Origin: Bolinopsis microptera
Lineage: Eukaryota; Ctenophora; Tentaculata; Lobata; Bolinopsidae
Direction: 5' to 3'
Assembly (NCBI RefSeq): GCF_026151205.1
Contig: NC_087081.1
Span: forward strand, 14,437,340 to 14,501,339
Length of the DNA: 64,000 nt
Positions within the stretch are counted from its first letter, which is position 1. Each line of letters starts with the position of its first letter. The position numbers and the translations under genes are program-made. This document shows positions 1-64,000 of the stretch, in pieces. The notes under the pieces were generated by a model, which searched no databases, was not told the DNA's origin, and saw only the letters and a program-made list of their open reading frames with translations.

Positions 1-59
1 TTTTATTTCCAATTTGCTGCGAAAATATTGGCAGATGTGCAAAAAAATCCCAAGCTTCC

Positions 60-245
60 CTAGAATTCATGTTTTACTAGCCTGTCACGTGACCAAAACG
101 GTTTTTTTTGCTTATAACTCTCCAGGGAAGCATTTTTACCCTACGTCATGGGGGGTGATTCGGAATTAGCGTCCAAAAATACATCGATTCAGATCAATTT
201 CATACCCAAAGGGCCTTTTCACAAGAATTTTCTTAAAATTTGGGC
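60..245. repeat. Dispersed repeat module with GTCACGTGAC palindrome (copy 1)
   Basis: The segment around GTCACGTGACCAAAAC, followed by a block reading about TTTACCCTACGT and GTGATTCGGAATTAGC, recurs near 43945-44110 and 44618-44690. No coding frame is seen. It precedes the array at 1330-2220, and the 44.6 kb copy likewise precedes an AGCGCT array. It is probably part of one non-autonomous repeat family. Confidence 0.6.
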
Positions 246-312
246 GAGCGATTTAGTATGAGCGCGCCGAGCTATGTCATTTATAATACCTTATAATCGC
301 TTATAGTCCAGT

Positions 313-1300
313 CATTTATGGAAATGAACCTGCAAATTTTCAGATACTCACGAAACTTTGCACAGACCTTCCCAAAGGTATGAATAAACGATTTTCGGTT
401 GGAGACATTTTTTTACCATGGGGAAAAACCAGGAGGGCCACGCACATATTGACCCAATAACGTAACCGACCCTTTGCTTCTGAAGGTCGTAGAGACTTCG
501 AAATAGACTTAAACGAAGCCACATATGCATGTTTATATAGAAGTTATTGATCAACACATGGCCTAAAATCCTTAATTTTCGAGAAATTCGCCAAAAACCA
601 TTTTGGGGGAGGCACTGAGCCAATTTGCTAACTTTTGATATAATCGTGATAGAGTCTTCGGACAAAGTGCAAAAGAACCGCAATTGGCATATTTATATAT
701 GATTTATGAAGAAACATGTGCCTTAAAGTGCTTACTTTTTCAGTTATTGGCGAAAAACTGATTTTCGGTTCCAGAAATCATGCAAAATGAAAAATATGGG
801 TATCTGGTAAATTGGGCTATGAAGGCCCTAGAGATTTTTGAATGAGTGCAAATTGTGCAGAATGGCCATGTTTATATACAACTTATGAAGCAATATGTAC
901 CCTAAAATGCTCACTTTTCGAGTTATTTGGGGGAAAACCAGAGGAAATTTTCACGAAATAGAGCAAAATTGGTTATATCAGCCATTTTTGCCTCCCGTTC
1001 TATGTTAAAATGGTTTTTGGCGAATTTCTCGAAAAGTAAGGATTTTAGACCATGTGTTGATCAATAACTTCTATATAAACATGCATATGCGGCTTCGTTT
1101 AAGCCTATTTTGAAGTCTCTACGACTTTCAGAAGAAAGGGGTCAGTTACATTATTGGATCAATATGGGCGTGGCCCTCCTGGGTTTTCCCCATGGTAAAA
1201 AAAATGTCTCCAACCGAAAATCGTTTATTCATACCTTTTGAAAGGTCTGTGCAAAGTTTCGTGAGTATCTGAAAATTTGCAGGTTCATTTCCATAAATGT
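313..1300. mobile_element. Foldback element with about 280 bp inverted arms and internal tandem units
   Basis: The segment from about 313-608 (CATTTATGGAAATGAACCTG inward) is repeated as its reverse complement at about 1010-1300, with scattered mismatches. The roughly 400 bp between the arms holds degenerate tandem units of about 165 bp. These are recognised by the recurring block TTATGAAG...CCTAAAATGCT...CGAGTTATT near 537, 697 and 876. Short open frames here are shadows of the repeat. Non-autonomous TIR or foldback DNA fits best, and the superfamily is unknown. Confidence 0.65.
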
Positions 1301-1329
1301 CCATTAATAACTGGACTATTATTATAATA

Positions 1330-2220
1330 TCGCGTAATTTTGTTGTTAATTGTGTCCTCGTTCCAAATACGTAAAAAATTAAGCGCTCATAATCGTTTAT
1401 AATCGCTTATATACCCCGCTTACATAATCGCTTATATACCCCAAATAAATCAAATCAAAACATATTTTGATCATAGTTTTAAAATGCGTCAAAAAGCGCT
1501 TTTCATCGTTTATAATCGCTTATAAGCGACAATTTAAGACAATAACATTTACGATACTTTATAATCACTTATAATCGCTTATAATATCTCGTACCTGACA
1601 ATTTTTTCCTCGTTTCAAATACGTAAAAAAGCGCTTATAATCGTTTATAATCGCTTATGGACAGCAAATAAATAAGCGCTTATAAACGCTTTTCAGTAGG
1701 AAAATTTCAAGAAAAGCGGTTATAAGCGCTGATCATAGTGAAAATATCGCTTTTTAGCAGATTTCAAAAAATCGCTTATTGTCGCTTATAATCGTTTTAT
1801 AATCGATTTAAACCGCTTATTAACTTAAAATAAAAAAGCGTTTTTTTAACGATTAGTAGGCGCTTTTTAATTTGGAACTTTCCCTAGTATAGTGAATATA
1901 ATCGCTTATAGTCGATTAAAAGCGTTTTAAAAACGGTCCAAAAAACGGTTTATAAGCGTTTTTTTGAAAAGCGCTTACGGAGCGATAATAATCGACAACC
2001 CTAAAATAAAAGCGTTTTTTATCACTAATAATTTTAATTCGCGATTTATTATCGCTTTTAAAGCGCTAATAATCGCTTTTGCAAAAAAAATTTATGGAAA
2101 AAGCGATTATAATCGTTTTTAATCGTTAATTAACGGGACCGTTTATAATCGCTTTATAATCGCCAAATAACGGTGGGTTTTATCAATAAGCGCTTTTTTA
2201 GCGTAAAAAAAGCGGTTATT
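1330..2220. repeat. Degenerate array of AATCGCTTATAA / AAGCGCTT motifs
   Basis: About 0.9 kb is built almost entirely from variants of AATCGCTTATAA and AAGCGCTTATAA with no fixed register, rich in short palindromes. It contains no ORF. It behaves like a rapidly diverging satellite or cryptically simple tract. It follows a GTCACGTGAC module and foldback DNA, as the 44.9-45.7 kb array does. Confidence 0.7.
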
Positions 2221-3865
2221 ACCGCTGATCACAAAAAATTAGTTATGGAAACTTGCCGTTAAATTACATAAAAGTTTGACAGCAATTCTTCCAACAACGC
2301 TACAGTATCAGGAGCAGAAGCAGCGAGCAGTTCTTTGGACAAAGCTATTTAAAGGTTCGGTTTTCCTCTATACTACATATGCTGCGTTTATAGCCGGGGC
2401 CCGGAGGGATACACAATTTTGGACTCGAGGCTTCCTCTGGTAATGCGATCTCGGAAGGCAGGCCTCCCCTTTGCAACACGAGCTCGGAAGCGGAAGCTCT
2501 CGATAGTCGATACGGGAGGTACGTATCGAGAATGACTCAGACCCAAAATTTTCTAAGTCAAAGTTTTTCAAAGTTTTTCTGAAACCACTTTTCTCCACGT
2601 TTCAATTTCATGCTACCCGGCCCTGTTCATTATTAGCCAACATTTTGTTTTGGTTTTTCAAACTCCGCACCTAGTGAAACGAAGCACAATAGTTCCCGAT
2701 TAAGGGCACAATTGTACCTTTATAACATGCATGCGCACTTCACTCGATTTCTTTGCCAGTCTGGTAATCTAACTATTCAATGATGAACCTCTCATTATTA
2801 GGGCAGTGTTTTATATCAACAGTATAGTTTTAATAATGCCCCTTGACAATACACAAGTTAAAAGATATACAAATAAACAAGTTGTGATGCCGTCACAAGT
2901 TTACTGCATTTTGTTAACAATGTTATTTTGACTAATTAGATCGTGGTAGCGCCTGGGTGGCTAAATGTAATTTGCACCGTAATTATAAAGTTTCTGCAGA
3001 GGAAGATTGGAAATCTTTGTCAGTTCTTCAGATCGTTGATCTCGAGTAGAATAAATTCAATTATAATATAATGTCACCGCAATTTATCAAGGACCGGAAT
3101 TTTTCAAATAACTCCGCAACCCAAAAGTTCTTAACTTTCTTTTGATGACGAAATTGTTGCGCGTATATAAACCCAAGTACATATTTCGAGGAGAGCTTAC
3201 ATATTATGAACAGTCACTAACTGGTAAACAGCAGTGACTGATCTTTAAGCAGCATTATTTTTGTCACAACATTTCTACACGTATAAGGTAGTTTTTTAAA
3301 TTTCTTATCGGGAGAAATGTTGTGTCTTAAATGCTGCTTTACTCATTTTCAGACGCATTTATTCGGAATACAATAGTTTGCAACCACGCTTATGAATTTT
3401 ACGTTCATATTTAATTATTTTGCCTTGTAAGATTTCATATTTAAATTAATATTTATTTTCCTGTAATTCATTCTATTGTTAACAAACTAGGAGCCAACTG
3501 GGAGCCGATCGGACATTTGGTTCGTTCACTGATCCGGTCTGCTTTCATTTTCAATATCTTGCTCTGTCGAACTTGTTTATTGAACAATCAGGAGTCATTT
3601 ATAAGATTGTTAAAAAATAAGCTGTCACAATCATATTGACAAGAATGTGAAATTTCATCTATCAACCGTAACTCTAACTGTAAGTGCCACACTGTGGTCC
3701 ACACTGACACACTAGAAGTATCCCAGTTTGTTTTAGTTATCATAGGATTTGATGACTATTATAGAGTTCAACTAATCTTGCTATATATAAAGCGAGACGA
3801 TATATATCCGTACCATTTTACTGACACCACGGCATCAACTTTAACACGATTTTCCGCAAAAACCG
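2221..3865. other. No gene recognised
   Basis: AT-rich DNA. A GC-richer stretch at about 2385-2620, with repeated CTCGGAAG-type words, looks like degraded repeat DNA. Short ORFs there and at 3694-3891 match nothing I recognise and lack exon signals. Confidence 0.5.
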
Positions 3866-4065
3866 TAAGGGGTCATTCACATATTACGTAATCAATATTT
3901 TAGCAAATTTTACCCCCCTCCCCCCTTCCGTAATCAACCGTAATCAAGACCCAACCCCCCCCCCCTCCTGACAGCAATATTACGTAATCATGGCCTGACC
4001 CCCCCCCCCCCCCCTTGACTTTTTTCCTAGAAAAAACTTTTCGCTACGTTTCATGATCATGGCAT

Positions 4066-4178
4066 GAAGGTGCTTGGCCGGATATCATAACAATGATTTC
4101 GGCTCATCGTGATAGCATGATCATCATGCTATCATGATGAGCCGAAATCATTGTTATGATATCCGGCCAAGCACCTTC
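4066..4178. repeat. 113-nt near-perfect hairpin inside the TIR element
   Basis: The left arm 4066-4121 and right arm 4123-4178 are reverse complements over 56 bp with one mismatch and a single-base centre. The transcript of either strand would be a long hairpin. Confidence 0.85.
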
Positions 4179-4191
4179 TAAAATACTTACT

Positions 4192-4654
4192 ATTATAAAT
4201 CAAGAGGCTTGCATATAATGAACATATTGACACGGGTGCAGAGTTGAGTCTGTACGGAACCTAGTAGTTTCAGTTCCTTGTTTAAGTTGCCGTACAGCAA
4301 GGACATCCACTACTTTAGCCCGGCGAGGCACATAACTCACTCTACAACTCCATGTCAAATGTTTCATATGTACTAGCCAAGTTCACAAGATATATCCTTG
4401 TGTTTGAGAAGCGCTCGTTAGAACTGCTTCTTTTCCTTCAGTATCCCACAGTCTCTCGAGTTTCGTAACTGCCAGAGAACTCTCTTGAACAATTACTAGA
4501 CCCGGTGATTATAAATCAAGAGGCTTGCATATAATAAACATATTGACACGGGTGCAGAGTTGAGTCTGTACGGAACCTAGTAGTTTCAGTTCCTTGTTTA
4601 AGTTGCCGTACAGCAAGGACATCCACTACTTTAGCCCGGCGAGGCACATAACTC
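4192..4654. repeat. 147 bp direct repeat pair, 316 bp period
   Basis: 4192-4338 and 4508-4654 are identical except for one base (ATAATGAAC versus ATAATAAAC). Equal length and spacing suggest a partial tandem duplication of a 316 bp unit within the TIR element. Miniature LTRs are possible, but no TG..CA ends were seen. Confidence 0.8.
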
Positions 4655-4890
4655 TCTCTAAATAGCCGGATATTCGATCAATTTCTAAATTTTATCACTA
4701 TCAGAGTGAAATTGAGTGGAATTTGAATTAAAATATTGTCAAATTGTTATTATTCTAGAGGGTAAAAAAGAAAATTTTGATTACGTAATCAACGGCCGAA
4801 ACCCCCCCCCCCCCCCCCGTAATCAACCGTAAGCATTTGGAAACCCCCCTCCCCCCTCGGCTGATTACGTAATATGTGAACGACCCCTAA

Positions 4891-6190
4891 TGAAGGAGTA
4901 GTCAGAAATTCCCCGGACAAAGTTGATAAGGTTGTCTACTACCAAATTTCTGACGATAGTAGCTCCGACTGTTCTGATTTAGAAGTAATTTTTGATTAAT
5001 TTATTTTGAAATATTTGTTTTATTGGTTCTCTAAATGTCTAAATTTGACAAAATAGGACGAAATTTTTCGCAGACGAAAAGTTTTGTAAGCAATTGACGA
5101 AATTTTTCGGAATAGTTTTTTTCGCGACGAAATTTTTTGCACCTAAGGTATGATATCAATTTCTCAAAACCCAACTTCGTATCATTAACCAAATATGAAC
5201 AAGCTATACTATTGCACTTAGTAAATAAAAACAGTTTTTTTTTCAGAATGTCAAGCCAGGACTAGGAGTGTTAGGGCTTCTCTTGACCAATTAACGTTTA
5301 ATCCATTTAATCCGTTTGAATACGTCAAACCAATTATATAGCGATATTAGCGATGTCAACGATTATTGATTAATGATTTTTATTTATGAAAAATTATCAC
5401 TGACTAGTTCTACCATTAGAAATAATTCGTTAAAGAAGAACCTGTATATACACCCCTGAACGCGAACAGGTAACCATGATCAGGTAACTACGCGCATTTT
5501 GAAAATTCTAAAACACTCGTCCATATTTGTAGGCACGACAATCACACCCGTGATATTTTAAAGTGTGCATCTTGTAGAAAATAAGTGTGGCTATCCAGTG
5601 ACCAGTATCCACTATCCATGCAGCTAAAATGTAGACCTGAACTGTAACAGTAACACAGCACACTCTAGGCCTTTATAAGGCCTAGCTACCTCCAAAGATT
5701 ACGTTTTTTTAAAGATTGAAACTTTTTGCTCAGTTTTGTGACCTTGGAGGAAAATCAGGTACTTAATTTATTTAAAGTTATGTTTGTTATATGCCACGTA
5801 GGAATCGATTAGCTAGGGCTGTGTGAAGTCCCCATCCTTCTAGCTCAAAAGGTGACGGGGTCTATAAGCGTATAGTGAAACCAATTTTAAACGCGCATGT
5901 CACCACCTTAAAATGGGTGGTTGCCTGCTCAAAATAATGTGTGCGGCGCGACATAGTCATGAAAAGCACACCACTGCCTACGAAACTAGACAGTAGTATA
6001 GTACCCAAGATCGGAAGTGACCAAATAATTGCCGAAATTTGTACTTCAGATTTTATTGAAATTCTACAATAACTTAGTCCATCATGATACATACTACAAA
6101 CTTTGAGAGTTTGGTGACGAATTATGAGATGCAAGACTAAACACAAAGATAAACATTGCAAAGTTTTAGCGATAAATTCTTAGATTTAAG
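4891..6190. other. No gene recognised
   Basis: AT-rich. It includes repeated GACGAAATTTTTCG words at about 5055-5130, which are palindromic and probably repeat-derived. The ORF at 5862-6161 (minus) shows no family resemblance. Confidence 0.5.
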
Positions 6191-6770
6191 AATTCACAAC
6201 ACTATAATCATCAATACAACATCAAAAAAATCAATCATACAAACACATCAAATCACATCTACAACAACACAAATAACACATATTCATGAAAACACATGAC
6301 AGTATCAACACACAATAAAATCAAAAAACACACACACACAAAAACAACAACAAACATACAATAATAAATGCAAAACAACACACAAATATATTGAAAACAA
6401 ACATCAAGATCAAGCATGATAATAAAATCAAAAACATCAAACACAAAGAAATTCAATCAACACAATAATACACATCACAAAAAATCACAACACAAAAACA
6501 TTGAATCAATCAAAATAAATCAACAAAACAAACAACACATTTTATCAATTAACACAAAAAATCACAAACAAAATCAATTAAAATAACAATTAATCAATAT
6601 AAATCACATGCATACATTATTAATACAACACACTACAACACATAACAATCACATCAATATCATAGATAAAAAAAAAACAAATCACATCACACAATTAAAC
6701 AACATCATATTCCATCAAAAACACACATCATCAACATATCAAAAACCAAAACATGAAAACATTCAAACTC
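6191..6770. repeat. Guanine-depleted A/C-rich tract (low complexity)
   Basis: Counting by eye, about 15 G occur in roughly 580 bases of the + strand. A and C form CACA/ATCA/CAAAA words, so the composition is strongly strand-asymmetric. The open frame on the minus strand (6259-6456) is a by-product of the composition. No exact tandem period is visible. Confidence 0.75.
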
Positions 6771-9700
6771 GAAACGATTAAAAGCGTGAAACATTTCGTT
6801 ACACTTTGCTGTCGCTAACAAATTGTTCTAGATTATCGTTAAATTATATTTTTATTCGTGATATCATATGAATAGTGGGTAGACTGCGATCTGCATGACT
6901 ATATAATATTAAAGAAATATTAAATTACAAAGCACGAGTTGCAATCTGGATTGAATTCTTTTCTGAGAAGATAAACCTATTTTATATCTAGAGATATTAA
7001 GTAGAGTATTTAGAAATAGAGAGAGGACGAACCTGATATAATTAGAGATAAGAGTAGAGAAGATTTGCCACTCCTCAAAGTCCCCTGACCTCCACTTTAT
7101 AGCTGTCAGTATCTATCACCCAGTCCCTCATTCCGCCACATATCACTAACCCTCCTCCTTGGGAGTGTATTACGAGTCCTAGTGACTGAACGCTTCTCCT
7201 GCTGCCCGCTCTTCCTATCAGACCTGTGAATAGGGACAAGAGTATATTTATCTGACAGTTGCGAAATCCATGTTGATTAATATTCTATCAAAGACTTTAA
7301 TCTTTAATATGATGATTAAATTTCCGATCAGTTTTTTTTATAACATGGCCATGTTGAAGAGTTATCTACAGACTTAAGAATGTTTCGAAAGAGTAAACAA
7401 AACCAAGAATAGACTGGGTTGAACATGAGTCAAATTTGTAGTGTATACAGAGTACATCACACTGACCGCGAATATAACCGATTAGTGCATTCTTTAATCT
7501 GCGGATTAGGATAATATTACATTTATTACGTGAATCGCATACAATCAGTTTTAAGATGCAATTGAATATGAATGATCGATGATATTAAATCACATCCACT
7601 GCTTGCTCATAAAAATAGTTTGTGAATAATAGAATTAAGTAGATTATTATAGTTATTTCCGAATATAGTAGTAATAGTAAAATTTTAAGAATACTCATTA
7701 AAAATGCATGTACCAATACTCCTTTCTCTCTTACCGGGAAGAAACAAGAACAAGTTTGAGGCCTGGAGCTTTCCTCCTCTTCTATACCATTACATTGTTC
7801 AGTATGTTTATTATTCCACCCACCCTTCCGTGCCATCATTTCTAAAGTCAAACTAGTAATGCAACTATAATTGGTAAAATTAAGCATTGAGTCCAATCTG
7901 AGGATGGTAAATGATTGTAATTTTTGTAATTCAAAGTTTGATCACGTGAGTTAATATTTAGTATTCTGAGGTTGATAAAAGGCCGAAAGCTGTAAGAACC
8001 TCGCAGTGTTAGCCGTTAATAATGTTTCAGTTTGTTAACACTGCTATCTAAAACAAAATAGTGGCAATTCTCCCACACGGGTTTCATGGGGTGGAGCATA
8101 GAAACAGCTAGAAAAAACTATACCCAGTCTATAACAAAATTACAGCAACTTGACATTTATTCTATGTGATATCTATGATCTGACGATTACAATAGACAAA
8201 ATCCCTCAGCTAAAAAACCCGCATTATAATCTAACAGTAATACCAGGATTCAAGGATTCTGAAGATTCATTCGTGGGACAAAATCGTGTTTGGAGCCTTG
8301 TGTGAACTGAAATTAAAGCAGTCAAAGCTAGCCTACTGTTTTGTGTTCGCAGCGTTTTGCTGGTAAGTGAGGGGTGTTAAATCTAAACTCATAATATTAT
8401 CTTTTGATTTTCTATCAAGAACTAGTGAATCTAAAACCCAGAATTTGAAACGAAAACCTCGACAAAAAACCATAATATCATATTATTATTTATAATTGTT
8501 CGAATATTTTTCTTGCAAGACTCTGAACTAGTGGCCTTCAGAGACAAGTCGGCTTTTTATTTTTTCAGCAAACATAGAGCTTTCGTCTGGGAAGCATAAC
8601 GACTACAAGAAGTAGATAAAAGTGTCAAAGGGAAAACTAGGCACTTGGCATAGATAGGCAAGATCAGATCTTCTTTCGGAAGTTCTCATTTTCTTGATGA
8701 GTCGTTGACATTTTGAACATTTCAAGACTTTACAAACCATCTCAAAACTGTATTATGATGAGTTTTGATTTATTATTATCGCCAGCAAAAGGTAAAGAGT
8801 GGCACCAGTACCTGGAAGATTAACGATTCTATCAGTGGGAGGAACCGAAATCTATCTGGGGAGGTCAACAAAGCAGACCAGATCTGAAAAAAAAGCGAGA
8901 GCAACTGGTTAGAATTTCAGGTGGTTTGAAAGCAGATTTCTCAGTTAGTGATAAAGATCATTTTGGGGAGTAAATAATGGGGATAATATCTACAGAAGAA
9001 CAGGAAATAATACTTGGAGAGAGTCCCTCCAGGTGGACTAAAAGTAGTGAGGAAAACATTATTGGTATCAGGTATTATACAGGGTAGGTATAACAGATAG
9101 TTGTGAAGTTTTAATTGATAAACGCGGTCAAAACATTAGTCCCATATAAAATTTTCAACATCAAAAATATTATCAGGAAATGCTAACATAAGGGGATTGA
9201 GCTACAAAGTTCAAAAGGGTATAACAGTCTGTAGAATACTATTGTTCTTAAAGTTGGCAAATGTTGGCATCTCAAGAATTTTTCAGATCTTTGTTTTCCC
9301 ATCAGCCGGTGTGAGGTGCGTTTAGAATTTCAAAAACATACCATTGTGCAAGACTCAAGACTGCCTCTCTCTATCAATCCCTCTTTCATCAATAATTCAA
9401 CAAGTTGAATTGCAGTAACAGTAGCGGTAATTACCAAAGAGTATCAATTGAACAAAAATGTATGTGTCAAATACTTAGACACTGCGTGACTGCAGCTGCG
9501 AACGTCAGATCGAGAACAGTCGAAGTTACTGAAAGACAAGAAATACGGCTATATAGCTTCTATAGGTCTGTGTAAGTGACGCCATTCGAGACGATGGTTA
9601 TTAGACGATGTTGATTATAGTCCGAGTTTCTGATTCTTTTCATGAATATCATAATGTACATGCTATGATAATCGAAACAAATGAAATCTTTTGGGCGATC

Positions 9701-12027
9701 GTTTCATGATGAAACAATACCAATCTTGTGCGATTGGTTTTGCTTTATTGATGAAACGTTTTGTTATTCCTTTTATTTCGATTGTTTCAATTGCTATTAA
9801 AATACGTCTATGTTAATTGAGCAACTTGCTTAAAATATGCAGGAGTTGTAAAATGTGTGCCAAATCTGCATAAAAACTTTAAAACAAAATATGTTTGTTG
9901 AATTGGTAAATGTCTTTCAACTTTCAAGTCTTCCAAGTTTACAAAAGAAATTGCCTAGTTTGCGATAAAGAAGATTTAAAGCCTATACTGATTAACTGAT
10001 CATTCCATGACCATAAGATGTATAATCAGGAGGTTCTGATCGGATGTTGTCACAATATGACGCAAACCCAGAAAAGTTAAATCACTTTTTATAGTACAGC
10101 TAAAAGAGCTATGCGAGGTTAAAGTTTTTACTTAGCTGGTAAGCATGCACTGAATTAATCATAAATTATGATTATAACATAATTGATTGCAGCTAACACA
10201 ATAGAAAGGCCGCGACCTACCCCAAAAAGCTTTTGAAGCAGCACAATAGCTGCGATCTCGACACGAGGATAACCTAAACACGAGGAACAATACAAAACAA
10301 GGAACAACCCGCACTCTCCAGGCAGACATGCTCTCCCCAACTCTTAGCACGTAATTGTAACCGGGCCATTGTCCGCTCTGCCGGGCCACACTTATAATGC
10401 AAACACACGTTGCTTCGTAGCCCCTTCATAAATAGCACTCCTTATGTGTACCGCTATAAGTATAACGAACCACCTTGAGAAGTGGGTGGTAAAAAGTAAA
10501 CACTAACATCACAGACCCTCAGTGTCATCATGAAGTTCATCGAACCAAAATACAAAACTAGAAGCACTTGGCATGTATGTTGTTGAAGTTTGCGTGTGTC
10601 GATTGACCGGAAGTTAGCTGTGCTTGCTTTTTATAAGCATCGTAGATTAATCAAACATTATAACATCAGAACGATATACTAGTATTTGAGCACAGTGCTT
10701 AATGTATGCGAGTCGCGACAGGAACAGTATAATATTAAGGGCCCCAGCGACAACGAATGGTAATTGGTAACTTCTCTCAAATATGTCACGACATTGAATT
10801 TATTGATCGTTTCTGTTTACAAGTATTGCAGCAGTCATTGTCAGGCAATGAGTCATTGACCTTGAATTGTGGATGACACACAGTTAGAAGTTACACATTT
10901 GAATTTAAAAAGACCCTCCTGGCAAGCCTGCAGGTGAGTACAACCCCTTCAAGTTCAATAAGCATATAATTATAACTATAATAGAAGGAGGGGCCACACA
11001 CTGAGGGCATTTTGGTCTGTGCAATCCCCATGGTTACCCATAAAGAGTTGCACAATCAGAAACTGGACAGCTTCTATAATATGATTTTATACTCAGCCAC
11101 ATGAATACACTGGCCCAAAGTTGTCCACTCAAACGAAAACGAGTCGAAAACTTAAAGCTGATATTAAGGTATATCAATAATTGCCTGATTTTTAGTCATA
11201 ATGAACTGTGATAATGAAACTGCGACCCCACTAACTTCTAGTGGAGCACTACGTACACAATCAGGTACATCGACTTTCGACAAGACGGTATCATTATAAA
11301 AGACAGATCTCTAAATTTAGAAATGGAGCAGTCTCGACAGTGTGTGAATAATTAAAGTTTTGTGAGCGTGCTCATTGTAGGAGGAGTCCTACATTTGATA
11401 CCTTTGTCAAACTCCTTGGTCACATGATAAACCTTGATTAGGGTTACACCTCAGTATAGTTAATTACAATATTAATACCACCTTACATTTGGCACACATA
11501 GACAAAGGACTACACTCCGTCTTGATGACTGGGGATGCTTGAGGGACCACCAAAAGTTTATCGTATTCATAGGCTCTTATTGTTTGGACATGACACATAA
11601 TGAATAAATTGTAGTTAAGTAGGTAGGGTACGGAGGAGTGCGTGCTTCTCTATACTCCTAAATGTCCGCTTCTCCAGTCTCTACTCCTGAATGTCAGCCA
11701 TCAATAACTCTCATTATAAGATTATACACTGCTTTAGGTGAAAAAAATCACAGATTTATAATTTATTCCGAATTGTACCCCTGTATAGTGTATAAACTAT
11801 ATTAAGTAAGTGGGTAGTTTAAAATAACTTCCCTTTTTAACTGCAATACAAAACCTTTAATAAAAGCAGAAAGCTTATAAAATGTAATTAAACGTTTTTT
11901 AAAACATATAATTTTTCGTCTGATAAAAATATATCGGTGATTTTATTTCTGTAGTATCATGAACTAGATTCAACACTTCAATATAATTGTACAATCATGA
12001 TAAATTGATTTCGGGATTATGACAAAG
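6771..12027. other. Long stretch without a convincing gene
   Basis: Mostly AT-rich unique-looking DNA. Splice-donor-like strings occur at 8357 (CTGGTAAGTGAG) and 10932 (GCAGGTGAGTA), but the sequence before each has stops in most frames. They could mark untranslated exons or be chance. ORFs at 7585-7896 and 10155-10389 (minus) are unrecognised. Confidence 0.4.
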
Positions 12028-14107
12028 GATACAAGGATAGGATACAAGGATACAAGGATACAAAGTGATAATTATTTTATTGAATTCACAATAGTTATAA
12101 TTCTGAAATAATTTAAGGTTACACAATTCTAGTTATTTACAAATGTGTAGGGATAAAATAGAAATGTTTTATAATACTATTTTTGAGGTCCTATAGCATT
12201 AATATGCATTGGCCAGTATTTGAGTGGAAATCTGGGCTCTTATAGTAGGCTGTAAAATGTTCGTTCACAGAGAGAATTGAATGGATTGCTCTTGCTGTGG
12301 CAGTAAATTTTGTAGGGTCTAGTGTTTTATCGGATAGCAAGCCGGCTAGGTCAGTAATATTTTTGGGATGGAAGTTAAATTTTTTTCTAACTAAGGAGTA
12401 GAATAAACAGTCAGTTAGAACATGAATTTCGTCCTCAATAGGCTTAAGCCCCATTGCTGAAAAAGCAGAAAGTGCACCATCGATGTTCTCTTGGTACTAG
12501 GGGGGTTTCGTAACGGCCCCTCTCAATGTAAAGATTGTGGCAGCTAATACGAAACCTTGTTAAGCTTTTCCGAGCACCAGGGATCTTAACCACTCCTAAG
12601 TATGTTTCTGGTTCAAAATCATGTTTAATTTGATTGTAGAATTCTAATTTAGATGAGGATGCCTTGGCAGATTTCCAGGTATCCACAAATTCTTCCCTCA
12701 TGTTGTGACTGATTTGGGTAGAGAGCTTGGATTTTGAAGAGGATGAGTGGGGGAAGTTATATTTGGTGAGAAGATTGGAGATGTTGGTGTACCAAAGTAC
12801 CAAGGAAGGCCCAGCATAATCTGCTCGTGAAATGCAGCGGAGAGAAGTTCATTTTCAGTGCTTTCAAGGCGACTATAGAAATCTATTGCAAGTTTGCAGG
12901 CTTCAAAGAAGAGGGGGTGGCGCCCACTTTCGCCCCAGCAGCCTATATTTGATGCTTTTGAATGGACAGACAAGGACCACTTGATAAACTTAAGGTGGAA
13001 TCTTTCATAGTGGTCTTGTGAGATGTACTTGAGAGTATGCTGGGGGTTGGCTTTGCTATCTGTTTTGGAGAGGTATCTCATGGTTTTTGAGTGAGGACAT
13101 AAGATTTGGCAGCCATAGAGCAGTATTGGTTTTATCAGAGAGTCAAATAGAATGTTTAGGGAACGGCGAGAGAGGGCATCTTTGACGATATTGCCTTTGA
13201 GGCCATAGAGAGCACGGAGAGCCTTGGCCCTCAGTTCAGTATTTGCTGCTGTAAAAGATCCATTTCTGTGGAATATAATGCCAAGATAGCAGTATTTTTC
13301 GGTATGTTGGATGGGCTGGCCTCCCAAAATGAATGTTTCATAGGATTGTTTTATTTTAGGAGGGCAGAATATGAGAATATTGGTTTTTTTAATGTTTACT
13401 TCAAGGCCCATAGAGTTACAGAAGTCGAATAGGATGTTTATATTGTCTTGCAAGGCCTTGGGACTTAGGGCAAGTAAGACAAGATCGTCAGCCCAGAGCA
13501 GATGTGATATTAGGACGTCAGCTAGAATAGGATAATCACCAACAGATTTCAGGAGAGATGACAAGTCGTTGATATAGATTTTAAAAAAGGTCCGGTGATA
13601 GGGGTGTCCCTGCTCTGTTCCTTTTCCAATGTCAATATTAGGGGACAAGAGTTTGGAGATTTTTATATGAGCTATTGAGTTTCTATACATATCACTTAGG
13701 CAATTGAAGAAGTTTCCAGTTATTCCAAGGCATGTGATTTTGTGCAGAAGGAGGTCCCTACATACAGTGTCAAAGGCCTTTCTTAGATCAACAAAGCATG
13801 CATAGAGGCGAGCTTTCTTAACCTTGGTATATTTGTCAATGACTGTCTTAAGGGTAAAAACGTGGTCATTTGTTTGAGCACCCTTCGAGAACCCTAGTTG
13901 TTCTTTTGGGTCAGGGCAGTAGAGCTTTTTGAAGTGCAGGAGACGCTCAAGTAAGATGCTAGAAAACAGTTTACCCATACAGCTACCAACAGCTATTGCT
14001 CTGTAGTTGTCCGGGCTGAAAGGGTTGCCAGACTTGTAACAAATGACTATAAACATCCACGGTAAAATTTTTGGTAAGTTGTTTATCGTCTGCCCTGCCT
14101 GGCACAA
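12028..14107 (-). mobile_element. 5'-truncated non-LTR retrotransposon with TTGTATCC 3' tail
   Basis: Reading on the minus strand, a reverse-transcriptase remnant (14107 to 12191) is followed by a short 3'UTR. It ends in repeated TTGTATCC units at 12028-12064, the microsatellite-like tail expected for a target-primed insertion. Endonuclease and the N-terminal RT region are absent, so the copy is 5'-truncated near 14.1 kb. The clade is not determined. Confidence 0.8.
12191..14107 (-). pseudogene. Reverse transcriptase, C-terminal two-thirds, frameshifted
   Basis: The first open segment (14107-12698) contains SGNPFSPDNYRAIAVG, FVDLRKAFDTV (RT block A), GTEQGHP (block B, normally xPQG), and LLWADDLVLLA, the YADD-type catalytic block. 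A degenerate thumb and connection region follows. Near 12795 the frame shifts to the segment 12803-12444. Near 12450 it shifts again to 12454-12191, where CTFC...DEIHVLTDC forms a split CCHC zinc knuckle typical of non-LTR C termini. Two frameshifts and the missing 5' part make it non-functional. Annotating it as a host gene would be wrong. Confidence 0.85.
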
Positions 14108-14128
14108 TTCATATCATACACTGTATCT

Positions 14129-14472
14129 CGACAACCCTATATCGCCATTCGATTGGATTTTTGACCGGGAATTCCTGCAATAATAGCACAATATTGACAC
14201 AATCTTGTGCAGCTAGTTCTAATTTACACTTTTATGCAAATTTTGCTGATATGCCATGAACGAAATTAACTTGCTCAAAAATTTTAAAAAATGGTTTTTT
14301 TGCCTATTTTAAAACCGAAAATTGGGTTTTAGCCGGGGAAAATCAGTCTAATCATCTCAGGACCACTTTTAATGAATTCTACGGTCAAAAATACAGAATA
14401 TCTGGTGTCTCTATAGCGTATAGTGCAGAAAATTCCCGTAAGGATATCTACTACATGGCGATATAAAATGCG
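14129..14472. mobile_element. Degenerate 0.34 kb foldback element (MITE-like)
   Basis: TATATCGCCAT...GGGAATTCCTGC near 14131-14178 recurs inverted at about 14427-14467 (GCAGAAAATTCCCG...ATGGCGATATA). There is no coding capacity. It lies just beyond the truncated end of the RT remnant. Confidence 0.5.
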
Positions 14473-15020
14473 TGACGATATACTTATATGGATTTCAAAT
14501 AATATAACCTTGTGTTTTATTATGGACCCCTTTCGGAGTTGGACTTGAAGCAAGTTGGAGTTGGCTAGGACCTGTTCTTGGTGGTTAAATCCTTGGAGAG
14601 AGTTATTCCCGTTACCCGTATGGTACCTTAACCCCTCACTATTAGTCGCTTGGCTGTGGCGGAGTCTAACAAGTGACTAGGTGAGCGGGCGGGCCGCAGC
14701 ACTCTTGCTACAGTAACAACTATCTGTTTGGTCTACTGAGAAACATATTTTGGTAGATCCATTGGCACTCAACAACTATCAACTATGATAACATAGTATT
14801 TTGCTGTCCTGCACAGCACATTGTCAAAGTTTTTTTAGTGTGTAAAACAATACCAATAATGTGTGTAAAACAATACCAATCATAATATATATATTATATA
14901 CTAGTGTAACCCGGCCTTCGGCCGGGATTTCACTGCCGCAGTTAAAAAGGGTAGGAGTAATTACCCGCTGAGTCAAAACCCGCATTAGGTGAGCAATTTT
15001 ATACGGAGTACCAAAAACAT
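14473..15020. other. Arginase 3' flank; GC hairpin and short direct repeat
   Basis: Contains a perfect 7 bp-stem hairpin CCCGGCCTTCGGCCGGG (14910-14926) next to an AT-rich TATATATTATATACTAG stretch. GTGTAAAACAATACCAAT is also present twice, near 14839-14881. No clear AATAAA for the minus-strand arginase gene was found here, and its 3'UTR end is unresolved. Confidence 0.5.
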
Positions 15021-16181
15021 TTAAATAAGAGTCTCCAACACGGGAATGATCGAATTTAGTGTTGTCTCCACCTCAATTTCAGTCCCGATCAGGGGGTTAA
15101 ACTCGACAATATCACAAGATACCAAGTTTCCAGTCTTCCTGACCTCTCTGAAGATGGTCACCACATCCAACACTGACAAACCATGAGGGACTCTAGTCCC
15201 AGTACTCGGAGTCAGGGTGGGGTCCAAAGCGTCGATATCAAACGAGATGTGGACTGGGTTATCTTCCAGACTCAGGCGCTCGATCAGATCCTCAACCACC
15301 GAGTATATACCCTTCTGGTCTATCTCTGTCTTGGTGTAGTTCCTGACAGAGAACTCCTCTAGCAGTGCATCCTCTCCCGAGTCGGTCTCCCGGACTCCAA
15401 CATAGGCCATGTTAGCCAGGTCAAACTTCCCTTCCTTGCTCCCTGAAGCGTTAGAAAGAAAGTAGACCGGCATGCCGTGGAAGTTACCAGAAGGAGAGGT
15501 CTCTACAGAGTTAATATCAGCGTGAGCGTCAATCCAGATGACCCGGAGGTTGGGGTACTTGTGGAGCATGTTGGGGATGGTCATCATGGGGATAGCGTGA
15601 TCCCCACCCAGGTTCACCACCATGTCGTCACCAACCTCTACCTCCTTACCCACCTCACTCATCGTCTCCAGAAAGTTCTCCTGACTGATAACATCATTAT
15701 TGTTCAGACTGCGATCTGTTATAAAGTTGCTGGTTAGTTGTCCCCGAGACAGCTCTTGGATCTTGCTGAGGAGGATGGAGGAGCCGTATCGTACGCCCTG
15801 TTTCTTCTGGCCCCTCCAGAGGGGCAGTAGGTTTATTGTTAATGGTCTGTGTGTCGTATCACCATCTTTCAGCTTTGCGCTGCTTTCTGAATAAACAGTG
15901 GCTAAGTTTACTTTGAACCGATAAAAAATCGAATTCTAAATCCCTTCTTGGTGCATAGATAAAATAAAATAACGTGATGAAATTATTGCAAATATAAAGA
16001 ACAAATCTTGGTCTCAGTTTAAACGTTTGGTGTAAAACTCGTAATATTGGTGGGGCTAACCTGTAGATAGATGTCTTGGGCTTGGTGGTAGAAGAGATGG
16101 AGCTGACGCTTGTAGACTGCTTATTCCTCTGACTAAACTGACAAGAGACCCAACACCTTGGATTGTTGCCAACTTTTTCAT
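15021..16181 (-). CDS. ARG: Arginase, two exons, mitochondrial-type leader
   Basis: Joining 16181-16061 and 15886-15021 gives a 328-residue ureohydrolase predicted to hydrolyse L-arginine to ornithine and urea. Exon 1 (phase 1, donor CAG|GTTAGC) encodes a basic, Ser/Leu-rich, acid-free N terminus (MKKLATIQGVGSLVSLVRG...) that looks like a mitochondrial transit peptide. The 174 bp intron ends TTTATTCAG, and its phase matches exactly. Exon 2 holds the family core: LWRGQKKQGVRYG, then GGDHAI (H137), WIDAHADIN (D160, H162, D164), SGNFHG, SFDIDALDP (D257, D259), STGTRVPHG and DIVEFNP. All six Mn-ligand positions are present, and the 23-residue H-to-D spacing equals human arginase 1. The loop before D257 is shorter than in vertebrate enzymes. 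An open-frame-only call would start at M116 and lose the N-terminal third. No disruption is seen, so it is probably functional. Mitochondrial targeting is inferred. Confidence 0.93.
15887..16060 (-). other. Arginase intron (174 bp)
   Basis: On the minus strand the intron begins GTTAGC and ends TTTATTCAG. Exon 1 ends after one base of a codon and exon 2 supplies the other two. The ORF continues without a stop across the junction. Confidence 0.85.
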
Positions 16182-16220
16182 GTAGCTTTTGTCACTATGA
16201 AATGAAATGAAATGAATGAG

Positions 16221-16231
16221 GTATTTATATC
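16221..16231 (-). promoter_or_regulatory. TATA-like box of the arginase gene, inside a terminal repeat
   Basis: On the minus strand GGGATATAAATACC lies about 42 nt upstream of the arginase ATG, leaving room for a start site near 16195 and a very short 5'UTR. The box is within the 16197-16277 repeat, which has an inverted copy at 19009-19085. Promoter use is inferred from position alone. Confidence 0.45.
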
Positions 16232-16508
16232 CCGCTCATATGATTAACCAACAACACAAGGAAGGTGGTTAACCATGAAAAGGTTAACCTAGAAATGAAA
16301 CAAAATAAATTCCCAACACAACACTGATAAAGAAAACGCTGCTAACACAACTAACAACAAGTATTATTTTAAATTATGAACACGGAAACCAGTTATAGAC
16401 TTGTTATGACGTGGGGATATGAAGAAGAGCTCAACTTGAACTGGTGCTGAAGCTTAGCAGACATACAAAATGGAAATACAAACAATGCAATGTTACACCA
16501 TTAGGTGG

Positions 16509-16567
16509 GTAAGTGAAATGGGCACACGTACGGTACATTGTACCGTACGTGTGCCCATTTCACTTAC
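16509..16567. repeat. Perfect 59-nt palindrome
   Basis: 29 bp arms (16509-16537 and 16539-16567) with no mismatch around a single central base, containing CACACGTACGGTACA. It is about 330 bp upstream of the arginase start. It could be a cruciform or hairpin RNA element, or a tiny TE footprint. Confidence 0.85.
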
Positions 16568-17383
16568 TACAAGAGTACAAGGGGGTGTCACAATTTCATA
16601 GTCACGAGCTGATCTGCTCGATTACACTGCAGGAAAAGTTAAATCGATTAAGTAAAATGAAAGAATGAACATCCGAATTCCGAGAAAGTATGATGCCATT
16701 TCCAATTAGATTTCGTATCGAGTATTTGATAAAGACTGGATTAACTAAGCCTATAAATGGAGCGAGATCTTCAAAATGTTGCGAGAACAACTTAAAGAAC
16801 CAATTATAACTCGAACAGCAAGAATTTAGGAATTAAAATTATATAACCTTTTAAAACCCCACATAATCTACATGAGTATATATAATATGTAATATATCAT
16901 ATATAACATATATCATATATCATATATGGTAATATTTTACTTCCGTGGTACTAATTAGCATAAATAGGGCATTTAAGATTGCAAAATGTAATAGGTACTA
17001 ATAGCGCAAAATATGTCGGCTGTAGGTATGTGATGTGCAGAGTAATGAACATCACATACAGGACATACTATTATGTGATTTTACTGAGCGTGCTTAATCA
17101 CTCTATGACACTCGATCTTCGAATTTTTCTAAAAGGGTCCCGAAATATTACACCTACTGGATATGGGGTATTAAACAAGAATTAAACATGAAATGTATGG
17201 TGTTCTGCTGATTACATTAAGATTTCGATGTGAAGGAGAGAAATTTCAGATTACAGGATTACAAGTTCGGTTGATCCAGAACATTATAGTGTTTCCATGG
17301 TAGTGTCTGTGTAAAGGCTTACGTCGATGGCACTATACTCGCTCTCTACGGGTTAGGACTGGAGAACATATTATAGGGTTAAA

Positions 17384-17644
17384 TATTACAAACTTTTAAA
17401 TGGTGATAAGGTAGATGAAACAAGTGATGTATATAGTTTGGGCTTACATTTGTTGGATCATGGTTTTAGACAAAGGGAGGAATTTAACCAAATCTGTAAT
17501 GTGTCAATTATTGATAATTCTAGTCCTAAAACTTTACTTTTAGAAGTCCGTGAACATAAATACATTCAACTTCTCAAGACTTTAAAACCTTTGGGAATAA
17601 ACACTATAAATCCTTTTGGCCTTCCCTTACTCCTAACATCTTAA
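17384..17644 (+). pseudogene. C-terminal fragment, possibly GIY-YIG/Penelope-type retroelement
   Basis: An open segment ends with LEVREHKYIQLLKTLKP, then LGINTINPFGLPLL and a stop. The pattern RE.xxxxxLxTLxPxGxN...PFG resembles the C termini that follow GIY-YIG domains in Penelope-like and some other retroelement proteins. HLLDHGF upstream fits the His-containing part. About 100 bp downstream, CACTGAAGATGACGCC..., a motif-like tail, occurs. Only about 80 codons remain, with no upstream catalytic domain. The family assignment rests on pattern memory and is tentative. Confidence 0.35.
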
Positions 17645-18146
17645 TTTTAATTTTATAACCGTTTTAAGAGTGTTCAGATTTTGAAAGGAATTTTGGGTTT
17701 TATTAACTTTTTAAAATGTTTAGGCTTATGTCACTGAAGATGACGCCTTGCAACATGTTTGACGATAGCCGGATAGCCTGTAAATTGATAGTTTGATTTC
17801 AGTATTTACAACAAATTATCTAGCTTGATTGATTCAAAGGGAGAAAATAAATTCCTACATTATATTATTATGGAACTTTGATCATGAACTACACATTTTA
17901 AGATTTAATTAGTATGAAAGAAATATGTACCCGGACATGACTGCAACTTAGTAGAAAAAGCTAATCGAAATTTGAATGTTTGATGGGATGAGCAAGTATC
18001 CTAGCTAAAAAGGCCTTAAAGTTTCTTCTGATATACTATTTAAGTGGCACTAATTATAATTCTATTGTTAGCAACATTTCAGCGGTTGCTAGTGATCATT
18101 GCTATTATATATAGCTTTATAGGGCATTTAAGATTGCAAAATGTAC

Positions 18147-18771
18147 TACCTTACGGGAAATATTTATTTTCGACATAATTCCGGTGACCTAAATGATTTG
18201 GGAACAAAAATATGGGATTTTTTGCCGGAAACTACCGCATTTCGTACCCCAAATTAAATCATGGTATTTGGGGATCTTTTCATTTCTTTATTTTACAAAA
18301 ATAAAACCCAATATTTGAGAAAATCAATAAAGTAAAATATGAAATTTGAAAAATTACAAGTCAATTTCTTCTTAATCTTCTGGTTCTGGGAGGTTTCTCT
18401 CTCCAGTGTAGTCCCAGGTGTAATTGTATGCACCTCTAACAAGCTGTTTCATCTTATAAACAGTTTCTCCGGCGCCTTTGAAAGTTAGTTTCAACTTCTT
18501 AACTTGACTTCCAATCTTCCAGACGGATTAGGGGACCGCCGGTGTTTGTTATCCTGATCCACTCCCGAAATTTCACCGCCGTGGCAAATGAAATAGTAGC
18601 AGAGCTTGCAGACTTCTAATGGAACGTGTCCAACCGTCATGAATCATATTTATAACTTACTATATTGATAGTAAATCGACAAAGTCGTAATTAAAGAAAA
18701 TACGTGAAATATGGTTTTTTTTTCCGGAAAACCACCGACTTTCGTACCTTTTAAATATGTCTCGTAAGGTA
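18147..18771. mobile_element. 625 bp TIR insertion with TA-type junctions
   Basis: The ends are TACCTTACGGGAAATATTTA and, inverted, TACCTTACGAGACATATTTA. The flanking sequence (GGGCATTTAAGATTGCAAAATG before, CGCAAAAT...GGTAATGAAC after) matches the contiguous segment 16965-17060, which acts as an empty site. This shows that 18147-18771 is an insertion. TA duplication plus CCTTACG TIR is compatible with Tc1/mariner-type insertion, but no transposase is seen. Confidence 0.65.
18372..18527 (-). pseudogene. 51-codon coding remnant inside the 625 bp TIR element
   Basis: The minus strand from just after a stop at 18528-18530 is open to TAA at 18372. It encodes a lysine-rich segment (KIGSQVKKLKLTFKGAGETV...) ending YTGERNLPEPED. 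An AATAAA-like string follows on the same strand near 18290. It looks like the last exon of a gene captured by the element. The family is not recognised. Chance ORF is possible. Confidence 0.3.
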
Positions 18772-19085
18772 ACGCAAAATCGGCAGGGTAATGAACGTTT
18801 GCAAATACAGGACGTATATCAATATGTGATATTACCATGACCGTGATCTGAATTATCCGGTTCCAGACATATTTTATTACAAGTTCTTCACAATTCCGGC
18901 ACTTAGTCTTATCTCATGTTTCTTTGAAAACGGTTTTTCTTTTTGAAACCGGTTTTTCGTTATTCACTTTACACATTTTCTCACATCACTAACAGTCAAC
19001 CGCTTTGACATGGTTAACCACCTTCCTTGTGTTGTTGGTTAATCATATGAGCGGGATATAAATACCTCATTTCATTTCATTTCAT

Positions 19086-20207
19086 GAATGTTTGATATAT
19101 TAGCTATGGTATTATAGCTTTATTATAATGGAGTGGTGGGTACCAGACGTGTAACAATAGGTTAAATGTCAATCACCGAAAACCGAAATAGTATACTAGT
19201 ATAGGGTCGGTAAAGTCAACGTTACATTAAAACAGCAGCAGTCAAGATAAGCAGAGTCAAGTGTAATGTGTATCAGTACATAGTATTACTCATTTTTAGC
19301 ACTCTCAAATAAACAAATAACGATTAACAGGAAATGCATCTGCCTTATATCTTTATATGCAACCTACGATCTGTTACCTTTTTGCTAATTTTAGTGCGTT
19401 CTATATTATAGTTATAATTAAAGCTTTATAGATGTTACGAGATGGTGCAAACGCAGCGGCCCTCCAAAACATTTAACCGTACCGAAGAAATCAACTTTTT
19501 CAACTATCATTGCATTAATGTCAGCTTTGCCACTTTCAACATCTGCGCTCTGCAGGAAACGAAAGTCGCCAAATTAGACTGCCTTATTTAGCGCAACGCT
19601 TTTAACTTGTTTATGTCTAAGCATTTGGATGGTAAGCAACGACCAAATGCGATGTGCAGAGCTCTGAAAAATCACATTACTTTCACAAAAATGATAGGCC
19701 GGCACCCGCGGTTTGGAGAATCAGGGTATAAAAGTTTTAATTATTATTACAACAAGTCTGCAAAATGAAATTCGTTTTATTTCGATAAAATAGCTTATAA
19801 AATAATTATAGATTTAAGATAATAATACTACAATTTATTATAAGTACAAGTACAACTATAACTTTTTATTTCGGTAAGATTCCTTTACCGTAATATGAGT
19901 GAGTATATATTTCAAACAGCTGCTAGTCGAATCATAAACGAACCTATAGACATAAAAAAGTCAAAGAAAACTGCATTTAATACACTATAAAACTATACAG
20001 AGACTAATACAGAAAATCGATTAGCCGTTTTCACTTTATTACTTAATTAAAAGCACGCGCTTTCAAAGAAATACAGTGTTTGGCTAATTGCAGCCAAAAA
20101 CTCCCAACAAGCTGCTATCATAAAGTGGCTTGTGAGGGATTTACTGTGGAAGGTACTTCATGATCTCTTCCTTTGAATAAGGTAGTGGCCTTCAAAAAGC
20201 TATCAGA
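19086..20207. other. No gene recognised
   Basis: AT-rich DNA with no repeat relationships noticed within the window. Confidence 0.4.
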
Positions 20208-20937
20208 ATGTGTAGTTTACATGCCAGGAGCGGGTTGAAAGCCAACACAAAAGGTGAGTGCAACATTTTTAGTGCTCTGCTTAAAGTATGGTGCCTGATC
20301 AGCTGTAGTTCGACTGTTTGAAGAATGTAGTAGTTTCTCGTGGTGGAAAAGGTCACGTAGCGATCGGTGGATAATGACGGGAATACTTGAGGCAATTAAG
20401 ATACTGGTAGTAAATACCTATTGTTTGCAACTCACCTATAGTTGCATACGTTATGAATAAAGTTTCACTAAATAGATTATTCGTGCTGAAGGTATATTGG
20501 ACTGGTCTGTTCGTTCATACACCTTTTTTAGGCTGCCGGATTCAAGGATATGAAGATTTCGGAGATAGGAACACACTACAAAAATCTCTAAAGCTTTACA
20601 AATCTTCTCCACTCATCACAGCAGAGCGTATTCCTAAGCAGATGAAAAGAAAAATGTTTTGTACTATGGGAAAGATGCACATGGGTCATGCGATATTACA
20701 GTGTAAGTGTTACCATAGAGGTACATAAGTTTCCCTTCAGGCATAACTCACTAATTAAATTATATACACCTTACAGTATATTTTTCTTTCTTCTACATGC
20801 CCTTGTTGGACCACAGCGGTGGGATCATGACGGATTGCACAGACACTTGTGAAGGTGTTGTGGCGAAGAAAGTGTTTTGCAGGATTTCCATCGAGAAGAT
20901 GCGGAAACTGCGAGATTACTGGGCATGTGAGCTCTGA
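20208..20937 (+). CDS. Candidate small three-exon gene, product unknown
   Basis: A phase-1 chain can be built. Exon 20208-20253 starts ATG (A at -3) and ends at a strong donor AAG|GTGAGT. Exon 20532-20702 follows TTTTTTAG and ends CAGT|GTAAGT. Exon 20777-20937 follows TTACAG and ends at TGA. The three join without a stop into about 125 residues: MCSLHARSGL..., a middle part with GYEDFGDRN and ERIPKQMKRK, then MTDCTDTCEGVVAKK and a C terminus RKLRDYWACEL. It is Cys- and Lys-rich with no signal peptide. I recognise no family. Support is only splice-site quality and frame agreement. Competing minus-strand ORFs (20192-20395, 20755-20967) overlap, so this stays a hypothesis. Confidence 0.3.
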
Positions 20938-23900
20938 TGGCTTACTCGCTTCGCAGATGAAATCCACGACAGACTAGAGGTTACTACTTAGTCAAATTTT
21001 AAACAGTTATTTCACCTTTTAAAAATCGATGATAACTACATTAGCATTAAAATGCAAGAATATATAAATATGACCCAATTAATTGTGCATCGTTTATTAA
21101 ATAAAAGTATTACTATTGTAATCATGATCTTAGCTCTCCTGTGATAGTGATTCGCGAAAAAATAAAACTTGTTACTGTAGATTGGTTTTTGGAATTCATA
21201 TTCAAGTTAACAATACCAATATTTACATTTACTTTTAAGGATTTTAATTCAGTTTATATTAATTTTTCCTATAGCTTAAAATCGTATTGTGACGACCATT
21301 TCCGTAGTGAAGGGCTAGCAGTAGAGGTATTATTGCGGTACATACACTGTACCTTGCGTGGTTTTTGCGCGTTTTGTTTTCGCTATAGAATGTGACATTT
21401 TTATCAAAAACCCTCGTTATACTGGACTACACTAAAACTGTCACCCAAATCACCCCAAGGAAGTGTCAAACCATTTAGGCGCACCGTTCCGCAACAAATC
21501 AAATTACATATAATAACGTTATTTGTTTAATGAGGAAAAAAACTTAATCACCCTTAATCATCAAAGTTTTTTTTTAAGTATAAAATAAACCTTTGGCTTA
21601 AGATAGGCTTTAAATATGGCACCAAGGAGGAGAGATACCGAGATGTACCAGAGAACCAATCCTAGAGGCACCAATGAATCCACTGAGAAATGCTGGGCAC
21701 AGGGCGGTTAACTTAATGAGGGATGCCTCGAGATATACATAGAACAATGATATAGACATGTATATCGAACGATTCCAGAGTTATATGCAGGTATGCAGGG
21801 ACAATGAACGAAGTAAATGCTTTACGTCTTTGCTCGGGACGATCCAACAATTATCGCATTGTTTTGTTTAGTAACCTGTACAATTAGTTGATCGTTTCAC
21901 AAAAACGGTTTGTACGTTTATTTTGATTATGATTTTTCCATTACACATATTCATGTTTAATATAAAAATAATAAATCTAACGTTTTATCAAATACATGTT
22001 TTAATGTAATAAAATTATTTCTAGTTTGCCTTCAGGCTTTTATGATTTGTTCGTCTATGGGAATGTTGATATATGTTGTATGGCCTGAGGGAACGGCACC
22101 ACTGACATCAAAATTTTCTCAGACAATAAGATGAGTTCGAAAATACACTGACTTAGAGGAATAGTCTAAACAGGTTTTTACAAGAGATCCAAAGATAGGA
22201 AAAAGATAGGAACTGACTTGTGTCAACTTTTGCGTACTCTGCGTATCCGCTTTCTTTTACTCCCGGATAAAAAGGACAAACCTTTCCACGCCTCCTCATC
22301 GGGCGTACGGCGTGCTTTTCGTGACTTCAAAATAATTCTGTCTTATTTGAAAATATCAGTGTTACTGGTAGCGATTAGCAGCTAGGAGGCAACACACAAT
22401 GATAAAACCTTTATCTAATTATCATATTGATATCAGAAGAACTGAGCGATAACTACTCATAGTTTGACTGAGAAGAAATTTACAATTCGACCTTTTATAG
22501 ATTTTGGGCCGCGATAGCAAAAAAAAACTGTCCAAATACTCCAAACATTAGTATAAATGAATAGTGCATTGTATACTGCAGTAGAGCGGAATTGAAAGAA
22601 AAAGAACCTGGTCGGCTGCAGGTTTTAGTCTTTTTAGTCACGATCTAGGAATGAATGTTAAGATTTCAAATTATAACAATTGTTGTGTCTAAAAAACTAT
22701 TGATTTTGTTTCCAACAAAAAAAGATTGAGAGTCATTGATTTCAGCAATAATTTATTGTTTATGTATTTACCTTAAATAAAATAATTGTATCAATTTGTC
22801 TCAATTTATTTGAAAGCAGATAATACATAACAATATACCAACATCATTTGTTGAAGTTAAGTCTTAAAACTTACCCAAATTAAGTACATGATATTTTCAT
22901 ATGTCATTGACCTCAATTTAGTTGGCTTGATTTCACGGTCACGCCGGCGTACGGCCGCCGCCGCCGGTGTAATTTTAGTGAAACGCCGCGTCGATCCATA
23001 TAGCCACGGCGGACAAGCCTGAACAAAATACCTGGAGCCTATCTAGTGGCCTTTACCTTCCTACATAATGGGCAGGTTATTCGACAATGTATTATAATTT
23101 ATATATTAATTAATCATCAATTTATCACTCTATTTATTCAATGAATGTATCACTCAATTTACTGTTCCCCATCTTATATCATTCCTGCACTGAATTCACA
23201 GGAACACACCCAACAGCCGCGTACAGAGAATATATACCCAGCATGTCTTACCCTAAATACATGAAAGCTGGGATAGGTACACGTTACGACATATGTACAC
23301 CTCCAGATAGAACTAAATCTCAAAGGACTGCCATGAGAGTTTTTTTTTTTTCGGAAGGCATTAAACTTCACCACAAGGTGCATTGTTTTCCTGTGGTCGA
23401 TGAAACGTTGTTTCGTTTGTCCAGTCGTCAGTGACGAAAGAAAAAGAAGACGAAAAAAAACCCCGTTCGGAAAGAAGTTTTGCGTGTTTCACTAATTTAG
23501 ATTGATGATATCGACAAAAAGCTGGATTCGAAATTGAGGCTAGGGGGTTCATCAAATCCTTTTGAAATTGACTTATAGTTGTTGTGATAGAGGGAGGGGT
23601 AAATATCAGTAAACAGTTTAGCTTAATACTTGTATCTTTAGAGAATGAGGCCACGAAAATAGACAATCTAAGACTACTCCATCGTGAATGGAAAGTGCCG
23701 AATGTTAACTCTCTCCAATAGAGATTATTGAGACAAAAGTAAACTTGATCGAAGATAAACTTAAATAGTGTATTCCGAATTTTCATAAGCAAGTGGGGTG
23801 CTATCAAACGCATCAACATTTAGGGTAATAAAATGAATAATCGATGATATATATATAAATTAAATTGCATTATCTTAAACTCTTAAGGCAGCGGGGGGGG

Positions 23901-26900
23901 GTAACGCTAGAAAGAAGAATTTACAAAACTATGATTCTTTAAATTATTTCATTTTTTTATGACAAAAATTTTGCCGCCATGCACATAATTGTAACTGTCA
24001 ATTTTTTTATAAATAATAATGAGGTTACCAATTTCTTACAAATGACTAAAACAACATTGAAGCTAATAAAATCTAGGTTAAGATGTTATTCACTCTAGAT
24101 TTTTTGTCATTTCGGTCAGCGAATGTTTAAATCTAAATTATAGATTCACCCAACTGGCCTTTAAAAGGGTTATAGGATTTTACTAACAAAAGGCTAATTT
24201 CTTTAAGAGTTTTGGAGTTGGTACTGTGGATTATTTTTATGAAAATCTTTTTCTTGCTGAACACCTGACTACAGCAACGAGATTTGAGATTTTCAAAGAC
24301 GCGCACAAAGGAGTATTTTCACTATGTAATTCAGAGATCCGTATAATGAAGATATCATTATGATGGTCTTCAAGCTCGAAGTTCTGCAAGCGGGGTTTCA
24401 GACAAAGGTTATGTCTTGCAAGAGGTTGGACTGAAGAAAAGAAGAGTTTGGGAGACTTGTTGTTACTGTTAACTAACAAAACCTGTTATTCCTTAATAAG
24501 CCTGTTTATGTAGTACCTAGTGAGAAATACACCGCTACTACATCGTCACTACTAACATAAATCAGAATCTGTGGACTGGTCTCAGTTGTATGTGTTTGCA
24601 AGAACTATTGTTCTAATTATGTTTATATTAATTATTTGATAAACCATTGTTTCACGGTCAATCATTAGAGTAGGAACAAAATTAAACACGTACTGTGAGA
24701 AAGAAGACTGACACAATGAAGAGTAGGGTTCAACACGGAACGATGTTTGTTAAGAGGTGTTTGTGCGCGTGGTCAGGGATAGCAGCATTAATCCATGACA
24801 CTGGGGGGGGTTTGTTTGTTTTCACATAAAATTTGAATTTTTATTTATTTATAATTACCATTATAAACTATACTAAAACTTGGCTAACATATTCTATGGA
24901 TATAAAGGGATGAAAGAATATTATAGATAAATAAATTTAAAGCTACACAAAGGTAATCTGTCAAATTTTTTATTAATTTAGTTCTGTGATTTAGTATGTG
25001 TGATTTGACTTAATGCGACTCAGCATTCCAGCTGGGTATCATTGCGATGTGGCCTAGAACTCTATCCGCCATAAGTCCGCCAATTTCTTTCAAGTCGTTA
25101 TTACGACAAAGGATTTTTCTGAACCAAGCAGGTCCGCTCTTAGGTAGTTTTCATGGCGTTTTTCTGATCTATAAAAAAACCAAAAAACTCTGTTATTCAG
25201 CAAAGGATAGCGCAAAAAAGCCTACAAGAACTCGCAGACAGTTTTCAAAGAAAAAATTGTCTGTCTTTGCAGTTTAAGACGAAAGCCATCAAAGAAGTCT
25301 GGTGATTTTGTAAGTTATGAATACAGTAATATACAGTTTTAGTTAAAAACGCCGATTTTACTGCGGAGTTTAAAATATAAAGTGGTTATAAATGGGAAAG
25401 TTGTGGGGGGAGGGTGTAGGTATCGGTATTATCATACCAGGGTGTCCGGTTAAATCGGGCGTGGTAAAATCGTGGTTTTTATGTTTATAGAACCTTATCA
25501 TATAAGGAACATTTGTTGCATAAAAAAGTTAGGTGTATTGCTTCTATCTTTTCTAAAATAATATTATTAGAAAACCTGCAGTTGCAAGACCAGTGGCTCG
25601 ACACAGTGAAGGTGGAGACCAGTGGCTCCGACCAAGTGAAGTTTGTAAGACCTGGAGTCGGCAGCTTCCGCGGAGGACATTAGGACAATCTGTTCATGTA
25701 ACCAAGATAAGCCAAGGCTAAGATGACTCCTCCGTAAGGATTTAGAGGTATTGTTATTGTCATGTAATGGGTTTCCCGTTTGGAAGAATAAAAAAGGCTA
25801 TTCATTTGATGGTCACTGGTCAGCTCTTGTCCCAGGACAAGATTATTTTAAAATAGTTAGCGTTATCCATCTAACAATATATAAAGCGAGAGACTTTATA
25901 ACCGTAATGCGTGTTCCTCTTCCATATGAATTGTTATCACTCAGTTATATCTACGTGGGCTACAAAATATGCGTCTTCCCCAAATCTGAGCCACAGAAGG
26001 GTAGCTTTAGCGATTAGCGTAGCAACGATGTGGTTCGAAAAACAGGTCACCACCTTCACAGGGAACTTCAGCTACCAAGTCTCTCCCAACAATTTGTGAA
26101 GCGATAGGTTTTGTTGAGGGATATATTTGCTAGGTCATATTAATTGTGTGTCCTTTTGAACTACAGTTCACAGCATATTTAAATTTACGACTAGAATCTA
26201 GATCATCGAAAGGGATGATAATTATCTTTATACCGCAATACCACTTATGAGCTAAGTCAGAAGTTATGTTGTTTCACATAAAAAAATATCAAGGTAAATA
26301 CAAGAAAACGGAACTTTCTTCGACTATCTGGGAAACACAGAAGGTCCGGGTTACGGAATACAAAAAGAAAACAGGCCATCCGGCAGCTCGGCTACAAAAT
26401 GAGCGAGTATGACAGAGGAGCAGACTCAGTCCTTTCACCGGTCACCTTCAAAAATAAACTTTGGCCTAGTAGTGTGGTCATTTATACTTGGAAAATTGCC
26501 GGATTGACGTAGAGAGAATGATATACTCCAGGTAAATTTATAGCAATATCATATGAACACATATGTCTTTTCTACAAATATCAACACTATGACTAAAATT
26601 CGCATACACATTTGACTATCTAAGGTAGATAACTTTATGCTGAACTTTAATACAGTTAAGTGTACGTTTAATTAATATGGAGGAGTTGAAATTAATTGGT
26701 GCATCATTAATATACATTAAAACTTCTGCAAAACAGCATCCTTCAAAAACTTTATATATAAATATGCAAGAATATTTGTGACCTTTAAAATCGTTAATAG
26801 CTACATTTAGCATTAAAATGCAAGAATATGAAGATCCAGAATGATACAGAGGACGCACGGATAGACGCTCCAGCTACAAACGGTACAGTTTTGGTCAAGG

Positions 26901-27050
26901 GATTGTGATAACAACGATGATACCGCTAGTTCTCCAGTTACGGTCGAGGGTCGGACATATAAATAAGATTTTTGGAGAACTGCTGTATCAGATTGAATGA
27001 GCAGAATTATTATACATTCTTGTTTTAAATTTTTCATTTTTGCCTATTTT
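20938..27050. other. Long stretch without a convincing gene
   Basis: AT-rich DNA. A short dispersed repeat (ACATTAGCATTAAAATGCAA) occurs near 21040 and again near 26800. A GC-rich patch (GCCGGCGTACGGCCGCCGCC) lies near 22944. Poly-G runs occur near 23890 and 24800. ORFs at 23361-23819 (minus), 25047-25277 and 25751-26017 (+) show no recognisable domain. Confidence 0.4.
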
Positions 27051-28100
27051 CTTTCATTTCATTTCATTTGTTCTTTGTATTCTCTATAATTTTATTTTTT
27101 CCCCTTAATTTTCTTCATTTCTTATTCTGTTTTTTCTTGTTTGGAAGTCTCATTAACAACATTAGCAGAAGAAAGAGATAGAGCGATAGGACGGAAGGAA
27201 AAGGAGAAGAAACATCTTAAAGAAGAAAAAACTATAGGGGCATTGGGGAAATAGCATGGAGGAATGAGAACAGCTGGAGCCGAAAGCAGGAGCTTTGATG
27301 CAAGCAGTGTGAATCCTAGTGAGAGAGGAGAATAAGATTGGAAGATAAGAGGAACCAAGGAGCAGGGGAAGGAGGGAAAGCTCGGAGAATTAAAAAATAC
27401 TCGGAATTATTGCCCTTTCGATGTCATGCTATGAACTCACTGAGAATTTTTATATTGACAACTAGAAATTTGCATTTGAAGGAATGTAACCCCAGGGGAT
27501 TAAATAGGGAGGAATTTAGTATAATGAGAAGTATAGAAATAATTGTTGGGTTTAAAATAGATGCAAGTTGAAATATAAGGTTCTTAGTTTTTATTTCTTC
27601 TTTTTGAAGCTATTTTGAAGCTATATTTTGTGTGTAGTTCATCTCCTTTTCCTTGTGTATTTTATTTATGTTCTTTGATTCTCGAATTGTTTGAGGCAAT
27701 TAGATCTTCGTATATAATAGTATTAAAAATTAACCACTTAAGCCCTTGTAGTAATGATGATAATTTAACGAAGGTATACACACATTTTGCGTGTTTCACT
27801 GTCTAGCCAAAACCATAAGCGGAAATATTGATGGGTCAGAGCGGTTTGGAGAAAAGGTGGAAAAGTAAAGAAACAAAAGAAGGAAATGGTTTATTGGACA
27901 TGAATGCAAGAAGAAAGCCAATGCTAATGTACTGTCCATTAGAGAGGTTGAAGTAAAGTCGTTTAAAAAAAGTTATTCAAATCTCAAACAAAAACAGATA
28001 TATTATTAAAGTATATAAAGGGACAATTCCCTGATATGAACCAGACTAAAAAAATCTAAACTATCTGTGTAATGTTGTTAAACCATTAAGTATTAGGTAA
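27051..28100. repeat. Pyrimidine-rich TTTCATTT-type low-complexity DNA
   Basis: 27050-27170 (CTTTCATTTCATTTC... TTTTTCTTGTTTGGAAGTCTC) is similar to 37850-38045, so this is a dispersed repeat. The rest of the interval shows no gene. Confidence 0.45.
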
Positions 28101-28129
28101 CCCATATGTAATGACGAGGTATTTTACAG

Positions 28130-28640
28130 ATAATGACACCGTCTTTTACAAGGACTGTGGTCACTGGCAACTTAAAGTGAAACAGCTGCCAGAAAACGAG
28201 TGGCTGGGCAATTCCACCACGTGGGAGAGCCCTCGTAACTGCTTGTTACATACTCCGTCAAGGCACGTGCGGAGAGAAATGCAATATCACTCGATAAGAG
28301 TGTTTAAAAGGGCAACTGGTGAGGAAAACGGACAAAACAACAAATGTCTACATTGGACTACGTGCAGGTCGCGGGTGCTTGTATTTTACACTTAAACTTT
28401 TTATACCATTTTAAAGGATGATATGTTTGCCAAATTACTTTTTATTATTCTCATCTTTTCGTGCACTAGTCACATATTTTGAATATTTCCAATTTTATGA
28501 TCTTTTAACAAATTCTTTATAATTTGCTTTTTCTTCTTTTTTTTCATATCATTGCACTTTTCTTTGCTTTCATTTCTTTTTTCTTTAGTATTTTAATACA
28601 GTATTTGCTCTATATAAAACAAGTTTTTGGGATGAAGATT
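28130..28640. repeat. Dispersed repeat, copy 1
   Basis: Matches 30960-31470 with many small indels. Shared blocks include AACAGCTGCCAGAAAACG, AAAAGGGCAACTGGTGAG and ACGTGCAGGTCGCGGG, followed by a T-rich tail. The open frame at 28111-28395 is not preserved in the other copy, which argues against coding. Confidence 0.7.
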
Positions 28641-28915
28641 TAGCGGGGCTTGTATTTACACTTAAACGTTTTATACCTTTTAAAGATAATGTAACCAAAT
28701 TCTTTTTATTAATTCTCATCTTTTCGCCCTGCCCTGTCACAAGTTCCTACTTTTTTATTTGTTTTCATATTCCAATTTTATGATCTTTTAACAAAAATTT
28801 GTCATTACTTAGCTGGGTCTTCTTTTTTTTCATTTCTTTGCACTTTTTCTTTTCTTTCATTTCCTTTTTTCTTTGTATCTTAATACAGTATTCCGATCTT
28901 TATAACACAGTATAC
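28641..28915. repeat. Tandem duplicate of the T-rich half of the 28.1 kb repeat
   Basis: GGCTTGTATTTACACTTAAA and the following 260 bp repeat the sequence starting near 28378, giving a local tandem duplication of about 265 bp. Confidence 0.65.
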
Positions 28916-30959
28916 CCTCTTGCAATCGTGAAATTGTCCCATTGTTTCTTCATTCTCTTGTGTCCCCCGATTTACCGTTCTACCATATCTCTCCTAGGTG
29001 AGCCATCCCTCCATCACCTAAATTTAAAGTTTCTATCTGCCTCAGAACATGGGAGTACTCACACAAGGTACACATATGTTCGGTTCGTCTGCCGTACATA
29101 GTGTGATTTTTTGACCCTAAGAAGAAGGAAAACAAAATAAGCACAGCCAGCTTTAGTGGCATTTGAAGATGGCAAGCAGCCTTATGCGAGAGATGGGAAC
29201 TGAAGAGCGAGTTAGGGGGGCTTTTCCGTATATCTCAGAGAGCTCCTTATTACTAAGTAATGACGTGATCAAACTCTCCGGAAAACTCCAACAAAGCTTT
29301 TCAGGACGCGGATCAGGTTTAGCGGGAGAGAATGCCGACTGAAACTGAGCGAAGTAGATTCGAGATTTGAATGCAAGGGCCAATTGTTGACCAACTTAAT
29401 TTTAATCATTTAAATAATCATTTTTTGACATCGAGGCGATGTGATTTTTTTATCCAAATTTTATTTTTTTCAAGTATATGTACAAGGCTAATGTATATAT
29501 ATTATAGCTAATGTATATATATATTTATATAGTAGAAAACCGTGGTAAGGGAGGAAGCAATATTGATAGTATTTTTGGTTAGATAAGTTTAAAAGTTTAA
29601 AGAGCGTCAAAAATATCCTACACAACCGAAGATTACAGCCAAATAATATGTTGCTCGAACTACACAGCGTAATATCAACAAACCGATTAAAATGACGTTT
29701 TAAAACAAATCATTGCACGTGGTGAACGTCCTGTTTACCACGCAGTTAATACGAACTTCCTATTCTCGTTGATTTGCAGTGGGCGGTCGTACAGAGTCAG
29801 ACTGACAGACAAAAAAGAATCGTTTGATTTATAGTCGAGATATGTAAATTGGAGCCTGCTTTTTCCTGTTTGGTTTTTCAATAATAATATTTTTTGGATA
29901 ATTCATGTTACAAATGTTTTTTACTTTTTATAATTGTCGGGATTATAACTAAGGGGGGTACCACGTCATTCATAATACATAAATTGGATTCGCCTTCAAT
30001 AATCAGGGCGTCCTCGATAAACGGTGAATCAAACAACCATATCACGTTCAGCAACATTACGGATATCTCGGGTAACAAGATCATCATAAAAAACTTACTA
30101 AGTAGACGAGGTCCGATGTTGTTACCGGGCTAAGAGTAAAAATTCCTGCTCCCGAAATGGTTTAGCACCTCTTCTCAACGCAAATCAATTCATTAGAGTA
30201 GTAATTCTCCACCACCCCACTCTGAATCCCGCATCCTTTCACTAGTACCAGCCATCCAAGGACTCTCACCGGCGGGGCGGCGATCTGACTACTCTTTTAG
30301 GACTACACGGCACAATTTATTTTGCAAGAACGCTGGGAGATCACACTCCTTGGGCACCACCCTTGTCCAAATCTGAGATCCGGACTCAGCGCAAAACACG
30401 GCTTGCATGAAGACCGTATTCCAACACCAATCTACAAATCTCTAAATCTCGAGTCAAACTCTATCACTACACCAGCAAAATGAAGAAACCGTCAAGCGCA
30501 ACTGTAAACTCAAATTGTAAACGTTTTGTAAAACTAAATGGGTATGACACCTCTTTTTTAAACTTATATTCAAAGATTTTTTAAGTGTTTAATTTATGAA
30601 TTTCTCGTGACTTTTACCATGTGATATTTGTAAAAATTCTAAACTCTTTCTAAGCATACCAGTCGAAATTTAACCAAATTAGTGTTTGATTTGATAATAT
30701 AACTGACTTAGATATTTTATGATATATGTTTTAATATTTCGGTTTTGATTTTATAAGATTGGTAAGATCTTAATATTATTATCCTAGGAGGGATGCGACC
30801 GTTTCTGAGATGTCATTGCTCAAGAGTTTTCTCACGACTAAAGACTCTCGAAAGGAAGAAGAACACGACTTAGAAGGGATTGATACAAATATGAGACAAT
30901 TGTGATATTAATGTGTATTATGAACCATTTGATAAAATTTATTCAATAAGACTGTATTT
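28916..30959. other. No convincing gene
   Basis: A frame at 29894-30133 (+) begins with a hydrophobic stretch but has only a TTG start and no matching splice signals. 30150-30480 is locally GC-richer and holds a 60-codon open frame ending ITTPAK that I cannot assign. Both could be degraded exons. Confidence 0.35.
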
Positions 30960-31470
30960 CATAAAACAGGGACACTGGCCCCAAAAAGTAGAACAGCTGC
31001 CAGAAAACGCGAGGCTGGTATTCCACCACTTGCGGTGAGCCCTCAGGTATCTGCCATGTTACATACTCGCTCAGCACGGTGCGAGAGCAAAATGCCAAAA
31101 CAATCACTCGATACGAGTGTTAAAAGGGCAACTGGTGAGAAAACAGGAACACAACAAATGTCTTACCTCTGGAATTACGTGCAGGTCGCGGGGCTTGGTA
31201 TTTTACACTTAAATTTTTATACCTTTTGAAAGATAATGTTGCCAAATTCTTTTTATTATTCTATTCTTTTCGCTGCATAGTTCACATATTTCATATTTCC
31301 AATGTTTAATGGATTCTTTTTAACAAAATTTTTATAACTTTGCTTTTTTCTATTTTTTTCAAACTTTGCATTTTTCTATTCTTTCATGTCCTTTTTTCTT
31401 TGTATCTTAATACAAGTATTTTCGCTCTATATAACACAGTTTTTTTGGGATATGAAACGATTTAGCGTCA
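30960..31470. repeat. Dispersed repeat, copy 2
   Basis: Counterpart of 28130-28640, in the same orientation, with numerous 1-3 bp indels. Confidence 0.7.
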
Positions 31471-31869
31471 CAATCTGTGTTGTTCAGGGGAACGCATTTT
31501 ATAGGGGTCAACATTTTTTTTCATTTCTTTATTTCTTTTTATCATTTTTAGTACAATAACTTTTTTGTCAATTACTTGTCTTTTCATATCTTTGCACTTT
31601 TTCTTTTTCTTGGTGTGTGAAATACCTGATTTAAATGTATTAAACAAGGGTTACGACTGAGTTGTTACGGTATTTGAGCGGAAGTTGAGGGACAAATTCT
31701 AATGCACACTACCCTTCAGCTTCTGAGGCGTTCGTATGAGATTGTTGGGATAGGTCTTTTTTTTAGAGGTCATAGAGGACTTAAAGTCAGTTGAAATTCT
31801 AAATCCGTGTCTTTTTTTTCAGATCTTACGCATCATATCTAAAATAATATTTCCTTTCTTCCACACTAG

Positions 31870-31932
31870 GAATCTTTGTGGTGAAACATAGACAACAAAA
31901 TCAGTCACGGAATTACCACATGTAAAGTCAAG
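31870..31932 (+). other. Possible untranslated exon
   Basis: Bounded by CCACACTAG and a strong donor GTCAAG|GTAAGTGAC, but stops in all frames. It could be a 5'UTR exon of the 33.5 kb candidate gene. Confidence 0.2.
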
Positions 31933-33532
31933 GTAAGTGACAACAGAAAACCTTATTAATGTAGCAGCGGATATAATATGATCCTTGAGGAAACAGAAAA
32001 AACTGGCTACTGGATTCGGAATATTCTTTTAAAAATAAGTTGCAAAAGGTAGTTAAAGAAAGTTACTAAAATATCACATTGGATAGGTATGTTGGCATAC
32101 TGATTACTGAATTGTTTTACAATTGGAAGTTATCCATTTTATGTTGAACGAATTTCCGGCAGAAAATTACCGATAAAACTGTCCACGACAACTCCCACAA
32201 GAAGCCACAGAAGATTGAAGGTTTACTATCCTCGACGAGAACTTCCACGAAGAAACCAATCTCCTTATTCTCGCACCAGACCATCAACACTTGGCTCCCC
32301 TCACCCTGTAGATACTTAAAGATTATCAACCTCTTCCATACGGGATTTGCACCTACACATTGGTCAACCCGGCTGGAGTTAAAGATCAGAGAATCGATTA
32401 AGGGAGGCCGAGGAGAAATCCTGAATCCCTTTACCACGGCGGTAACAAGTGCTTGAAAACACGTTGCGCAACGCTTGACAGAGAAGATAGGACCAGACGA
32501 CCAGTGGATCTCTCTCTCCGGACTTTACTCGTCAGAACCGAAGTGTAACATCTAAATATCGGAGGAGAGCAGCTGATTTATGATCATAGCATAGATCTAC
32601 AAATTTATGTTAGAGAATTAGCTCTGAAAGTATTTGGTAAATTCCCTCCATGGAGACATTGGTAGCTGTTGCACAGCTTTGAAAGAACTGTATGGTATAT
32701 TTTTCAAACAGTGAAATTAATGTGCTGTATTTTAAGGGAATTTTACAGAGTGTAAGCTCCAGGGTTGATTTTTTTATCACATGATGTTTTTTTATTCATT
32801 AATTGTGATCAAGGACTAATGAATTGTAACCAGAGTTGATTTTTTTCAATCAATTAAATGTGGTGTGTCTCCTTGTTTAAAGTGTTATCAATTATTTTGA
32901 AAGAATTCCACTATTTAGAGCAGGGAACAGGATGAAAAATGATGATAAATTCGAGTGGAATGAGAGACTGTTTGATGCGTCACTCCGTTAACAGTCACTC
33001 CGTAACAATACCCAAATTTTTGAAGCCTCAAATGTTTATTCTTAAGAATACACACTTTTTTTGATTAATTATGAAGGAAAATGTCTGAAAAGTGCCTGGA
33101 AGCCGTTTCAAAATAAACTTTTCAAGAAATTTCTGAGATAAAAAATTAGGTCAGGAATATGGGTGTTACCAAAATCTGAAAAATTTATCTAGTCACTCCG
33201 TACGAAATTTCGACTTTTATTACTCAAAAACGGATTGATTTCTCATATTTTTCTTGGCAGTATGTAAATTGTAGTTTGAAACGCCTTAGAACATAATTTT
33301 AACCTAATACTGAACCTGTTTTCTTGGAATTTTTCGGGAAAAAAAAAATGGGTGTAAAATTGTCAACCGTAACATTTCTATAGTTTTGAATATGCCCATT
33401 ATCAGTTATCAAGGGATACGCCCACTTTCTCGCCACGTAGACCAAGGTCGTTATACTTGTTAGTTTACTAAGTCAAAGTCCAGTCTTAAAACAGTGGATA
33501 CGAGACACGCCCTGGCGGACATTTAGAGGAGA

Positions 33533-33990
33533 ATGGTTCGAGCTATGTAATGTATTGGATAGAGACACATCCTGTGGTCTTATTTTCAGAAAAAGAAGAC
33601 CAGCAAAACAGGCGATCAACACAACTAAGACGAAAGTTCGGAGAATGAAAGAAGGTATTTTTACGTTGCAGGCCTCTGTTAGAGGATTAGCATAAAGGTT
33701 TCTTTGGTAAAACCAAGTAAAGATATAACAACCACCATTCTAAGTTCATTGGTGAAGAACTTTATTCGGACAAGCGTGGAAATCAGATAGAAAAACTTGT
33801 TGCAACTTGTCAGATGGCTTGTGCAGTTATTACAATCTTTTACATTTACTGTATAAGGTTTTAATCAGATTATTGTTAATTTATTTCTTTGGTTTTAACA
33901 GGAGTGAAGGGAATGATTCAGAACATATTTGAAGTTATTGAGAAAGAATTGGAGCAAGACAGCACCAGACAGCGACCAGCCGCCAAATGA
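33533..33990 (+). CDS. Candidate three-exon gene for a small basic protein
   Basis: Exon 33533-33546 (ATG in a good context, AGAATGG) ends after two codon bases at a weak donor GTAATG. Exon 33590-33654 follows TCTTATTTTCAG, supplies the missing base and ends phase 1 at AAG|GTATTT. Exon 33902-33990 follows TTTGGTTTTAACAG and ends at TGA. All phases agree, giving about 55 residues: a Lys/Arg-rich N-terminal half (IKRRPAKQAINTTKTKVRR) and an amphipathic-looking GMIQNIFEVIEKELEQ, ending RQRPAAK. The introns are 43 and 247 nt. I recognise no family. It could be a nuclear microprotein or the 3' end of a larger gene. The ORF on the opposite strand (33918-34280) is probably a shadow. Confidence 0.35.
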
Positions 33991-36949
33991 CCCACCAAAT
34001 TTCGAAGGAAGAAAAGAAACCCACATTGTGACGGTAGGGTAGAAAGTCCTGGAAGAGTGGAAAAGAATTTTCTCCCTATGTCAGCGTTCAAACAGAAAGC
34101 GGAAGCGTAATGCGACATAGATGAGACATGGAAGCGGGTAAAAAATAACCAAGGGTGGCAAAGATATATCCTGGCCGGTATGATGTGCTCAACCGGAGCT
34201 GTCAAATTTAAGGATGCATAACGATAGAACAGGTCTGAGGGTAATGTCTGGAAAATAAAATAATCAAACAACATTACCACTTTCTTAGTAATTTATTTTA
34301 CAGTATGATTATTCGTGTATTTAAATTGCTTACAAAAGCTGGAAATGGAGAAATAAGAAAGCAAAAAAAATAGTAATTCGAGTAATAATTTTTTCCAGGG
34401 GGGGGGGGGGGGGATACAGACCAGTCACTGGCTAAACAGTGAAAAACACATTCGGTCATTCTTACCTTCAAAGAACAAACAGACAGACGGGTGACGAACC
34501 ACCACTCAAAACGAAATCGGAGAGCTCATTAGTCAGAGCTAATGAAACTCGATCTCTACCCCACTGGAGAGGTAACTAGCAGGAATCAGATACTGCGGTC
34601 ATAGGCCTTCCCCAGAGTTGGGCATGTTTCGTGCAAGATCAGGGACAAGAATGCTAATCCGTTCAAAAATGCTCTGCCAAGTTAGGGTACAATGGACAAT
34701 CCCACTGGCATGTGTGAAGAATTTGCATCAGGGGTAGTGCACCGAAAGAGCTCAAACCTCCATATAGAGGCAGAAGAAAGTAGAAAGTGTTAGTAACCGT
34801 TACTGGGACCCTGTGGAACTTGCTTCTCTGGCGAGCTTGAGGAGCGAGGTTGCTGCGAACTTGTTGAAGCTAACGGTTCCCAGTATTTGCCGTCGAAACC
34901 ATCTCGCGGCAAAAAGAACATCATTGCCCTCAGAAAAATGGACCAAAAATCACTTGAAGTTAGAGCTAGGATATCGATCAACATGGGCTAAAATCTTCAA
35001 CTTAGTCAAACTTCGGTCTGAAACAACAAAATTATTCGTGTTGGTCAGAGGGCCTGTTTTACGTCGTAACAAGAAGAGCACCTTATATCTTATCACTAAA
35101 AACAATGGAATATTTGTGGTTGAGGAATTTAAAGTTAGTTATAAGTTCCCTCGAAAGATGTTTCATATCATATAAGGCTGTGGGCTATATATAAGCAAGG
35201 GGCACGAAGTGCTGAGCTGTTAAGCGTGCTAAAGTCGAAGAAGCAATTGGAAACATAACAGAAAGGCGATCACTTCTTCACAGTCTATTTAAAGATGAAG
35301 AGAATAGTTAATACAGCGTGAGGGCTGCGATCGCATGGATGTGTTCTATCAAACCAATTGATGTTTAAGTTCATCATAGGCAGTATGAACAATTCGTTCT
35401 TGAAAGTTTTAAGCTCTTAAAGCTTGCATTGCGCATTTAAAGCCACACACTATCTTTAATGAAGCAATGATCGAAACATGCTTTTGGGAAGTCAACTCCT
35501 CAAGATCGGCTTTTAATTAAAAGATGCGGGAATATGTGGTCTAGCAAAAGAAAAAACGAGACTGATGTGTTTTATAAAAGTTTGTTAAACTCTGGATTCT
35601 GCAATCTAAGGTGTATCGTAAACGATATGGTGAACACCCAAAACAGCTTTCTATAAGGGAAGTTACAGCAAGTGTTGAAATCGGTAAGCTCGTACCTGAA
35701 AAAAAACCGTTCACTTTGAAGTCTTATCAAATTGTCTTATTAATTTCTTCGGAGTGGATGGTACCTGCGTCAATCCCCCATAATATAGATGTTGCAGAGG
35801 TAATCAAATCCTGCCGTGTACATTTTTCGTAATCCATAGATTAGTTTTGGTTAAGATAATGGGTGATTGGCTACAATCTGTCCTTCTGTTGAGGAGAGAT
35901 ATTAGTTATATATTGATCCGATGTGGTGGCCTACAGCCTGCAGGCGTACAGGTACATTTGTTTAATACAACAGCATCAATGTGCTCTCGGACAGTTTTGT
36001 CGGACATTTGCTCTATCTGTAAAGCTTAAGAATAAGTTGACAATAATTATTTTCATCTTAAATTTATTTCTGTTTCAAAACACTTGACAAGAAATTTGCT
36101 TGCCGTTTCTGCACGAAATTATAATTAGTAATTTTTTTTCAATCTGGGATTGAAAAGAATCAAGTACTCACGTTAAAATTTGGTAACTTCACAACGTAAT
36201 CTGCATTCTCCAATCGAATTTACGGACTTACTCAGGCCTCATCGTTTTAAGTTTTGACATTTCTGTTGTCTAGGGGGGACACTATTGGCTATTTATAGAA
36301 ATCTTCTAGATGTTTTGCTTGGATGTTATGACAGATATTTACTAATTCCAAGTTCATTTCTTTTGACTGGACTGCAGTCATAAAGACAGCCCAGTTACCA
36401 GGCGACCTGGGGGACTAGGGGGCTTATCTTTTTTCTGGGGTTCAATTTTTCCGGGGGGGGGGGGTGACAGAATCTAACTAACAGAATAAAGAATGCTGGT
36501 TCTAGAAATCGGGGAAGAAGAGGGAGTAGGAGGCCCCGAGGTTGAAGAGGGGCAGAAGAGGGGGGCTGCGGCAGGAAGAGGGAGAAAATACAGCACCGGC
36601 TCCAGGTCCAAGCTAACCGGCCTACCGGTCCAGCTAAACCGGTATTATTTACCCAACGAGGTGATTGAATATAAATGGAGGGATCGTACTTTTGACAGCG
36701 TTTTTTTTGCATGAAATGTTAATTTGTAACTTTTGCAGAGTAGACAGAAAAAAGATTAAGGTTATTTCATGATTTTAATAGGATTTCCATGAGTTAATAG
36801 GACGGTTTGAAGGGGACAGATGCAGGGAAACACTATACTAAAACTTCTTAGCGATCAAAGAGAATAAGAAACAATCCTTTAAGTTATTTCTATCTCTAAT
36901 AAATTAGACTGCGTTGTGGGCCATTTCCGTCAAATTTGTCAGTATTTAG
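33991..36949. other. No convincing gene
   Basis: A run of 16 G lies at 34398-34413. The ORF 34813-35175 (+, GTG start) is 120 codons without a family match. The opposite strand at 34790-34930 reads GFDGKYWEPLASTSSQQPRS to a stop after a plausible acceptor and could be a terminal exon. A G run occurs near 36450. None is supported well enough to call. Confidence 0.35.
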
Positions 36950-37191
36950 CCGAATTTTAGCTTTCATTTAGATTCACGTCTCCCGAAATAAAACTGCGAA
37001 CAAAGTGAACTGGAACTTAAGTAAACTGAAAAACAAATTTTCGTCACGCATTGGACTTTATCAAGTGGAACCTTGATAAGTTCCAATGCGTGACGAACAT
37101 TTGGTTTTTTACAGTTTCTTAGTTCTTGTTTCACTTTGTTTCGCAGTTGTATTCGGGAGACATGAAGTCAAAAATGAAAGCTAAATTCGTC
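36950..37191. mobile_element. 242 bp foldback (MITE-like) element
   Basis: 36950-37065 and 37072-37191 are imperfect reverse complements. The best part is TTCGTCACGCATTGGA...TCCAATGCGTGACGAA. Outer blocks such as AGCTTTCATTT / AAATGAAAGCT also pair. No coding. Confidence 0.7.
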
Positions 37192-38186
37192 TCAAACTCC
37201 GCTCAGCTTAGATCTATTTAGCAGTATTTAAACAATAACTGTTACAATTTCAAGTATATTTAATTATGATTTATTTCCTATTTGGGATAATAATATTAGT
37301 TGATTATATTTCGAGATGTATGATGTAGTAGTCACTTTGATAATTCTAAATCGAATTCTGTTTTGCTTACATTAATACTTTATGATTCATAAATTAAAGC
37401 AGGTTTATTACATTCTATTCTTTGTATGTTATAAGCAGCTTTTTATCGGACAAAGTGGTTTGCTAGCTTTTTGCAGAGTACATCTCACTCATCTAATCTA
37501 CATTAAATATTATACCACATCTATAATTATTACCTATAATTTCTTCAGAAAAGTCGCAGCGGGCTTAAGTAGGAAACCAAAATAGGTTTCTATGTTGTTA
37601 GAAGTACCTATAAAAGTGCATCTAACAGGACGGAGGCAGAAACAAGGGTTTGGTTTTCCAATCAACTCTTGAGGTGATTAAGCGCTACATTTAAACATTC
37701 ATGTCAACCATCAAAATGTGTATCAATTGATGGACAATGCAAGACGCACGAAACTGCAACGACCAGTTAAAAAATTTACTAAAGAAGTTCTTTCGGCTTT
37801 GTGTTAATAGTATTGTATTTTTATTCTTTAACTGTCTCCTGAATATAAACCTCTTTCATTTCTTTTCATCTTTTCGTCTTTTTACATTATTGATTATTCA
37901 TTTTTCTTCTTCGTATCTTTGCCCAATATTTTCTTTTCTTTCATCATTTTTTCTTTGTAATCTCAATATGATATTTTTTACCACTTAATTTTCTTTCATT
38001 CTTATTTTCTGTTTTTCTTGTTTGAAGTCTCAATACAACATGAACTATATCTTATTTTTTATTTTTCAAGGCAATTTAATTTCGGTCATTACCATTAACT
38101 CTAAAAAACTATGTCAGTACAGCTTTCATTATCGATGCTGCGGATTACGATACAGCAGCAGCCAGCAGAGTTTGACAGTATCCAAG
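37192..38186. other. No gene recognised
   Basis: AT-rich. 37850-38045 is pyrimidine-rich and similar to 27050-27170. Confidence 0.4.
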
Positions 38187-38365
38187 TGGGCCCCGACATG
38201 TTTTCGCGAACAGGAGTTTCCGAACGGTGTGTTAGGGTTAACCCAACCCTAACCTAACCCTAACTGTCCTAACCCCTAACCCTAACCCTTAAACCTTAAC
38301 CCGGGTCGAAAACACTTGTTCAGGACTCCTGTTCGCAACACATGTCGGGCGGGGGTGCAGCTGTC
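38187..38365. mobile_element. Foldback element containing telomere-like CCCTAA repeats
   Basis: The left arm CCCCGACATGTTTTCGCGAA (38191 on) and the right arm around 38318-38350 (inverted CCCGACATGTGTTGCGAA) bracket 38228-38305. That interval is made of CCCTAA-type repeats with errors. It is an interstitial telomere-like tract carried within inverted repeats. Confidence 0.7.
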
Positions 38366-38738
38366 AGCCTATTTTACCTATAATTACTGTTACCTTAAGA
38401 CATATACCCTACAGTCATCCCCCATCTTTCGGTTATTTCCATGAACTAGTTTCCAGGTATATAGAGATAACGTTTTCTTGTGTCGTGCTAGTTGTTTTAA
38501 TACAATAACCTAGTGTATTGAGTAGTTTCATTAGGGAAACCTCACAGAGCTACTGGATGCTGCCCGGAGTTTTTATAAAACAGTGGCGACGGAGTTACGT
38601 ATAATGATTAGCCATTCCAGATTCATAGGAAATTGCCTGTAAGCGGGCAACCAGAACACTCTAAACTTTTACATATATGAAGCTTACAAATTGAATTATT
38701 TAAGCTGAGAAAGAAATCTTTTCCATCTTGGCTACTAA

Positions 38739-38867
38739 AAAGGGCCCAAATTAAACCACCCTGAACTCTATGATGCATCCATCAAAGAAATTTTGTGGTT
38801 ATGCGAACGCCGGGATCATTTAATGCAATATCCGGACATTAGCTTTGAAGCACTGGCCACTAAGTAG
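38739..38867 (+). pseudogene. Coding remnant, possibly transposon DNA-binding protein (part 1)
   Basis: A 42-codon open segment reads KLNHPELYDASIKEILWLCE, then RRDHLMQYPDISFEALATK to a stop. The helix-rich, charged composition is clearly protein-like. The family is unrecognised. It may belong with the broken frames at 39078-39373. Confidence 0.3.
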
Positions 38868-39077
38868 ACTATTCTGAGGAGTGCCATGAGTTATCATGGG
38901 ATATGTCGGCAATAGATTTAGATATAATTTTATACGGTTTTATAAACTTTTCTATAAACAAGGACGGTACGAGTATAAATTGTTATTATTTCAAAAATTA
39001 TTATTACGTAATAATTTAAAAAATATTTTGTTTATATTAATAAGAGGATTGAAGAGAAGCCTACTTGTGATGGCTAA

Positions 39078-39373
39078 TCACCACACCAGATTGGAGAACA
39101 CTCCAAAGGATTCATAAGATCGTGGACAGAAGAATGGCACAAACGATTCAAGACCAAACTCCCAAACACCTATCAAAACGGGAAGTACAAAAGAGGATAA
39201 GGGAGGTGATTAAGTGCACATTGAAGAGATTGCAGCAACCCGTCAGCAACAACAGCTCACGGGAGGAGGCGAGAATAGTGCCAGTGCCCCAACGGAAGAC
39301 AGTAGCAGAAAACTCCAGATCATGAGGAGGTTTGAAGCAAATCTACCGAAGCGGAGATGTTCCCTAAGGAGGT
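39078..39373 (+). pseudogene. Frameshifted coding remnant (part 2)
   Basis: Three consecutive frames carry protein-like sequence on the + strand: KGFIRSWTEEWHKRFKTKLP...QNGKYKRG (to 39219), a middle KRIREVIK, then HIEEIAATRQQQLTGGGENS ending LPKRRCSLRR at about 39373. Joining them needs two frame changes, so it is a pseudogene or contains assembly indels. The WTEEWHKRF-type helix suggests a SANT/trihelix-like or transposon-associated DNA-binding protein. This is only a guess. Confidence 0.3.
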
Positions 39374-39375
39374 GA

Positions 39376-40645
39376 AACGAAAGGAATCTTAATAACAGAT
39401 GCAATAAAATGGACCATTGAAGAATCTAGAACGGATTCACTACCACCCTTCCCAAAAAATACCAGGGATACAAGGGTCTATGGTCAATTGAGAAGGCAAT
39501 TGTGTAAAAGTTAGATCGTGAGGTTTCGATATATTAACTTTGTTAACAGCGGCATTATGTAATGTTAGGAGAAGTGTGAGTTTTTAATTTATTATTAGGA
39601 ACACTTTATTGTGAATGTGGTAGTATAAGGACCGTTACACATTTCCGGGTTAGTGCGACATTTTCGTGTAAGAGTATAGTTTAGATCTAGCCCCATTCCC
39701 ATTACGAAGGGAGCCATCAACATCCTCCTACATTAATACTAAATCTAGATGAGGGGGTGAAGCAGCGAGGATGAGGGCTGGCTTGAAAACTTTTTGAAAA
39801 CTAAGGATTGGGGGGCAGAGGAGTTGTTGGTGAAGATGAGGAGAGTGGCGGAACGGGGTGATGTCCAGCATACAGAAGTGTAGGCAGGGACGAAGAAAGG
39901 TTTTCAGAACTCGGAGGGGAGTACCAATTGGTGAAAGTGAAATCAAACAACAGGTGGGCAGTTGAGTGCGAGTTCAAACAGCGACTCGCGTGATTGGGCG
40001 AGATTCGCGCGGAATTCGTCCAACACGCGACTTGGGCACTGGACGGGCATGGACAGCCTGGTGAGGCCTCAGAAACATGGAGAGGACTTTCTGAGGACTT
40101 CTATTTTGTTTTGATATTTTATTGTATTTATTTATTGTTGGATTCACGAGTTTCATTTGGTTTAACTTCAAATTTGTTACTTGAATAATATTTTGTAGAT
40201 TTTTGTGTTTGATTTTTGTATTCCTTTATCTTCTAAACCTCCCTTTATCCGCTTGTCTAACCTTCTATCACTTTTCTGTTACTAGCATGTCATCATCCTG
40301 AGGGAGCCTCGTTCGTAAACCGTCGCCCGAGACACGACTGCCATCAGCAGTGCGTATACGACGACCGGCAAAGGAGTTAGAAGAACTCAAGAAACGCCTC
40401 AGGGGCGGGCAGAAAGAAGAATAAGAGACTAACAGTGGAAGGAGAGATACTTGGCGGATATCAAAGGCGGCAAAGAATGGGCAACCCAGCCGGGGGCGCC
40501 CCCGCATATTTCACAGCCCCACCTCGCCAGCACAGAGCAGGGACAAAAAGGATTTTCGCGGCATGATTAGACTGCAGTTAGACAGAATAGGCCAAATGAG
40601 GCCAAAATAGAAGATAACCCTACAACTTCGTTCAATCAATTTCAG
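39376..40645. other. No convincing gene; upstream flank of the TM exon
   Basis: Purine-rich at 39700-39960. GCAGGGACAAAAAGGATTTT at 40537 resembles one end of the TIR element at 57876-57980. Other exons of the receptor gene ending at 40949 were not found here. Confidence 0.4.
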
Positions 40646-40949
40646 AAATAGTCGATGAAGTGTTAATTACAGTGACAGTTATCATCGTCCTCATCGTCCT
40701 GGCATTCTTAGTTCTTGTCATATTGTTCATTCTAAAGAGAAAGGGAAAAATCCAAACAAAGAGGTTTGTTATGTTTTTTTATTACATTCCGACTTTTAGC
40801 GTCTAAAAAATTGCTCATAATAATAAGCTTAACATTATTAACATTATGTTTCCAGAAACAAGAAAAGCCAAAAAATAGAAATGGGAAGCAAACCGACAAG
40901 AAGCACATACGTCGTTGAAAACAGTGGCGTTATTGGGACAGAAAACTAG
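40646..40949 (+). CDS. Type I membrane protein, last two exons (TM helix and cytoplasmic tail)
   Basis: Exon 40646-40763 follows TCAATCAATTTCAG, is entered in phase 1, and encodes IVDEV followed by a long Leu/Ile/Val-rich membrane helix (about 23 residues) and a KRKGK stop-transfer cluster. Its donor is AG|GTTTGT. The second exon, 40856-40949, follows ATTATGTTTCCAG. The split AG|A codon keeps the frame and it encodes a short tail, NKKSQKIEMGSKPTRS, then TYVVENSGVIGTEN and TAG. An AATAAA lies at 41027, about 80 nt after the stop. This is the 3' end of a single-pass receptor or adhesion protein. Phase-1 entry is what Ig-type ectodomain exons require, as at 57.3-59.5 kb on the same strand. Ectodomain exons were not found upstream, so the identity is inferred. 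Confidence 0.6.
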
Positions 40950-41026
40950 ATACCATGCATTTTATAAGGGACTTAAATTGATTTTTATTTTATTGCAAAT
41001 TTCTCTTTCGACAATATTTTCAATTC

Positions 41027-41032
41027 AATAAA
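41027..41032 (+). terminator. Polyadenylation signal AATAAA
   Basis: First AATAAA after the stop codon of the TM/tail exon. A second AATAAA-like site lies about 50 nt further on. Confidence 0.5.
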
Positions 41033-41926
41033 AAGGGTCTTTCTTATTCTAGATTTCTGTTGATACAAAATGAAAAGAAAATAAACAACTGAGTGTACCT
41101 TTTGTGTAATTTCTTGAAGTGTTTATATTTTGATTTGTTCGTATACCTTAGTTCGTTTAATTATGACGGGTTAAATTTTGCGGTCTTTCAGAAATTCCGC
41201 CATAATTTTACCCATCATTATTTATACCCGCCATAATAAAAACCCGCCGAGTCAATTGTTGGAGTTCCAACAGGATGAATGGCATAATGATTTGATCGTT
41301 CCTCTATTAAATTGATACAAGCGTCGTGAACTCACTTTTTGGGTAACGAGGTAGTTTTATTCAAAAAAATCGAATTATCTGGTTGCAACGGACGCACTAG
41401 TACTGTTAAAATGATTGAAATCGTGCTATGATACGTAATACGTATTACTATTACTTATTCATACTTATTACCTAGTCGACGGAGGTTAAACTGATTTTGG
41501 AGAATGGTCGAAATGTTCAGTTTATTGAGGAGAAGGTACCCAAACCAGAACAAGGACTTGCATATTGTCCGTCATAAATGCACGAACTAATGTAACTGTA
41601 AGTTTATAATTTTTATAATCAATTATTGCAGTATAGCAAAATGTGCATATTCAACAGATATGCTAATGTAAATATACACTATTGAACTATAACATTGATG
41701 TTATCACATTTTGCGTGGCGTTTTAAAATGCTCCTGTGTTTTGCATTGCTCTAAATTCATCGTAACATAAGTACAATTATGCCGCTAACATTCTGGAACC
41801 CTCAATGGCTTGAGCCTTCAATTTCATCAAAACGCTTAAAACCTGGAGTTTTACTTTTTATTTTTATTTCCTAAGAAAATTATACATATGCTTTGTCATT
41901 CACCTAAAAGCTTATGATAAACAAAA
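41033..41926. other. No gene recognised
   Basis: AT-rich. Short inverted words (GGGTTAAATTTTGCGG / CCGCCATAATTTTACCC) near 41168-41217 suggest repeat debris. Confidence 0.35.
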
Positions 41927-42739
41927 TCATAGATGATACGTACGAACTCTACGAACTCCTCAGTGACAACGAACTCTACGAACTCATCAACCCAAAATTA
42001 CGAACTCTTGAGGAGTTCGTTTTGTACAACTTACGTAAAATGAAATTAAACAGAAATTGTATTTACAATTCAGCCAATTCAACACATAACATACGATTGT
42101 AAAACAACTAAATATATTGGTACTCGAAACTTCTACCACGCGTCGCGTGTACACTGTACATTTCACAGTACAAGGACTGGTCGATCGACTGGAACATTCT
42201 GGCGCCAATAGTTTGCGCGCGCACGTTCCCTGGACACGTTGCAGAAAACTTCAACTTGTACTTCTGGCGTTGCGTTTCGTTTTCTTCTGCTGTAAACAGC
42301 TGTGATCACACCGAATGTACATTGTACATTCAGTGTTCATGTATGATGTATACATTTTATTTTGCCATGTACAGCAGACTGAACTATTTGAAATTGAAGT
42401 GCACTGTGTATAGACTTATAGGTATTATAGGTATATAGTTAATGATTCAAATGTCATTGTAGGTACAACTTTACAACAAGTGAGTAAAATTTAACATTCT
42501 GTATTGCTCGTTATTTATTTATTTATACAAAAATATTATAGTTTTATTCTTTATTTTTACCCCAATAAATATCTGAGATCATGCGAGAAATCCTGAGCTG
42601 ATTACTTAAAAAAAAAAACATTTTCCATGTTTTTTTTTGAAAAATTGACTAACGAACTCCAACGAACTCTAACGAACTCCAAATTTTGAACGAACTCCAC
42701 GAACTCTACGCCAAAAATCAACGAACTCCGCATCTATGA
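41927..42739. mobile_element. 0.81 kb element with short TIRs and GAACTC subterminal repeats
   Basis: TCATAGATG at 41927-41935 pairs with CATCTATGA at 42731-42739. Just inside each end lie clusters of ACGAACTC (five copies plus one inverted at about 41942-42022, six at about 42652-42728). No long ORF is present. Clustered subterminal repeats resemble transposase-binding sites of DNA transposons. Confidence 0.55.
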
Positions 42740-42937
42740 ACAAAATAACTAAAAGTATTGACATACCGCAATTTTCACCTCCAATTATTTGCATTCTTGA
42801 AATTCTTTATTATTGTCTTTTTATCATCAGCAGATAGAACTTACCCTTTCGTCATGGCTGGTAAATATGTTTGAATAGAATAAAATAATACATTGTGAAA
42901 ATGTGAATGCACATACATCGTTACAAGAAATAGGGTA

Positions 42938-43012
42938 AAATTTCTTACCTGGGCGAAATACAGTGCGTTTAGAACTGCTGTACTGTGTTCCAATTGTCGC
43001 TTTGTATTAGGG
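42938..43012. repeat. 75 bp direct repeat, copy 1
   Basis: AAATTTCTTACCTGGGCGAA through TGTCGCTTTGTATTAGG is nearly identical to 45773-45846. The second copy continues into the dispersed repeat at 45820-46390. Confidence 0.75.
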
Positions 43013-43900
43013 TAATAGTAGAGGCTCTTACGGGCAAATAAGGCACTTTTCTGCTGGAGCCCCTAGGCTCCTGGGATTATTGTTTTATGAACTAGTAAGT
43101 TAGTAAGTAGTGCCGTATTGATAGCCGATCTCAGATGCCAATATGGGGGCTGTATGGACATGTGCTGACGGTTATTTGCTTTTTCCCGCGCACCTCGCTC
43201 AATCACAGAGTATATAACTATAAGTATATACTCGAACTTGATTTCAATATAATATATTCACACAACTCCTATAGATGCTTACTTGACGATATTATTATTA
43301 CGTCAAGTAACCATCTAGGAGTAGATTTACTTTTTTAGTGTTAATACAATAAACAATGGTTAACCGTAGGATAAATATTAATAATTAAAAGCAACCATAC
43401 GGAGATAACATTTTACTTATAGTAAGTTCAACTCATTTTAAACTTAAAAAATAAAAGCCTTCTTTAAAAAAGAAAACATTTCAATTTAAGGTTCTGATCT
43501 CACATAAAAACAAATTAAAATTTTAATATGATATCCGAGAATTGTTCGTGAGGTATAAGTTATTCTGAATTGTCATCACATCGTAGAAAATCATTGATAG
43601 AACTTGACTGCAAGTCCCCTTCTGTGTTCTGGAAGAAATTGAATTGTCTTATATAGTCTCATATTAAAATGATTACTGGGTAAGGGTTTCCAAATTTTAG
43701 CTAATTTGATTTAATGATGGCTCTGTGGCACAGTTCTGTCTGCTTGTGTAATGGGATAATGATTAATCACTCTACACTCGACTGTCACGTAACTTTTTCA
43801 ACCCGTTCTCTAGCTGGTCCTGAACGACTATTCCGATTCGAAACTCTAACCCTCTAATCTGATCCCAAACCTCAACCAATCCTTAACAAAAGCATATGCT
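43013..43900. other. No gene recognised
   Basis: AT-rich. CCCTAA-like words begin to appear near 43850. Confidence 0.4.
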
Positions 43901-43944
43901 GAAACCCTAACCCTAACGAGAAATTAGACTAACTTCCTTATACG

Positions 43945-44925
43945 GTCATATCACGTGATCGAGACAGTTTTGCGCCAATATCTCGTCAGTGGAGCATTTT
44001 AACCCTATGTTAATGTCGTAGGGTGTGATTCGGAATCAGCATCCAAAAATAAATCGAATAAAGTTGGTTTCAACTGTCGGGGGCTATTTGAGAACAATCT
44101 CGAAGATCGACTGTAGAGTGATTTAGCACGCTTGAACCAAAGTCACGTGATAATTTTAAGGCAAGCGAATTAGTAAACCCCAGCCGGTAGAGTTAGCTGG
44201 GAAAAAGTCAGTACCTGTTCAACATGAAGGTCTCCTATCATCGGAAAGTAGGTTTTAAGGTCGTATCCCGGAAAGGAAAACCCGCATTTGCTTGGACAGC
44301 ACATACAAGGGGGCATCCGACGACCGACACATCCACTGCTAGCTTTTGGTCGGGATTAAGGACGTTTTTGGCTGCTGTTTCCAAATCGATACAGTGCTTT
44401 TGCATCACGGGAGTGTTCGGTTGCTCAAAGAGCAAGGGGAGAATCCCGTTTACTGTACTCTGGTCTTGTGGCTTGACTGACCGTTCTTAATCTTGCCTGG
44501 ATTGGAAGACAAAACTTGTCAGACTGAGGTCATCTGGTGTGTCTTGCGCCGAGCTGTTCACTATTAACTACACCTCTAACCCTAACCTGACTCTGAGCAC
44601 TAAACAATCGAATTCGTGTTTTACTTGCCTGTCACGTGACCAAAACAGTTTTCCCATAACTCTACAGAAAAGTATTTTACCCTACGTTCTGTTAGTTAGA
44701 GACAGAGTAAGGATTAGGGCAAGGGTTGTGGTGAGGGTTAGGACATATGAATAGTTTCGGGGTTAAAGTTACGGTTACTTTATTTTAGGGTTAGGGTTAA
44801 TATTAACAATTAGGAGATTAGGAATATGCTTAAACCGTTTTGTTTGGCTGCAAAACCAATACCATGAAAAGCAAAGTCACGTGATAATTTTAAGGCAAGC
44901 GAGTTAGTAAAAGCCAGCGCCAAGA
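43945..44925. repeat. CACGTG-bearing repeat modules with telomere-like words
   Basis: Copies of the module at 60-245 occur at 43945-44110 and 44618-44690. A second unit (AAAGTCACGTGATAATTTTA...) occurs at 44142-44190 and 44875-44925. CCCTAA-type words lie to the left (43905, 44575) and TTAGGG-type words to the right (44750-44800). This suggests a foldback arrangement. The ORFs at 44224-44490 and 44539-44754 are within the repeat. Confidence 0.55.
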
Positions 44926-45745
44926 AATTTAGCGTGAACTTTCACAAACCGACATTTAGCGCTAAATGTTAACTGTCGCAAAACCGACATTCTCCGCTTT
45001 CTAGCGCTTTCTAGCGCTATCTAACGCTAAACAGCGCTAAATAGCCTGAACTGTCGTGAACTGACATCTAGCGCTAGATATTGATAACGCTATCTAGCGC
45101 TAAATGTCGCCGCGTCAGAAGTCATCAGATGTCGACATCTAGCGCTAGATAGCGCTAAATGTCGTGGTAACATATAGCGCTAGATAGCGCTATCTAGCGC
45201 AATCTGTCGCCCACAAAAAGGACATAAATTCTATGCAAATAGCGCTAGCTGTCGCCTGGCGACATTGTCGCGTAATTAGTGTTATATGAAGCTATATAGC
45301 GTCATCTAGCGTCATCTAGCGTCATGTAGCGTCATATAGCGCTATATAGCGCTAGATGGCGATATTGGAAAGGTGTCGCGCAATTGGCGGCATTGTCGCT
45401 ATTTAGCGCTATCTAGCGTCATTTAGCGTCATGTATCGCCATATAGCGCTATATAGCGCTAGATGGCGATATTGGAAAGGTGTCGCGCAATTGGCGGCAT
45501 TGTCGCTATTTAGCGCTATCTAGCGTCATTTAGTGTCATTTAGCGTCATCTAGCGTCATTTAGCGTCATCTAGCGTCATCTAGCGTCATCTAGCGTCATC
45601 TAGCGTCATCTAGCGTCATCTAGCGTCATCTAGCGTCATCTAGCGTCGTCTAGCGTCATCTAGCGTCATTTAGCGTCATCTATCATCATCAGGCGACATA
45701 TCACGCTAGATGACGCTATATGACGCTATAATATGACGCTAGATG
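44926..45745. repeat. TAGCGCTA / TAGCGTCATC satellite-like array
   Basis: 44926-45330 consists of scrambled AGCGCTA and CTAGCGCTAGAT palindromes. At about 45332-45534 a unit of about 106 bp (containing GATATTGGAAAGGTGTCGCG) is duplicated in tandem. 45521-45690 is 17 units of the 10-mer TAGCGTCATC with few variants. At 45700-45740 the orientation flips (GATGACGCTA). Confidence 0.85.
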
Positions 45746-45772
45746 TCGAATTTCAACTATCGGCAAAGGTCC

Positions 45773-46390
45773 AAATTTCTTACCTGGGCGAAATACAGTG
45801 CGTTTAGAACTGCTGTACTGTGGTCCAATTGTCGCTTTGTATTAGGATAGCTTCCGGGATGCTGTACTAATGTGACACCTGCAAACGTCCATACTTACCA
45901 GACTTAAATAAACAATCTCAAGGTGTAACAGGGCTGCACGTTTTTCCCACGATACTGCCGAGGCTAGAACAAACAACTTCACGGAAACGCATCGCACTGT
46001 ACAGATAATATCTGATCAGTGCAACAGTGTGATCTTTGCATTTTCGTACGTCGGTCAAAACGTGCAAACAATTCAAACGACGCGTCATAATTTTTCTCTC
46101 GTTTTTCATGAACTTTTATGCTATTAATTCTTACCATTTAAGCTGATCGGAAGCGAATTCTAGTGCTTCATGGTTAATTTAGCTTTCTGATCTAGACGAC
46201 AATACGTTATGAAATCAAGTCAATCCGCGAGACGAAGTCTTTGAAATCATTCAATTTGAACATATTCTCATATTCAGTTTAACACAAAAAACATTTTCTT
46301 TTCTTTTGATACACCATTAAGTTCTAATAACTTACTTTTCATATCATTATCTGTTTTTAAGCTGACCAAGAGTCCAACCTAATGTCAGAC
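45773..46390. repeat. Dispersed repeat, copy at 45.8 kb
   Basis: Starts with the 75 bp repeat also at 42938. From about 45820 it matches 56275-56740 in direct orientation, including AGGGCTGCACGTTTTTCCCA and GGAAACGCATCGCACTGTAC, with indels further on. An AATAAA variant lies within the conserved core. Origin unknown. It might be LTR-like or SINE-like. Confidence 0.7.
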
Positions 46391-46549
46391 TTCGACATAA
46401 CATGAACTTTAATGTTTATGTACACTTTATATTTATTTATTGACATAGTGTTCGGAAATCTGGGATATTCAAAATTAATTCCTATCGATCATTAGTGTGT
46501 GGAATGCAGATATTTGTAAAACTTGTTTAATAACTAACTTTACTGGAAG

Positions 46550-49500
46550 CACAATTGACGAACACGCAATATTTATGGACACGTTCATTGAAGTTTGAGG
46601 ATATTGGTATTAGTGACCCTATTAAATGGCACGATGTGGTAAAATATGTCATACTATGAAACTTTATAAACCTTCAATGGTTAGTATAATCGTTTCATCC
46701 TCTTGGCAACTTTGTCACATAACGATATCTTTATCAGATGATAAGATATCGCTTAAATTCGGCCGGCAGTGAGTTGTAAACTTTTTCACACTAAAAAAAC
46801 GTGACAGAGTTTACATGGCCCCTTGCTGCCGTGTTCGACCAAATTCTCGAATTTCCAGTTCATAGGATAGTTCCATATTATAGCAATTATATACTTAATA
46901 TTTAGCGACTTTTTTCGTTAGATGGTACCACCAGGTAAATTCCGTCACACATTTAAAACATTTATACGAGGGATGTTTATGATACCTTGACAAGGAATGC
47001 CGAATTATTTTATGACCTGAATGTGTTGGGAATTGTTAAAATATCTCATTATTATAAGCAAATAAGAACACATAAGGCACAAATAGGTAAACATTGTCAC
47101 GTATATTTGCATGATATCTCAACATATTGTGTGAAATTGAGCAAATATTGGTATACCAGCTTAAACACCCCATATTACGTACTATGGATCAATCAACATT
47201 ATTTTAACCACGTACCGGTCACATTAATTAGTATGTGGCAGTAATATGTCAACATTGGCACAATTATAACATCTAAACATGGTAAAAGTATGTAAATTTC
47301 GTCACAAAATAAATTATAACTTTATTTGCTCCTTGTTGGCAAAATAACTAGTTTATCAACATAGGTATGGTGATAAAGTAACATTATATTCTAATCGAGG
47401 TATGATTCTTCGAAATAGGGGCAGGAAATGTAAATTTCGTCACATAAGTTATTGTAAAAGTTAGATACATTTTTTTTCAAATCATCTGTCCTTATTATAG
47501 TTTGAATCGATTTATACAGGAAATATAGAACCCCATGCCAATTTTTATCACATTGAATTTTTACTGTTGGGGCAGGAAATGTGAATTTTGTCACATTTCG
47601 GTAACTTAGCAAAATTAACCTCAACGTTGTTAAACTTCAGTTCTAATTTGCTGAACAATAACCTACCAATAATTTCTGGAAGAATATTGAATTCTAATCG
47701 AGCTATGGTTTTCATTTTTTCGAAATTTAATTTTAACCTATTTACGATTTCGTATCATTTTTGTGACAATGTTCGCATCAACTACCCTTAACTTAAATAA
47801 AATGTGCCTTCCTTATATAGAGTTTTCCCGCCTTTCAAACCAAAATCAATTAATTCATGGTGAATTGATTTTTTCCGAATCATATGTGTGGATTTAAAAT
47901 GTGGATCATGGGTCAATGTATACAAATAAAATGGAAAAATACGTTCTACTTTTGTATTACCATTTACCTGTTACTTGTTGAAAAGTACAATTTGTACCAG
48001 CTATAAAAACAATACTGACTCTGTCTCACTTCAATTAGCCAAATAATCAATGATTTTAATTATACAGAGATGTCATAATATATAAAAGTAATATTAATAA
48101 TTGAGGAAACAGTTTGGGCTTAGCTTATAGCATATCTAGATTTCTATACGAGGCTTACAACTTTACGGATGATAAATTTCGGGGATTCTGTCAAAATTTC
48201 AAACTTCGATAGCTGGAGGCCACGCTTTTTCAACTTTTGATCGTTTTCAGTGAAACTTTTATCCCTAGACAGGTTAGAAATAATTAGTTAGGCCATTTTT
48301 CTTGAGTTAAAAAGTCCGGTATTTGATAGGCCGAATAAGTTGGTTCGAAGGATATTATATCCGATACATTGTTAAACCGAGTTACTTAAAGTTAAGGGGT
48401 TTCTTGTGAAACTTGTTTTCGAGATGACATTTGAAATAAATTGTAAATAGTCCCATTTTGGTCCAACTATGCCAAATCACCTCAACATGCCAAAAGAAAA
48501 CCCAGATTTTTGGGCATATATTTATTTGTACTCGTAGCAAGTTGACTCCTTTAAGCCTTCACTCGTGCATGAATTTTTATCCAATTTGAATAGAAAAAGA
48601 GTTATGAGTGAAAAACCTTAACACCTAGGCCCATATTTGGGCATACTCACCTAATTTGATTATTAAAAGGCACGGTGTAATTGACTTTGTCACACTATAA
48701 AATTATATAAACCCTTGATGGTTGGGATAATCATCTCATCCTCTGGGCAAACTTTGTCGCATAACGATATCTTAATCTCTTAATCAGGTGATAAGACATC
48801 GCCTAAATACGGCCGGTACGTACTATATGTTTACCTTGTCACACTATAAACATGTAGTAAATATGGATTTCCAAATATGGATGAGGAATATTAAGGGGAC
48901 CCCGACAAGAAATGCTAAGTAGTGTAGGATTACTTGATGACCTGGAAGTATAGGGAATTGGTAAAAAATCATACAGCCGCGAGCAAAATAACAAACAGAA
49001 GGCACAAATAAGTTTACTTTGTCACATGATATCTGAACATGTGTGAAATCTAGCAAATATTGATATTCCAGCTTAAACACCCTATATCACGTACTGGATC
49101 AATCGACACTATTACAACCACGCATTATTGGACAGACGGGGGCACGTGTTGCCGTGCAACGCAGTGCGGTTAATTTCTCATCTGCCCCGTTACAACCAGT
49201 TCTTCGAGTGGCTTGTTGGGTAAGGTTTATAAAATTACCGTTGCCGAAGAACACTGTAACGTGGCCGATGTGTCACTAGTATTAGTTTAATTGACTGTAA
49301 TATTGCCATTCGAGACTTATTGTTCGAACACCCTGTTTCCTTTGTTCATACCTAACTTAGGATTCGATCAAGTCATTCGATCATATTTAAAGTCATACGG
49401 CACTCAGTAGCCAGTAAGAGCTAAAGTGATATTGCAGAGCTAGAGATTTACAGGTATTCGTGTACGAGACTTCGATATCGTACCCGTATATTTCTTTAAG

Positions 49501-50330
49501 TACCGTGTACGACACTTCTCTATCGTACCCTTGTACAGTTTAATTACCCGTGTACGCCACTTCGTTACCGTACCTTTGTGAGCAGGCACTGTTGACCATC
49601 GGTACGCCCGGGAGGACCGTTCTGGTGCCAACCTTATTTTACACTATCTCACATAAATTATTATGTGGTAGTAATATGTTTACAGTATCACAATGGAAAT
49701 ATCGCAACATTGTAAAAAATAGGTTAATTTCGTCGCAATAAAATATTATTACTCTGTTTCCTCCTCGCTGGAAAATAACTAGTTTATCGAAATTTTGATG
49801 ATGACAAAGTTATATTGAATTCTAATAGAGGTATAGTATACTTCAAAATAGGGCGTACGATACAATGTTAATTTCGTCACATAAGTTGTTGTAAAAGTTT
49901 GATAATTTTTCGTTCACATCGACAGTTCTCATTACGGTTGTTTATTAATAAAAGAAATAAAGCAGCCTTTACCACTTTTCCGCATTAAATTTATATTGTT
50001 GGGGTACAAAATGTTAATTATGTCACATTTTTAGTGACTTAGTAAAATTTAACTAAATATTGTTGAACTTGAGCTCTGATGTGCTAGACAATAATCTACC
50101 AATAAGTTCTGAAATTCTAATGAGGTATAGTTCTTCAGAATAGGGACAAGAAATGGTGACTTCGTCAAATAATTTTGGTGACAATTTTAACATCAACTGC
50201 CCCATCTTGAATCAACTGTATCGCCCATACTCCTTATATGGAGTTTTCTCGCTTTTCAAACAAAAATGAGATAGAAATGATTTCGGCAATGAACCCAAAA
50301 TTAAAAATTCCATAAAATGTGACAGAATTA
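46550..50330. repeat. Duplicated decayed array with iterated GTCACA motif
   Basis: 46600-47800 (copy A) and 48655-50220 (copy B) are similar in order. Shared blocks include CATAACGATATCTTTATC, ACCAGCTTAAACACC and ATAACTAGTTTATC. Within both, a word like TGTAAATTTCGTCACATAA recurs at 46936, 47086, 47290, 47429, 47579, 48683, 48830, 49012, 49716, 49868, 50012 and 50155. Many spacings are 139-154 bp. Copy B carries an extra 0.5 kb (49124-49650). No protein-coding signal was seen. Confidence 0.6.
49124..49650. other. 0.5 kb insertion in array copy B with a three-fold short repeat
   Basis: Absent from copy A at the corresponding place (about 47216). GTGTACG..ACTTC.....CGTACC is repeated three times at about 49456, 49505 and 49551 with spacing near 48 bp. 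It could be a short interspersed element. No target duplication was established. Confidence 0.45.
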
Positions 50331-50889
50331 ACCTCATTTTCCAATAACCAAGTGTGTGTATCAGGCAACCATTCAAAACAGGATATGTAAGGGCTACAAT
50401 CGATAGAAGAACCATCACATAATAAGTTAAAAGGGTTTGAGGACACCTCACAGTAGAAAAGAGGTATCGTATTTTTTTATTAAATACTTTTCAAATTTTA
50501 CCGAGTACAGCAATAGATGAATATAAAATAGAATCGTTCAAAATATCGCCCCCATCTGTAAAATATGATGGGCACCCAAACACGGTAAACACATAGTGAA
50601 CTATGTCCGCAGTAACTTGGACCCATTACATCGAATTAATCTAAATCCAAAAATTTATGAAAAACTATTTAATAACAAACAAATCCATGGTGAATAACTG
50701 TGGATATAGAGTCAAAATTTGTATTTCAATACGTCAAATTCCAGATACATTAGATACAGGTCTGAAATGGTCATTAATGTGTGAGAAGGTGTGCGGGTGA
50801 AGTGTGATATGATGTTGAAAGTATAGGAAGGTAGATAAAAAAATTAATAAAACAAAAATAATAATAATATGGGGAGCAAAGAGACTAGG

Positions 50890-53800
50890 CTAGACTGTTG
50901 TTTCACTATCCAATAAACATTTCCATAGATGCTTAGTGACCTCAGCTTTGAAAAGACTAGTAGACACAATCTGTCTTACCTGTAAAGGGAGTCCATTCCA
51001 CAGTATATGGGTTCTGTAGAAAAATGATTTTGCCAGTGGGCTATTTGAGGTACATGTGGTGTGTGAATTCTGACTTAACTTAGGTAAAATTGATGACACA
51101 ATAGACAGACTGTCGAGGTGGCAACGTCTTAGTCGAGAAGTGCCCTGATATAAAGAGAGATAGTGAGGCAGTGATACAGGAATTAAATTGTTAAGAACTT
51201 TGTGGAAAAAAATAAGATCATTCAAGTCAAACTTTTGAGACAAAGGGAGAATGTCGACAAGCTTGCACTTTTTGACATATTGCTCAGGTGGATAACTGCG
51301 GCCCTCTTCAGACAGAATCCATTTAATAGCTCTCTTTTGGAGACTTTCTAATTTATCACTAAGTGATTTATTACAAGGGCGCCAGATTATGGAACAATTT
51401 TCGAATTGGCTACGAACCAGGGAGAGGTAAAGCGCCCGGCGACGTTTCTGATCAATGACAATATGGCCATCTCTTCTGACCATACCAAGTTGTTGGCAGG
51501 CCTTAGTATAAATTCTGTCGCACTGACTATTCCAACTTAGCTTAGGAGTAACATCGACTCCAAGATCTTTTTCTAACTCTACATACACAAGAGGAGAGCC
51601 ATCAAGATTGTATGCGAATGGAGGAGATAAAGATGGTTTTCCTGAAACAATAAGCACTTTACATTTTGCTGGATGGAATCGCATTTTGTTTCTTAGTGCC
51701 CAGTCAGAGAGATAGTCTATATCCATTTGTAAATTAGTATTATCAGAAGATGAATGTATTTTACGCCAGATTTTTGTATCATCGGCATACAAAACAATAT
51801 CAGTATTATCCGAAAGGCCAAGAGGAATATCATTGATAAACAATACAAAAAGTAAGGGACCAAGAATAGAGCCCTGGGGGACACCAGAATTAACTGAGAG
51901 GGTAGATGACATCTCATTACCAATAACCACTCTTTGGTAACGGCCTTGAAGGTAATTGGTAAGAAATTTGAGAAGTGTACCATCAATGTTATATAAGGTC
52001 TTTAGCTTATGAAGAAGGATATCATGATTTACAGAATCAAATGCCTTAGCAAAATCAAAATACACAACATGATTGATAATGTTTTCGTTAAGAGACAATG
52101 CCAGGCTATCACAAAAGTCAACCATATTGGTTGTGCATGACTTGTGCTCTAGAAAACCATGCTGCCTGGGATCAAGAAGGGTACTTGTCAAAGAAAGCAG
52201 TTTACGTTTAACAATGCGCTCAAAAACTTTCATGACTAAACAAGTAAGGGATATTGGTCTATAGTTTTCAACCTCACTTTTCTTACCTTTCTTAAATATT
52301 GGGACAACATTTGCAAGTTTCCATTCTTGTGGAATGTAGCCGCTGTTGTAAGATCCACGAAAAATGCATGTTAGAGGGTAAGCTAAACATACGGAACAAT
52401 TTTTGAGAATTTTACCGTGTATGCCATCTGGTCCCTGGGCTTTATTTGAATTAATATTTGAAAGAAGCTTACGAACATCCCGATGATCGAAGTCAATATC
52501 AAAATCAACATCATTGACATAGGAGATATCAGTGTCATAAAGTGAAGGATCCGAAAACTGGTTATAAAAGAAAGAATTGAAAAGTTCAGCTTGAGCTTTG
52601 GGTTTGAACCGAAGCTGTCCAGAATAACTAACACAATTAGGAATACGGCAGGAGTTAGATTTATACTTAACATGTGACCAAAACTTCTTAGTTATTAGCG
52701 CTGGATCATCACTATTGAAAAGATTGTCTCTTATTTTGGCTGATGAAAGCCTCTTAAAATCTTTACGGCTAGTAACAAACTTTAACTCATCAGAAATAGA
52801 ACCAGAAATTTTAAATTTAGCTCTGAGTCTATCCTTTTTACGGCATGAAGAAAAAAGTTCACTATCGAACCACGGGGGTTGAAACTCTGATTTAATAGTT
52901 ACTTTAGGAATATGTATATCAACTAAATTCATAATGCAGTCTTTAACTAACTTCCAAGACGAATCAGGATCTAGGCATTCTAGGACTTGCCAATTAATCG
53001 AGCATAATTCACGATTAATCATGTCCCAGTTTGCTTTCTTATAATTATAGATTTTACGTTTAGGAGTTTTCTTGCGGGAAAAGGAGCTTTTAATTGAAAA
53101 AGTGACAGGAAAATGATCAGATTTGCACACGGAATGAGGATCACAGACATTCAAGTTATCGATTGTGTTATCATAATTACTGAGAAGAATGTCTAATGTA
53201 TTACCACTTTTATGGGTGGGTGATGTGATCAACTGGGAGAGAGAAAGATCACTGAAAGAATCTATGAAGGATTGCTCAATAGGTACGGTACTGGATGAAG
53301 ATAGCCAGTCTGTATGGGGGAGATTAAAATCACCAATAACATAGATTTTAGGGGGATTCTTTTTGGAAACTAGCTTGCGAATATAACTAACTATGACATC
53401 ATGATTAGGTAACCCAAGAGTTCCTACTCTATAACAAGTACAGATTACAATACTCTCTTTGTTAGGAAAAGCAATTTTAACGGCAAGCATTTCTGCACCT
53501 AGGCTAACTGGTAGTCGGGTTGTAGTGGCATCGAGATCAGACCGAACAGCCAAAAGAACACCACCTCCATTTTCCCTAAACTTTTTAGGGTTATTAGGAT
53601 CTTGAGGATGAGTCTTTCTCGTGCGGTCATTGCGGAAGATTTCATATTGAGAAGAAGGAAAGATTTCGTTGCTAGAAATAGATTTTTTGAGCCAAGTCTC
53701 ATTTAGGGCAATTATGTCAGGCTGCTCTATGTTAGCAAAGGATTGAAGTTCGGAAATCTTATTACCATCAAGAAGGGGATGGGAGGAGCTTAGGTTACTG

Positions 53801-54405
53801 AAAGGAATAAGACCTTGGACATTTTGGTAGAGTACAGATAGGGAGTTGGGACCTGGATTAAGCATAGAAGGATTAACAAGAGTTATCAAAAGAAAGTTAA
53901 GAGAGAAAACCCAAAGAATGAATAAAGATACTAGACGCCTGAGGCGGCTGGAATACTTGACTCTATTCATCTTACCAGGGAGAAGAACATTTCTTATAAA
54001 CCATGAGGAGATAATTACAAAGAAAAGTTTGATGTGGGAGCAAGCAAGAAATGGTATAAGATAACGTGGGCTGTCAAGGAGTAGAGAGGAATGAATATTA
54101 GAATCTAGGGGGAATACGGTGTTCATGGACCTAGTCGTGGAGAGAAGAATTGGGAGAAGGTAAGTCATGATGAGAGAATAGAAGAGAAACATATGATTAT
54201 GATAATTGTAGTTGATGTGTGGGGTGCATGGAGAATTAAATGTGTAAATTTTGTTAGGTATAAACGTGTTGATATGTATATGTGCATTTCTTGACTGTGT
54301 ACGAGGCCTTTTGCATGCAAAAAGACCTATTCTAAGTCTAAACGATTCATTGTCTAACATATGGAAAAATGGGCAGTGACCGAATGTACCTGAAATAGGA
54401 GGCAT
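50890..54405 (-). CDS. Retrotransposon ORF2: APE endonuclease-reverse transcriptase
   Basis: 1171 residues. The N-terminal 186 residues contain hydrophobic stretches (about 117-142 and 158-177) and end at NPGP (183-186), reminiscent of a 2A-type site but without the DxE part. Residues 189-440 form the APE endonuclease: YQNVQGL, NETWL (235-239), GGGVLL, CTCYR, GDFNLPHTDW (358-367), NTLDILLS and SDHFPV (429-434). A linker precedes the RT: NKAQGPDGIHG (654), ANVVPIFKKG, YFDFAKAFDSV (782-792, catalytic D784), SGVPQGSILGP (840-850) and YADD (873-876). The C-terminal thumb/extension (RPCNKSLSDKLESLQKR...) is intact. The protein should nick target DNA and prime cDNA synthesis from the element RNA. 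The ATG chosen gives the longest frame, and the true start may be further downstream. Confidence 0.93.
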   Translation of the reverse strand: MPPISGTFGHCPFFHMLDNESFRLRIGLFACKRPRTQSRNAHIHINTFIPNKIYTFNSPCTPHINYNYHNHMFLFYSLIMTYLLPILLSTTRSMNTVFPLDSNIHSSLLLDSPRYLIPFLACSHIKLFFVIISSWFIRNVLLPGKMNRVKYSSRLRRLVSLFILWVFSLNFLLITLVNPSMLNPGPNSLSVLYQNVQGLIPFSNLSSSHPLLDGNKISELQSFANIEQPDIIALNETWLKKSISSNEIFPSSQYEIFRNDRTRKTHPQDPNNPKKFRENGGGVLLAVRSDLDATTTRLPVSLGAEMLAVKIAFPNKESIVICTCYRVGTLGLPNHDVIVSYIRKLVSKKNPPKIYVIGDFNLPHTDWLSSSSTVPIEQSFIDSFSDLSLSQLITSPTHKSGNTLDILLSNYDNTIDNLNVCDPHSVCKSDHFPVTFSIKSSFSRKKTPKRKIYNYKKANWDMINRELCSINWQVLECLDPDSSWKLVKDCIMNLVDIHIPKVTIKSEFQPPWFDSELFSSCRKKDRLRAKFKISGSISDELKFVTSRKDFKRLSSAKIRDNLFNSDDPALITKKFWSHVKYKSNSCRIPNCVSYSGQLRFKPKAQAELFNSFFYNQFSDPSLYDTDISYVNDVDFDIDFDHRDVRKLLSNINSNKAQGPDGIHGKILKNCSVCLAYPLTCIFRGSYNSGYIPQEWKLANVVPIFKKGKKSEVENYRPISLTCLVMKVFERIVKRKLLSLTSTLLDPRQHGFLEHKSCTTNMVDFCDSLALSLNENIINHVVYFDFAKAFDSVNHDILLHKLKTLYNIDGTLLKFLTNYLQGRYQRVVIGNEMSSTLSVNSGVPQGSILGPLLFVLFINDIPLGLSDNTDIVLYADDTKIWRKIHSSSDNTNLQMDIDYLSDWALRNKMRFHPAKCKVLIVSGKPSLSPPFAYNLDGSPLVYVELEKDLGVDVTPKLSWNSQCDRIYTKACQQLGMVRRDGHIVIDQKRRRALYLSLVRSQFENCSIIWRPCNKSLSDKLESLQKRAIKWILSEEGRSYPPEQYVKKCKLVDILPLSQKFDLNDLIFFHKVLNNLIPVSLPHYLSLYQGTSRLRRCHLDSLSIVSSILPKLSQNSHTTCTSNSPLAKSFFYRTHILWNGLPLQVRQIVSTSLFKAEVTKHLWKCLLDSETTV

Positions 54406-54502
54406 AAAATTGAGAAAAAGATTAAATCAGAGATTTGTTTGAGTTTTAATTTTAGGCGCAACGTCTTAATCAAAATATTAAATGAAAGAAAAGATCAAAG
54501 AT

Positions 54503-55885
54503 TTAAATTCCCAGAAGATTATTTACAACCCTGACAAAACTGTGTTCGTTTACAACAAACTTAAGCCAAGTGGACAGTAAACCTACTCCTCTCATGTTGA
54601 GATGAAGCCAATCATGGTATAGAAGTTCATTACATGATCTAAAGTCTCGAGTTAAAAAGTTTGAGAAACAGTCTAGGAACACGCAATTATTCTTTAGGCA
54701 TAAGTCTTTAAGTAGATTGTTAAAATCTAGAACATTCTTTGCTATGTAGGAATATAAACACTTAATAGGAAGACAACATTGGACAATTATAATTGCAGCG
54801 GGAAATAACTGCTTAGTGGTGTCAATTAATTCAGTAAGATACTTCCTAAGGAACTGAACCCCATACTTAGAATGTTTAATGTCATTAGTACCAACACTCA
54901 ATATAATTTTTTCAATATCGTCAGCTTCTGCAGCTGCATGAGTTTTATGAAAATGATGAATGTTTTCAGTGATGTCTCTAATTTTTGCACCACTTTGAGA
55001 CACATTGATTACTTTCCTTCCCCGGAATCCCAACTTATTTGTCCGTACGAATTTTGTCATTGACGTACCAAACAGGACAGTGGTTTTCCTGCTCTTCGGT
55101 TTTCTTGGAGCATTTCGGTAGTAAAGGGTTGGTGTTGAGGTGGTGGTGGGCGGCATAGGAATTGTAGTGCGGGCAGTCTGCTCCTTGACTACATTTGTAT
55201 CTGTCTTCGGTATCTGGCAGCGAAAAGATAAGCTATACCGAGTCCCCTTAACTGAGCTCTCTGCACGAACCTTGTGAAGACAATATTCCTGACACCCCGG
55301 TTTCATAATATACAAACTACAGTCCTTTGGGGTGATATAGCATTTACTGTTACATCGCTTATCCCCATTTTCTGGAATTATGTCGAGGGTCCTCTCAGCT
55401 CCAAATGAAACTACATAAATACCTTGCGACTGGTCAAGAGACACCTCGTCGTCGTTGTGGTACCTAGTTGCACAAGAACCAGACTTGTACATGCTTGCTA
55501 GGCATGAGTTTAGCTTGCAGCCAAACTTGGAGTTGATATCATGCATAAGCTCTGATATCCCAGGATAATTTAAAATATCGATTGGCTCCTTAGTCGTGGT
55601 GTGTCCATTTGAGGAAGACCATACATATTCTTCTCCAGTGGAAGTGAGCCACTTTGTGGCAGTTTTCACAGCAGTTTGCTTGGCCATAAGTGTTTCAAGT
55701 TCAGACATCAAGGTGCCATGTTGAACACTCTTGTTTTGAACAAAATCTGAATGCAACTCCAAGAAGTCCTCGCATTTAACAGAATCCCTCTTAAGTTTCA
55801 TGACATTCTCAACACTGGCCTTAAGAGCTTTCAGCTCTTTTAATGAAAACGAGTTTAAAACATTGGTAACAGAATTCAGATCCAT
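54503..55885 (-). CDS. Retrotransposon ORF1: AlkB-like dioxygenase fused to SGNH hydrolase
   Basis: 460 residues. An N-terminal helical region (1-75) is followed by an AlkB-like 2-oxoglutarate/Fe(II) dioxygenase domain (about 85-226). It has LASMYKSGSCATRYHNDDE with Fe ligands H143 and D145, VVSFGAERTLDI, LHKV with H204, and RYSLSFR with the 2-oxoglutarate-binding R216 and second R222. All positions of the HxD...H...RxxxxxR signature are present. After a Pro/Thr linker (230-265) comes an SGNH esterase domain (268-447): LFGTSMT (nucleophile S275, block I GTS rather than GDS), VGTNDI (N334) and DWLHLN (D425, H428). Esterase domains are known in CR1/L2 ORF1 proteins. An AlkB domain would be expected to demethylate nucleic acid, possibly the element's own RNA or cDNA (inference). 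The 5'UTR and spacing tie it to ORF2. Confidence 0.9.
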   Translation of the reverse strand: MDLNSVTNVLNSFSLKELKALKASVENVMKLKRDSVKCEDFLELHSDFVQNKSVQHGTLMSELETLMAKQTAVKTATKWLTSTGEEYVWSSSNGHTTTKEPIDILNYPGISELMHDINSKFGCKLNSCLASMYKSGSCATRYHNDDEVSLDQSQGIYVVSFGAERTLDIIPENGDKRCNSKCYITPKDCSLYIMKPGCQEYCLHKVRAESSVKGTRYSLSFRCQIPKTDTNVVKEQTARTTIPMPPTTTSTPTLYYRNAPRKPKSRKTTVLFGTSMTKFVRTNKLGFRGRKVINVSQSGAKIRDITENIHHFHKTHAAAEADDIEKIILSVGTNDIKHSKYGVQFLRKYLTELIDTTKQLFPAAIIIVQCCLPIKCLYSYIAKNVLDFNNLLKDLCLKNNCVFLDCFSNFLTRDFRSCNELLYHDWLHLNMRGVGLLSTWLKFVVNEHSFVRVVNNLLGI

Positions 55886-55906
55886 AGTGAAGGAAAGAGG
55901 GAGGAG

Positions 55907-55936
55907 AAGATGGCGGTGAGGGAGGAGAAAATGGCG
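55907..55936 (-). promoter_or_regulatory. Two YY1-type CGCCATNTT motifs in the retrotransposon 5'UTR
   Basis: On the sense (minus) strand CCGCCATCTT (55907-55916) and CGCCATTTT (55928-55936) sit within a tandemly repeated block of about 20 bp, just upstream of the ORF1 ATG. A single YY1 site near +13 positions transcription start in human L1, and a comparable role here is inferred. Confidence 0.5.
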
Positions 55937-56274
55937 AAGTCAATACTGTAGCCCAGGAAGTAGATGCGTTGCTTAGGATACAAACGGTCACGTCATAGTC
56001 TCTTCTATCGCTTTGACATTGGGACCTAAAATTATTTGTTATATAGTAGTGTTGAAAGTATTAAAACTTATGAGTGTGACAATTTAAACATTATAACAAT
56101 ATGTATTTCTGAGCAGTGCATATGGGAGTATGGGTCACGTGGCTAATGTTCAGAACTTCTGAACATGCCATGTTAATAGATACCAAAATCAAGCCACTAT
56201 CGTCGAAAAAGTAGTATTGTTTTTTACCAACATCCTCAAACTCAAATTATAAACGTGTCCATTTACTGTACGTG

Positions 56275-56740
56275 TCTACCGCAACAGTCGCTATGTATCA
56301 GGTTAATTTCCGGGATACATTACTAATCTGATACGTGACCACTGACCACCTGTAAACGTCCATACTGACCAGACTTATATAAACAATCTCAAGGTGTAAC
56401 AGGGCTGCACGTTTTTCCCACGATACTGCCGAGGCTAGAATAAACAACTTCACGGAAACGCATCGCACTGTACAGATAATATCTAGCCAGTGCTAAAGCG
56501 GGTTATTGGGTGATCTTTGCATTTTCATTCATCGGTCAAGACTTGAAAACAATTGGAACAACGTGGTCATCGTTCTTTCCTTTTTCATAAACTTTTATGC
56601 AATTAGTTTTCACCATGTAAACTGATTAAGACCTATTTGTAGTTTTTCGAGTTTTATCTAGCTTGCTGTTAATTAAATTCTTACTTTCCATATCTTTTTT
56701 CTTCAACTCGCCAAGAGTAAGCCTAAAACCTACATATTCT
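56275..56740. repeat. Dispersed repeat, copy at 56.3 kb
   Basis: Direct-orientation match to 45820-46390. The core GGTGTAACAGGGCTGCACGT ... CATCGCACTGTACAGATAAT is almost identical, with indels on either side. Confidence 0.75.
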
Positions 56741-57282
56741 TTTTGATTAAATGTTTAACTTAAGAGATAAGTATAATCGCATTTCGCACTTAACTTAATT
56801 TACCGATTTTTGATCGAGGCCTCAAAAAACAGATACAGATTTGTTTGTGGGGAAAATTTGGTGTCAATTTTTTTGTCTCGTCATCAACTCTAGGATCCAG
56901 GTCACTTCGGTTTGGTTATTAGTTCCTCGGGAAAAATTTGGCGTTTATAGGGCGATTTTGAAGTTAACAATGGTGGTAATATGTTGGTTGTCAAAGATGT
57001 CGTCGACGGAGAGGTAATACTCCTGAAAGTATATCGCCTTCTTATTCGTGCAATGGCTGGACACTGGTCGAGAAAGTGACAATCAATCTCATCTTAATCC
57101 CTGCCGGGCCTATTATAGCTTTATAGGATACGCACGGGTGTCCTATGTGGAAATTTTATTTATAATTAGTATTTAAGTATTGAGCGTACCCTGTACAAAT
57201 TTATTTGTAAAGATAAGAAATTTAACTTACTATTCAGTAAAGAAAGGTTTTTTATCTAAAGAATTAGCCACGCAGCATTTCA

Positions 57283-59474
57283 ATGGGAACAGTCTTTGTC
57301 CGGACGGGCTTGCTATGGTTTCTTCTGTTTGGGATAGTCCACTGTGCAGGTTAGTGCATATTACTTTATTATGAAAAGGCGCTTAATATATCTCCACAGA
57401 AAGCAAATTTGTAAGCACTTATGCGCAAGAGTTAAATTGTGAGTTCTTCCAATTCCATTCAGACGTTTATCCCGCATTTATGTAATGTACGTTTGAGCGG
57501 TCTGTCTTCCAGCTTAAACATATTTACATTTTACTGTGATACCCCATAATTGATAATTTCTTTGATCCCTGTCCCTCTTGGGACAGACGCTTGATGAGGA
57601 CCGAGCTGATTCATTTTTAACATCAAACAAACTTCTGATCACTGTTGATATAGAAAAAACAATTCTTAGATTTTTTAAAAATAAATTACTGCTAAAAGAT
57701 GATACAAATTTGCTCTGTGCTTCCATATTTTTATCATGGTCATCATTATGATTTCTATTTATTGATTCTATTAGATTTATTCATTTTCATGCTATCAAAG
57801 AAATGACAATTTAACTGTTAAAGGGACTAATTATTGCCGCTCGTTGACACTGATATGTTGAATTGCTGTGCTGCAGGGACAAAAGGATTTCGCGATTATT
57901 TTGGCCAAAATTCGCGATACCGCGAATTATGGGAAAAATCGCAATTCCGTACATGCCGCGATTTCCTTTTGTCCCTGCTGAGACAAGTTCCTCTAACAAT
58001 ATTATGCTATTCTCAGTGGTTACACCTGGGAACAGAGAAGTTCTCAGTGGAGCGGAGGCAGTGATATCTTGTAAAGTGACGGAAATAACAGCAGCATTGC
58101 AGGCTGTAAGATGGGTAAAGTCTGATGGTACGGACGTAACGACTGTTGAGACCGGTTACACCTCTAACAAAGGATCATTTGCCGAAAATTCTCAAACTAC
58201 CACGCTGACTGTTGCTAGTGCACAGAACACCGCGGATTCAAAGTACACCTGTTTGATAACACCTGCAGACGCGACAGAAATTTCAACAATTGTATCTTTG
58301 GATACTTTCAGTGAGTACTTGGTAGTTAAAAACAATAAAAGTGTTTCGTTAAAAATAAGCTATTCAGATCATTTAGATAATTATTGAATAATACATTGTT
58401 AAACTGACTAGGTTATCATGAGGTTTATTCTTGCTGTAGATGTACCTACTACAGCCCAGCAGTTGTTGAACACCTCTTCGACCAGTGATGAATTTGGAGA
58501 AGGTGGAAATGTTGAAAGATTAGGAGACTTTGCATCCTTTGGTGTTTTTACCTAAGATCTAGGCTACGTATTTACACCTGATCGGCTCATGTACTTCACA
58601 AATGTCTCCTTTAATTCCATATAAGCCTTCTTCCTTCTGTATGTGCATTGTACGTTTCCGACTCCATATTTAGGAGCGTCTGGCTTCAATATCTGGCTTC
58701 AGTCGGTTTAGAAGGTCATTGGTTATAACTATTACTAATAAGCTAATAGGTATACATATCGGGTCCTTAAACCTCCATATAGTTATACCAGGAATCTCGA
58801 TCCAATAGCAGGTGCTCCATATCAAAAAATTTAAAAACTATTGAAAAAATTTTTGATTTTTAAACATCTAACCAAATATAATATATAAGAGGTCGAAAGT
58901 TTCAAAATGTTTCAGATAAATAATATACTCAATATAAAATATTTTATTTCTAGTGACCAAGTAACATGCCTAACCCTTAGGTTTGGATCTCAGGGCCCTA
59001 CATCATTGAGATTCGACAATTCTACGGCACTATTCGGTGCTACCACCAAGATTCACGTTTAGATTGCTTTCATGCTATTATATTTACTTTCCGTATTTCG
59101 CTGTAACCAACAATGGATTAATATTTATAAATTCTAAAATAACTAATTTTAATTCTCAGCTATAACGCCACACAATAAAGACATCCAAATTACTGCTGTA
59201 GCACAGACAATATCATGTGAAATAGCCGGACTGGGAAGTGCAGCCGATATTACGTGGAAAGACTCTAAAGGAAATGCTATCGGCACTGGTGACACTACTA
59301 ATTATATTGTTGATGAAGGAAAAGGATCATTCAGTCCACAGACGACTAAACTTACTTTAAAGCCGACTATAGTGTCGTCTATAAGTGAAGTGGAAAGGTA
59401 CACATGCTCGGTGATACCAACATATTACCTTGGATCCCCATCATTCGAAAAGAGCGTTGTAATTGTTCCCACCG
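57283..59474 (+). CDS. Immunoglobulin-superfamily secreted/receptor protein, 5' exons (partial)
   Basis: Three exons join in phase 1. 57283-57349 encodes MGTVFVRTGLLWFLLFGIVH and CA, a classic signal peptide, with donor GCAG|GTTAGT. 58017-58310 (after TATTCTCAG, donor TTTCA|GTGAGT) encodes Ig domain 1 with C41, W55 and the DSKYTC motif ending at C101. 59160-59474 (after TTAATTCTCAG, donor ACCG|GTTAGT) encodes Ig domain 2 with C140, W153 and RYTC ending at C203. Each Ig exon is a whole domain with symmetric 1-1 phase, the signature of exon-shuffled Ig proteins. Both domains share a G-SF-..QTT.LT strand pattern, so they are related repeats. Later exons are not visible by 64 kb, so the gene continues outside or is truncated. 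An optional exon at 58440-58555 is listed separately. Role: extracellular recognition or adhesion, ligand unknown. Confidence 0.75.
57876..57980. mobile_element. 105 bp MITE with GCAGGGACAAAAGGA ends
   Basis: GCAGGGACAAAAGGATTTCG at the left pairs with CGCGATTTCCTTTTGTCCCT at the right. The interior is also partly palindromic (CGCGATACCGCGAATT). It lies in the intron 40 bp before Ig exon 1, close to its branch-point region. A solo end-like sequence occurs at 40537. Confidence 0.7.
58440..58555 (+). CDS. Optional exon of the Ig gene: alternative terminus or stalk
   Basis: After acceptor TTCTTGCTGTAG an exon in the same phase (2+0) reads VPTTAQQLLNTSSTSDEFGE, then GGNVERLGDFASFGVFT and TAA at 58553-58555. 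Spliced to Ig exon 1 it would yield a short secreted one-Ig form. A weak donor at 58502 (GAAG|GTGGAA) would instead make a symmetric 63 nt Ser/Thr-rich stalk exon leading to Ig domain 2. Low-complexity stalk composition fits either. Usage cannot be decided from DNA. Confidence 0.4.
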
Positions 59475-60855
59475 GTTAGTTACATCAATTTAATCGTAAA
59501 GACAAAACCACAATTTTCCATGTTTTTGAGGCAAATTGTACGTCCAATTTTCATTTTATGATATGCATTTGTATATACTTAGCCACGATAACTGAGTTTC
59601 AGCTACAGTTATTGGAACTGGCTTACCTTAAGGCCAATAAATTCGATTCACAATAAATTTGGTTACAAAACATTTGGTTACCATATGTTTGGTCTGCTTT
59701 TAAATTAATTGCCGAATAATTAAATCCCTATAAATTAGGTTTACAACAATTTTTGTCAAAATGTTGACTAAATTAATGGTGGACTAAATTTGTCGTTCTT
59801 AAGGTAATTGTTAAAATTTCGCATTTCAATCTAATTTATGCGAAAACAAACTACAAAAATACAATTTTTTAAAGCTCCCAACTTTTGTCACGAAATTTCT
59901 TATCCAATTTGGAGAACATTCTATATACGTGTAATCGAAGATCGAGACCAATAAGTACAAGCAGATTACCCAAAGCTCGGATTTGGGCATGTTTAGGTGA
60001 TTTAGCATAGCCATAATTGAGCCAAAATTGGTTCAAATATAGGCATGGCTCACCGGACTCCCCCTACCTCGAACGTTCGGTCGCGGTTGACCCCCACACC
60101 ACCCCCATACCTAACCGCCAGTCCCAGCTCATTTTTTATCAATAAACTTTTAAAATATTTACAAATACATCATTTTATTTCAAAGAAAATTCGCCAAATG
60201 ACCTTTCATGCCTTGACAAGTGACCGAGTGTAAACAAAATTAGGGACACCAAAACACCAGTTGACCAGTAAACTGGTCATAGCGATTACATCGGGCCCTT
60301 TATGCACCTACAAGTAAAGCGATGCTGCAACGAAGGTATGCTGCCATGCTAGGTTTATTCCATTGGACTAAAAAGGTTACAGCCTAAAATATAAATATAA
60401 TAAGAATGTGCCATAATTATAAACACAATTTATAAAACATATTTTTATTAATTACATATTTTATTAATTTGATATTTAGATATAGTTAATTTAAAGATAA
60501 CAAAAACTTTCAATTATCAAAATACATAATATCGTTATCTATAACAAGAGATTATAATTACTGATTTGTGGTTTTTGTACGGGGTTGTAGAGTACAGAAA
60601 AAATATGTATAATTCTTGAGATTAATGCCAGGAATGCGCACAGATCTTTGATCAGTAAAATGACAGTGAAATTGTGCAAAGAGGTGTTTAGTATTGTAAA
60701 ACTGCTCGAGATTAATCATAATTCGTTTTGGTAGTTAGGTATTGTTTCGTTATTGTTATCAAAGTTTGTGTGTCGGATCACCGTGAAAGTTTAGATAGAT
60801 ATAAGGCATAGGTTGGTATTAGGAATACTGGGTATTGGTATAGAAGTAATGTATA
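59475..60855. other. No further exon of the Ig gene recognised
   Basis: AT-rich intronic or intergenic DNA. I looked for a third Ig, transmembrane or tail exon in phase 1 and found none. Confidence 0.4.
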
Positions 60856-61480
60856 TTAAACGGATTAAACGGATTAAACGTTGTTTAATCTGAGAGAAAC
60901 GGGGACGACATAAATCGTTCAATTGTCAAAAGATGTTACAAGGACGTTTAGAACTGTCCAGAGGTTCTGAATTAAATAAGCTTTAAACACGGATGGCCTT
61001 GAGATTTCCCTTAATTCATAAGGGAGTTTATTCCAAAGAATGTGTGCTCTGTAAAAGTAAGATTTAGATATGCCTGAACATCTGGTCTGGCTTTAGGTAA
61101 GGTTTTGTGGAAATTGAGGTGAAATGTCACTAATCATACTGAGATCGTCTAGATGTGATCGCCTTAACCTACTTCCCATGAAACGTCGTAAGTAAGGTGG
61201 AAATGTCACAACTGACATGTCATAAAAAATATTATGAAAATATAATATATCCTTGTAATCAAACCTTACCGAGAGTGGAAGGATATTTAGTTCCTTACAC
61301 GCTATGAAATACCTTTTTTTGTCCCTAAGGCTCAAGTAAATATCATTAAGGATCCACTTGATACCTCTTTTTTGTATCGATTCAAGTTTCTCCACCGAGG
61401 TTTCTGAATGAGGCCGCCAGATAATTGTTGTAGGTTTACAACCTACCAGGACGCGCGCCGAGTTGGACTCGTCGACGGTC

Positions 61481-61516
<36 letters not shown>

Positions 61517-61890
61517 ATACAGACAATATATGGAACAGATATTTTACGAGTATCACCCGTTAAGATAATTGTTCAGTGTTCGAAATGACTTCTAACCTGC
61601 AATAGATAGAAGGCCCGACGTTTGTTAGTGTTCTTGGAGAAGTAACATGTTCTTTTTAGAAGGCCTAACCTCTGACTATCCTTAGAGTATATCGTATCAC
61701 AGTGATGTGACCAATCTAACTTACTATTGATATAATATACTCCAAGATCTTTTCCATTGTCAATGTATTCGATAGCTGTTTCATTCATGCCTCATGGAGT
61801 ACACAAAATTAACACTACGATTAATAGAATATGCTCGGGTAATAGAAAGAACGTGACTTTTTGAGGGGTGAAACACCATTTTATTATGAT
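60856..61890 (-). pseudogene. 3' fragment of a CR1/L2-like retrotransposon ORF2
   Basis: On the minus strand NKMVFHPSKSHVLS (about 61880), NGKDLGVYYINSKLDWSHHC, RRAFYLLQVRSHFEH, TIIWRP and EKLESIQKRGIKWIL follow the order of residues 905-1110 of the intact ORF2 at 50.9-54.4 kb, to SRLRRSHLDDLSMI. At least one frameshift (near 61790) and an insertion (61430-61562) break it. The 3' end is marked by repeats of CGGATTAAA at 60856-60880. Upstream it stops where CAGAGGCGGCTCGTGG begins (61892). It is a different subfamily from the intact copy. Confidence 0.8.
61430..61562. mobile_element. 133 bp insertion with 11 bp target-site duplication
   Basis: AGATAATTGTT flanks it at 61419-61429 and 61563-61573. 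Removing the insert restores the retrotransposon reading SHFEH...TIIWRP. The insert has an inverted start (GTAGGTTTACAACCTAC), a GC-rich stem CAGGAC...GTCCTG, an (AT)n run and a unique 3' part. SINE-like or other short retroposed DNA fits an 11 bp duplication. Confidence 0.65.
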
Positions 61891-61891
61891 G

Positions 61892-62384
61892 CAGAGGCGG
61901 CTCGTGGGAGCTGGCTGGCAGTTTTGTTGGGGGTCCAATCGATGGACTGGGGGGGGAGGGGGGCTTGGGAGCCGGCTCAAGCTGATCCATCCAAACTGCC
62001 GATTACATTACACACAGGGCCTTGTAAATGTAATGTGTAACACTTTACAGGCGACAGCAAACAAAAACAAAAGCTTATAACATGGGTGAAACAGGACACC
62101 ACACGTGTACGATCTCAGCCGCGCAGTATCACAACAGTCAATAGTTCAAAGGGTCCTGGACCCCCAAATCGAGGCAAATCATAATAGATTACCTGTAGTG
62201 GGATGCGCACGATGTGCTTTGTAACGTTTACAATTAACTATGTGTTAAAACTGCGCGGCTGAGTAGTCCAGAGGTAGGATTGGACTCCCTACAACACAAA
62301 ATTTCACGAAGATCATGTTTGCGCTTACATTAAAAGTATGATAGTAAACGAAGACCTTTATATTGCGATTTGTTATTTCCTATA
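61892..62384. other. Possible hAT-like end and repeat DNA
   Basis: CAGAGGCGGCTCGTGGGAGC at 61892 resembles a hAT-type terminus and interrupts the retrotransposon fragment. A matching inverted end was not found. CTCAGCCGCGCAGT near 62114 pairs exactly with ACTGCGCGGCTGAG near 62250, an inverted repeat of unknown type. No gene. Confidence 0.35.
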
Positions 62385-62640
62385 AACACTATTTGACCAA
62401 AACCCATAATCATGGGTAGAGTGGACCGCTGCCAGTGTCTCTCTTTCCCAAACAAAAGGAAATGATATTAATTTGATTGACCGTTCTCAAATGCAAAATG
62501 ATACCGAGAATGAAATCGGTCGAAATATAAACTGATATTTTCATTATAATAAGGAGGAAGTTTCAACGATTTCGAAATTTTTCCTTTAAAAACATTTCCT
62601 TGTGTTTAGGTAAGCATATTGGTCCATCACTGACTGAATA
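62385..62640. repeat. Single-arm copy of the 63.5 kb hairpin repeat
   Basis: TTTGACCAAAACCCATAATC through GAATGAAATCGGTCG matches the left arm at 63529-63665. The following TTTCAACGATTTCGAAAT...CCTTGTGTTTAGGTA also matches sequence after the hairpin (63928-63976). Confidence 0.75.
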
Positions 62641-63528
62641 TACCACTTAATACTCATTCAAGTTGATATTAAATTCATATATAATGACATTAAACTGTCG
62701 TGGCAAAGCAAAATTTGTTGGAAATCACGAATGAGCAAAATTCTCACCTTTCGCACGTGCAAACTTTGAGCAGACGTTGCATGCGCATCCAATATTGAAT
62801 CGCCGTAAATTTTTGCATGTAATTGTTTTATATATAGTTTGATAAGCATGCAAAGTTTCAAAGTATTTCAAGAAGAACTGTAATCACAACGGCACTCTCA
62901 AGTTGACAGAAAATGACGAAAACAGCAATTTTCAGTGATTTTAGCAATTTTCTATCAATTTGGGCGTGTCCCCACGTGTGCAACTTTTCGATTTTCAACT
63001 TTAAAACTAGCCTAATGCACAATTTATACCTATAGGAAGCAGAACTGAGCTCCACAACCCAAGGAATGGCCCAACACCAAAGAATACTAAATCGCAAAAT
63101 TGACGTTTTTATAAAATAATTCTTCAAAAAAGCACAAACTTCAATGACAAATATCTTTATGAAGGAGCAAGCTAGAAAAAACTTTCCGGTAGATTTTCAG
63201 AATGCTTGAACAATTATCTAAGATGAAAATTTCCTCAGATTTTGAATAAAATTACTCCTTAATGGGTTAAAATTAATTTTAAAAGTTATTACTTTGTCAA
63301 AAATCAAGTTTTAAAAACGGTTAACTTGATGACGTCATCAAGGGGTGTTTATGACGTCAAATAAATTTTTTATACAATGTAAACTAAAGGGTAAACAATT
63401 ATTTGCAAGACCTGTGGTCGGAAATGGCTGTATCTTTTATACTTTTGAATCTATGGACACTTAAATACAGGCTACAATTGACTGGCAAAGCGTCTATCCC
63501 TGAATATATATGTATATCTGTATGTATG
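62641..63528. other. No gene recognised
   Basis: AT-rich. GATGACGTCATCAAGG (CRE-like palindrome TGACGTCA) occurs near 63330 without a nearby gene. Confidence 0.35.
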
Positions 63529-63859
63529 TATTTGACCAAAACCCATAATCATGGGTAGAGTGAACCGCTGCCTGTGTCTCTCTTTTCCAAACAAAAGGAA
63601 ATGATATTAATTTGAGGAACCGTCCGCAAATGCAAATTGATACCGAGAATGAAATCGGTCGCTCGCTTTTCCCATTCATTCACGGCTTACGAATTGTAAT
63701 AAAGCTTATTAAATGGGAAAAGCGAGCGACCGATTTCATTCTCGGTATTAATTTGCATTTGCGGACGGTTCCTCAAATTAATATCATTTCCTTTTGTTTG
63801 GAAAAGAGAGACACAGGCAGCGGTTCACTCTACCCATGATTATGGGTTTTGGTCAAATA
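63529..63859. repeat. 331-nt near-perfect hairpin (148 bp arms)
   Basis: Arms 63529-63676 and 63712-63859 are reverse complements with one mismatch and a 35-nt loop. The ORFs reported on both strands here are mirror images of each other. This is a recent foldback element or a source of long hairpin RNA. Confidence 0.9.
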
Positions 63860-64000
63860 TCATCTCTTTTTGATTATAATGTCAGGATAATTTACACAGT
63901 CGAAACTTCATTAATAAAGAGGTAATTTCAACGATTTCGAAATTCTGCCTTTAAAAACGTTTCCTTGTGTTTAGGTAGGTATATCTGTCGATAACCGACT

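Follow-up and report, generated by a model that had tools for sequence, protein, structure and literature searches.

An AlkB-type dioxygenase joined to an SGNH esterase in ORF1 of LINE retrotransposons of the ctenophore Bolinopsis microptera

Does the open frame at positions 54503..55885 join an AlkB-type Fe(II)/2-oxoglutarate (2OG) dioxygenase to an SGNH esterase as ORF1 of a mobile element, and is such a fusion a single accident or a part that these elements keep? The question was raised by a sequence-only reading of the window, the 64,000-nucleotide stretch of B. microptera DNA analysed here, which described an intact fusion directly upstream of an APE-RT ORF2 and proposed that the element might protect its own RNA or cDNA from methylation. 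The coordinates and the residue positions given in that reading were correct, and the frame lies on the minus strand.

The frame belongs to a whole LINE copy of about 5.6 kb (50471..56068; this and all element features below are on the minus strand), the edges of which were set by blastn against other copies. The 5′ edge fell at 56065-56071 in 17 of 25 copies (L010-L034), a spread within seven bases, and the 3′ edge at 50471-50472 in all three copies compared (L040-L042), within two bases. A 5′ untranslated leader (55886..56068) runs from the common 5′ edge to the ATG of ORF1 (54503..55885), an open frame of 460 aa found at this length in 25 copies. Separated from ORF1 by 97 bases, ORF2 (50890..54405, 1171 aa) was delimited from its open frame, Pfam and genome copies; it contains an endonuclease (EEP) domain at 53104..53784 (Pfam Exo_endo_phos, residues 208-410, and Exo_endo_phos_2, residues 320-434) and a reverse transcriptase (RT) domain at 51652..52284 (RVT_1, 1.2e-28, residues 708-918). 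The 3′ untranslated region (50471..50889) extends from the ORF2 stop to the common 3′ edge. With EEP and RT in an ORF2 downstream of ORF1 and with repeated copies, the element shows the traits of an APE-type non-LTR retrotransposon.

ORF1 was divided into four regions. Residues 1-85 (55631..55885), delimited from the sequence and showing a within-family pN/pS of 0.154, may form a self-association segment. They are followed by the AlkB-type domain (residues 86-226, 55208..55630), by a linker (residues 227-268, 55082..55207; pN/pS 1.45 for residues 227-262) that ends in a basic stretch (RNAPRKPKSRKTT), possibly an RNA-binding arm, and by the SGNH/GDSL esterase domain (residues 269-436, 54578..55081). 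Pfam recognised the esterase (Lipase_GDSL_2, 2.3e-12). The only dioxygenase match was PF03171 (E 0.0021, 18.8 bits against a 23-bit cut-off), and PF13532, the Pfam AlkB model, gave no match in this ORF1 at E<=1; the PF13532 cut-off was treated as a detection aid and not as a trait that defines AlkB. Against the PDB, window ORF1 alone matched human ALKBH3 (8jnr) with E 7e-8 over residues 107-226, ALKBH2 at 0.003 and weaker, two esterase/lysophospholipase sequences at about 7e-6, and 4c1b, the ORF1 esterase of the LINE ZfL2-1, with E 6.6e-5 over residues 270-438. At the level of sequence, the AlkB-SGNH make-up is confirmed by the PDB comparison, and the description of an intact fusion ahead of an EEP- and RT-bearing ORF2 was upheld. 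The two Pfam hits forecast for ORF1 were borne out for SGNH; for AlkB the forecast failed in the window protein and succeeded in three relatives chosen by similarity (see below). The assignment of the AlkB fold rests on sequence similarity, and AlphaFold2 run on the window AlkB segment alone, as a single sequence, gave a mean pLDDT of 30.

A search with ORF1 gave at least 94 genome matches (92 of 917 candidates scored). With the window copy counted in, 26 ORF1 copies were stop-free over at least residues 8-459 and were 94-100% identical. ORF2 gave at least 40 matches (39 of 6924 candidates scored), 38 of them spanning at least 1123 residues and 7 of these containing a stop. An ORF2 match was listed within 300 bp of 22 of the 26 ORF1 copies, and both frames were full and stop-free in 20, so the predicted companion copies with both frames exist. 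The family looks young and recently mobile. The AlkB residues H143, D145, H204, R216 and R222, together with the SGNH residues S275, N334 and D425/H428, were retained in every one of the 25 copies of 460 aa; the 26th copy (L029) was left out of the residue and pN/pS counts, being without the MDLN start. Neither a lack of further copies nor relaxed ligand residues, the two outcomes named beforehand as pointing to a one-off fusion or a non-functional domain, was found.

The architecture was not confined to this family. Because the PF13532 search drew on the best 150 of 587 candidates scored, its matches favour intact ones; at least 151 were obtained, and all listed but one were stop-free. Around these matches 28 loci were read (L001-L008, L048-L067). 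In 18 loci one frame ran from AlkB into an SGNH-like part; 6 were of a Helitron type (L067 being broken), and in 4 the AlkB frame had no SGNH. These 4 were taken as host-like, one of them being an ALKBH8 with its methyltransferase. At L003, an AlkB frame similar to the host-like ones (1063-1950) is followed, some 700 bases further on, by a second, SGNH-like frame (2662-3438); these may be host genes or an old element. Similarity to window ORF1 brought in four further ORF1s (L043-L046). All 12 of the other element proteins scanned exceeded the PF13532 cut-off. For nine of them, picked up via PF13532, this follows by construction; the three found only through similarity to window ORF1 (L043, L044 and L046) scored 51.6-60 bits against a cut-off of 31.2. 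Among 11 LINE-type proteins scanned, the Pfam SGNH/GDSL cut-off was passed by L043, L044 and, barely, L046; the match was sub-threshold in L007, L048, L058, L059, L061, L063 and L065 and unlisted in L051. Where the Pfam match was sub-threshold or absent, and in L052, L053, L056, L062 and L064, SGNH was read by eye from its Ser, Asn and Asp-x-x-His blocks. By our count, which includes families from the SGNH control described next, about 20 LINE-type families carry AlkB before SGNH. In some of them other parts were noted: a PHD-like zinc finger (sub-threshold in Pfam) lies at the ORF1 N-terminus in L048 and L058 and at the start of ORF2 in L055, and in the open frames of L051-L053 (777-851 aa) AlkB lies nearer the N-terminus, the central part looks helical and the end is SGNH-like.

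The SGNH control comprised 12 loci from an SGNH search (150 of 424 candidates scored), picked by frame length and blind to AlkB, although not at random. AlkB was present in 10 of the 12 (L069, L070, L072-L079; broken frames in L078 and L079), and 6 of these 10 belonged to families already counted. It was not found in the 395 residues read of the 426-aa frame of L071, nor in the 995 of 1814 aa read of L080, which has a sub-threshold SGNH match. Since SGNH ORF1s without AlkB exist in this genome, AlkB is a module of some families. A scan of viral contigs with P0001 gave 3 stretches that matched a pattern, none confirmed as a relative.

An EEP-bearing ORF2 was located beside ORF1 in 12 families (window, L043, L044/L045, L046, L007, L057, L048/L055, L064, L056, L062, L058 and L051), a count in which no ORF2 was read for L065 or the control families. 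ORF2 was checked by Pfam in the window family and L055, and by reading and EEP alignment in the rest; it is broken in L043 and lies in two frames in L051. For L059, L061 and L063 the start of ORF2 was seen. The EEP parts, aligned in 11 rows, formed three groups with 14-24% identity between groups, and by reading the L051 EEP would make a fourth. Pairwise AlkB and EEP identities were correlated (Spearman 0.47, a value reached in 53 of 5000 permutations), which is what one would see were the module mostly inherited together with its ORF2. The AlkB-SGNH pairing appears to be an old LINE module in this genome, and a Helitron has a version of it; the single-element scope of the sequence-only reading was too narrow, its placing of AlkB-SGNH in a LINE ORF1 being correct.

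That Helitron is a single element made up of L005 (223-3402) and the adjacent L068. Its Rep and helicase are preceded by SGNH followed by AlkB, the reverse of the AlkB-SGNH order of the LINEs. The frame continuing L005 matched Helitron_like_N (4e-23) and PIF1 (6e-21), and this was seen for this one element; L049, L050, L054 and L066 were put in the Helitron type by 90-93% AlkB identity in the compared pairs and not by Rep parts. The AlkB tree placed the Helitron rows beside the LINE row L046 (support 96/88) and separated the LINE and Helitron rows from those of host-like and L051 type (93/91, a little below the tool's star). The L051 type clustered with the host-like rows (86/75), which suggests a second, separate AlkB capture. 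The broken L067 was left out of the alignments, L004, L006 and L008 were dropped as near-copies of L007, and L073, L074 and L076-L079 were omitted from the tree because their families were already in it; L075 was kept despite an aberrant upstream part and has a long branch.

The active site was then compared across 25 element rows, some of which are near relatives. The iron ligands (H/D/H), both 2OG arginines and the Glu after HxD were kept in 25 of 25 rows, as were one further Gln and one further Arg. The 2OG-contacting Tyr was kept in 24 rows, with Met in L072. The 2OG-contacting Asn, which we take to correspond to AlkB N120, was present in 11 rows and replaced in 14, by Ser in the window family. 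Invariance of the five HxD...H...RxxxxxR positions is partly built in, because the frames were partly recognised by that pattern; the loci themselves were chosen by similarity scores, and a frame with the pattern was present in 24 of 24 loci tried. Most other invariant columns of the 20-row AlkB alignment entered no prior requirement in the choice of frames. The 20-row profile matched ALKBH3 (1.7e-30) and ALKBH2 (2.5e-25) best in the PDB, followed by ALKBH8 and bacterial AlkB near 1e-11 (next best 7e-12); a few other 2OG-Fe proteins and N6-methyladenine demethylases lay between 1e-5 and 1e-3 (8haz, one of the latter, weak at 5e-5), ALKBH1 near 1e-3, and ALKBH5 at only 0.19. In profile similarity, and with no claim of orthology, the element AlkBs are nearer to ALKBH2/3 than to other AlkB groups. 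ALKBH2 and ALKBH3 take methyl groups off N1 of adenine and N3 of cytosine, groups that block base pairing and polymerases, and acidic residues after HxD read the base in these enzymes. The m1A/m3C direction suggested beforehand fits this profile. The substrate is not readable from sequence, since the profile also weakly matches N6-methyladenine demethylases.

Purifying selection on AlkB is evident for other families; in the window family, the youngest burst, the AlkB differences are too few to reveal it. In 12 of 16 pairs of related families or subfamilies, AlkB dN/dS was 0.04-0.29; the remaining 4 gave no value, dS being saturated. Values were 0.17 for L044/L045, 0.23 for L048/L055, 0.22 for L048/L064 (dS 2.3), 0.13 for L007/L057 (dS 1.7) and 0.04-0.05 among L051-L053. 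Helitron-type rows gave 0.16-0.29 in AlkB and about 0.4-0.9 in flanking stretches. In five pairs, nonsynonymous change in AlkB was lower than synonymous change by Fisher's exact test (p 0.0009 to 1e-28), which is conservative here because single genomic copies were compared and changes after insertion are included. Within the window family, pN/pS was 0.15 in the N-terminal part, 0.84 in AlkB, 1.45 in the linker and 0.21 in SGNH, the AlkB value resting on very few differences and being uninformative. The expected dN/dS below 1 was obtained between related families. A one-off fusion is rejected by the many copies and families and by the selection between families, and a pseudogene or relaxed AlkB domain is disfavoured at the between-family level by these values. 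Synonymous divergence in the window family was also uneven: pS was 0.0125 in AlkB but reached 0.049 for the N-terminal part and 0.053 for SGNH, so that AlkB codons 86-226 (55208-55630) stand at about one quarter of their neighbours. A windowed look did not explain this; subfamily recombination or an RNA constraint is possible.

What would such a protein do for its element? Starting from the domains, active-site residues, copies and between-family selection observed above, we infer dealkylation, RNA coating and template upkeep as follows. The ORF1 protein (ORF1p) would coat the element RNA, to which the AlkB domain and the basic linker between AlkB and the esterase could bind. The AlkB domain would hold single-stranded nucleic acid and oxidatively clear methyl or other small alkyl groups from adenine N1 and cytosine N3, be they the result of damage or marks set by the host; the element's reverse transcriptase could then still read the RNA template or the growing cDNA. 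The esterase may act in localisation of the RNP or in membrane contact, as proposed for ZfL2-1. We lean, by a modest degree, towards this reading of the window element as an autonomous, recently mobile LINE whose AlkB-SGNH ORF1p would dealkylate its own single-stranded RNA or cDNA. Counted against the dealkylase reading were the variable Asn, the Met of L072, the window-family pN/pS of 0.84, the Pfam miss, the pLDDT of 30, the partly built-in motif and the m6A-type matches.

Helitron transposition passes through single-stranded DNA by the rolling-circle route, and LINE RNPs, rolling-circle Helitrons and AlkB-bearing RNA viruses all have exposed single strands; the AlkB-bearing plant RNA viruses do not reverse-transcribe and are not known to carry an esterase. 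A wider proposal is put forward tentatively and with some doubt: AlkB plus SGNH could be a shared transposon module, by which elements with a single-stranded RNA or DNA stage (LINEs, a Helitron and, similarly, AlkB-bearing RNA viruses) carry their own dealkylase against polymerase-blocking N1-A/N3-C lesions or host-made marks. In this lineage, on the same view, it would have become the most frequent form of SGNH ORF1 among those sampled, with perhaps two acquisitions and an exchange between LINEs and Helitrons.

Other explanations were weighed against self-directed dealkylation. The AlkB fold might serve mainly as the RNA-binding part of ORF1p, in place of RRMs, with catalysis dispensable. AlkB does precede the esterase, where an RNA-binding part would be expected, the 2OG Asn varies among the element rows, and RepBase esterase ORF1ps are described as having no structural RNA-binding domain (PMC3905857). 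Pure binding, however, would not require the three iron ligands and the two 2OG arginines, none of which is lost in any of the 25 element rows, and we consider this explanation unlikely. We give similarly low credence to an action of the enzyme on the host's own tRNA, mRNA or chromatin DNA marks, 3mC among them, by which the element would be more readily translated or less silenced. 3mC in chromatin DNA is made by DNA methyltransferases, and the ALKBH2/3-like profile would suit such targets. For an orchid Ty3/Gypsy element with an ALKBH5-like m6A demethylase, the authors propose a role in host surveillance against transposable elements (PMC9289625), but similarity to ALKBH5 is weak here (E 0.19).

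Chance capture, with the domain hitch-hiking without benefit, could draw on the window-family AlkB pN/pS of 0.84 and on two sampled SGNH families (L071 and L080) without AlkB in the part read. It is disfavoured as very improbable by the between-family dN/dS of 0.04-0.29, the Fisher p values, the spread over about 20 families and the chance that the L051 type stands for another, independent AlkB lineage. An artefact of assembly or contamination, likewise disfavoured, has a next to negligible chance: the copies lie at 94-100% identity on many large contigs, and similarity mostly ends at common element edges.

How does this architecture compare with known systems? In ZfL2-1 (PDB 4c1a/4c1b), an esterase-type (type IV) CR1/L2 ORF1, SGNH likewise lies upstream of an EEP-RT ORF2; no AlkB is named for ORF1s of this type in the two papers cited next, whereas AlkB precedes the esterase in window ORF1. 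A survey of 448 Jockey-superfamily ORF1s names five types of which AlkB is not one, and confines the esterase type to two vertebrate groups; AlkB, 2OG and oxygenase had 0 text hits in its main text (PMC4120745). The ZfL2-1 paper had 0 text hits for AlkB, and it proposes RNA binding of esterase-type ORF1ps via basic peptides (PMC3905857). In the orchid Phalaenopsis, the retrotransposon-encoded AlkB is an m6A demethylase in vitro, ALKBH5-like, and encoded by a separate ORF of an LTR element (PMC9289625); the window AlkB is instead ALKBH2/3-like, fused to an esterase in the ORF1 of a LINE, and of a kind found in many families. Plant positive-strand RNA viruses are likewise RNA-stage parasites with an AlkB, which is credited with RNA repair (PMC2714080). 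ALKBH3 and ALKBH2, the best matches of the element AlkB part, are host repair enzymes, and the tree divides the LINE and Helitron AlkBs from this genome's host-like ones (93/91). Bdelloid LTR elements with a GDSL ORF3 place esterase modules across several retroelement types (PMC5408684); AlkB had 0 text hits in that paper and in two papers on accessory domains (PMC6338049, PMC5563155). Among the open-access papers listed, mostly by title and start of abstract, none was seen to describe AlkB within a Helitron or the ORF1 of a LINE; this is not proof of absence, because preprints and Repbase entries lay outside that scope. The AlkB-SGNH ORF1 architecture is real and well supported, with no earlier description found. 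LINE ORF1 proteins are poorly understood, and an ALKBH2/3-like enzyme would offer a concrete function for them, the clearing of lesions or marks at which reverse transcription halts. Transposon-encoded nucleic-acid demethylases would then reach beyond an orchid LTR lineage, into many families of LINEs and one Helitron, and it could be tested directly whether the chemical modification of transposon RNA or single-stranded DNA is a battleground.

Elsewhere in the 64-kb window, an Rfam scan at gathering cut-offs gave 0 matches. By reading, a second RT-like open frame of 469 aa was seen at 12698-14107 (minus strand), an arginase-like open frame of 213 aa at 15021-15662 (minus strand), an immunoglobulin-like frame at 57863-58387 (plus strand), and, at 61093-61395 (minus strand), a fragment resembling the 3′ end of the ORF2 type of the LINE.
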